DNA from: Dipetalonema caudispina
Taxonomy: Eukaryota; Nematoda; Chromadorea; Rhabditida; Onchocercidae
Assembly: GCA_013365325.1 (NCBI GenBank)
Contig: JABVXV010000223.1
Span: 1 to 64,000, forward strand
Length of the DNA stretch: 64,000 nt
Direction: 5' to 3'
Shown: positions 1-64,000 of the stretch, piece after piece
How positions within the stretch are numbered: position 1 is the first letter of the stretch
How the letters are laid out: each line of letters opens with the position of its first letter
The notes under the pieces: model-generated
What the model saw: only the letters and a program-made list of their open reading frames with translations
The model's database searches: none
Told to the model about the DNA's origin: nothing
Translations under genes and position numbers: made by a program

Positions 1-139
<139 letters not shown>

Positions 140-3100
140 TATTATATTTATTATGACAGCTGCTTTAGTGATTATTCTTTTTTTTCCCGTCCTTCCTTAT
201 TTGTAAACTTGGAAAATTGTCTAAGTATAGAAGACAGTCATTGTTATTGAGAGTAACACATATGAAAATCTTTCAGCGATAAACTTATAATATAAATTCC
301 ACCGTAATAATCTTTTGTTTAAAGGAATTATTATTTGAACTTATTGTCCGTTATTAAATTTCATCATAATTTTTGTAACTCATCATGAAATACTGTTAGT
401 AAACAATACAAGTATCGTCATTTTTGTTTGTCGAATCAGTTATATCCTTTAAAAGTGAAATAAATCTTCCTTTATGAGATATTATGAAAAAAGAGGTCAT
501 CTTTTATTACTTACCCATAGATGTAAATTATTAAATGCATAAAGTCATAAATTAAATTTCAATAATTGATTGTAATTACAATTAGGTCACTTGGATTTTT
601 AATAATTTCTGGAAATCAGAGCTTTTGAAAATCGTCATCAGTTTTTGCAAGTTATAGAAGAGAAAAATTTTTCTTTTTTTTTTGAAATTTTATTTCCTTT
701 TATTCCTATAAATGCATTTCATGTAAATTACAAAATCACTAATTGAAATTATCAGAAAGGAAAGCAATCTTTAAACAGATTCTTATTAGATCAATCGAGA
801 ATGCAAAGAAGATTGGAAATTCCAATTCATATCATGTATTATATATGATTAATTAATTGATGGATAATGATTGTTGCTATTGTCATTGACGTTAATAGTG
901 GATTACGCTTCTTGACGTAGATTTGTTAGCGTAAAAAGAGATTGATGCATAATATCAGGTGATTAGTTTTAATCGACAATTAAGATAACTTTCATTGTAT
1001 TTATTATCAATTTTACTGTTTATTTGCAATCATAGGTTCAATTTCCTACATGTCATTTTGGTTCATTTTGATAAGATCATTGAACTTTCCGTACAACCAA
1101 CTACTATAAAAGAAATAAATTTTATGAGCAATGTGAAGCAATGAAAAATTCTAAATGGTATGACAATATGATATTGCTATCCAATTCTATTTGACCTTGA
1201 ACTTAAAAGCAACGTATTTCGAATGAAAAATAATTTATTAATTACTGCATTCATTTGCATACCTGCGAATAACCAAACGTTACATAGTAGCAATGTTTCG
1301 GGGTAAAAATTCCATAAACATTAATTTTATAACATTGTAAAAAGAGTTATAAATCGATAATTTTACAAAAAAAAGAGACTTTAAATTACTTTCGATAAGC
1401 AAAGGTATCAGTTGAAAAGTAAAGTATCCGTTGAAAATAATTTGCTAAGCTATTAGTAATATTTTGTGATATGATTAGGATCGTAGAAAATGAAAATGAT
1501 TATTTCTGTGAGATTAGACAATAGATGTTTCAATAAGTGATATTTCTAATCAATTTTAATATCATTTTTTGTCTATTATCAGTGCTAGACAAGGATAACA
1601 GTTCGATACTGGAAAATGAGACGGAATTTCCAAATTCATAGGAATAGGTGGAGGAAAAAGAAAAAAGAAAAAACAAGATTTATCGATATTTTTTGCAGAA
1701 ATTAAGATATCAGTCTATCATCGTTATATACTAATTAGTCATAAATGAGATTCCTGTATGAAGCAATTAGTTATTATATACGAATTAACTTCTGAATTAT
1801 TCAGTCATTTGTAATTTATTTAATTACTGTTAATTTAATGATAATGAGAGTGGTGTTAAATTATGACTACAATGATTAAAGTGATTATAATGATACTTAT
1901 AAAGTTAAAGCTGTAAAATATTTATGGCATGCATTGCAGTGCATTAATTAAAACTAGTTTAGGAGATATTTCCGTTATCATTATCGTCATTATCTTATCA
2001 CTATGACATGTTTATCTTGACTTAAGAAACTATTATATATACAGAGCAGTTTTACGATCATCATGCTATCAATCTATACTATCACCCTTATCTCGTACTG
2101 TTGTTATTAATCTCCGTTATCACTATCATTATCATTGTCAAACTTAACAAAGCACATACGAATGAGTCAAACTTGTTTAATCGATATTATCATGATAGTG
2201 ATTATTGTTTTAAGCAATTATCATTGTCGATTGTTATGATCGTTTGTACACCTACTAATCAGTTGATCATCATTTTATCCAATTCAAAAGCTGATATAGC
2301 TTATTTCTAGCTCATAACAAAGTGATCCGGAATATAATTCAATATTGTATATTCATTCAATATCCTCTTCATTCATATTCATTTCATCATTTTGATAAAA
2401 ATAAATTATCACAAGCTGTAGTTGCCAAATTTAATAAATTATGCTCAAATGATAATAGATTGCAATGACCTTCAACATTTCACCTTCGTGTTATTCATTA
2501 TTCATCCCATTCTTACTCCTTCTATCATACTCTCTTCTCTTTGTTGCTGCTATTCGTATCTCTCTTACAATTGTTGAAATTTAATTACCAACCACTGTTG
2601 ATCATTCGAATACACATACACACATACATACACACACACACACACACCCACACACATCCACATTCACATACACAAACATTCACAAACAGATACCTGAAAA
2701 GTTTTATCCAATTTTAACAAATATTTAATTATCAGATGCAAGCTGAATTCAATTAATCTATACCGTAACGATAACATACGATCAGATCTTAAATCGAATA
2801 AAAAATTATCCGATCTAAATTAATACTGTTGACAAGGCAATTCGATTATTTTGCATTACATAGTTGTTTGTTTATTATTACTTTGACAAAAAAAACAAAA
2901 AAAAAAAAAAAAAAATAATATGTTGCATAAAATGTCACGAATAAAATATCATACGTGAAAATGATTGGTATATTACGAGAAATAAAACGTGAAAATAAAC
3001 AATCAATTAAATCGTCCTTTCTTTTTTTTTTTTTTTTTTTTTACATCTCCTCCTATCATAAATATACTAATGATGAAATTTCTTCATTTAGTTTCATTTA

Positions 3101-4577
3101 ATTCATCATCAAATATGATAAACACTGATTATTTTCATTTCTGTTCCCAATATTATCATCTCTTTTTTTTTTTTTTTTTGTCTCAGATTTTTCATATTTC
3201 ACATTCATCCATATTTTCTTCAAAATTATTTCCTTTCCACTTCTTGTCACTCTCTAAATTTTTGTCTCTATCTGTCTGTTTCGTCAATATACTTCAAATT
3301 ACCTTTCATAATTTTTTAACCTTCATGGAATAATTTCTGTCATTTTCCAGCAGCTGTAGTAGTAAGAAAAATTTTTCAATCCTACAATATTATTCCATAT
3401 TGAGTTCATTTTTTGATCAATCAATTCATTTATTTATTTTCATCATTCAATCAGAGATTTAGATCATCCTTCGAAATAGACAGTGCCGTGATACCATCTA
3501 TCAGTGTAACACGTCAAGGTTGTAATCTTAGCGAAATCTCTTAAATAGAAATTATGTTTAGGTTATACCTTACCATGGATGGATGAGGCCTAAATGATGA
3601 TTTAGAATATTGGAGGCCTAGATTCTTTACTTGCTAAATGATAAGCATTAGGCTTAGAAGGTTTTCGATGGTCTAAGATTTCATTATTTCACTATTTATA
3701 TCTATTCCACGGGGATCTTCCATTTTAATTTTTTCGTAAGAAGTCAAATTGAACTTTTTTAATTTTAACAAAACACCACATTTAAAAACCATTCTAATTA
3801 TTAATTATCCTATTCAAGTTTTACCAATTTATTTAATTAAATATAGGAAAGATGATAAATAATAAACGAAAAATGTATGAAAAATATTTTTACATTTTAT
3901 TTCTCAATTCAGTTTTATAATTTTTCGAAATGATTGATCAATCCTTTAAAAATTTGCAAAAACATTCCTTTTATCATTTGGTGAATTATCTTTTTTTTTT
4001 AGGCTAAAATAAATAAATTGGCATTTATGTTTAGCTAAGAAAGCAAATATTTTTTTTTGAAAGATTTTTTCCAAGCTGTAAAAGAATTTCCTTTCAATTT
4101 TTTTTTTTTTGATAAAATTACAATTCATATTTCTATTCATTTCATCCACTTTGTATTACGAGAAATGAATGATGAATTCATCGTATAATGAACATATTAT
4201 CATAATTAATCATCTTTCAATTAATGAATATAGCATAGCATATCCATTTGTAGCAACCGGAAATCACCAAGTAAAATAATCTCCGGAAAAAAAAAAAAAA
4301 AAAAGAAAACAAAAGAAGTACAAAATGCTAATCTGTTTATCATTACGTTTAATTTGCTCCATTATTTAGCATCTGCTAATTAATTTCAATCATTTTTGTA
4401 GTATATCTAAAATTATTGGAATAAATATTTTCTATATTACATTAACTGTTGCTATTTCCTGTTAAAGGAATAAATTTATCCGGTTGAATCAAAAAAAATA
4501 CTATGAAAATATTCATGCATAAATATAGAAGTAGAAAGTTTGTTAAAATTTCAAAATTGATCGATTTAGAGTAAACA
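140..4577. other. Intergenic region upstream of the Inscuteable gene; no gene seen
   Basis: This is AT-rich sequence with poly(A)/poly(T) runs (for example 2887-2915, 3022-3042, 3163-3179) and a CA-rich stretch near 2611-2688. The open frames here are short, start without good context or run through poly(T) (such as 2989-3333), and none resembles a protein. No promoter element can be pointed to with confidence. Confidence 0.6.
2611..2688. repeat. (CA)n-rich microsatellite, imperfect
   Basis: An interrupted CA dinucleotide array (ACACAC units mixed with ACATAC and CACCCA variants). Confidence 0.9.
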
Positions 4578-7500
4578 ATGGCTTCAGTGCCTGTAAGGGC
4601 ACTTAATGCTTTGTGTAATGAAACAACACGCAATATTCAAGCATGGCTTACGGAATTGATGGTAACCAGTGAACCGGAATGTATCTTTATTTTATATGCT
4701 AAATCATTTTTGGATGTTACCGACCAACAACAACATTTATCAATTACATCAGATCATTACGAGGATCAAACTGAACGAATTCATTTAGGCAATATAAAGT
4801 ATTTCATTTTATTATTTATTATTTAAACATTTAAATTGTTTAAAATGAAAAACTGATATACTTTTAATATTTAAATTTAGGAGAATTTTATTAAATAGCA
4901 TTGAAGCAAGCGCGCATATACGTTGCAAATTTAATTATTCAATAATTTATTAGAAAGTTAATCGTTTGCATAAGATAAAGATATGAATATCAAGATAGAG
5001 AATTCAAAATAAAAGTAATCCTGAAATAACTATACTTTTAAATAACATTTTAGCTAACATTCGTTATCTACTAATCCACTTTGCTGTTCATTTTATGTTC
5101 ATCTAATCGCATTATTAATTAAATGGTTGATGAATAGTTTTAGATTAAAAAATTTTAACTATTCAAATGTTCCATTTAATTTACACATTTTAGATAATGT
5201 TATCAATCTGTTAATTTCATTTTTCACTTATTATTTTTTAATCACAAAATGCAAATTAGATCAGCTAACGATGAATTAAAAAATTGCAAATATAAAATTT
5301 TTGATTTTTCAAAACATAAAATTTTCAACATTTCGTAATTTTATTTATTATTTAATAAATACTAGAAGAATACGGTAACAAAATTTTAGTATCATACTAA
5401 TAATGGGCTATGCATATTGAAATTGTGACTGAGAAATAATTTACAGTCCTTTTTATTGCGACCTTGTCAAAGTAATACATAAACTTGCTTTGAAAAGTTT
5501 TTTTTTTCTTTTTTCTTTTTTAAATTGGAAATGTAAGGAAGAAAAACGATAATAGATAACCTTTTGAAGGTCAAATAATTAAAAATTAATAGTTGCCAAG
5601 GAGTTAAAATATGCAAAAATTTCTAAAAATTTCTTATGTTAATATTTCAAGTTGCAGTTCGTTAGCACCAGTGAAACCAAAACGATGTATCGCCCGAATG
5701 ATGTCTTCATCTTCGGAACATATAATGACCGCTTCAACACCAGTACCGGTGATGAATACCGAGAAATATCGTACGACGGTGTGTTATCAACTTAATGAAG
5801 CAAAAATTGCTTCTAAAAAGTTAGTTAAATTGAATAATATGAAGTTATCATGTAGAAATATTGTTAATTATGCTATAAAACTTAGTAATTATACAATTTT
5901 TAAAAAATGAAAAATTAATTAAAGGAAGCTTATTATGTTGAAATATTTTAAATATGGTTGATATTTGCTGAGGAATTTTTCTCAATATTTCCTTTTTTTT
6001 TTTTTTTTTTAAATACAATTTTAATGCTTCAACAAGATGTAACAAAATAACAATATGATAATTCTAGATACAATCAAGCACAAATATCAGCATTTATACG
6101 TGTGAAATCTTGCAATGATTCTGATAACAATAATATGGATAAGGTGGAATCAGAATGTGATTCGGTTACAAATGAAATATCGGCTAAAACATTTAACAGA
6201 TCAATGGTACCTCTACGTGGTGGAAGAATGAATTTTTCTCCCATAAATCGATCTCTTACGCCGAAATTTTCTACCAAAGGATACGGTTATAGATGTAAAT
6301 TACGTCAGAAATCACAAAGGTTATATCGATCACAGCTTCAACAACAGCAAAAACAAAAAGAGAATGAAATGGTTGAAAATGTTCGGAAGCCAAATAATGG
6401 AACAGCAACGGTAAGATAAAAAAAATGAAATGAATTAATATTATACTAGTATAATCGTTTATAAAAGATGACGTACGTGTTAGCAACGTTCAATATGCAT
6501 TATTTACAACACGTGATATCTGAAACAGCTAGAAATATCCCCAATTTTTTTTCATATAAAACATAAAATGACACATAAGGGTGATGTCATATGTGAAATA
6601 TGATTATTCCAGAGTTTATTTACCGTTTCCGGTTGTGTTACTAACATCCGAATTCCATTTACTACTTCCGATTTCAATTCGTTTTATTGCTGTCTTCCCA
6701 ATAATTTATTAAAATGCATCATTTAGACGCTATGATAATGTGCAATACTTTCACACATCAAACCTAACTTTTGATTTCATAAAATTTCATCTACAAAAAT
6801 TTTTTTCAGATTGTTAAAAGAACGACGATCGCAGGCGATTCACATTTTAATACTTCGCTAAATTCACTTGCTGAATCTTCATCATTGAAAGTTGATACTG
6901 ATCAGTGGATAGCAAAACCGGATAATCAGTCCATATTGGTTGTAAGTGATCAAAGTGTAACTTGTTCAAGAGATCAACTGAATCCTTCCAATCAATTGTC
7001 ACTACGCAATTTGGACAATAACATTAATCCGGATAACCGTGAAACGGTATACGCGAAACAATTCGATTGCTCCCGGAAATACGGTAGCGATGAATTGGAG
7101 AATTTTCCCAACACTCAAAGAAATGAAAAAAAAAATGATTCACAATTATCAGTTGTACCTCCTGTAAAATTTAGAAAGTCACTGAAAGCAACGATTTCAA
7201 TACAGGTTATCACTACAGTTTATGCTTGTAATGAATTACAAATTTTGAAAGCTCTTTAATTTTTCTGGATTTTTTTTTTCTTCCAAAATATCAATTTGTT
7301 GAATAAGTTTCTGCGGTAATTTTTCAAATATTCGTTTGAAAAAAAAAAAAAATGAAAAAATTATAGAGAAAAGCGAAGCCAGACAAAAGATCTGATTTGG
7401 CAGATAGTTATAATCGAAATCAATTTTCAAACAATAATCGCATTCGTGTACCACAAAAAGCAGCAAATTACGGACAGGTAGAAACAGTATTACCTTTGTT

Positions 7501-10500
7501 GATATATGATAAATAGAATTATCGCAGTTATCATAGTAATACTTACGATAAGAATGATTATAATGAAGAAGTCGTAGCAATGAATTATCGTAATAATTGT
7601 AGGAACGAATCATGGATGATGAATTGTAATAATCAATCATTTCGTTCTAAATTCAATTCTTAAGTTTGTTTAAAATTTTACAGCTGCAAATTTTTCGCGT
7701 CAACGGCGAAACAATATTACAGGTACCATATGATACACCGTCAAGTTCAAAAGTATTGAAATCGATTTCAAATATTTCAAGGTGATAATTTATAAATTAT
7801 GAATAATTTGATAGAATTAGTTTAAGGATAATTTTTTTTTGCACATTTACCTTAATTTTTCACTGCTTCAGATGCTCTGGTTATGATGCTGATGACGGTA
7901 TTGTTGAGTTAACATCAGCCGGAATGACAACAGCAGCATTTGAATCGATTGATTCAAGCACTAATAGTAGCATAGATTCGGGACAAGGATCAACGGAATT
8001 AAGCTTCCAAAACTATACGGCCAAGGATTCATTCGATTGTGATAAAGCAATTTCAGAAAATAGCTTACCAACTTATGCTCGAATAGCCAGTGAGTTATAG
8101 AAATATTAAAAAAAGAAAAAAAAAACACTCAAAAGTTAAAAATATTTGTGCTTGACATCAAATAAATGAACTATCAATATTTTACCAGTCTTCAAGATAG
8201 TTTGATTAATAAAAAATCTTATTTAATTCGACAATCTTAATTATTATATCATTAATTTCATCTGTTTCAGTAATCATAGTTCTTAACTTTTTGCGAATTG
8301 TTTCATTTCAATAATCGATCATTGTGATCATATGCTTTCATACTATAATATGAAACTCATAATTATGAATAAATGAGATAAATGGAATGTTTTAAGATAC
8401 AATTGATCACGTGTTACGTGTATGCAGTACGTTTCATACAACATTAAACGATGAAATTGATGAAAAATGGACCAGTAATTTCGTATGTGAAGCAAAAGTA
8501 TTAATTGCTACAATTCAATGCTCACCGTGTTTTACGTTTCTTTCTGCTCACGTAAGTTTGCTAATTATATATTTTTCGCTTTATTAGTATTATTAAACAA
8601 GAATATACGTAAATTGTATAATTTATTACGCTAATATAAATTATACTAGTGGTTAAACTTACTAGCTGTAAGCGTTAAGTTTGACAATTAATTAAATTCA
8701 TTAATTAACCTAAAATAGATAATATCCTTTATTGATTTTTTGATATTAGATGCAATAAATCATCCATTGGTTACATGTATTCCACATCTTTGAATTAATA
8801 ATTCCATTTTAAGGATATTGAAACAGTACAACGAATGATTTCCAATTTGGAATCGGAAATGAACTGCACAGAAAAGCTCGTTAGTGCATCGAATTTTCTG
8901 ATTGTTTTATTACGAAAGATAATTCACGAAATTTTATTCATCTTTGCCAGGATAATATCAACATATCTAGCAGAATGTACCAATCGTGATCGATTATTGG
9001 TTATTGCACTTGAACATCTTATACATTTAATGCTTTTTGATGATGAAATTTGTCATGTTATTATACAGGTATAATTAAGCTACTAATACTAAAAGATGCA
9101 ACTTATCGATTTTTTTTTTTTTTTTCTTTTCAAAATTCAAAATATGAAAGAATTAAATTAGGAATATTTGTACAAGTTATGAAATTCATTAATTAAAATT
9201 AATTATAACTAGAATATAATTAACTGCGTTATAAGTAATTGCATTACAATCGGGAATTAATTGATATCAATGATAAATATCATTGTAATCTTACTAATTT
9301 AAATGAAAAAAAAAAAATTAATTTACTAATTTAGTATGGTGGTTTGGATTCGTTATTGTATTTTTGTGAAGTACCTTCAGTTTCAAATGGTACCCTTCGA
9401 TTGCTACTTCGAGCTTTAGCTATCCTATGCGGTAATCATCGAGGTGCACTGAAACTTTTAGCGGTAAATTACGATGATCTGTAATGCTTGAGAAATACTA
9501 ACTGCAATATTTGGATTTTCCTGGGAATTTACAATTTTCTATTTGTAAGATAGAAATTTCACATTTTACTACTTTTATCTGATTTATAGAAGAAATTTGC
9601 TAAAATTTCATAAAATCGCAATATTTCTTAATCAAATGTATTCAAATTTCTTTCATTTAGACATGATTGCTTAATTAAATCTTAGTCTTAAAAATAGATT
9701 AAAGATTAGTTATATTAGCTAACATAGGGATGGATAAAATAGATATCTATAGTAATAGGTTAATTTTTCAACAAAGAGAAAGTATGAGAATAAAAATTAA
9801 AACTATCGGATTTAGATTAGTGAATTTTAAATATGCAAACATTAGGAAAATTTGAATTTCACTAGAATTCGTTTTCAGCTTAATAAATTTGAATTAATCA
9901 TTCAATTGCTATTTACCTCTACGATAGCTTGCTCAGCGGAAGTAGCCGGTATATTAACACAATTAACAAATCCTAATCAAAATTATGTTCGACTTGGTAG
10001 CATGATGCCAAGAGTTGTTATACGAATTCTCGGTAATTCAATTTCTCAACTCAATAGTTCATTTTTAATTTTGAATTGTAAATTAGGCAAGATATCTTAC
10101 TATTTCCAATTCTCTTTGATCATTTAGGTTTGTTTAAATTTTCACTACAGAAACTATAATATGATTGCTTATCAGATACAATTATCATACGGAGCCTAAA
10201 TATTTCTTTTAAAATTAATATATACATTCTGTTAAATTCTTGACTCTTATCCTGAAGTTATCTACTTTTCCAATAAATATAATTATGATTTATCCATTTC
10301 TGATCTATAATTTTTCAAGTATTTCAACTAAAAATTTTAGAAATTGTTGATAAAAGTAAATTAGCGGAATCATTATTGCTAGCATTAGCTGCATTGGCAA
10401 ATATAACCATACAAGAAACCGGAACGATTGATATCCTCTACGAGCATAATGCTATTAAACGTTTTGTTCAGGCATATAAACGGCCGAAATGTCATAATGT

Positions 10501-11730
10501 ATTCATTGAAGAACAGGTAATCCGATTCATTAATGAACAAACAAAACCGGTTTTTTCCGTAATTCTTATTTTTTATTGCAGGAAAAAAAAAAGGTTGAAA
10601 TTTCAGTTGTTGACAATTTTTATCAGTCTTGCAAATGGTGCATATATTGAAGCGCTAATTGGACAAGGTGCAGTTGACCTTTTGCTTTCGTTACTGAGAA
10701 CACACGGTCGGACACATATCAATTATTGCAAGAGGATTCAGATACGTACCACGCAATGTTTACGGACAATAGCTAGTTATGGAATTGGCCTTAAGGCTAT
10801 AAATGAAATGAATGGTGTGAATTTTGAGATATTTGCGGAAAAAATAAGTTAAAATTTTAATTAAAATTAATTGGCATAATTTTTTGGATTTCGATTTTGT
10901 AATTTTAATTAATTTTAATTTTAATAAATGATACTTATGCAGATTTCAGCTTTAATCAAAATCAATAGCAAAATTTTGACCTCTTTTAATTAATTAGTCG
11001 AACTTTCTTAATTTTAAAAAATAATTTTTATAGTTTTATAATATCGTTTGCTAGAAGTTTAAACCGTATTGTGATAATTTTTGTAAAATGCATATCTTTT
11101 TGCATCCAATTTTTGATCACTTCTAATTCCTTTCAATTCAAATATTAAATCGAATTTCTTCTTCTTTTAATCTGTATGAGCCTTTTTAATAATTCAAGTC
11201 TTTTGTAAATTTAGAAACAAAAAACAAAAATGAAAATCAGCCAGTCATTTCTGAGACTGTAGAAAATAAGAAATTAAACTATTATACCATTTGATTTGAT
11301 TAAACTCAAAATAGTGCTTGCATATTTCAAATAAACCTGGAAAACTCACATTTGTTCCATTCATTTTAATTAAAACTGATTGAAATTGAAAAAGTTAAAA
11401 TTAATTAAGGTTAAAAGATTAGAATTCCAAAAATCTAATCAAACATATTTACCACTTTCGTTTTCCTTCCCCTAACATCTTTTCAACAACGACATGTAAG
11501 CTAATTGTAAGCTAATTTACATGACTCATTTGTACTTATTTAATTATCTTAAGTTTATTGGTAGAAATGAGATGATTATTTAACTGATCCTAATAACATC
11601 ATTAATTTTAGGTTATTCGGTAATATCGAAGATAATGCAAGATAATAATGTACCCATCGATGCGAAAAGTAATTTGTGGTGGATAACAGAGCAATTGGAG
11701 AAAAAGTATCAATTAGAAAGTGCTGTATAG
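4578..11730 (+). CDS. insc-1: Inscuteable homologue (spindle-orientation adaptor)
   Basis: Exons: 4578-4798, 5658-5819, 6068-6410, 6810-7205, 7367-7477, 7684-7781, 7872-8089, 8397-8551, 8814-9068, 9335-9463, 9879-10032, 10341-10516, 10607-10814, 11612-11730. They total 2745 nt, or 914 residues plus TAG, with all phases consistent. Inscuteable links the Par3/Par6/aPKC cortex complex to LGN/Pins (GPR in worms) and so orients the mitotic spindle. Residues about 19-43 contain AWLTEL, then EPECIFILYAKS, which matches the LGN-binding segment of animal Inscuteable (W..L...ECEC..LQAK in vertebrates). Residues about 44-500 are a polar, low-complexity linker rich in S, N and Q. From about residue 568 onward the protein is Armadillo-like, including LALAALANIT and HNAIKRF, which resemble human INSC (SAALANIT, LNAIR). 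The protein ends ESAV, a class I PDZ ligand; human INSC ends ESFV. It is longer than the human protein because of the linker. The start ATG lies just before the conserved segment. A second acceptor (TTGCAG at 10576-10581) in front of the exon starting at 10607 would give an early stop. Confidence 0.85.
4799..5657 (+). other. Intron 1 of the Inscuteable gene
   Basis: An AT-rich intron of about 860 nt between a phase-2 donor (AAA|GTATTT) and the acceptor TTGCAG at 5652-5657. It contains a poly(T) run near 5500 and nothing gene-like. Confidence 0.7.
10815..11611 (+). other. Last intron of the Inscuteable gene
   Basis: An intron of about 800 nt between the phase-1 donor AATG|GTGTGA and acceptor TTTTAG. 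It separates the last Armadillo-like repeat from the short exon that carries the C-terminal PDZ ligand. Nothing else is recognisable in it. Confidence 0.65.
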
Positions 11731-13260
11731 AATAAGAATAGAATTTCAGTTTAGCTTACTAAAGAAAACTTTCCGCTTCATTATGCTAATTTAGTCTTTG
11801 GGCACATATTGTATATTATTAGCGCAAAAATTCTACCAACTAAGTTATTCACTCTTTTTTTTTTTTTTTTTTTTTACTAGAAAGGTCTATGATTCAATTC
11901 TTGTTTTTCGTTGCAAGGTTAATAGGTCAATTCAGAAAGATTAGCAATTTATACTATGAAAAATTTGAGCTAGAAGATTTTAGCTACATTACTGCTTATT
12001 TAATCTTCATTAAAATCTCATATTTATAAAATTTTTCCCGAAAATTACTTCAACTAACATTATAAAACCAATCCTAAGTTGAAAAAAAAAAAAAGTTATA
12101 ATCGATTGCTTTTAATGAATATTATTGAGTGAATATTTTGCATTTGTTTTGTGTAATAATATTTTGTGAGAAAGAATTTTTTGTCAAACAATAAAATAAT
12201 TTTAAATTGCTAAAAATGTTGCAAGTAAATTTATGTTTACATACGTATCTTATTGCATGTTTATTCACGTTGTCGTAATATTTTCCAAACTAAAAAAAAT
12301 ATTCACAAAATTTTATAGTAATGCATATGTATTTAGGAAATGATAAAATTAACATAGTTTCTTTCAAATTTTTCCTCAAATTTTGTTAACTTCTTAAATT
12401 GAAATAATTATCGAGAATAAAATCAACGATAGATTGTTGTAATTTGTAACATTTTGCTTTGAGGAAAGCCTAAAATGAGCATTTAAATAAACATTTTAAA
12501 ATAAATGAGAAAAAAAAGAAATCATCCATACTAAATTTAAATGATTGATTTTTCAATAATCTGTTGAGAAGATGGAATTCAGACGATAGATTTGAAATGG
12601 CAAATTAAAAGCGATTATATGAGAAGCTCAGTTGTCATTGTTGCTAATATGTGCTCATAGAGTGACATTTGTTGACAGCATGATAATTTATGAATTTACA
12701 ATCATTTATCATTTCATTTTTAGTAAAACTTTTATTTTATTATAATATATTTTTCCACTTGGAGAAAAAAATTGGTGAAAACTTCTCGGAAAATAAAAAG
12801 ATTTAATGTAAAATTTTCAAATATTTCAAGAAAATCAAAATATCGATTTTTCTTTTAAAAATTATACTTACACTTACATTTTAAGTGTTTTCTGTCATCA
12901 CTTATGAGAAAATAATCATTGTAAATGATACGCACAATTAAACACAATAATCGAATATCAAATTTTTAATTTGCAATAAATTCGATTGATTTTATCATGT
13001 CTTATTGTTCCTTAAAAACGAAATAGTTCTCACACCTAAATTAAACTATTTACCCATTTACTGATCATTCATAGTTCTACTCACAAATTTACGTCAAGGG
13101 ATAAATCTTTTTGCTATTTTTCACACTTGTAATCGTACTACAACAAGAATTCAACAGTGATAAGTATAGATAAAAAAATTAATAAACTTCGAAATTAAAA
13201 TTTATCATTCTCAAAATACTTTCCAACAGAATAAGCTGTCATTAAATAAATATTTTTCGA
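11731..13260. other. Intergenic region between convergent genes; no gene seen
   Basis: This stretch holds the 3' ends of the Inscuteable gene (+) and the 12-cysteine protein gene (-). It contains a poly(T) run at about 11851-11874 and an AATAAA hexamer at 12190-12195 that could serve the + strand gene, though it is far (460 nt) from the stop codon. Confidence 0.5.
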
Positions 13261-16200
13261 TCAGAATCTAATCGTTGTCGTAAGTTGATATCGTAAGCAA
13301 GCTTGATGTTTTGTAATCAACAGTGCTGTTAGTAAAGCTATTCGTAATTCTGCTTTCGCATCAAAAGTCTCATTTCGACATCTGAAATAAAAAATAAAAT
13401 TATCCGATTAAATAATTTGCTAATTACTAAACTAATTATACAAGTGAACGACAATTTGTATTTTGCATCGAATGAGAATTTGTAAATTCCTGGTGTTTAC
13501 CTGTAAAAATTTGAGCAACATTTGTGCAATTGTGCGCACTTAAATTGCACAACGTTTACGTGAGCTAAGCAATCTGCACTGCTTGTTGTATTTTGTAAAT
13601 CATCGAAATCCATAAATGTCGAATGCCAACGAGTATGATTTGTAGATATCATTGAGCAATCGATCGATTTATCATTCTAAATAATCATTCACATGTAATT
13701 TCAACTCATAAACTCTTTTAAAAAGAATTATTTAATTATAGGATATCATTGAATTTCCCAATTTTCCAAACAATATGATAATGCAATTGAGAAATTTGAT
13801 ATCGTATTTATAGCATACCTGATTATGATACCTGTTCAGACATCCATGAAGTTCATTGTTACGTTCGACAGCTAATTCGTATAGCTCAGTAAAGCTAGTA
13901 TCATCTCGATCAATGCAACGATCACCGATTCGAAGTAATGTAACTGTGGATAACAATGGTACCCGATTTGCACTATTCCAAAGCATTTGACAACGGTCCA
14001 TACTTTTTTCCACCTTGTAAAAAATCAAATTTTCACAAATTATCGCATTGTTACGAAAGAATTATTGCAATTTCATAATGCTGTTATATAACTGTGCGAA
14101 AAAATAATTCCTGAAAAAGTAATTATCATACGACAATGTTGCAAAATAGCAATTATCGATTTTATTTTTTCTATCAGTGATATCTAATGTTAAGAGATAT
14201 TGTTAATTACTTTTTTTTAGTTTAATTTCTCCTTTTACGCTTACGAAAATTTTCAGTAAAATCAAAAGAAATACATACTTGTCTTCGACATCGCACATAA
14301 TTGTCGCAGAAACTTCCGTTGTATTTTCTCTGAAAGTAAAGCAATTTTCAGAAAACCTCTCACTCTTCATCATCTTCATTTTTGCTTTTCACATACTTGA
14401 TAGAATTGAAGGTTGGCAAACTTTGCCAAATCGTTACCTGGAAATGCTTCAGATTCTTTCCTTGTATTTTCCAAGCTTGATATTCTTCAATACCTTTCTT
14501 GTATTCTGCATTATTCCACTTCTCAATTTCATCTGGAAATGTATGTTCTTCATCCAATGATTGCTCACTTCCACTAACTGAAACTGTCAAGCAATGATAA
14601 AAATGATATAATTAATTGACTTGAAGCAATACTTAAAAATATTAGCATCAACTATTTTCAAAGATTGGTAAAATTAACAGAAATAAATTTCGAGAATTGA
14701 TGCCGAAAAATAGTTTTAATTACCATCATCATTTTCTCTGCCTCATCTTTTTCCTTCTTAAATTATCATATATTTACTTGTTATATTTTGCAATATTTGA
14801 TAATTGCTATCAATTTTATCAGTTTTATGGCCATCATATGATGCGGTGGTATGCCTTTGAAACATTGAATTTTGTGTTTCCTCGAAGAGTTTCGCTTTTA
14901 ATGCCATATACCTGAAGTTAATTAGCACAAATGTATAGAGTTAGAAATATTAATTATCACTCAGAATCATAAAAATTACAAAAAAGGAAAGAAGGATGAA
15001 AATCTTTTTCTAACAAAGAAAATTTTTTTTAGCCCAGCAAAAACTTTGATTAGCATGAAAATGAAAGAGAAAAAATTGATCAAGGCTCTTAATATTCAGT
15101 GTTAAAGATAATTATCATGATATAACTTTGTGGAACTCTCTAATAATGAATATTTTAAAGATAGAAGAACAAAGTAATTTAAAGAAAATGATACCATTGT
15201 TGAGGTGAATTTTGCAGAAAATTTTCCTCAACATTATCGCTATCTGATTGATTTGTAAAAACAATTAATGTTGAAGGACTTTCGGTACTAATTGCTTCAT
15301 TAATTGGTGCCATGGTGTTATCTGCTTGATAAATACCTTCCTGAAGAAAAAAAAGTCATTTGTTAGCAAAAATTGATTGAACTTTTGAATAATCATTTAA
15401 ATCTCGAATTATTTACTAACTTACTTTGCATTTTTTTGCAGAATCTTGAATTTCACGAAGTAATTTCTCTTTCTGTTTCGTTATGAAAGATCGCTTTACA
15501 AGTTCTTTGCATCTAAAATTGTTTATAATTGGTTTGAAATTTTTGCAAATCAAATAATTCATCTATTTATGCTTTATCTAATGAATTCATTATAAACTGT
15601 TCTGAAAGGTCACAATAATATTGTTCGATATATAAGAATGTAACAAATGAGATATATGTAAGTCATTAAATGCTTTTTAAATATTTTTAAAAGAATCAAA
15701 CCAGATGATTTAGTTTGATCAAACTTTACGACAAATAGAAATTTTAATTTTTCCAAAATTTATTTTAGTAATTCTTAATTTGATTTTCGACCATCAAATA
15801 TGTATTATAATTAGTTCAAATGTAATTTAATTTGATTATACATTCAGAACGATTAATTTTATTATTATTATCATTTTTTTCTTTCTTTTGAAAGAGTTTT
15901 TTTTTTCCACTTTTCCATTGTACAAACTTTTTTTTTAATACAATAAGTACCACTACTATTAGTTAAAACGTTTATTTAGCATTAAAATAATGCTAAACTT
16001 CACTTTTCTCTTCCGTCAGAAATAATCTTTCCAATAATTAATTCATATTTTCTGCACAAACAAAATTGAATGTTGAAGAAGAAAATCGATTATTTCATCA
16101 TATCATACTTCACAAGCGAAAAAAGAAAAATTGAATAACCTTGAAAATAAATGATTAATAATGAAAATAGGTCATCTAATACAAGATTTTGTTGAAAAAT

Positions 16201-18022
16201 TCCATCAAAAATTAATCAGATGTACAAAGAACACAACATTTGATTCATTGTAGCAATACAATTTGGTATTATTTAGGTTACTAATTTCGAAAATTTGACC
16301 TTTACGATATTAGAAACAAATAGACCACCGATTGTCAATTAAAGATATTATCGATGAAATAGACAGGTAAAAAAAAAAATTAGCTTATGAGAAATTTTAA
16401 AATATGAAATATGATTATAAATTATTTTGGTACTTTCCTTGGTAAAAAGTATTTTTCACTTATAGCAATAGCGCTATATTTTGTTATTTATGCGTAAATT
16501 ATATTTTCAAAAAAAAAAATGTATGAATTTTAAAATTTATAACTGATTATTATCATTACTACTGCAAATGAATTTTCTCAATGAAAATTAACCCATTATA
16601 GGTACTACAACATTGGCGTAATGGGCCACATTGTCGTTTGAATCTTTTACTACCTTGAAAGCATTGATTTAAACTTAGACTACCATCTTCTTCCCTCAAT
16701 TCGCTGGCTAATTGAAACAACGAATGATCGCAGTATTGTTTCTGTAACAAAATTTGCTTTTTATACAAAATTTTTTAAATCGATCATTTTTAATATTGAA
16801 AAATTATTAAAATTTGAAATGGAAAAAGAAAGAGAAAATTTTTGCAAATATTTAAAATTATATTTTAAACATAATTTCATCATTTTAATTAAAATTTACA
16901 GGAAATTGAAAAAATTGTCTGGGAATTTTTCATTATGACTACCAATTTTGACCGTAGAGGCAACTTTGATCTCATTTCATCGTTTTTCTTTAAATTTCCT
17001 TTTTTCCTTTAAATTTCCTTTTTTTCTTTAAATTTCCTTCTCCCATAACAAAATAATACATCACTGTCTAATTTCCTTTTCTAACATCATCTCTTCTTCC
17101 CTTTCCTTTCTCTCTTAAAAGTTCTTTAATTTCATTTTCTGATTGAAATTTCCTAATTTAAATTTCGGAAAAAAATTATATAATGCGCGTTTCTTTCCTG
17201 GTCAATTCCAATTTCTTGTCGAATACGAAAAGAAAAAAAAAAAAAAAAAAAAACAACAAATCAATTTATTGCCAAAATACGAAGTTTAAATAAAATTTCG
17301 AAAGAAAAAAGAAAAAGATGACAAAAAATGAGTGTAAGAAAGAACATGAAAATTTTGAATTATTATTTTAATCTAATAATAGTTATATATGGCTATTTAC
17401 TGAAGTTTGATTATTAGATTTAAATTTGATTTAATTTTATTATTGATTAATATAATTTATTTAGTCTAAAAAAAGTATAATATAGCAAAAATGAAAGGTC
17501 AAACCTGATGTTCCTTAAGTGGTAATGAACGTTGAACCATGCATAACAATAGCAAACTATTGGATTCGTGTATTAGCTGGTCCAACTATAAAGTATCAGT
17601 AATATTTACATAATTTTTTTTAGTATGAAAAATTTTCATTGTAAAGAAAATTTGATTGTAACCTTTCGATAACGATTTCTAAGAAGAAGATGACATCGTT
17701 GACCTATCGGATCATGTGATGGTAACCAATATGGTGTTAATATGCTATTTCCTAAGCAAAGTTTTTCTTGTAACTGTGAAATCATTTCACATTCACCCAA
17801 AAATTCGCAGTACGATATCGATTCATTCTGTAAAATTAAAATTTCTATCCAATAATTGTATTTTTCGAATAACATATCTGAATAGTTATTTAATTTTGAA
17901 TCGAAATAATTTATAAAAGAAAATTTTGTTATTAATAAACTTACTAAAGGAGTAAAAGCATATGTTACAGTTAGAATAGAAGTGATAAAAATGAAGCAAA
18001 TAGCATATTTCATTGTTTTCAT
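13261..18022 (-). CDS. Secreted protein with two 12-cysteine domains, unrecognised
   Basis: Exons in transcript order: 18022-17945, 17827-17663, 17585-17505, 16741-16593, 15512-15425, 15340-15195, 14911-14778, 14583-14438, 14329-14279, 14013-13819, 13676-13501, 13381-13261. They total 1530 nt, or 509 residues plus TGA. Residues 1-22 (MKTMKYAICF..TVTYA) form a signal peptide with no later membrane segment, so the product is probably secreted. Domain A runs from C33 to C186 and domain B from C337 to C498. Both follow C-x5-C-x10-C-x(20/24)-C-x24-C-x(15/13)-C-x(22/28)-C-x10-C-x5-CC-x5-C-x26-C, and in both the fourth cysteine is preceded by IG[QD]R. A linker (187-336) rich in acidic residues, N and Q joins them. 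Several N-x-S/T sites are present. The 24 cysteines suggest about twelve disulphides. I do not recognise the gene. The nematode 12-cysteine domain family DUF19/T20D4.11-like is a candidate from memory of its description, untested here. Starting at the second ATG (18013) would lose only three residues. Confidence 0.82.
15513..16592 (-). other. Intron of the 12-cysteine protein gene
   Basis: An intron of 1080 nt between the phase-2 donor AATGG|GTTAAT and acceptor TTTTAG|A. It splits domain A immediately before its eleventh cysteine. It is AT-rich with no open frame of note. Confidence 0.7.
16742..17504 (-). other. Intron of the 12-cysteine protein gene
   Basis: An intron of 763 nt containing a T/C-rich tract (see the repeat at 16988-17040) and a poly(A) run at 17230-17251. 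It holds no gene-like content. Confidence 0.7.
16988..17040. repeat. Three tandem copies of a 19-20 bp pyrimidine-rich unit
   Basis: The unit CTTTAAATTTCCTTTTTTC occurs three times in succession with small length changes in the T run. Confidence 0.85.
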
Positions 18023-18137
18023 TGGTATTGATAATAACAGTGATGATAACGATGATAGAAGAAGCTTTGCTATTAATAATATATTAACATTTTTTTTGTG
18101 ATCCAATTTAGTTGTGTTAGGTCTGAAATTAAATAAT

Positions 18138-18139
<2 letters not shown>

Positions 18140-18185
<46 letters not shown>
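18140..18185. repeat. (AT)n microsatellite
   Basis: About 20 uninterrupted AT units, just upstream of the signal-peptide exon of the 12-cysteine protein gene. Confidence 0.95.
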
Positions 18186-18186
<1 letters not shown>

Positions 18187-18700
18187 GATCAGTTGGATAT
18201 TCAGATAACGATATATATGATGGTGATGATAACAATGATAATAAGTGTTGATGATAATCAGTTATAAATTAAATCCATTTGGTAATGAGTAACGAAGAAG
18301 TATAACAGTATGTAGAAGAATGTGTGAAGACGAATGAAAGATATCAGCGATATTGCAGTTATTATCGTTGTCATCAATACCATATCACATATCCTACGAA
18401 TAAATAAAGTTAACTATGCTAATAGTTGTTGATAAGTTACTTAGGTAATAACAATAACGACTAAACTATTTAGCTATCATCACCAATTTAATGTTTGTTG
18501 TAAGAGGAGGAGCTATAATTGTATCCATTTTTTCTTTTTTGAAATCTAATTTTGACCTAGTTTTGAAAAAAAGAACCCACTTATTTTGAGTATTTTTTTA
18601 ATAGTAATTTTAAAAGTTATTATAATAATTGATATTAGTAATAGTTGATAGTAATTGTTTTTAGAGTAGAAATAGTTTGATTCAAAAATTGAAAGAGAAA

Positions 18701-18862
18701 ATGGTTAGAGCAAAAGAAAATGTTGCGAAAACTTATCTTATGAAAATCTAAGAAAATTTAAATTTACTAAAATTTCTTATAAAAAATGGTTAGAGCAGAA
18801 GAAGATGTTGCAAAAACTTATCTTATGAGAATCTAAGAAAATTTACTAAAATTTCTTGTAAA
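18701..18862. repeat. Tandem duplication, period about 85 bp
   Basis: Two copies start with ATGGTTAGAGCA at 18701 and 18786 and stay about 85-90% alike to the end of the unit. The second copy is a few bases shorter. Confidence 0.9.
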
Positions 18863-21240
18863 AAGAGCGCCTTGAACTAACTGCGAGTAAATTTCCTTCC
18901 AGCCACTTTAGCATTTACATTCTTTTGCTTTTAAATTTCATCACATATTTCGACGATTCATTTGCGAAACATTAATTAGCAATTTTTGAAATATAGCATA
19001 AAAATGAAGCTTAAATAAGCCTGGCATTTGTAATGAAAAAAAAAAAAAAACTATCATTTTCCCCTTAGTGATATATCGTCGATGGCATGAAAAAATAAGT
19101 TTACAAAGGAGCTTCAACAATTTTTGCTGTTTGCTTACTCTTTTCCAGAAGTTGAAAATCAATTCAATTTCAAAAACTTGTTTTAAAATTTCTACTTTTC
19201 TAAATCATAATTAAAACTCCTTCGAATAATCATTGTATCATCACAACCAATAGTTTGTTTTATTCCTCGGTATTTTATATGTGTTGTTGCAATCGTTCCT
19301 CAATTAATTGCCTCTAAAATTTCTATTCAAGTAAACTTTGAAATTTTTTAATTTAGAAATATTATACGTTGGAGTAACTTATTTCCTGAAAATACTGTGA
19401 ATATATACCAATTGGGATCAGCGCATTTATCCAACAACATTAAATCCACCTTTCACCTTTTGTCGATTTGATTAAAATATTGTAACGTAAAAAGGGAACG
19501 AAGCAAAAATAATTAAACGTTTTTAACATCAACAATGTTTGGAGTAATATTTTTAACCATTTAAAAGGTTATTTTTTGAAATTGTGAAAATAAATCAGTA
19601 AACGAGCGGAAATTCTAAGTGAATCAATCGGAAAATAAAGCTAAACATGAAAGTAGCCAAGAAATGTATTTTGCCCTTTTACTTTTACAAGAAGATGAAA
19701 GTTCAATCAACTATCGTTTTTTTTTTTTTTTCCTCAAAAAGAGGATATCTTCATTATCATCATCATCAGGACAAACGACATCAGACTAAAGTTTTGTGAT
19801 TGTTGAATTAATGGAATGATTAGGGAAGCTAGTAGGCCAAATTAACAATGCTTAAAATTAATTAATGCAAATAACGATGACGTAAAATCGAAATTTACAA
19901 AAGCATAGATTTATTCTATAATTTTTTTTTAAATTCTTAACATTTCCAGTCATTCCCGGGAAATAAATCCGGAAAATATCCAAAGAGCTAGTCTTCCATG
20001 AGATATACAATAGTAGTAATGAATGCATCAGAAAAGAACAAAAAATGAAAATTTGTCGCAATCTATCGATTGGTTGATTTAGTTAATTTGTTTTTATTAT
20101 TTATGAGCGATTATTATTGCGAGTGATATTTCATTTTCACTTCACATTTTTAGTTGTATTTTTAATTTTTCAAATATTTTCTTAGACTTTTTATAACTAA
20201 TACACATGCTAATCATAAATTTTTACGGATAATTATTTTTCTATCAGTCTTTTCAAATCAGTTTTTGATTGATATTCACATATTTTGGATTTGAAAAATG
20301 GATATTTTTAGTAACAGTTTAAATTTGAACTTTATTTTTAAATGAATGTTAACTTAATCTTTGAAATTATGCATAGAATTCTTGCATTGAGCGTTTCATT
20401 GTCCCACGCTTGCTACCGAAGAATCGATTTGTAATTTAAAGCATAATTGAATTTTTGAACATCCATTAAATTATTTGATTAACTCGATCGATTAAGTGAA
20501 TTTTTTTTTTTTTTTTGATTTCACAAATAAGCAAAGAATAAAACTTTGTTGAAGCTACCAATTCATCGAGTAAGGGAGTATTAAGCTACAAATTCCATTG
20601 ATTTATCACGATTGTACGGTACACAAATTTCTGGCTGGCGATAGAAACTCTATCGAAAATAATGATATGCTACGCTATCATTGGTTAAAATTTACACTAT
20701 TATTTCACAAAATGAAACCAGCTATGAAATTGAATTTTTTTTTCCCGTAAAATTAAAACAAAAAAGTCAGACAAAAAAATTAAAATGCTTAAAATTCTAG
20801 AATAATTCAGCTGTTTACCGATAGATTTATCATAAGATTAGCTGGTAAATGAAATGTAATTCAAATTTAAATTAGAATCTGTAATCAAAACTTTTGTTGA
20901 TTCAACATAAGCTCTACAATTTTTATATATTATAGCGTAGCTTGCAATAATACACAAGGCAGGAATTCATTGATAAAACATTGATATGAAAATCATACGA
21001 TGTAACAATGTGATAGTTTACTAAAAAAAAAAAAAAAAAGAAAAAAAACTCCAATCATTTTAATGATATCAGTAAACTGTTCATTTAATTTGAACTAATA
21101 TCAATGCACGTTAATCTGCGATATCATTAATGATAACAAATTTTACTTGTGAAAAATTTTCAATGCCTACAAAATTATGCAAAAAAGTTATTTATAAGTT
21201 TAAAAATTTTAAGCATCTATTATTATTGCACAATTATCGA

Positions 21241-21290
21241 CATATATATATATATATATATAATGTATAATACATATATATATATATATG
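21241..21290. repeat. (AT)n microsatellite, interrupted
   Basis: Two AT arrays are separated by a short TAATGTATAATAC spacer. Confidence 0.9.
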
Positions 21291-22346
21291 GCAAATGAAC
21301 TGTACAGGGCTCAATAATTATAACCAAATGCAACAAATATAATAATGAATTTGAAATGAACAAACTTAATTAATTACAATGTAAAGATGAAGTAGGAGAT
21401 TATGAGATTACGGTGATATTACTATAAATGGAAGCATATTTTTGAATTTATCTTGTAAAACTTCATTTAATTTCCAAAAATGAAAATATTTTTGGTTCCT
21501 TCAAAAAAAAAAAAAAAAAAAAAAAGAGAAAACAAATGAGAATATTCAGATTTATTCAAGCTAATAAGGTTACAATTTGAAGATAGAAGCAATACCTATC
21601 ACTTTATTAGTATCTTTTTTAAAATTATAGAATGGTATCAGCATTATCATACTGTACATCTATCTGCTTTACTAACGGTATCGTATTTTGTTTTAGTACC
21701 AAAAGCATAATCTCCTACCGTACACAACCGGATTGATCAACATCGTTATCATTCCAATTAATAAAACAAAAATTTCTTCTTTTTTTTTCCATCTTAGTAG
21801 TCTTATTTAACTCTAATTATTTCATATTGCTTATCATTTCAAATAATTTAAGCAATAATTACCAAAGGAAACATAATCTTTAGCTAAAGAAAAATGCAAT
21901 TATTACATTCTAAGAATCAAATGATTCGAACTGTTTTTTCCTTTGCAACATAATGGTCCTTTGGAAGCGATCGTATTGTAAAATTTTCAACACATCCGAT
22001 TAAATTTCAACAATGAGAAAAATATCCGAACCCGATATTATGTACCAAAAAAAAAAAAAAAAAGAAAAAAGTTAAAGGAAAAAAGTCATTTATTAAAGGC
22101 AAACAATTGCTGAAGTTACTTTATCGTATCATATTTACTTGTTTATCGAATTATTCAATATATTTCATGCATATCGAAATTAATAATTAACTTTGAACTT
22201 CTGTTTTTCTTTTTCCTTCTCATATTAAATAAAAATTTCTTTGTCATAGTAACTGGATCAAAATAAAAATCAATCAATACAATCTTTTAACCCTTCTTAA
22301 TTAAATTATCTGACTTAATTTGCTGTTGTTATTATTTCTCAAACAA

Positions 22347-22786
22347 TTATAAGCCTTGTACAAAAACGGGTGGATTTTTGGATAAATCCATGCGTAGCAA
22401 CATTCCCGATCTATTGGTTATCACTTCACCATGACATTGTAATGTTGATGCGGAACTATCGCTATACGCTGAATCATCCGATACCCGAGCGGTAGAAGCA
22501 GCTGAGATTGGTGCATTTGAATGACGAGCAGCAAGAAGTGAAGTTGATGTAGGCTGTGGTGGAGGAGATGGTGGTGGTGGCGGTGGTGGTGGTGGGAAAT
22601 TAGGTGGTGGCCTAAAATGAAGGGTTCCTAATTCAGGCCTAATAGTAGAAGATAGGCTAGGACTGGGTACAAATGTTACAGGTGTCATACAATTGAAATA
22701 GTATTGATTTTGCTGTGGTTGATGATAGTAATTGGATGGTGAGGTGCAGAGATCGTCGTAGCTAATTGTTGCATAATCGTATAATG
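22347..22786 (-). other. lat-1 last coding exon, cytoplasmic tail
   Basis: The exon enters in phase 1 (G+CA, Ala) and ends at TAA. It has a YDYATISYDD segment with several tyrosines, a run of nine prolines, a serine-rich stretch (SDDSAYSDSSAST) and the terminus VFVQGL. This terminus is not a classical class I PDZ ligand. Confidence 0.88.
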
Positions 22787-25700
22787 CTGAAAAATAATAA
22801 ATGTTAATAATTATAAACATAGTATACAGCAATATATAGCATAGAATATTTAAATATTTCAAAAAATTAAGCAATAATTTCTATTTGAATATTTTAAGCC
22901 ATTCCATTTACTTATTTAATCTCAAAATTTCAGCCAAAATTTTCATTAGTAAGTAAATAGTAGTAAAGTTGACTATGTAAATAAAATAATCTATCCAATT
23001 TAGTCTTCTGTATTTGCATATATACGTTGAACAAACACGTGTAACGTCAAAAAATATATATAGAAAATAAGCAAATCACAGAATTTATGCTAATGCATTT
23101 TCCATTCAAAAGAATAAAATATCAAATGGAAATTTTGATATCTGATAGATTAAAGCGTAATACGTTAGGCTTTAGATCACATGAAACATTATCACTTCAA
23201 TTAAAATCTTTATTGCGGATGTATACCTATGGTGTGATATAGCAATATTGATTAATTATTTGTTATCTAACAGATATGTATGGTTAATAAGCACTTGTAT
23301 GAAAGAAATGCAAAATTTGCGAAAGTTTAATTTTGTTGAAAAATAGTAAATTTAGCCATGGTATAGTATCATTCAAGAGTAACGAATAAAAATTTACCAT
23401 TTTGATTACATCGTTGTCGTGCCAGAAGCATTTGTACCGAATTATTGTAACGTGGATCAATTGCAGCGACCATACGTGGTGGTGGTACTGGTAATGCTGG
23501 ATATTTTTCGCTCATTGAGGGGTACTGCAAAAATATCGAAATTAAAGAAATAAAAAAACAAAAAGAAAGAAAAAAGTACCGTAATAAAAAGAAAGTGGCA
23601 TAAACATGCAAATTTCAAGTTATTACCATATGATCATCTTGATAAATTTAAAATCGAATAAATTACAAGTTTTTGTCAAATTTTAGACAAATTCGTTGTA
23701 AAAGCAGTATTATAGGCAAAAGCAAAATAATAATAATAATAATAATATGCAAAATTAAAGAGAAGAAAATTTTCAGCCATGCAAGGAAAAGACAATTGAT
23801 GCAATGATTTCTGCTAATTAATTATAAGAAATAACTGATACTTTGTAATAATTCAAATCTATCAAAAAAAAAAAAAAGGGTAATATGATGATGCATTCAT
23901 TCTGAACGGAGTAATATTCCGCAACGGTAATTTCAATTCTTCCGCTCCATAAACCGTTCCTGCGTAATAGTATCAAATGATAGATGAAAGGTATGGTTTT
24001 TGTTATCCGATAATTTCTGGCTCAAATAGCATAAATGATATTCTTGATGAATTATTCAGCAAGCAATTAGTAATGTAACTTATTTCCGATAAATGAATTA
24101 TATGAAAAAAAAAAATTATCAGTAATCAAGCAACCCATATGATTATTTGATCCCATGAAAGCATAACTAAAAAAAAATTTACATATTTATAACATAATAT
24201 CGGTAGCGCAGTTGAAGAATATTAATTCACGTGCTGGTGGATATTCTTTTGTGTATTTCTAAAGTTTGAAATTTTTATCAGAAACTAAATAAAATCTTCG
24301 AATTTACCTCAAAGCTTTAGCTTTTCCACTGATTTTCAATTTCAGATTATAAGTTGATATATGTTTTATATGTGAGTATTTATGCAAAAGAAAAAGGGAA
24401 AAGAAAGAAAGAAGAATTCGATGAATTAATGAAAGGATAAGAATAATAGCAGAAGTTTAGTTAGTTTTCAGGCATAAAAAGAAACTATTAGGAATATAAT
24501 TATCACTGATATCAATGATACTGTATCATTTATTCATCTTAACTTTATAAATGTAATTATGCAATTACTACGAGCACGGTACTATTATCTTAACTTTTAA
24601 GACAATTTTAGTTAAATTAGAACACTGTATCCACCGTATCCCCCTCGTCCTCAATTATAGTAATGATTTAATTGATAAAATTGAATTAATTATATAAATG
24701 TTGAAAAAAGTGTGTATGTGTGTATCACTATGACATTCATAATTAATGAAATAAATATTTGGAATGGACTGACAAATTAACACAAATTAAATGAATTATC
24801 TCATTGTAAAACATTTAAGAGTGAAAAATTTAGGATAAAAAAATCTGAAAAAAAAAAACAATTCCAAATTAACACTTCAATCTTTTAATTTCATATTAAA
24901 GTTTTTTTTTCCTCCTAAATGGAAATCATTTGTAAATGTGGATGGAAATAAATATAAGAAGGAAGGAAGGAAAAAGAAGAAGGATGATGATAAATGATAG
25001 ATGACTGATAAAGCATTGACGAACCTCGCCTTAAATGGATTTGTTCAACAATTAAACCAGCCCGTTGACTAGCCAACAACGGTGAATACTCATCGCTTTT
25101 GCCACCAAAATGTTTGGCAAATCTCTTCAAATTAAATGATAAAATGATATGTTACTTATAGTGATAACAAACTGATAAGATAGCCGTGCATTGTGATATG
25201 AAAAGAAGACAGATAGCTTAATATTATGTTGAGATTAATGCAACATTGCTAATTATTCAACAAAAAAGGAAGTATAGTTTGAAACAAAAACAAAAAAAAA
25301 AAAAAAACGGAAGTGCAAAATAAAATTTAAAAAAATATTTGGAATTTTCTTTCCAAATTCTTATGCTATAATAGAAATAATTAATTTTTGTATATTTAAA
25401 CATTATTTAGTGAAGAAATTGGTAGTAGTTTAATAATATATTATATTTGTAAGTATTGAAGGCATTTTTTTTTTTTTTTTTTTGGAACTGTTAAAAAATT
25501 TGAAAAAAAAGCTATGAAATAATTATAATGTAATGAAAATTTTAAATAAGAAATGCATTAATGTATATACCACAATTTTTTACGAGAACAGCGAGAATTT
25601 TTACGTATGATTTAGAGACAGATTATCTAAATGACGTTTAAATGTTTACGCTTAAACTTTGAAAAAAGACAAAACAAAAGAGAAAACGAAAGGTTAGTGT

Positions 25701-28700
25701 TGAAGATTGATACGGTAATTGTTGCCTTTTCTTAGCAATCGCTTTCAACAGCATCTTCACGTATTTTCATCCGTGAAAGTACTGTAGACGTATGAGAGCG
25801 GATATATTCCATAAAAGTAAAACGTTAACGGAATATATTATAATTGATATCATATTAATATGGATAAAATTAAGTAAGTAAATTTTACACTTACCAATAG
25901 TTCAGAAGCTGTTGATGAACTAGAACTGACTGCTTGACCTGTTTTATTAGTGGTACTTGTAGGTAAGTATGGCATCGTATGTGATATATGACTTGAATCA
26001 TCACGCATACAATCCGGTGCCCAGGATACATGTTTCATCCATTTTTGGTAATCTTTATGCAACTGAAAAAAAGGCTTATAAGCATGTTGTTGTTGTTCAT
26101 ACAAAACAAATAATTACAAATATTCAATGAATATTATCGATCGATCGGTACTGCGTATATCACAAATTTGGCAAATAAATTTTTGGCTTAAAAATTAAAG
26201 AAAGAAAATTAAAATCTGTAAATTGATGGATTACTGTAATGCTGCAACAGTATCAAATCTAATCCTAATTGAAAAAAGTTTACTGTAACAAGATGAATTG
26301 AAAAAAGGGAAAAATGACGAACTCGATCATTGAAAGCAACATGAAATAGGAAAATAAACAATCCTTGGAGAGAATTCATAATAGTAAATGCATAAGCCAT
26401 AAAAACTGATTGCTCATTGATCCATAAAAATCCAAAAGTCCAAGTGAGACCTAATATGGTAACCAGTGCTATTGACCCCTTTAACCAATTTCTGAAATGT
26501 TACAAATTTAGGTCTTTTTATAATAAATCGGAATTTTAAATAAGATTATTCGGTAGCAGAGTGATTTTATAAGTAAACTTTTAGTTGAAAGACGAAAATT
26601 CCATCATCAGAAACTGATAAATAACCTCCTCCAATATAAATTATAGCCCGATTGAGTTGGTCAAGCGCAAAATGAAATTTGGTATGGTACCTACAAACAA
26701 ATGATTTGCTTATTAGTGTAAAATTTTCATACCGAACATTTTTCAACGCATCACGATCCTGTTTGCATGGTGTATAACCGATACTGGAATGACTGCATAC
26801 AATAAATAGTGTCATCACGAGGAAGACTGTATTACAGAGTAGAATGATAGCTACCGGTCCAACGAATGCTAGAATGAAGTAATTATCGGATCGTAGCCAA
26901 CAGTATCGTTCTGTACCGTAGCTAAATCGATCAAACCATATCGATACAGTAACAATTGATAATGGGAATCCTGAAACAATTAAACGTTTCTTTACAATGT
27001 TAAAAGTGATATTTACATATTCAGAGATTAAATAGATCCGATCATTGGCGATTTAATGATAAATAATAATAAAAGAATGTAAAGACTAATAATAGCATGT
27101 ACATAATAATAAATTTGGAATGCGGAAACAATTAATCTTGGAAAATACCGGGTTTATAACAATGATAAATTGATTAGAAAATGATTGATTTTTTCTGGAG
27201 AAAACGAAAATTTAAAAAATGAATGTAGAAGCTTACCGTAACCAAACAGTAATATGTATAATCTTTTGGAATCTTTCGATTGGAATACCTCAATTAGCAT
27301 ATAGTAAAGTTCGAAACCTTCTAATAACATCCAGGAAAATGCAGCAAGAAAGAAATAATGCAATATACCGGCTACGATACTGCAGCAAAGCTGAAAATTT
27401 ACAAATAATTTTTAAAATTTAATTATAACACGAAAATTATTGATAATTTTAATCAGTCGTGTCATGAGTCGTCTTTATGATAATACATATGAATGTCAAC
27501 AATTGTCATAGGTAAGTCAGGATGTTAAATTATGATTAACAGTTGACAAAATATCATAAACTTTTGCCATAGTTTTACTTTAACCAAAATGAAATACTAT
27601 TTATTTAATTTATATGATAGATACATTGAATTGATCAAAACATTTGATTTTTCTACAAAATTATCAAATTACGTTAAAATAACTGCGGATAATCTTATGA
27701 TAACTTGAATAATAATAGAAAAATGAATTATATAATATAAGAGGAATAAATTGAAAATTCGTACTGAATTATTTGTTTGCCATATACCACCAAGAAAGAC
27801 AGCTTCAGCTATTAACAATGTGAAACAAAGATTTTTATGAATAAAAATTCGATCACCACCACTGGTACCAAAACATTGAAATGCAAATAGTGAAAGTAGA
27901 AGACATATTATTGATATTGTACAGCCAGCATAAGTTATAAATGTTAATGCTATATTATGTCCAATTGAAAGCTGAAATAATTATGAATTAAATTTTACAA
28001 ATTTCAAATTATTAGAAGAATCTAAAAATATTCAACAATTTGTTCCAATTATCATACCTAAGTAAAGTAGACGAATCTAAACTGAATTATTAATATTATT
28101 AAATGATATCTTGCAGAAAAAAAAAAAATTTCATTTTTTAGCACTTCTCATTCAAATAAACCGTAGAACTTCCCTGAGGTATGAAATATTTCTCAGGCTC
28201 ATTTTTTGCTTACAACCAAATTAAGCAATTTGAATAAGCATTTTAAAATAAGTTATTATATATGTAAATATAAAGTTAATTCGTAATGATTCGAATCAAT
28301 ACGTCTCTTGTGATTTAAACGTAACATTTTAGGAATTCTAAAAAAAAAGAAATTGATTGTAAGACATTTTAATAGACTAATAATAGTTTCACTTACTTCT
28401 TGGTAATGGACATCCATGAGGACAGCAAAATATGTCAAATGATTGCAATGACAAATGGTATGAGTTTTATTATGCAAATGAACTATACAACCAGATGATG
28501 ACCATTGTAAACGGGTACGATTCCACCACACGCATTGCGGTGAGGAAAGATTTACTCGATCCTAATATATGTAGAAATTTAAATATAAGAAATCATTTTT
28601 TACAACTACTCCTTATCATAGGAATCATTCACTACAGCTATTTAATCGTTATTAATTATCATATCTCTTTTACTTATTTTGCCGATAAAATTAAATACTT

Positions 28701-31700
28701 TTCTTTGGCTCGATTAGTTAGATTTTTTGAAACAATGAATTTTACTTCACTTGGTATCAAATGAAAGTAAAACTTAGGAGCTGTTGAGATGATATATCCT
28801 TCAACAAATTCCCTTCTCTCATTCAATAATTCCTATCAATTATAGCTTAACTCATTTTTCAACACTCCTACAAATTTTTTTACTTCTGATTATTTGAAAT
28901 TTAAATTTAAGTTAGCTCAAAAAATTTTAATACGAAAAATTAGCCACATTTTCTTGCTTGAAATTTCCTTAATTATAACGATTTTTTCTGCCATTTAGCT
29001 AATCAGTTATTTTAAAGAAATTATCTGATCTAAAATTTCAGATCTAATAAAGATTGAATACCTCTGTTGAAAATGTAATAATAACTGGTTTACGAAGATG
29101 ATCAATGGTTTCAATTTTGCTGTCGCTATTTATTATTGATAGGGAAACTATTTTTGATGCAATTTGACGTGGTACCATGGTACCATCTACATCTTGACGT
29201 GGTTCCGGTTTTAGATGTTTACCCATCGATGAATATGCCACATAAAGAATTTTGGCTTCATCTGCAACTTATTTTTCAACTATTACAAAATCGCATTAGT
29301 CAATTTTTGTTTCTTGCAACCTGCTACAAAACTAAAATTTCTATAAATTAACTCTTAATTTATGGAATTTAAATTCATTCCAATCTTTTCAATATGAGAT
29401 AATATGAACAAATAAATATTATATAATTATAATCCGAGTAATCATAATAAATAATTATGCTAATAAATGCGAAATCGTGATTGTAAACAAACCGATAGCA
29501 TTATTGCGTAGAGTCAATGCTTCTCGTGGAATATCAACCGTATCATCGGTTGTTCGATACAAACTTGTACTTGGAAATGCTACATAATCATGTATCCGAA
29601 CAGCTGATATTTCAAGCTCAACATCTAAAAATTATAATTGTTGAAGATTCTAGCCCTTTTCTCGTTTCTTTAAAAATTGCAATCATACTCGAATCGAAAT
29701 CAGAATCATCATTCTTGATCGTAAAAACGATAACAAGTTATAACATTGATAACACTATAATCATGACGAAATGATAATCACGAATATTTTTTATTTCAAT
29801 TAAGTTATGAATAAGAAAAATGTCGCCAAATTATTGAACAAGTTAGACAAGGTAGATTTTCCATGGTATTTAATTCCTTACATTCTCATGAGTTAAACGA
29901 TTCAAGTTGATTAACTAATCGCTTTAATTGTTCAATTTACCAATAAAGATGAAAAAATTTGCTGTGTAACCTAAATCCGTTAATATTATCACTTCGTTAT
30001 CAATTTTACCGCTATGTATGCAAAAATAATTTCATACCAGTATTAGGTTTCATAATGATACGTGGTGTATCAGGAGTAATTAATGCACTGATCGTCATGG
30101 AGACTTGATCCACAACATTCATCAGTTCATCAGCTACCATACGTCGTTTTGCACCTTTCAAATCATTCCATGCTGATGTTTGAGATTCTTTCGCCATATT
30201 ATTCACACTTTCCACAGTTAACTACAAATTAACACTCGATTAATAGTTTTGAAATATGAAATTAAAAATTACAACACAATCAATATTGCTATGTTTGACT
30301 ACTATCAATGGAAATTAAATTCAATGAAAATCAAAAATTATATGAAAAATGATACTTCAACAAATTTATCTGCATCATTATCATAAATTGTGGTTGGAAT
30401 AAGCAATTTTATAGCACGAGAAAGAGCGATCAGATCACCACCAATCAGCGGTTCACGTCGTGTTCGTTGTTGAATTTCCTGCAGAAATTCCAATCGATCC
30501 AGTGGACCATCTGCTTCTTCCGCATCCATAAGTAATCTTAAATTTTGAATTAAAGTTACAGATTAATAAAAGGTTTTTAATTAGGGTATTTGGGTGGTTA
30601 GGTAAGCTAAAACTTACAGTTAGCTTTGAAAAAAATAATAAATACAACTATTCGATCATTGCCTACGATTCGACAAATATTGCAAATATTTAAAATACAA
30701 ATACTTCTTACCCTTTACTCCATGTGCTAACACAACGTGACAAATCCGGTCCGTCTAATTCCCATTGTCCATCCGATCCACATATCCATTCTGCGTAACC
30801 CGTTGATCCGATTGGACATGGTACACGAGCTATCATGCCAAATTCTGTTTGTGGCCAATCAATGTCACGTTCCGTTATCATATCACAGAATAACTGTTTA
30901 CCATCACTGTCTAACAATTTCATCGTCCTTTAAATTTGAATCAATTCAATTAAAATTTATTCAAATTTAAATTCCGAACAATTGAAGTTTTCTATTTAGT
31001 TTACCTTAAAATTGAAAATTTAACATAAGCGTTACTTACGTGAAATCGCTTATCATCGATGATTTTGTTAAATCAATTAACGGTTGTGTCTGATTAGTAG
31101 TTGCTGTTCTGAATGTTGTTGCTATTGATGTACTTATTGTTGTTTTTACTGCAAATTTCATCGTTCTTTTTTTTTCCCCCATAGATAATATAAAAATACT
31201 TTTGATCAATTGAGTAAAAATTTAAACAAAATTTAGCAAATTGTTAATAAAAATTATTTGAGGTGCAAATTATATCAACTGTTAAGGATATGCAAAATAA
31301 AAGATGGACATGGACAAACATGAAATCAAAATTTGTGTAACAAATATGATATAAGTTTTTACCAATTTATCTATTTTCAAAGTTAAGTTTCAATTTCTGA
31401 TTTTTTTATTTTCTATTTCAGGAAATATTATTGATCATAATCATATATGATCTATTTTGAATGTAAGTGCAATTTAAGTTGTTTAAATTGAAACAATCTT
31501 TTTGATAAATTAAAATTTAACTTTGAAAAGAAATAAACTCAAAGGAAAAAAAAAAAAACTGTCATAATTACTGCATATCAGCGAAATATGCTCTTTTCAT
31601 GCTTCTTTTCAATTGTTGTACCATTCTTCTTGCATTTTTCTCGATTAAATTTCATAATAAGATTTGATTTTTTTTTTTTTTGTCATTAAATACAATAAAT

Positions 31701-34700
31701 TAAATTTGTATATATTATTTTGTTATAGACAAAAAAAAAAAAAAAAATTAAATAAATTTGAAATTTTAAAACATTTTCAAATATAATACATGATTATTGT
31801 TACCAATATCTGGCTTTTTGCTGCATTTGAATTCCACATCTAAATATTTTTCCGTATCCGGGCATGGATCACCAAGTTCTTCGTTGTTTACCGAAATGCT
31901 ACACTGCGTATGACCATTACATCTGCACAAAAACAAGAAAAGCAAGCAAAATGAAAATGAAATGTGTAAACAAGAAAAGAAAAACAAACATGAAAAATAA
32001 AAATAACAAATAACAAAAAAAAAAAAAAAAAAAAATAATAATAAGTGAATGATAATAAAACGAAATGTGCCATAAGTTATTAAGCTTATTCAAAATTTTT
32101 TCAATGCAAAAATGAATATTACATAATGATCAGTGCTAGGTTAAAATTTCAGGTCAAATAGATAATAAAATCGATTCTTTATGAAGTATATGTTTGAAAT
32201 ATATCCTTACATTTCCTTCCTTGCCTATAGGATATGAAATTGAAATAAATAATAAAAAATTCCTTCTCCTGTATCCTTTAACTTTGTAAAAATTTTGAAT
32301 TTTTAAAAATAATTTTTTCTTAACTTCCATTTATCCGATTGAAAAATGTCGATTGCTACTTTATACTATCAGCAACAATTATCATCACATGCTTCAATAT
32401 TTTATCAGTGAAATCATTTATCAAATAATAAAAAGATCTATGTGAGAAACATTTCTTGTCTACTAAATCAAAAATCCTTGAAAAGTGAGATTCGCGGGAA
32501 TCTCGTATTTTAAGATAGAATTTCCAAATATCTTTCAAGAATTACCTAAGAATTTGCACCACTTCAAAGGAGAATTAAATGGTAAGTCTTGAAAAATTGG
32601 TTTTTTTTTTTTTTTTTTTTTTTTAATGACTGTGTAGTGAAAAGAAAATTAGCACGAAATCACTAGTTAGCAATCTGAATTCAAGCAAGCATTCCGGTAA
32701 AGAAAAAAAAAAACGGAAAAGAAAAACAAGCAGAATAATCACGAGAAACACAACAGATATGTAAAATAGTACAATACAAAAATTCAGTGCATGATGTGAT
32801 TTGAGTTAAAATTTAAATTGAAATTTGTAAATTTCGTTTGATACCTTCTATGCATGAATAAACAATTTCCAGGTATTTTGGTACCCCAGGACATGAATCC
32901 ATACCGAAATGGCTCGTTTCCACATCAAACAAACATCGCTGCTTATCGTCACAACTAAACCGGCAAATTTATATTTTATAAAAAATTTTTAAACCAACTA
33001 TACATGAAGCCCTACTTGATTTAATGTTTTTTTTTTTGGAATTTTAATTTTACATATCACAAATCTGATTTATAAAACTTTTGTGTTTAAAATTTTGGGT
33101 TTTCTTCTTGTTTCATAACTTTATCAAGAAGATCACGAGAATTAGCACGATGAGGTTTTTTTTTCTCTTTTTTTTTTTTCGTTTTTTTAAAGATCAATTT
33201 TTGTTCACAATTTACAATTTAATCAAAAATACTACAAATATCGCTGATAATAAATGAACAATTAAAGTTGATGGAATAGCAAAATTTCCAATAGAGCAAA
33301 GAATTTTTCATTTTAAGTAATTTTAATTTCACTATAGGGATTTATATTTCGATCCATTTAATCTCAACGAATTCATTCTTCCTTTCTAATTTATGTTTCA
33401 AAGTATAAAGTGATATTGATGCGACAGCAAAGACAAAGGATGGAAAGTGATGATAGCTTCTGGCTCATTTCCGAAAGGCTATTTTACTGGCCAAATACAT
33501 TATTTCATTTAGCTAAGAAATATTGGTAATTACATTTGAGAATTGGTTGATGAGAGAGGTATTTCATCGAATGGTATATTTCATCTGATAATAAAACAAA
33601 AGATAAATTTTTCATTACAGATATACCCAAAGAGTTGGGAAAGAACAAATTTAACCATTTTTAATTCTTTCAATAATTTAAATTACAAAAACTCAATTCT
33701 ATCGGATCATTTAATACGTTAAGCTAATCAAAAAGTTAAAAATATTAGATTAGCTATGAAATAGAGTGACGTTAATTCAAAACGTTAATTTAATCATTCA
33801 AAGTTCGTTTTATTCACCAAATATTTGACACTAAAGCAATTGGATTAATTAAAAAAACGACTCATTTCTTAAATTTAAGATTAATCACTAGGAAATCATT
33901 CGAAATAACAAATGACAAAAGAAATTATTCAAGAATTTATTCTCTACATTTAACAATTTATGCAATAATTAATCATTATCAGATAGAATAATCATTAAAA
34001 CTATTTGTATAATTCTTAACTATTTTTTGCTATCATATTATAAATAAATTTTTCCAATTTCGTCTTTGAAATCATAAATTTATTCATTTTTTTTTTCTCC
34101 TCATTTTCCCTTCCTTTCTTCATTTTCACTTGAATGACGAAAATGTTGAAAAAAGGATGGAAAGGAAAAAAAGAGAAAGAAACGGTACCTCAAATTATTT
34201 TCATCTCAATTGATTCACTGTTATTATCAGAAAAAAAAAAAAAAAAAAAGAAATCTGAGAAAGAGAAAAATATCTATTGGATGGAAAACAAAAAAAAAAA
34301 AAAAAAAACCCTCAAAATTGTCCTTCAACAGGTATTTCCCTTTCTTTCTTTTTTTTTTTTTTTTTTATTTATTTCAACGTTAGACCATTCGGCGTCGTCA
34401 AAACTACCAATGAAATTTGCCTATCATTACTTTTTCGAAAAATATCTTTTTTTTTTTTTTCACAATGTTTAAATCAGAATGAAAAAAAAAAAAATAAAAT
34501 TAAAAATAAAGGTTTTGTCTTTTTTTTTTTCTTTTTTTTTTTTTTTTTAATAAACGAATAAAAAAAAAATCCTTTTCCATTTTTTATCATTTCATAACAT
34601 ATATTTTTATATCTATTATTTTGTCATCTAATAATTATCACTTTGATTTAATATTAATTTTTAAATTTTTATATTTTATTGCTTTAAATCGTTCTCTTCA

Positions 34701-37700
34701 TTCTTCTTCTACTACAACATTTGCTGCAATTTTTTCAACATTGTAATATTTCAGATTTTTTAAATATATATAACCTATTGCTATTGTGCTAAAATATACT
34801 TTGATGATTTAAAAAGAAAAAAAAAAGAAATACGCATGAATGGATTAAAGGATCAGTGAGTATCGTATATAATTATAATACATTATTCATTCTTTTGCAG
34901 AACTATAAAATTAATGACAATGTATCGGAATATATATTTATATATATTATCATCTTATTTACCTTTCTTCATCAATTTCCTACAATGAATATATTCATAA
35001 ACAAATTTACAATTGTATGTATGAAGTGATACGTAGATTAATTTTATTTGATATTAAATTTCATTACTTTTAATGATCAAATAACATTCGAAATGATTGT
35101 TAAAATTTGATGAAACAATAATTGTTAATCTTAAGAAAATTCGGAGTTTGATAATTGAATTGAATCTCTTAATCAAAGTATTCTAGTATTTCTAAATATT
35201 ATCTAAAATTTAATTTATACATAATCAAATGTTGAAACTAAAGATTATATTTGAGGTGAAATTTGGAAATTACATCAAATAAGTTTCGGAAATATGAATT
35301 ACCATGAAATATTGCAAATATCTTTAAGCATAAAATTCTCCAAAATAATTCTATTGGTGCGAGTTAGTCTTTTCGATTATCACTTCATTTTTTAAAGGAT
35401 GAAATGTGACAAATTCAAAAAATTTAAATTAGATTCAGAAAAAAAGATAAAAAATAAACTGCAAATTTTGCAAATGCTTAATTCATGCAAAGGATGATGT
35501 CTAAAAGTGTTAAAATTTTAAAGCTACCATAAACAGATATGACAAAATGAAATTAAATTATCAAAATTATAACATGCACATTAGAGTTGATCAACAAACA
35601 GATGTTCAATTTTTTAAACTGTTCATTAAAAGGCTTAGGCTTAGGTTTAGATTGATTTATCCAATCAATTTAGATAAAGAATATTTTAGTGAAAAACAAG
35701 AGAAAAAAAAAATTAGGTAAATGATCAGGTAAAAAAATGGTGTAATTTTCATGTTTATTAATGTAAAATGAATAAATCCCTCAGTTACAACAATTAATAT
35801 ACAGTTTACAATGTTGCGATATTAAATGAATGAATTTTTACGCCTGCAAAAAGGATTAAAGTAGCAATTATAGCACACAGACAAAAATGTTAATTATCAA
35901 ATTTTAGTTTGTAATATGAGACGATAATTTTTTTTTTTTTTTTTTTATGGATTCAGGACATCCATCTCATTTCCTTTCATTTGTTCATAGATGAAACCAT
36001 AATTAACCATTCATTGAAATGGAAAACGATAGTGACATTATTTACATCTAATAATAGCCATTTAATCCGTTGATGACAATTTTTACATTTTTCCATTCAA
36101 AAATTCAACCATTATTATTCTATTGCTATAATTAGCATATTTCTTAGCAGTAACAAAACAACAACAATGATAAAATTTTACAAAATTTTTAAAATATTTT
36201 AGATTAAAAAAAAAAGAAAAAATAATAAGTAATGGAAGAAAAATTCGAAAATTTTTATAATTTTTAAAATTGAAAATTTTTAAAAAAAAAAAAAACAGAG
36301 AAAAAAAGCAAAAAAAAAAAAAAGGAAAAAACCATTTGCTTTAATCGTTTGCTTTCATACTTTTTCTTATTTTTTTTCAATTACCAATATTCGAATATAT
36401 ATTATACAAAACTAAAAGCATAACCATCTAATTATCAATTATCATGCAGATATATCCATCTGAGATAATACTTATGATGCAGAAAAAAAAAAAAAAAAAG
36501 AAAAAGAATGAAAGGAAATGAAAAACTGGTCTAATTTCACGCATCAATACATTTAGCACAAAATGTAGCCTAGACCTTTTTTTTTTTGTCCATTTTTATA
36601 AGCTTCATATTATTGCTGTTACTATATGATTTCTATCTAATCAAGATTATGATATGGAAAGGTAATACATGTACACCTGCTCTTTATTATGTGTGCTTTT
36701 CGATGCTAATCCTTGCAAACAGATCAACATTAAGCTTGATTGCTTACTATCGAAATTATGCTAAATCAAAAGAAAGGAAAGAAGATAAAGAGATTATTAG
36801 AATTAAAAAGGATTTAAATAAATGATAGGATAATATTCAATGAATTCATTAAAACAGCTTTCATAAATTAATTTCTGCTTATTTAAAAATTCAAATTTTT
36901 AGCTTAAATAAAATACAAAATTGAACTACTATTTTTGATATTTTAACCATACTACTTTAAATTCATATTATTATAAAAAGACCTTAACTTTTTTCCATAA
37001 TTTAAGATAATTTTACATTTTATGAAGAAAATCTACCAAAAAATAACTATTTCCTTTTCTTCCTCTCTCTTTTCTCATAGTATTAAATTGACATTTTACA
37101 ATTTAACTTTCGCAGAAAAAAATTTTAACGGATTTAAGATTTAGAAAGCCTAAAATTTGCGCTATTTCTGGGAAAAAAAGAAAAATCTCTGAAATATAAT
37201 TAAATTCTACCACGATGAAATAAAATGGACAGAGCATCTTAATTATCCGATCAAAAAATATCCGACCAAATCATTTAATCACATTCGATTAATCGATACA
37301 TATTCTCAACTTTGATTGAAATATTCGTAAATATATGGGGATTTAAATACAATTTTGAAATATTCTTGAGTAAATTTATTAAAAAGTCAAAACGGGAAAG
37401 GCATAATTAAATAACTTCAAAAATTCATAATATCCTCAAAATAAAAAATCTTCAACAGTTCCAAAATATTTCTATATTTTACCTAAAACTTTCTCGATAA
37501 AAACCATTTCATACTTGCTTGACTGCATCCAGTAATATATACTTCTCCTAAGATAGATATTTTGTATTTGTTTAATATACAGTAAGTAACAACAGCTGTT
37601 GACCTTAACCTCAATAAATGGATCAAATGACCGGAAAATGGGTAGTATTACGATAGGTCGATAAAAAGTAACAACTAATTAACTTAAATCACTTTAAATT

Positions 37701-40700
37701 TTTCTGATAACAAATGATAATGATGGATTAAATGGACAAATATAAAGAGGCAAATTGATAGCTAACCATATTAGGTAGACAAAGTTAAAGTTGAGGATAG
37801 ATTAGTTATCGGATCTGATATAGCTATGAAGTACAACAAATTTAGTATATTATTTAGCTTTTTTGACATAATTTCTAAAGCTAAAACTATTAGATAAGTA
37901 TCAATTTATTCAGTTATCTTTTTGGCTATCATCTATACTTTACAAATTCAACTGTCAAATTTCTTAGAAGAATAAACATTTTTTTTTTTGATCGATAGCT
38001 AAAATAATCTAACATTTCCGGAATATTTTTAATTAATTATTCTAAAAGTTCAAAGTTTATTTACCACTATCGTATCGATTCGTTTTAAAAATTATTTTCA
38101 ATGGCAACAAATTTTTTTTTTTTTTTTAATACCGAAGAAATTAAATAGACAACTAAGCCTATGGTATCATATTATTTGAGGATATAAGAAATTTGCATGA
38201 ATGTAAATTGATATGTTTACTTTTTAATGGGGAAATATCATCAATACTTTCAAAGTAACCAATATGATCCATTTTACCATGGATAATTCCGAAAAAAAAA
38301 AGGTACTACATAGTAAGCTAAAAAGATATACACTTCGATGTGTAAATTTTATTATCCAAGAAAATTAATTTATTAAAAAAAAAAAAAAAAAACGAAATTT
38401 TCCCAATCATTTTTCTAAAAAAATAAAAAAAATTGATTGAAAAGAGATTGCTAAATTGCAACATTTTGTTTCATTTTCATAAAATTATAATGTCAAAAGC
38501 AAAAAAAAATAAAAAAATAAAAAACATTTACCATTGAAAATTTCAAAACAAATTTTGTCATTATCATTCAAAAAAGATGAATTTTTGTCTTTTTTTTTCT
38601 TAAAAATAATAAAAATTAAAACTCAGAAAGGTAAAAAAAAAAATGAAAAAATTCTATTCAAATACTTAAATAATTTCCAATAAGTTATTCAAAATATTCC
38701 ATAACTTCATAAATCTTAAAAAATACTGGCATTAGAAGATGATAGAGAGAGGGAGAGAGAGAGAGAGAAAGTGAGGAAAAATGAAGACATGAAATTTTAA
38801 TGGCCAACAATTATCGTTAAAATATGAGGACCAATAAAAGAAAAAAAAAAAAGAAAAGAAAAGGGGAAGAAAATAATTCAGGAAGTTTTCATCATTTAAA
38901 TTCTATGGTAAGAAAAGGAAATGTAATGAATTTCTAAATGGGAACAATAAATATTTTCAACGAAATGTAGTAGCCAAACAAACAAATAAACTAATTTCAA
39001 TTTCATCCACTATAATGATTGATTTATTAAGTGAAATATGAAATAGATTGAACTAAATAACAAACAATATAAGCTTAGCTTCAAATAATCTTTTACAAAT
39101 TTATAATTTTGTTTTTTTTTTTTTTTTTTTTTTTTTAAAATCTAGCTATCAATTGATTATTTAGAAACATCGAGAGAATTTCACATTCCCATTTCTCTCT
39201 CTCTCTCTCTCTCTCTTGAATAAAAATATGAAACTTTCGTGAAGTTTTCTTTTTTTTTTTTTTTTAAAACAAAGGAAGGAAAAAGAAAAAAAAATTTATT
39301 TAGAAATTGACAAAAAAGGAAAAAGTTATCCGAGAAAAATGTCATAATTTTATGCATTTTTCAATTAATTCATCAAAAGGAAAAAAAAAAAGATTTTACC
39401 ACCTGTAATAAGCTAAACTCATAAAGGTTAATAAATTAAATATTTTAATTGAAAAAGGTAAATTCAAAAAAAATAATTCATCGGAGGAGAAAAAAAAAAT
39501 CTAACCTTAATTTCATTATAGCTAATGTTCGATCATTTTGGCATGTGGTACTTAAATCAGTACGATGACTTGGATTACAGAGGCCCAAAGTAAAACGTCC
39601 ATAATTTGCCAATTGTATAGCAATATACCTTCCGATCGGACATTCCAGATTTGCCTCTTCACCTTCACAAAATATTTTCTGAATTGGTGCATCTGCAAAA
39701 AAAAACAAAAAAAAAATGAAGTAGTAGAAAAAAAAAAAAAAACGAAATCATCATATGATACAATTATTTAAATTTGACAAAATGATATGTATATGTACCG
39801 AATTGTACGGTAATTAAATTTTCCAGATTTTTTTTTTGTTCTTTAAATATATGGTTAATTGGTGGAAAGATTTATAGGATCTTATATAACAATATTCTAC
39901 GTCAAATATTCATAATTAATTTTTAGAAATTTATATCGGAAACTAGCCGGAAATGCTGGGAATTTGATTAAATTATCGAATGTTAATTGATAGGTACACA
40001 AATTCATGTAAACATAAATAATAATTGATTTTGTCTGTAATGCTTCGCTTTCTTTAAACTTTTTTTTTTTCACAGTATTTAAACCATTAATTGATTTTTT
40101 AAACTTTCTAAAATTAGAGTAATTAGTAAATTTCATTTACATTTATATTAAGATATTAATTGTTGATTGAATTTCGTACTGTTTAGAAAATATGAAATTT
40201 AATGAACTTTCCTTCTATTATTGAAAATAATAGATGCTAATTTATTTTCGTGAATTTTTCAAATGCCATATACTTCCCAAACAACATTATCTATTTTAGT
40301 TTACTAATTAGTTAAAATATCGTTAATTTGTTAATTAATTTAATCAATTTCGGAAGCTTCTTTCATCTCAAAAGATACATAATTTAGGAGTACATGTGTT
40401 ATTTACTTGTCTTTTACTATTCAATCCTTCATCTGTTTATCGAAAAAGGACAAACTGAAGTAAATAAGCCAATTTTGGAATAGCCAAATGGTCAAATGAT
40501 GACCCTAACTTGACTTTCTTCATATTTACGATTCTTCCGTTCCGCTTCCTCAAACTCTCTTCCACATTTCTTACAAATACTTTTAGTGGATCACTCACTG
40601 TTGGATACCACTTAAGAGAATGAATGCTTTTGTTAAAATTAAGAGATAAATCTAACCATCCTACCAAATGCTTATTCATTCAATAATAATTTCTTCATTT

Positions 40701-43226
40701 TAATTTCAATATATATATATATATATTTTTTTTACAATGAAATATTTTTATTAAATATATTTTACATAAAAAATTGATATATTTATTGTTAAATGAATTT
40801 TTCTACTATTTTTCAATGAGAATATTTCACATTTATTACATATAATTTAAATTTCTACAAAAAAAAAAAAAAAAAAAAAAAAATTAATTTATACAATTTT
40901 ATCTTTTCACAATCCATCAAATGAATGATATCATAAAATTTTCCATCTTTTTTTTTTTTTTTTTTTTTTTTCAAATCTTCTCCCAGTAATAAAAGTATTG
41001 TGTTAGTATAGCTGAATAGTAGAATAGATCGACCATTCAACTCATTCTATTTACCCAATGATTATTACCAGTTGACAAATAGTGGAATAAAATGCTTTCA
41101 TTTAAGTTACTTCAAATCTATCATCTCTCTTCCCCGTGTATCCCGAGTATTTCCACATCAATTGCTTTGTTATTTTAGTATTTCCTGAAAGTAAATATAT
41201 CATCAAATGCTACTAAACTACTAGTGCTTACTGTATATATATATATATATATATCGAATATCAAACAATTCATTCATTTTTTTTTTTTTTCAAAAATTTT
41301 AACAAAAAATTTTTGTTCCGAAAAAAAAAAATGATCTGAATTGTTTGAGAAAAATGAATGTTATGAAATTAAGCAAATATACGACAGATATTAAGCAGCT
41401 AAAGAATAAATTCCCACATCATTACTGTACTTTCGCATGACATTCTGCATATTTGTGATATCTCGATGAATCAGCAAGTTAATTATGATACAAATAATAT
41501 GTAGTAAAAAGGAAAATATTACTACTAATTTTAATTTACTTTAATTTTTCATTTAAAAAAAAAATTTTTTTTTTCAAAGTTTTATTTAATTTCTATATCT
41601 TAATTACCCCATTTTCTTACTCCCTCTCTCCCTCTCTCTCTCTCTCTCTCTCTTCCTTTCTTGTGATTTTTGATAAGTATTCTTCTCAAATTCATTTATT
41701 CAATCTTTTCAATAATAATTTCATACTAATGCCATTCTTTTCGCCATTTTTTCTTTCTTTCTTTCTGCATTTCCGTTAATTTATCATAGAAATGAGAAGA
41801 ATTAATTGGTTTTTTCTTTTTCTTTAAATTTTTTTTCCCCAATAATTTTTTGTCCATTGTCCAGTATAATATTAAATTTCTTTTTTTTTTTTTTTTTTTG
41901 TTAATTAAATGTAAATGAATGAGAAGGATTAGAAAAAGAAGAAAAGAAAAGTGAGAAATTTTCTTTAAAATGTATTTATGCTTTTAATTCGATGAAAAAA
42001 AAAAAAAAAAAAAAACTAATTCAAATCAGACGGACAATATATCATTGACAATTTAAGATTTTAAGATTACATTGAAAAAAAAAAAAATCCTAATTAAAAA
42101 TAGTTGTTTTTTTTTTACATTATTCTTTTACTTATTTGCAATATGCTAATTAAGAAGGAACAAATTTCAATGTTGAATTTGCATGAACAAATAAGAAATG
42201 AAAGAAGATCGATATTACGTAAACATAATAGATGTGAAAATGAGAAAGTTTTTTGAAATTTAAAAAAAAAAAGAAAAGATGATTAACAATATATGAGAAT
42301 ATAATAAAGGATAAATGATAATAAGCAATATCATTTGTTTCTTTTTGCATAAAATTTTGTGTTAAATAAAACAATTAAACTTCCTTTCTTTTTTTCTTTT
42401 GTCGCTTATCAGTTGATCCTTTTTCTTATCTGTCGTATCGTTTAAAAGTTACTTAAATATATCTTTTCAGTTACAACATATTACTACAACAGTAATCGAT
42501 CATGGAAACAGAAGTATCTATCTCTACTTACCTAATCCGATCAACAAATACTGTAGATGTCAAAAATTCCTCCCAACAGGATCTCATCGGATTTCTTTAT
42601 CAAAAAAATTTTCACCGACCTGTGTTTCATGTTACCGCTTCATTCTTTTTTTTTCCCTTTTAACCTTAGGAAGAGTGTTACGACTGTTGATACTAATTGA
42701 TCATTAATGAATACTTGTACTAAATGATAAATCATCTTATCTTGTCAAATCTTTGGATTAAATTACAGAAATGATCTCTTGTATTAAATGTTATTTTTAA
42801 TGTTGCAAACGGATATTTTCATAAATTTATTCTAAACAAGAAGGGAGAAATTAAAATTCATTACATTTAACATACAATATCTTACTGATAATTTATTTGC
42901 TGAATAATAATTAGGCAATAAAAGATGAGCTATTCGAATCGGAAAAAATTTCGAAAGAAAAAAAAAAATTATGCTAATAAAAATTTAGTTAAAATTGAAA
43001 TTTATATTTTTTCAACTATTTCAAAAATTAATTCACAATAAGCTATTGACAAATTACAAGCTTCATCAATTTTGATAACTTCAATTGGCACAAATTTTTT
43101 TTTTCTTTTTTTTTTTTGCTTTTCCACTCATCCATTCTTTCCTTTTTCCCCCATTTTCAACTTTTTCCTAATTGCATCCTCTTTTGAAGCAATTCTTTTT
43201 ATTTCGTCTTTCCTCTTTTTCCTTTT

Positions 43227-43260
<34 letters not shown>

Positions 43261-46200
43261 CAATTTCAGACATACTAAGCACATATATATCTTTTTAGAG
43301 GGAAGAAGAATGAAAGGCATGAATTTAATTCCAATTTTTACAATTCTCTAATGACAATGACAATTTTAACTGGAAAAATTAATCATATAGTAGTAGTAGT
43401 AGTAAATGGTTTTTGGGTCATTAATAGCGATGAAATTATATTAAAAGGAAAAATGTGCTGATAATTACGCAAAATATAAACCGGAAATGATCACAACAAA
43501 ATACCTTCGCAGTTGTCCTCTTAGTTGTTGCAAGCATTAGAAGATATAATTTGGTAACTTTGTCGCAAATATCAGAAGACATTCAGATCATACGACAGAT
43601 ACCTTAGGTGTTATCCTTCAATTGTACCCCATTATTATTAATATTCCTATCAATAAGTCCTTTTGTAAAATGCGCAGAATGAGAATTTTGTCCCTCTTTC
43701 TTCCTCTGTCTCTCCGAGGTCATTACGCAATGATGAAGGATAGATTAGATCGTTTGATATAACAGCAGGTTAAAGATGATCCGATCCGTAATGAATAAAC
43801 TCCTCGATATACTTATATCTACTACTTCCTATCAATTTGCTAATTATTTATTTTTGATACTTCAATTTAGTTTAAATTTCTATCCATTTATATTTCACTG
43901 CTAAATTCTAATAAAATTTTGAAATTTTCAAAAATTTTAAGCAAATCAGTTGTCGTAGTGAAATATGAATTTCAGGTATTCCAGTATTTTCAAGTATTCC
44001 AGTTTAGGAATACTTGAAAGCCTTAATTGTATTAGTCAAGATAATTTATGAATTGAAAAAAAAAATCAAACAGATGATGGATACGATAGCTGATATCTGT
44101 TTATGCATGATGATAACATCTAACCTATAATTGAATGATCAGGAATTTCCGAAGATCATGTAAGCAGAAAAAAGTTCCAGCACAAATTTTTCTCTTTAAA
44201 TGAATGATAAAACTTTAATTGTCAGAGACATGAGCAACGACTTGAACAACTTATCAATGAAATCATTTCTTGATCTTATTTGTTGGAAATTCAAATAAAA
44301 ATTTTCGACGGAAATTTTCGGAAGCAATTCAAAATAATATGAAAGGCTCAGAAATTTTCATATTTGAAATCAGCAAACTATTTCAAAACCATACATGCAA
44401 AATTTTTGATTAGATCAAATGAAGTAGAAAATTTTTCGAAGAGAACAAAAAAAAAAAAAATTTAATCCAAAATTTTTTTTTTCTCAGAAATTTCACAAAA
44501 TTTGTTAATAAAACTTTACTATTCCCGAAAATTGTTTATTTACTGTCATCGGAAAGGGAAAAATTTTTCGAATTGGAAGGTTCATTAGCGATGCTTTAGA
44601 AAAAGCATTCAAATTTCAGGCATGCCATGTAACGCTTATTTCCCAAATTTATCCATTCTTCAAATGCTTAACAATAATTTGTGGTAGCAATCATCCAAAA
44701 TGATCCTCTTCATATTGAAGTACTACGATATAACTATGATTACTATTACAAATTAACAAATTCAAATGTATCATCATCATCATTTACAATTATCAAATCC
44801 TTATTTGATCATGAAATAAGTATGAAAATTATAAAATATCATTGAAATATTTATAAAAAAATAATGTTGAAATATTGCTAAAAAACTATGATTGAAATGA
44901 ATATTTGTTAAATTTGAAATATCTTAAATGTAAGAAATATTTAAATTGTATAATATTTAATGTTGCGAATTTCTTTCAATAAAATTTATTATTTACAATA
45001 CTATCAACATTTTTGATATTAATTCGTCATGTAGCGAATTTTTTTTTTTTTTTTCATATTTCCAATACCAACCGTTTTTTTTTTTTTTTTTTTGCATTTT
45101 GCATTTCCGATATAAGTCATTCGTTTATTATCAGACATTTCTTCAATTTGAAGCAATTCTTAAATATATGAATGAATTATTGAGAAGAATGGTAGCAAAC
45201 TTTTGAGAGTCTTCTTTTCAATGCTTCTTTAGATTAATTCATCACAAAACATTTTCATTTATGAAATTTTTGAATGGAAATTTTTTTTTCTCTTTTTTTC
45301 TAGAATTTAAAATTGGATCAGTTAAATAGGATAGAGAAGTTATTATTATTATTATAGGATATTTCACATAATTGTTGTATGATATTGCAATTATTTTGCA
45401 TATGAAAGAGTTCAGAGAATTCATTTTGTGAAACAAATAAAATGCGAATAAAAGTATGCCTAAAGAAGATTTTCGAAAGCTATTCAATTTTGAAAAGTTT
45501 ACCATTCATTTCAATCATATAATTTATTCCAAATGCTATGAAATGAGTAGAATTTCATGGGAAATTTTCAAGCTTCATCATTCGTAAATTCAATTTCTCT
45601 TTTCATCACTTCACATAATATAAGTTAACTATATCATACACATAAACATATTCAGAAATATTCCAATACTAAATGTAATAATATCAGCTTTAATTAAAGC
45701 TATTCATTTCATTCGATAAGTATTCAAATATAATATATATATATTTATGGAATAAATAAATGAATCACGCAACTTTCAATAAAATGATTAATAATTAATT
45801 ATTGAAATGAATCGAATTTATTCATTCGATTTACATCATTATCTTTTCGTTTGTTTTCCACCTTTCTTTCTTCCTTTTTTTTTTCAATCTTTTGAATTTT
45901 TTTTTTTTTTGTAGCCTTTAGAATAAGCTATATATTAAATTATTTTACTATAATATATAACTTTTAAATGATCCAAATAATGATGTAAGGATATTTGAAA
46001 ATTTAGTCAATTATTTATGCATAGAAAAAAATTTTTTTGTATATTGTAAATGTTTAAATTAAGTGTAAATTGTAAAGTATTAAATAATATTTAGAGTAAA
46101 AAACAAAAAAATTCTGACTGATACGTATTGAAATATGTTGAAATATATGAATCGATAAGTGTTACTACTTGTTAAATTTGTTTTTTTTTTTTTTTTTGAA

Positions 46201-47369
46201 TTCATCTAAAAAGTTAGCGGAAATAAAAAAGAAAAAATCTCAAAGTATAAATTGAAATTATCTTTTGTATTTATTTTGAAGTATCAACATTTATCTAATA
46301 CCATTTCTAGTAAAAATAAGAAGGAATATTTTATATTAGTTAACAGCTTTATTCTAACCGAATGCAAAGAGCCAAAGATTTAATTTCATTTGAAAAAGCT
46401 TAAATTGTCAATATGCAATGGACAAATCTTTGTTGCAGAATATTGAATATCACTTCCTTCTGCTCATACATATTTATCTTATTCATAAAATACGATGCGA
46501 CAAAGCTTATATTCGAATTTTCAGATTAAATGATACGAATATTTAGGCTTTACTTATCAATTTCATATCATTTCTTTCTATGTGAACCTAAAATTTTTAA
46601 CCTTTTCATCTTGTTTGTAAGCTTTTTAACCATATTAAATTAAAATTTTCCGCTAAACTATGAACAATACATGCATATATCACAGTGCATTCATTTCATT
46701 CATTGACAATTTTCCTCGCTAATTAATTTATAAATATTAATTGTATTTGTTGACATTAATTTATTTGAGGAAAATGACATTGCTAAGGAATACTTTTCGT
46801 ATTCACAATAATGAAATATTTGAGAAATAATTAAATTAACTGCATTAATAAAATAGTTTTACACTCAAGTATCAATAATAAAACTATAATTAATTTAAAA
46901 AAATTTTGAAAATTTGAATTATTATTAGTTTTATAAAATTTCAAAAAAAAAAAATCTCAATTTCTGTTTTTCAATTTCAAATTCTGAAATATAATACCAT
47001 CCTCCTATTTATACTATCAATCTTTAATAAAACAAATAAACCTATAGTATTTGCCAATTATAGGTTATCAGCTTTCCTCTGATATCTTAACATCTCAGCA
47101 ATTTTCATAACTATGTTTTTGTTGCCAAATGATAAGTGATAACGATGAATGCTATCAGTACTATTAATTAATTAATTAATTTCATCCCCCTCTAATATCT
47201 ATTAAACATACATCCATTATTGGTGATTTCAGCAAGAATCATCAAATATTTCCATTTCCAATCTTTTCCTCCTTCCTTCCTTCCTTCCTTGATCAGTTGC
47301 ATAGATAATGCTGGGAAAAGTGAAACTGTGAACGAATTCCCATCCTCAAATAATACCCTCTTCCTCTTC

Positions 47370-47407
<38 letters not shown>

Positions 47408-47868
47408 CTCTCTCTATCACTTCTTCCCTTTCTTCACCAAAATTTATCCTCTCTTTAACTTATCCACGAAATATAATCATATGTAAATTTCTTCTAAAAT
47501 CCTTACTTCTCATCAAATTTCAAGGATTTGTTTGATTTGATATTATAATCTCTCTCTCCCTTTCTCTTCCTTGTCAGTCAGTAATTTTAGAAGAAAGCTG
47601 TCATATCAAATCTTTCTTAATTCATATATTCAAATTTCCCCTGGAATAAACGATTCTTTTAATAGATCATATTTCCGGTTCTAAATTTATGCAAATTTAA
47701 ATCAACTTCCTAAAATCATGAAGAACAATAATGGAGAAATTTTTGTAATAATTCATCCATTTTCTAAGGTCAATTCAATGATGAAACTAAAGTTAAATTT
47801 GAATAGATATAAAAATCTGAAGTAAAATAGCTAAAATATCATCTATGAAAGAATTCCATCGGAACAAT

Positions 47869-47944
<76 letters not shown>

Positions 47945-49470
47945 GCAACACTCTTCAAATTTTTTTCAAAACTTTTTATTTTTTTTTTCTATCTTTCCCA
48001 AACTTTTATCATATTTCTCGTAAAATATAAAAAAAAATTCATTCTATACCTTACCAATTTATTGAATTAAAATTAATCACTTAATTCGGATACTGTTTAC
48101 TATTGCAGTAGTCAAGGATGAACACTTATGCAATAACATAGTATATCTTTTATCAATCATTCACATTAATCTCTATTTTAAACTTAACATGACACTTACT
48201 TACTTCACGTATTTATATTTAAGTAACTTACGTACTTTTATTTTAGGAAAAACTTGTCATTGATAATATTTTTTTTTTTTTTTGCAAAGAAAAAAGAATC
48301 ATTTTCTGTCTTATCGTGTTATTCATCACGATGAAAATTCATCAATCAGTTTAGCCGCATCGTAATGAAAATTATTCACCGATGAATCAGTGATAGCATC
48401 TATTATCACCAATCAACAAGCAGGGATCATAGTAACAGTAACAGAATCATCCCGATGATCTTATCCGATATATGTGAAATTGCGAGAAAGGGAAAGAAGG
48501 AACGGTACAGAAGAATATACCAAGATTAATTAAACTATTAAAAAATTGAAATATTTCATTTTTGTTTTCATAGAATTACGGTATGAGTTGAAATTTACAA
48601 AATTCCACCATAAAATATTTGGACTTTACAAAAAAAAGAAAAAAAAAATTTTCTTTTCAACAAAAATATTTACTAATTTCGTTGCAAATATTGAATAAAA
48701 TTGTAAAAAATTGCAAAAAAAAAAAAAAAAAAAAGAAATAAAAATTGCGGTATATTAAATCGATCGAAAAAAATTGACAATATGTTAGATAATTTGGAAA
48801 GGATGAAATTGTATGATACTTTTAATTAATAGTTTGATTTTTGCAACAGAAAATTTGAACATTTTAATTAGCAGAAATCTAATTTTTAAAAATTTGATGT
48901 TATTATTTCACATAATTAAGTATTCTCATGGGAATCATCCTCTCTAACGAATACCTTAATTAATCATTAAAGAGTATTCATCAATAGGAACAGAGAGAAT
49001 AAAATGGTAATAATCAATTGTTAAATTAATTGAATTTATAATAAAACTCAACAGCTCAATTACATCATAGAATCGAAGATTAGTAATAATTAAATTTGTC
49101 TAGCTTTATGACAAATAACCAGAATATGACAAAGAGTTAAATTATTACGATTTCCATATCGAAATACTGTGGAATTCGAATACGAGTAATTTAATTTTTA
49201 TATTCTTATTATAAATGAAACATAGAATATCTGTTTTCATCTAATTATTTAAGTTTTAACAGTCCTAAATTTTTAAACGAAGAAATAGTTGAATTGAGAA
49301 TGTAATGAATTTGCATCTTGCATGAAGTAATTAAAATTTAAAAAATTAAAATAACAAAGAGAAAACTAACCAGGATCGATTGCTGCTGTTGTTGGTGGTA
49401 GTGCTATCTCCGATTTCGATCGTATCAATAATGAAAATAGAAATAGAATCAATAATTTAGTTTCTATCAT
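22347..49470 (-). CDS. lat-1: Latrophilin-type adhesion GPCR
   Basis: Exons in transcript order: 49470-49371, 39692-39506, one of 32954-32845 or 31922-31804, 31148-31040, 30927-30712, 30536-30356, 30221-30038, 29624-29493, 29261-29062, 28561-28397, 27971-27765, 27390-27237, 26970-26733, 26491-26323, 26062-25895, optional 25124-25025, 23524-23398, 22786-22347. Without the optional exon the frame is open for 1028 or 1031 residues. Residues 1-20 are a signal peptide. Residues 34-132 are the SUEL/RBL lectin domain (CEGEEANLEC, then CP..KYLEIVYSC). A Ser/Thr linker (132-168) follows, then the hormone-receptor motif (about 169-240; CPIGSTG, W.CG.DG.W). GAIN spans about 241-528, with the GPS (CVWW, GC, CHCNHL/T) cleaving before T516. 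Seven membrane segments lie within 529-784, and the tail has nine consecutive prolines. There is no olfactomedin domain, as usual in invertebrates. LAT-1 acts in polarity, neuronal signalling and response to the anthelmintic emodepside (known of the family). Confidence 0.95.
23398..23524 (-). other. lat-1 tail exon with proline-rich LPVPPPR motif
   Basis: This exon follows a strong TTTTTGCAG acceptor. It enters in phase 0 and leaves in phase 1 into the last exon. Its sequence includes YPALPVPPPRMVAAIDPRY, a possible SH3 or WW ligand. Entry in phase 0 fits direct joining to the exon ending at 25895 but not to the exon at 25025-25124. Confidence 0.8.
23862..23959 (-). other. Possible alternative terminal exon of lat-1
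   Basis: After the acceptor TTACGCAG there is an open frame that the phase-1 donor of 25025-25124 would enter. It reads through GTVYGAEELKLPLRNITPF and stops at TGA inside a poly(T) run. It would give a short alternative C-terminus. The support is only frame, acceptor and codon content, so this is weak. Confidence 0.2.
25025..25124 (-). other. Cytoplasmic-tail cassette exon of lat-1 with incompatible exit phase
   Basis: The exon encodes 33 residues (RFAKHFGGKSDEYSPLLASQ..). It follows in phase 0 from the exon ending at 25895 and leaves in phase 1 at the weak donor GAG|GTTCGT. The next clear exon (23524-23398) needs phase 0, so this cassette must be skipped, lead to another exon, or use the internal acceptor AAATATCCAG inside 23524-23398. 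Confidence 0.7.
26284..26322 (-). other. Alternative donor extension after TM7 of lat-1
   Basis: The TM7 exon can end at CGA|GTTCGT (26323), which gives the family-like join NDR-LHKDY, or 39 nt later at ACA|GTAAAC (26284). Both donors are in phase 0. The longer form adds 13 residues (VRHFSLFSIHLVT) next to the membrane. Confidence 0.4.
26323..27971 (-). other. Seven-transmembrane region of lat-1 (four exons)
   Basis: Exon 27971-27765 holds TM1-TM2 and the family hallmark HKNLCFTLLIAEAVFLGG. Exon 27390-27237 holds TM3 with LEGFELYYML. Exon 26970-26733 holds TM4-TM5 and the YCWL loop cysteine. Exon 26491-26323 holds TM6-TM7 with LGLTWTFGFLW and NSLQGLFIFLFH. Introns are 200-470 nt and hold nothing else. 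Confidence 0.95.
28397..28561 (-). other. GPS exon of lat-1 (autoproteolysis site)
   Basis: This exon encodes the GPCR proteolysis site, with CVWW, SSGC and CHCNHL-TYFAVLM. Cleavage is expected between Leu (codon 28438-28436) and Thr (28435-28433). The tethered agonist would start TYFAVLM, as in other latrophilins. Confidence 0.93.
30712..30927 (-). other. Hormone-receptor motif exon of lat-1
   Basis: The exon encodes the HRM domain, with FCD..., W.....G, PCPIGSTGYAEWICGSDGQW and SRC, the cysteine/tryptophan pattern of adhesion GPCRs. It enters and leaves in phase 2. Confidence 0.9.
31804..31922 (-). other. lat-1 lectin-domain exon, version B
   Basis: The exon encodes the C-terminal half of the SUEL/RBL lectin domain: CNGHTQC, then DPCPDTEKYLDVEFKC. 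It has a TGTGCAG acceptor, enters in phase 2 and leaves in phase 1 (119 nt). It is homologous to the exon at 32845-32954 and phase-incompatible with it in tandem. Confidence 0.9.
32845..32954 (-). other. lat-1 lectin-domain exon, version A
   Basis: The exon encodes an alternative C-terminal half of the SUEL/RBL lectin domain: CDDKQRC, then DSCPGVPKYLEIVYSC. It has a GTTTAG acceptor and G|GTATCA donor, enters in phase 2 and leaves in phase 1 (110 nt). Confidence 0.9.
36586..36825 (+). other. Unrecognised open frame on the opposite strand of a lat-1 intron
   Basis: An open frame of about 79 codons with no ATG at its start. It has a hydrophobic stretch (ISFILLLLLYDFYLI), a second one (YYVCFSMLILANRS) and a Lys-rich end. 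It could be a remnant of a membrane protein or a chance frame. I do not recognise it. Confidence 0.12.
38744..38770. repeat. (GA)n microsatellite
   Basis: An interrupted GA array. Confidence 0.9.
39193..39216. repeat. (TC)n microsatellite
   Basis: About 11 TC units, shortly upstream in lat-1 intron 2. Confidence 0.9.
39506..39692 (-). other. lat-1 lectin-domain first-half exon
   Basis: The exon encodes the first half of the SUEL/RBL domain (FCEGEEANLEC, IAIQLANYGRFTLGLC) and ends in phase 2. It is the constant exon to which either version A or B must join. Confidence 0.92.
41621..41653. repeat. (CT)n microsatellite
   Basis: A CT array with a CCCTCTCTC-like start. Confidence 0.85.
43388..43404. 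repeat. (TAG)n microsatellite
   Basis: Five TAG units. Confidence 0.8.
43988..44019. repeat. Perfect 13-bp inverted repeat with 6-nt loop
   Basis: Arm TTTCAAGTATTCC (43988-44000), loop AGTTTA, and exact reverse complement at 44007-44019. It lies in the first intron of lat-1. Confidence 0.9.
47373..47402. repeat. (TC)n microsatellite
   Basis: About 15 uninterrupted TC units, followed by a TATCACTCTCTC duplication. Confidence 0.9.
47862..47949. repeat. (AAC)n microsatellite
   Basis: About 28 AAC units in the first intron of lat-1. They would read as polyasparagine in one frame, but the surrounding frame shows no sign of being coding. Confidence 0.95.
49371..49470 (-). other. lat-1 first coding exon, signal peptide
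   Basis: ATG at 49470-49468 is followed by the hydrophobic LLILFLFSLLI core, then RSKSEIALPPTTAAIDP. It ends in phase 1 at G|GTTAGT, which matches the phase-1 entry of the lectin exon at 39692. Confidence 0.8.
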
Positions 49471-50799
49471 AATGACGATAATATATCGGAAGGTTTTTAG
49501 CTTGTATCCAACATTATCAAATAGTAATTAGCGTAATGATAGTAACGCCACTAATCAATTACGATGAATGTAGAATGGTGAAGAATTGGCTTTTACAGTC
49601 AGAATTTCCGGAACAAAATTTGTTTATCGAATGATAAATGACTGTAATGCGGAATGATCCGTTCCTGTTCTTCTTCCTTGTCAACTGATCGAAATAAACG
49701 GAAATCTGGAAAAAGGTAAATAAAATTGTAGGAGGGATTTATTTTATCCATTATGTACGATTGGGGCGGAGCACGATGAAGAAGCCATTATTGCTGGTTC
49801 TAACTTTATTAGCTGTAGGATATATGATCAGTCTTATCCTAGCTTAAGCTTAAATATACGATTCTTGGCCATATAGGGAAATACTATTTAGGTTAGAAGC
49901 CAAGAATTTAAGATACAACCATATTATATTGCAAAGTTTCTACATCATTCCCGGAAATTATCAGTGATTGGAATAGAATCATAGCAATTATCATATCAGA
50001 AAAATTATAATTTGAAATAAAGATAGATACAATGTTTTTTTTTTTCCTTTTTTTCAACACGAAATAATCGATAATCATAAAAAGGACAAATGCGCCAAAA
50101 TTTAAAGAAATTTAAAAGATAATAATAATAGTCACTGAGATGGCTAATGTAGTATTAATCATTTTTTATGCATTTAATTTATCAGTTTAAACTATACGAA
50201 AACAAACCATAAATTGCACCTTTACAGTTCAATTATTAAATTAGATACTTTGATTAATCAATTTTAAACATTTCAAATAAAAAAGAATCATCTGATTTTC
50301 CCATTTTATCTTTGTACAATTTAATAACAAATTTTTGAAATGATAAGGAGTAAAATGATTTATAGCAATGAATTGCAAGTGATCAGATGATCATAACTAG
50401 GTTAACAAACTGCAAAATGATCAAGTGTTCAGATAATAAACTATAAATGATAAGATGATCATAATTTCGATCGGAAAGAATATACACTATAATTGTTTAT
50501 ATCCAACAATAGCGAAAGGTCTAAAAGAGAAGAAAGAATTGTTGTTGGATCTGTAATTTATAGATGAGATTCTCGATATTTGTGGAGAGTAATTTAGTTG
50601 ACAATTGTTGTAAATGAATGCTATAAAGGAAGAATGAAATTTCAATGTTTAAATTAAGGAGGAAAGTGAAAATGCGTAAATTTAATTGGGAATCAAATGA
50701 AAATTAAAAGAATTCAACAAAAGGAACAACGCAAATGCTACTTTCTATTAAACATTAATAGCAGCCAAAACAAACATACAAATTTCTCAAACCATCACA

Positions 50800-50823
50800 A
50801 TGATCATCATCATCATCATCATT
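50800..50823. repeat. (ATC)n microsatellite
   Basis: A short ATC array. Confidence 0.8.
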
Positions 50824-53265
50824 AAAATCAACAGTATCGGGAGCAAAAGCTTAACTTACACAAACATTCCTCAGAATATATCTCTCATACCACTTCATCT
50901 ATCATCATCATTTTCTACCTGTTTTACCCAAATTGACTAATTTCACAATGCTACTATTTGATTGTGATATAATTTTATGCAAATGCATTTAAAATTATGC
51001 TAAGCTAACGTATCACAATAATCGATTAGTAAAATTTATTATACATGTAATAGTAAGCAATATAAAATGTAAAAAAATTATATCAATGATAAATGACTAT
51101 TTCGATATCAATCAATAATAGTATTTTTAACATCTTGTATTCCGCTTGATTCAATAGTTCTAATCGTATTAGCATACTAATGATATATAGATAATCAGAT
51201 AAGATTTGATAAATCTGGGAATATTTCCTGTAAATACATTCGAATATCAGGCCAAGCTTATTTACCTAGGTTAAATTATGATAACTGAGATAGTTAATAT
51301 AAATTGACAATATTCATTCATTGAAAAGTTATCATTTTTAGCTTGAATAATTACTAATAAATAATGATAAAATTAGCAAATCCTAAATTGATTTATATTT
51401 TTAATTGACATATTATATCATTCATTCATTTTGTTAGCCTAATCATTTCGAATAGTTCAATAATATTTGTAGCCTAGCAAAAATAACAAATACCTTTTAT
51501 TGGCCTTTTTTTTTTTTTTTTTGAAGTTTTAGAACAAATTAGATATTAAAGAAATTTTTACTACATTTTCATTTTTTACCACTTTTTTTTTTGCATTATT
51601 TTGGCACGCGACGTAATGTGCGACACTGTCGAAGAATTTACTTAAAAATAATATTTCAAAAAGTTTTGGAAAAAATGTAAATAAATTTATGAAACTTCTT
51701 CTTTTTTTCATTTTCATTAATGAAACTATTCTTTTGGCCATTATTATTAATTGATTAAGAGAACAATTTAAAATGATATCAACAAATGTTTTTAAGCATT
51801 TAGTAAAAACATTCACTAAGGTGATCATTATACAAATGATACAAATTTTTAATATTTTCAAAATTTTGATTTATCAAAAAAAAAAAAAAAAAATAGGTAA
51901 CACTGAATAGCGAACAAACAATTCGAAAATGAACTAAGCAACTTAACTCAAATCTTTTGTTTCTTTTTTAAAAATTAGTAATATTCTTTAGAAAATTAAA
52001 ATTTGGGTAATTTTATTTTTAAGGTTTCTGAAATTTTCGAAACATTAAAAGTATGCATGTATAAATAATATATGCATAATAAGGAAAAAAAACATTTAAA
52101 AATTATTGGAACTTTTTTTGTTTAGCACTGAAAAAGCATTAAATTTCAGCTCATTTATCGTAATTCGGAATTTCCCGCAAAAAAAATCGATAATTTCGTT
52201 TGAGAATTTCGATATAATTTTTAAAAGAAGGAAATTTATAGCTTGTCAACGATAATTAATGGATTAGATATTTTGGAATTGAAGTATTGCTGGAAAAAAG
52301 AAGCATCAGAGATTAGCAACATAAAATATATGTAAATTTGAATCAACGATAGTGAAAAAAAAAAAAAAAAAAACCAAGAAGTCCCCCGAGAATTCCCATT
52401 ATAAATGATGCATTAAATTGTTGAAGCGCTGACATTAAAACCAATATTTTATTTACTCCATTCCTATTTCTATTAAAATGAATATTCGATAATTCCGGTG
52501 GTAAATCGGAAAAATACAATCAACTTCAAAATTACACAAAATACTCATCGACATTAAAAAAATCCTAAAAAATTTTGGAAAAAAAATTTTTAGAAACTTC
52601 GTACTACTATATCATAAATTAGATATCAAATCATTCGATCAATAAATTATGAATTAGCACTGCATGTCAAATAATACGAATATTGATTGAATATGAATAA
52701 GTGATCATATAATGTGGATATTGATTGAAGTGAAAATAGGAGTGATAATGAAGTATTTAATTTCTAAATTTAGTTCCATGATTTAACTTTTTTTTTAAAG
52801 GACATTGACGATACGATAAGGAAAAGATGACATTTTTTTTTTTTTTGTTCTTCCTGCTTGATGCAGTTGGAATTCGAAAAATTGGAGAAATTTTTGAGTG
52901 ACAAGTTAAAAAATAAGGAATTTGAAAATTAGAAAATATTTCTGAGTTTCATTGCTTTTTTTTTTTCTTCCTTCCTTATTCTTATTCCTTTGTAAATCCA
53001 CTCCTATCAATCTCCAAACTTGGAGAATTCTCTTTTATCAAAAAAGTGAAAGTTAGTAGTCTAAAAAAAAAAAAAAAAAAATATAATGATGGATTATAAA
53101 AATCATACGTTACGTGTACACGTAAATGACAAAAGCACATATTATATACTTCCGTCAATGTGCATATACTAATAATATACACTTAAAATAAGCACAATAA
53201 AATTTTACTGCATTTAAATGTATTTCTTTTGTTTTTATTGATTTGAAAACTTATCTATAATTAAT

Positions 53266-53512
53266 AACATTTTCATTGAAATCCTGAAAATTTGAGAAAT
53301 CATAATAATATTTTCATTTTAAATCTTGAAAATCTGAGAAATCATAATAATATTTTCATTTTAAATCTTGAAAATTTGAGAAATCATAATAATATTTTCA
53401 TTTTAAATCTTGAAAATTTGAGAAATCATAATAATATTTTTCATTTTAAATCTTGAAAATTTGAGAAATCATAATAATATTTTCATTTTAAATCTTGAAA
53501 ATTTGAGAAATC
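53266..53512. repeat. Tandem array of a 42-bp unit, about 5.8 copies
   Basis: Units carrying TTGAAAATTTGAGAAATC recur at starts 53294, 53336, 53378, 53420, 53463 and 53505, so the period is 42 bp with one 1-nt insertion (an extra T). Copies are nearly identical. The first is partial and diverged (ATTGAAATCCTG). Confidence 0.95.
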
Positions 53513-54165
53513 ACTAATGATTAGTTTCTTTTTTTTTTCTCTCTCAAAGTTTTTCAACAATTTTATATTCATTTAAATGCTACGTAGCATTCAACAATCA
53601 TCAATACAATTATTCATTTAGTAATTAAGCAAACAAACTTAACCTTTTTATCTCATATATTAGGATTATTAGCAACAAGGTTAAAGAAAAACAAAAAAGA
53701 TGAATGTAAGAAAATATCATCCTGAAGAAAAAAAAGGATTGTTTCATTTGCATTTTACATTTCAAATTTATTTCATAAAAAGAATTCGACGATCAACTTC
53801 ATTATTACTATCTAAAAGAGGAATAAATAAGAATTCTTGGTAAGTTTTATCCACAATTTCACTCTTATCATTTTGTTGTTTACTATTCTAATAAAATAGA
53901 AAGAATTTTTTTAAGAAAAAAGACATATTAAAGTTTTCTTCCCTTTTTTTTTTTTTTTTTTGCCATTTTATTTTTCAACAATAATAAATGTTTGATTCGG
54001 ATAAAAAATTTGATATATTAAAATATTTTGCATTCATTCATTTGCATATACATATTTGGTAGTAAGAAAAGATAATCAATAATTGCTATAATTCAATATA
54101 GTGATTATTTTGAAAAGAATTAAATTAAACTAAATTAAAATAATTTACTACAATTAATCGTTTCT

Positions 54166-54375
54166 ATGGTTATCATCGAAAGATTTCGTTTAAAAATTAC
54201 AACATTAATTATTTCCTTATCAGTACTATGTAATTTTTCTTTTTCACAAATATACATGATAGTGTATTTAGTGGACATAGTCCACAATAATGATCTAAAC
54301 ATTAATCAATTCTATGGAATATTTTCGATTTGTTCTATTCATTATCATGAAAGTAATCCGACGAATGATAATTAA
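54166..54375 (+). other. Unrecognised small open frame with signal-peptide-like start
   Basis: An ATG frame of 69 codons. The start has basic residues, then a hydrophobic core (LIISLSVLCNFSFS), and a polar end follows. There is no homology that I recognise and no convincing splice sites. It could be chance in AT-rich DNA. Confidence 0.15.
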
Positions 54376-55289
54376 ACGGTATTAATTAACAAGCGCAAAA
54401 AGAACATCTGTTTGCATTAGGAAAAGTTAATGGTGCAAACAATTTTATGTATGAATAAATATCGTTGAAGTGTACATAACATAAAATGGATTAATAATTC
54501 ATTAATTATATTAAAATCCTTCCATATGGAAGTCATTAATTGTATGATGAAGAGATGAAGGCATAAATGTCCTTTTCTATGATTTCGTAATTTTAATTTT
54601 CAATCATTTTAATTTTCGCACATTTTAAAAGAATATATCGTTTCAATTTCCTATTAGAATTGGGAAAAATAATCAATACTTCCTTTTAATCTCTTTCATT
54701 TTCAAATAAACATAGAGCATAAAGATAGAAAACTTTCGTATAAATGGATTAAATAATTTACGATTGTAATTAAATTACTATCAATAGCTTAAAAATTTAT
54801 AAAATACACTTCAAATTATTGCTATTATCACAACAATTATCATTCTAAATTAATTTTTTTTTTTCGCAAATAAAATCAATTTATTCAACTAAATCAATAA
54901 ACTATTTCATAAATCATTCAATCGTCAGTAAAATCATTGTAATTTATGGAAACTCAAAACGAATCTTACTTTTAAGACAAATATGGTAAAAGAAACTTGA
55001 AGTGGCATAAAATTCATCGTTCAAGATACATCCTTCAGATCTATCATCCATCATTTATCAAAGTTTAATTTTCAATCCAAAATTCACTGAAAATGCCTTG
55101 ATGTTTTTTTTTTTTTTACTTTTTACAAGCGTTATTTTTAGAATTTTTCATCTTTTGAAATGTTAACTTTACGTCATTTTAGTGAAAAGAAAAAAAAAAT
55201 TCAAGCACTTTTTTGATATATGACAATTTTTTACAAATGGAAAAATTGAGAAATGAAAAAAAAAAAAAAAACGGAAATAGTTATCAGAA

Positions 55290-55329
55290 AAGATGATATG
55301 ATAAATGATTTATTTTATCATATCATCTT
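55290..55329. repeat. Perfect 16-bp inverted repeat with 8-nt loop
   Basis: Arm AAGATGATATGATAAA (55290-55305), loop TGATTTAT, and exact reverse complement at 55314-55329. Confidence 0.92.
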
Positions 55330-57936
55330 GAAAATAAGAAAGAAAAAAGTTTTTTTGACATACCTTAAAATAAAAATTTTTCTTTTTTAAAGTGTTGTAT
55401 AGGAGAAGTAAAAGAACAGATTTAAAGGATTTAGACTAAGCTTACTATGGAAAAATTGGAGTATTAAAAAGCCAAACTATATAAAATTAAGTCTTTCTCT
55501 TGGGATTAACAAAGGAATCAAACAAATGAGGCATTTTTTTTTTCTTTTTTTTTAGATGCAATATTTTGACAACGTTGAAAAAAAAAAAAAAAAAATTTGA
55601 TCGACAAAAAAAATAATTCAAGTTGTACGAAATAAGCATACGATAAGTTTAGCATATTTCGAAATTACTCATCTAATAACTTCAATTATTTTTCACTTCT
55701 TTAGTCAAGAAAACACCATAATTTGTAATTTAAAATTTTAATGCTAATGTGAATTTAATGGAAAAAAATATTTGTTCACAAAATTCTATTAGTATCAGAA
55801 AATCTAATACTAATAAATCGGCAGTCGTAGTATTGATGAAAACTTAAGCAACAAGCCGATGAGCAATTTCCATTTTGTTGAATGAAGGAATCAGAATGGC
55901 AATCGATCGAAGGAATTGATGGTATTATACCCGTTTGAATTAATGAATAGCAACGATATGGAAGGGATCAACAACATTATGCTTACATGCTGCAATAAAT
56001 AATGAAAATGAAAATGATTGAAATAACGAAAAATTATATTAAAAGTTGATTGAAACATTCAAAATGTTACCCAATCGAAAGATTCGATTGAATGAATCAA
56101 TAAATGGATAAGAATGTTGCAAGGAAACTTGAAAATGAAAATAACTTTTTTGATAATTGAAAGAGCGGAAATGAATTTAAAAAAAAATACAGTAAGATTG
56201 ACAACAATTAATTAAAGGAAACTTATGTTGCCAATTACTTTTTTTTTTTTTTTTTAGTATCTTTAATAAAATTAAACTAAGAAATGTCACATTTCCTTCC
56301 TTCCTTGTCTTTTTTTTCCGGAATAAATTATTGGATTTTAAAAGTATTATATCTTCAGGAAAACCATTCTTTTCTATCGTTAATTTATCGTTTTTTTTTT
56401 TCACGAATATTTTCTGCTATTTTTCATAGTAACAAAATACATACTTTTGAAAAAAACTAATCAGAAGGAATTGTTGAAATTCATTTGAATTTCATAATTT
56501 CATTCTATATTCGTTTAATCCATACCTATTTTACTTCTAATTTATTTCAAATAGCTTTGATGTAATATATTTTATTTTATGATATATAAGTTGGTTAGAG
56601 GCAAATTCTCTTTACATCCATCCTTTCGTTGAGCTTCAAATATCACCTACAACTGTCCACTGATCAGAAAGATGATAGTGATGAGATAACTTGGCTGATC
56701 ATTATATGAACATTAAATATTTCCATTCTATATCCATTTTGCTTAAATTTCAAAATCAAAACTTTTCAAGATATGATGAATAAGAAGTTAAGGATATCGG
56801 ACAAAATAAATGGCCAAATAGCTAATAACCGATTAACTTAGCTTACATAACAAAGGTAGAAATATCAAACATAAAATTCTCCCGAGATTACGCATAAATT
56901 TACATATACAAGCAGAAATTTTGAAGAGAAAGTGGAAGTAAAAAAAAAAAAGAAAAATCAAAGTATCTTTCGACATTTACGTATAATATCAAATTGACTT
57001 AAAAATTATTTAGACAAATTTGGATGTTTCTCTTGAAAATAATTGAAATTGCCGAAAAATGACTGAAATTTGTCTAAACATGAAAAGATCAATTTTTTTA
57101 CAGATCCTAGAAATCTTGAGTAAAAGGATTTTTTGTGGGAAAAGTTGAAAATTCAAGGTTAAATGAAAATTTCAAAAATTCAAGCAAAAATTTTAAGTGT
57201 CACATCAAAACAACAAGCAATGGATATCCAAGTTAATTTACCTATTCCTAATGCACTTAATTGGATAGAAAAAAAGCTTATTTAATTAAACAATTCAACT
57301 AGAAGGAAATGACTTATTCTGCTTATATGCTATAATCTCGACTTAACCCAAATCACTCCTATATTTATTTTCCGGATAATCAACTCTTCAGGTTCTTTTA
57401 TATAAGCCTGAACTTTATCTTTTCACACCTATTTCTTTACTGAATGTACAAAGAAAATTTCTTTTTTTCCTAACAATTCGAAGAATTGAAGTGGACAAAA
57501 TTTGATGATTAAATTTTGGACCATTTATTATAGTGGAACAAATATTTTGAATTATACAATAAAAATGAAAATTGAATTTGGAATAGTTGAATTTGGAATC
57601 TGAAGTACATTTACGTTTGCAAGAAAGCAACGAATGGAACAAAACAGACTAGCAATGACTTACTAAATTTATAAGTAAACAACTAAAGAAATAAGAAAAT
57701 AAGCACCGAGTAATTTTAAATTCCAATAATGTCTGCTAAAAATACTTACTAATTCTTCCTACGACATAACATATAATCGAAAAATATTTGAAGAAAAGCT
57801 AAAAATTTATAAAAAATACATCGAGTAATGGATTAGTTTAAAGAAGTATTTTAATAAATAAACAAATAAGTTAAAGCTAAATGAATAATTTCATCATTTT
57901 AATATGATTTGTTAATGCATCAGTACTGATAGGAAA

Positions 57937-58032
57937 TAACAACAACAACAACAACAACAATAACAACAACAATAACAACAACAATAACAACAACAATAAC
58001 AACAACAATAACAACAACAACAACAACAACAA
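57937..58032. repeat. (AAC)n microsatellite with 12-bp higher-order period
   Basis: An AAC array in which every fourth triplet is AAT across the middle, giving a regular AATAACAACAAC 12-mer flanked by pure AAC. Confidence 0.93.
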
Positions 58033-58118
58033 TGGTAACAAACGAAAATGCGGGAAAAAAGCTAATCCCTAGATTGTTGAAAAGGTCAAGGAATTGAATT
58101 CATGAAATTGAATGGGAT

Positions 58119-58145
58119 TATCATCATCATCATCATCATCATCAT
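58119..58145. repeat. (ATC)n microsatellite
   Basis: About nine ATC units. Confidence 0.9.
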
Positions 58146-60818
58146 GTTGATATGGTGGTATAGGATAGTGAAGAAGGTAAGATTTGAAGAAGCACTCTTC
58201 ATATGATTTGTGACTTTATGGCATTTGCGGGAAGGACAAAAAGGGAAGATGGATGAGAAATGGGACAGAAGAGAGGAAAATAGGATTGCTTTAGATTTTA
58301 CTGAAAGCTCCGCCCGATTTTGTGGTCATTTATGTGGTCATTCATGACACTTTGCAAAATGATGTGCATAGATGTGTGAAGGAAGAGGAGATATTTTACA
58401 ACTAATTTTGATTATTCAATCTTTTAATTTTGGAAAAGATTTTCGAAATATTAAGAAATCCTTGAAATTTATATACCATGGTTGAAATGAAATGAATGAG
58501 GCATAGAGAAAAGAGTTTACTCGGGGGATTTGATGTTAAAGATAGAGATAAAATTTAAATATCGTAGAAAGAAAAAAGTAATTAATGCTATTAGAAATTG
58601 TTTTCTTTCAAGCAAAAAGTCATCTTTGGAATGTTAAATTAATTTTGATCTTTTTCCTCTTCTTCATACTTTCAAATTTTATTGCTAATTTCTCTCTGTC
58701 TCTTTTTTTTTTTTTTTTCGTGCTGATTGAAAAAATGTTTAAAAGTAATATTTGTTATCAATGTAAATCATTAAATTAAAATGATTACAGAATTTAAATT
58801 ATAGGAATTGTAAGTTGGTAATATAAAATAGGAAGAAATTATAAGTTGAAATATCATACGAAGGGAAATATTTGATGATATTATGGCATGAGAAGAAAAT
58901 ATATTCGTTGAAAATTCAAGAAAGTGATTGAGAATGATCGAGAAAGTTTACACTTTAGTAAGGTACATGATTGAACTGCACTGTTTGAAAGGTAATTTAA
59001 AAAAAAACAAAACAAAAAATGGAACTTGCAACCAATTAATTAAAGTAACTTGATAAGAAGCAAAAAGTTGAAAATTCAAAGTTTTGCAAATTTTAAAAAC
59101 TAAAATAGGAAATGAACACTTTCTACATTATCATTTAAAGAATATTTTACGCCTCATAAAATTATCCTATAGTTTTTTTTTTTTTTTCTCTTTTTTATTT
59201 TTTGAGGAGAAATTAAATATCGATCAAAAAATTATGAGAAAATCATAGCAAGATCATTATTATTGACTAAATTGCTATTAATGATATTTCAAATAATTGG
59301 TTGAAATTTTCAAATAATATCCAAATTTTTCAACATGAAATAATTCAAAATGATAAATATATGGTAGCAACAGTGAGGAATTTTTTCCCGTTTTTTTTTT
59401 TTTTTTTTTTTTTTTGGTAAAAAATTTAAATATTAACAAGTAAAAGTGAAGGTTAGAAGCTAGAAAGAATGTTGAATCATATATTGAAAATTAAACATTT
59501 GACAAAAAAAAAAAAAAGAATTTGATAACAGATACATACATAAAGAAAAGAGTCCCATCATCTTGCATATTTTATAACCTATAATAAAAATACTTTTAAG
59601 ATGAGATAAAAAAAGTACAATGAATCACTTTTTTTTTTGCCTTTTTTTTTATTGCAAGAATGTATGTTCTCGAGAAAATCTCACTTCTTTTGCGAAATTC
59701 GCGCGATTCTATTGATTAAATAATTGGATAATTCGAGAGTAGATAAGCAAAAAGAAAATCGAAGTGTTACTAGCTGAATTAATAAACTGATAGAGTGATA
59801 TAAATGAATTTATTGTAAAAGTGAAATTCTATGAAAAATAATTGCAATTTAAAGTTGAACAAGCGATTCAATCTAAAAATTTACACTGAAATTGCGCGAA
59901 ATTGGTAAATAATAATTCTTTATGAAATAGAAGATTTGATACCTGGAATCAAAGTTCAAACGAATGAAATTGAAATTCACGTCAAAATGCACGTAAAGAA
60001 GCAAATTTAAAATGATCGCAATCAAAATTCAGAAAAGACAAATTATCACTTTTTTCCCGAAACTATTATGAGCCAATAATTTTAGATGCCAATATAATTT
60101 ATAAAATGACAACTATAAAACTAAGAAAGTTTCATTTTCTCATAATTTTTGTTGAAAACCGGAAAAATATATTCAAATAGGTCACTTTTTTTTTTTTTTT
60201 TTCATTTTTCATAATATAAACGGGAAGAAACTATTCAAAACGATTCATCTATGAGAAAATTAGAAGGAATTAGTGGAAATGCAATGAATTTGAGGAAGAA
60301 AAAAAGTATCATTTCAAGTAATCGTCAGAATCATTGAAAAGAGAAAATTGTCTGTTTAATTTGAATTGAATTAATAGGCGGAAAAAAGTGTTAAATTTCT
60401 ATAAAATAAAAAAAAAAAAATATTTCATATCAAAACGATGTATCAATCAATAAAGTAGTAGTATAATGATGAATTAAAATATATAATGCACTGATCATCT
60501 ACTTGATCAGATTTTTTTTTTTTTTTTGAAAATTGAAAGACAATGTAATGATATAAATTTTGTTTAGTTCGAAAATTAAGAAGTTTTTTTCTTTTTTTTT
60601 TTTTTAGAATTTAGACAAAATTTTTCAAAAGACATAAATTAGTCGGAATTGCGCAAGCTCTTTTGTTCTAGCTGCTAAATGATTAGTAGCAAGAACTATA
60701 ATATCATTATTAAGATTGTTTTGGAAAAAAAAAAGTAAGCTAAAAATGGAGAAGATTAAAATTAGCTAAGCTAATTGAAAAGTTTATTTAGCAGAAAACA
60801 AATCGATTTGTTTTTACG

Positions 60819-60894
60819 TCATTTACGTGATTGAACATAGTTCATTGAATTATCATCATCCGTAAATAAATTTTCGTAATCAGCATATTTTTCT

Positions 60895-60927
<33 letters not shown>

Positions 60928-61046
60928 AAGGAGAACGAACGATCCGAATGAATGCATATATGTTTACATATGGTGACAACCAACCTTTTGACAATGTTTA
61001 CTTTTTGCATCAACACGGTAGCTCTTCCGTAACAGTCGAAATTTGA
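60819..61046 (-). CDS. Possible 3' end of an unrecognised - strand gene (two exons)
   Basis: The last exon would be 60892-60819, after a long poly(T)GCAG acceptor. It encodes YADYENLFTDDDNSMNYVQ then SRK and a TGA, entered in phase 1. An upstream candidate exon, 61046-61002, encodes KFRLLRKSYRVDAK and leaves in phase 1 at AAA|GTAAAC, joining as AKKKYADY. The acid-rich tail and the phase match are the only support. No earlier exon was found up to 64000, so the rest may lie beyond the window. I do not recognise the protein. Confidence 0.3.
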
Positions 61047-61419
61047 CTTCGAAAAATTGAAAAATGACTTTCCGATGAAAGATTTAATGTGATGGAGAAG
61101 ATATACTGTTTGATTTAAAAGAGAGGAAAACAAAAAAGAATGAGCAAAGGAATAGATGATAATGATAATGATAATACTACAGTATATTATTATAGTTATA
61201 ATGATAAATATTGAATGATTATATTCAAACATAATAGTTATGATGATTGTAAATGATAATGATAGCATAAGTGTAAGTATTAGAGGATCGATCATATATA
61301 TGAGTATCAATTGCCACTGATAATGATAACGATTGATATTATTAGTGATTATTAGAGTAATATCATAGCTGTGACAATGATACATGATCCGGCAAATTTC
61401 TTAAAAATTTCGTTTTATA

Positions 61420-61444
61420 TGTGTATGTGTATGTGTGTGTGTGT
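61420..61444. repeat. (GT)n microsatellite
   Basis: GTGTATGTGT-type array. Confidence 0.85.
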
Positions 61445-63361
61445 AGAAGTGATAAATGTAAATCTGACGATAGTATCATCATGTTAACAACGATAAATGT
61501 CACTCTTATCAGTCCTGTTATCAGTGATAGGTAGTTGATAAATGTTTAGTTGCTAATAAAAGAATGACTACTTGTTATTTGCTAATATTTCCATGATCAG
61601 TATTAGATGAATAAAAGAAAAGGAAGGAAAACAAAACATTAAAATATCATCAAATTCTTAAAAAAAAAAGAAATCATTTGTTTCTGAAAATGTTTCAATA
61701 TATCTGATAAAATCGGGAAATAATCAGATCATCCGCTGATTAGATTATCGAAATGATTTGAAAAGCAAATATAGGTGAAAATATTTAAGTGAAACATGAA
61801 TATATACACAAAAAAGAAAATGTTACTGAAAATTGAGATCATTTCATTAATTAGTTCTTAACTTTCCGAAAATTTCATACGGTGAGAATTGTAATATCTA
61901 AAATAAGCTATCGTTTGACAATTAAAAGTTAATACTGTAAGCGTAAAAAAAAGTAAATACAATCATTCTAGTAAATGAATTTCAATAATTTAAAGCCAGT
62001 AATTTATTGATCGCATAAAGAAACTATCTAACGCACGTGGAATTAACGTGATATTTGCGTATCGATGAATTAATTAAGTAACAGTAGTACTATTTCTATT
62101 ATATCGATAGATTAGATTATTTACTGTTGTTGCTACCTTTAAAATTGCTATGTCCCTAGAAGAGGAAGAAATATAAAATCCAAATTTGTCAAAAATTTTT
62201 GAAATGAAATGAAAGAAAAGGAAGTAATAGGACCATATACCATCTTTTTTTTTCAAAAATAAAAAAAAAAAAAGGAGAAAAAATTGAAGGAAGGAAAAAA
62301 TTGCACATTTTTATTGGAAAGAGTAGAAAATTATAGTATTTCACAATGAATAAATTGAAGTATTTGAAATGTTCCTTTCGTGCTTCTTACCATTCCATTC
62401 TTTAAAATCATTTCATCATTCTTTTCAAAAATTTGTTTGATCCGAAAATTTTATTTAAAAAAGTAAAAAGAAAAAAAAAAAATAGAATAGAATAAAATAA
62501 TATATTATTTGCCAGTTGACAAATAACAACAATGTCAATGACAGCAAATTGCAATGATCTAATGTATAATTTGGATGATTATTTGATGATTTTAATGGTT
62601 TACATAAATTTTACGGACAGATGTTATGTTTATCCGGCAATATCTAATTGCCTATCCGATACATTATGTACTTCTCATCATTTTTTTTTTCCTTTTTTTT
62701 TTTCGGAAAATTAGAAAATAAACCGGATATTTGATGCCAATATGTCTGTTATTAGTGGTATCAATGAATTTCATATGAAACAATTATAACTTCAGTAATG
62801 TTAATTTTTGCGAGAAAAGAATGTTCATCAAAACAAAAATGTATTTTTAATCAACAGATTAATTAGTTAGAATTATCGATATAAAATTACTTTCCATGGT
62901 TTATTTGGAAAACCAGAAGATCGATTAATTGTGATATCGAAACTTGGAGAATAAAATGTGATCAATCATTGGAAGATGATGAAAAATGCAAAATTGAGCA
63001 AAACTGGTGGAAATATACGGACAGGTTTTCTCGAATTATTTCACATATTAACATTTGCAAGTTATTGAAATTTGATTATATAAACGAAAGATGGTGAAAA
63101 AACACTAATGAAATTATATGCAAATAGCAAAATAACAAATGGATGTAAAATTTTAGAAATAATTTTGTAGAATTAATGAAAATATGTGTAAACAAACATA
63201 AAAAAAAGGAAATGATAATAAAATTGAATCATCCATCGTTTCCAACAAATAAAATAAAGCAAAATTAAATCTGTTGATGAAACATGCGGATATACATATA
63301 AAGACAGTTATTGGAAATATATGGACAACAAAAAATGAATCAAAATGTGAATAGATGATGA

Positions 63362-63396
63362 AGAGAGAGAGAGAGAGAGAGAGTGAGAGAGAGAGT
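63362..63396. repeat. (GA)n microsatellite
   Basis: About 16 GA units with one T interruption. Confidence 0.92.
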
Positions 63397-63782
63397 TGTA
63401 AAATATCCGATATAATCAATCTTACACAAATATAAAAATATTTCAATAAATTTTGGTATATTTTATTTGCTAATATCTGTCAACTATTTGTTACTATTTG
63501 TTCAAATGGAATGTAAAAAAAAAAGAAGAAAAAAGTTTCAATTTTAATTATAAAATTTCAATGTACTTTGAGAATTATATACTTTTATAAATTTAATAGC
63601 ATTATTAAATTAATCTTTTTGTTTTCCATTTATTCATTCTTTTCTGCATATTATATACATCGTAAAAATAAATTTTTCATTCTTTGTTTTGCTTTGTTCT
63701 CGTATATTTTATTGAATTAAATAAAGTAATTGAGTAAAATGTTTTAGGCAATTTATATTTTTAAACAAATATATTTGAAAGG

Positions 63783-63810
63783 AGAAAGAGAGGGAGAGGG
63801 AGAGAGAAAG
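63783..63810. repeat. GA-rich imperfect microsatellite
   Basis: GAGAAAGAGAGGGAGAGGG-type purine tract. Confidence 0.8.
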
Positions 63811-64000
63811 GCCTGAAGAGATAAATAATTTCAAAAATTATTCAAATTATGAAAAAAGCATGTAATTGATAGCAAATAAACTTTCGCTCAATTAGTCAGC
63901 CGGAATAACTTTATTTTACGTAACTTTACGTTTCGTCACGTACTTGTATCACATTCTTTTACTTAATCGTTTATCTATGTTACTCAAAGTAATACGGTAG

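Follow-up and report, generated by a model that had tools for sequence, protein, structure and literature searches.

Mutually exclusive exons are a well-known kind of alternative splicing, helminths included: the coq-2 gene of nematodes carries two homologous exons of which each transcript takes one, so that the core of the protein changes, and these exclusive exons are conserved across parasitic worms (PMC7434440). Latrophilins, too, are extensively spliced. In the accounts given for mammals, an extracellular event on the lectin side inserts 4-5 residues after the domain (PMC6629964, PMC13108381), splicing also changes the tail, and a figure legend indicates mutually exclusive splicing for both Lphn2 and Lphn3 (PMC6629964). 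For lat-1 of C. elegans, which likewise encodes a latrophilin, over 20 different transcripts have been described, differing mostly at the N-terminus (PMC11540312), and a 2008 splicing microarray lists lat-1 among the stage-regulated events (PMC2265522). The receptor is also of practical interest, as LAT-1 has been linked to the way in which the anthelmintic emodepside acts (PMC4270693). Here, we describe two homologous candidate exons for the second half of the lectin domain in a filarial latrophilin gene, and ask how they compare with these systems.

The window, i.e. the whole 64-kb stretch of Dipetalonema caudispina DNA that was analysed (G+C content 25.6%), is latrophilin-coding on its minus strand from 39692 to 22347, as judged from a hand-made exon model. 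This model joins a constant exon (e1), exon A or exon B, the next constant exon and 13 further exons (Table 1); without the start exon, which it does not include, it yields 994 residues before the stop in the A form and 997 in the B form. In residues 1-753 of the B form, the Pfam families SUEL_Lectin, HRM, GAIN, GPS and 7tm_2 all scored above their cut-offs, while the A form was checked for the lectin domain alone. The closest proteins come from filarial nematodes and are themselves latrophilins (67 to 85% identity over the aligned part in eight filarial matches), and the top matches include filarial proteins named latrophilin or depsiphilin. At the level of the predicted protein, the gene is confirmed as a filarial lat-1 type latrophilin (ADGRL) adhesion GPCR. 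Upstream, the tentative signal-peptide exon exits in phase 1, matching the entry that e1 requires.

Table 1 Features of the latrophilin locus, in the order of transcription (positions within the window)
Feature	Position	Strand	Remarks
Possible signal-peptide exon, MRNLGRILCLIFLPLL	56847..56895	-	Tentative; a simple scan gave two nested candidates, of which this is one
e1, constant exon, first half of the SUEL/RBL lectin domain	39506..39692	-	Exits in phase 2
Exon A, alternative second lectin half, SCDDKQRCLFDVETSHFGMDSCPGVPKYLEIVYSCIE	32845..32954	-	110 nt; enters in phase 2, exits in phase 1; acceptor weak
A-B intron	31923..32844	-	922 nt; contains TGTTGTGTT at 32755-32747
Exon B, alternative second lectin half, RCNGHTQCSISVNNEELGDPCPDTEKYLDVEFKCSKKPDI	31804..31922	-	119 nt; enters in phase 2, exits in phase 1; acceptor and donor ordinary
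Next constant exon, Thr/Ser-rich linker	31040..31148	-	Phase 1 entry
13 further modelled exons: HRM, GAIN, GPS, 7TM, cytoplasmic tail	22347..30927	-	Stop at 22347

Two further stretches of the window were noted. Outside the gene model, the minus strand from 25124 downwards reads RFAKHFGGKSDEYSPLLASQRAGLIVEQIHLRRGS, similar to a tail segment (RFTK..GGKSDEYSP) of the Dirofilaria, Setaria, Acanthocheilonema and Onchocerca ochengi latrophilins; this stretch is likely an alternative cytoplasmic-tail exon. On the plus strand, i.e. opposite to the latrophilin, an open frame at 10304-10852 gave weak, sub-cut-off matches to the inscuteable C-terminal domain (E 1e-4) and to an Armadillo repeat, and is perhaps an inscuteable-like gene.

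A preliminary description of this DNA had drawn attention to exons A and B, and the coordinates, lengths and phases it gave for them and for their neighbours all proved correct. Both exons contain the proposed motif, C-x5-C followed by D[PS]CP..KYL.[IV], and both lengths leave a remainder of two when divided by three. The consequences for the reading frame are established directly from the sequence: e1 followed by either exon and the next constant exon stays open throughout, with both included, B is read out of frame for 11 codons until a stop is reached within it, and with both skipped, 18 codons are read out of frame before a stop is reached in the next exon, in keeping with the earlier claim that both or neither breaks the frame. 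Moreover, either exon completes the lectin domain, with Pfam scores of 71.2 bits for e1 with A and 74.8 bits for e1 with B (PF02140, cut-off 31.4), and both full domains match solved rhamnose lectins as well as latrophilin lectin domains.

The two exons share 11 of 33 residues, the cysteines and KYL among them. A half-domain HMM, with A and B themselves among the sequences of the model, was run over all six frames of the 64-kb window and gave clear matches to A and B only (E 1e-18 and 9e-22; next best 0.37), with no third copy of the lectin-half exon. Pfam SUEL_Lectin, a model independent of A and B, matched four places in the whole 78-Mb genome (764 contigs), two of which were A (32.3 bits) and B (38.3 bits; cut-off 31.4). 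As the sole clear HMM matches in the window and two of only four places genome-wide, A and B are homologous beyond chance.

The preliminary description had suggested a search for the same pair in other nematodes, and this search bore fruit. Among ten retrieved filarial latrophilin proteins (P0001-P0008, P0020 and P0022), five carry A directly before B; the other five (P0001, P0002, P0004, P0006 and P0008) begin at or after B and are uninformative on A. Both exons of the pair are hence maintained in related filarial species. In Litomosoides sigmodontis (P0007) and Wuchereria bancrofti (P0022), A stands in frame and is followed by an apparent read-through intron and then by B. In Cercopithifilaria johnstoni (P0005), Onchocerca flexuosa (P0020) and Setaria digitata (P0003), A precedes B in the wrong frame, as is to be expected of a gene finder made to string together two exons that do not fit one after the other. 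These off-frame peptides force no stop in the true A frame, and are compatible with the true-frame residue of the window at 24/26, 22/26 and 12/13 positions, respectively; when the residues were shuffled (10,000 times each), the average count was 5.1, 4.4 and 2.6 and the highest 13, 14 and 8.

Where A is in frame, its identity to the window was 31/37 in both Litomosoides and Wuchereria, and 34/37 between these two species; the corresponding values for B were 26/33, 28/33 and 27/33. Going by the comparison of Litomosoides with Wuchereria, A is conserved at least as well as B, and the predicted proteins indicate that exon A is not a relic. Setaria belongs to the Setariidae and Litomosoides to the Onchocercidae, and since A precedes B in both families, the pair probably dates back at least to their divergence.

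The five proteins P0003, P0005, P0007, P0020 and P0022 have wrong-frame or read-through sequence between their lectin halves, and the deposited filarial latrophilin proteins that cover A and B look misannotated. Filarial gene models that reach the two exons fuse or misread them, so constructs designed from such models would be wrong. None of the retrieved proteins joins e1 to A, and none of the filarial ones joins e1 to B; one (P0021) has an e1-like stretch that continues into an apparent intron. When the A region of the model was used as a protein query, one candidate came up and none scored, a result that may reflect only broken gene models around the 6.5-kb intron.

We consider it very likely that A and B constitute a mutually exclusive exon pair in the filarial lat-1 gene. 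Probable mutually exclusive splicing was also the proposal of the preliminary description, and this part of it is upheld by the frame logic, by the completion of the SUEL domain by each exon and by the order of A before B in five filariae; the part concerning two ligand-binding faces is not (see below). The worm thus probably makes two forms of the latrophilin receptor. In a productive mRNA, e1 would be joined to exactly one of A and B and then to the exon at 31148-31040, and the two receptors, identical elsewhere in the model, would differ solely in the second lectin half. In this scheme, both exons would truly be used, products with both exons or with neither would be cleared by nonsense-mediated decay, and the pair would have arisen by tandem exon duplication before the split of Setariidae and Onchocercidae.

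A different use of the same frame arithmetic would be that A is spliced together with B on purpose, to give either a frameshifted, short lectin-only product (a complete RBL-A extended by 11 residues) or a non-productive mRNA by which receptor levels would be lowered. The joined frame indeed stops 11 codons into B, the 922 nt between the exons suffice for normal splicing, and N-terminus-only lat-1 variants are described in C. elegans (PMC11540312). However, deliberate joint inclusion leaves unexplained why A exits in the phase of the next exon, with a frame open through the receptor, and why A completes the lectin domain as well as B does, and we consider it improbable.

The splice sites of the two exons are unequal. 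Using a weight matrix derived from the 15 other acceptors of the gene, which were themselves scored leave-one-out, the acceptor of A reached -7.3, below all 15 others (-2.4 to 11.9, median 7.9), and 232 of the 313 AGs in the region score as well as it does; the acceptor of B scored 6.6. The donors are ordinary (6.5 for A and 6.3 for B, median 7.3). This weak acceptor had gone unmentioned in the preliminary description. On a conserved exon, it suggests A to be probably the regulated choice, which would require an activator, and B the default. It could alternatively mean low or lost use of A in this species, i.e. that A is a conserved but little-used or decaying exon here and B effectively constitutive. 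In line with this, the A of the window deviates at residues on which two other filariae agree (H for R, V for E), but its frame and cysteines are intact, its donor is ordinary and it retains 31 of 37 residues in common with each of these relatives, making disuse of A very improbable.

As to how the exclusive choice between A and B might be enforced, the A-B intron is in our judgement too long for steric blocking and long enough for normal splicing. Complementary intron elements, another earlier suggestion, did not stand out: the duplexes predicted among the 600 nt before A, the A-B intron and the intron from B to the next exon were matched or beaten by 9, 14 and 21 of 30 shuffles. With neither a steric block nor intron pairing beyond the shuffles, there would be left a regulator acting at the acceptor of A, combined with decay of the wrong products, both of which we infer. 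The local RNA fold over exon A was ordinary (z 0.07), and Rfam gave zero matches within 31000-40000. The element TGTTGTGTT, located 90 nt after A, resembles the UNC-75 site; with 2 copies in the window, a number reached by 14 of 100 shuffles, it is no rarer than chance allows and serves as a lead only. TGCATG, the Fox-1/ASD-1 motif, occurred 21 times in the window (23.8 expected), with three sense-strand copies in the e1-A intron and zero between the acceptor of A and the next exon.

Outside the filariae, five nematode proteins (P0010, P0011, P0012, P0014 and P0015) have a complete lectin domain with a single second half each, and none of these five halves is clearly A-like; the Thelazia (P0009) and Toxocara (P0013) proteins begin too late to show the choice. 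Identity to the B of the window was 18/33 in Ascaris, 20/33 in Gnathostoma and 17/33 in Anisakis, vs 15/33, 14/33 and 15/33, respectively, to its A, and the Parascaris half is identical to that of Ascaris. Halicephalobus shares 15/33 residues with B vs 16/33 with A, and C. elegans, whose lectin domain (PDB 8suf) was compared by sequence only, is about equally distant from both (15/34 to A, 15/33 to B). A is thereby slightly closer to the forms of Ascaris, Halicephalobus and C. elegans than to B itself, and as it resembles filarial B no more than it does the forms of other nematodes, the pair might conceivably predate the filariae.

The remaining two SUEL_Lectin matches of the genome lie on another contig (C444, 782293-784144, minus strand), where two SUEL lectin domains also have their halves split across separate reading frames. 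We read these matches as the second halves of two lectin domains in one gene, which we take to be eva-1-like; between the two matches, the opening half of the second domain can be recognised. A second exclusive exon pair at this place is ruled out, as the reading frames there show two lectin domains. That A itself is an exon of another gene or a stray lectin-exon copy (e.g. of eva-1) inserted in the intron is extremely improbable, for although its likeness to B (11/33) does not exceed that to one eva-1-like half (15/34), A shares strand and phases with B, no further SUEL half lies in the window and it is followed by B in five other filariae.

What would an exclusive choice between A and B mean for ligand binding? 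The preliminary description had envisaged two interchangeable ligand-binding faces, which overreaches, as the vertebrate residues for which teneurin contact is published lie in the first half, which stays constant. Residues reported to contact teneurin are D55, D68 and D73 in Lphn2 (PMC6978801) and C36, S38, R44, D49, C66 and D67 in ADGRL3 (PMC7195488), and a synthetic binder of an overlapping latrophilin site adds E37, Y39, Q72 and K115 (PMC9902482). Numbering the Lphn2 chain such that 55, 68 and 73 are Asp has a single solution, which places the exon boundary at residue 96; the ADGRL3 numbering corresponds to that of Lphn2 at an offset of six, with all named residues except S38 sharing the Lphn2 letter. 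On this scale, the named contacts all fall within the constant half except K115, which is the KYL lysine and present in A and B. Replacement of the entire ligand face by the swap is therefore not supported.

The swapped half does contain the CP-x-x-x-KYL loop of the sugar pocket, which reads CPGVPKYLE in A vs CPDTEKYLD in B. In mouse Lphn1, rhamnose is contacted by E42, G117 and K120; with G117 as the reference, A presumably retains the glycine of the sugar pocket and B has an aspartate in its place. In the predicted proteins, the swap is thus one of the sugar-pocket loop and the remaining surface, and it may plausibly shift the preference for glycans or partners by way of the CP-G/D-xx-KYL loop and adjoining surface, above a constant teneurin-type face. 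A teneurin glycan has been described to enter the sugar pocket of the lectin (PMC7195488). A bolder version, in which a filaria-wide, cell-type-regulated switch of lectin specificity would let A bind a glycan or glycosylated partner via its kept glycine and B not, the constant teneurin-type face being shared, is conceivable but in our view rather unlikely; were it true, one adhesion GPCR would read two sets of partners. A literature search for a Toll-type partner of the C. elegans lectin domain gave no match.

The arrangement found here shares with helminth coq-2 the two homologous exons in a nematode gene and, probably, the choice of one of them per transcript. It differs in that coq-2 encodes a metabolic enzyme and its exclusion is backed by RNA-seq (PMC7434440), whereas the lat-1 pair concerns an extracellular receptor domain and is predicted from genomic sequence and protein models. 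Among receptors of its own kind, the main text on C. elegans lat-1 names no exclusive lectin-domain pair, the details of the individual forms being given in its supplement (PMC11540312), and the literature searched, with supplements and most subscription papers outside its scope, held no description of such a pair in lat-1. Mammalian latrophilins resemble the filarial gene in that extracellular alternative splicing takes place next to the lectin domain; the passages devoted to this event describe the short insert and no swap of half a fold (PMC6629964, PMC13108381). Latrophilin splicing as described so far in these accounts changes linkers, tails or whole ends, whereas the exchange of half a lectin fold would amount to a natural experiment on what the domain recognises.
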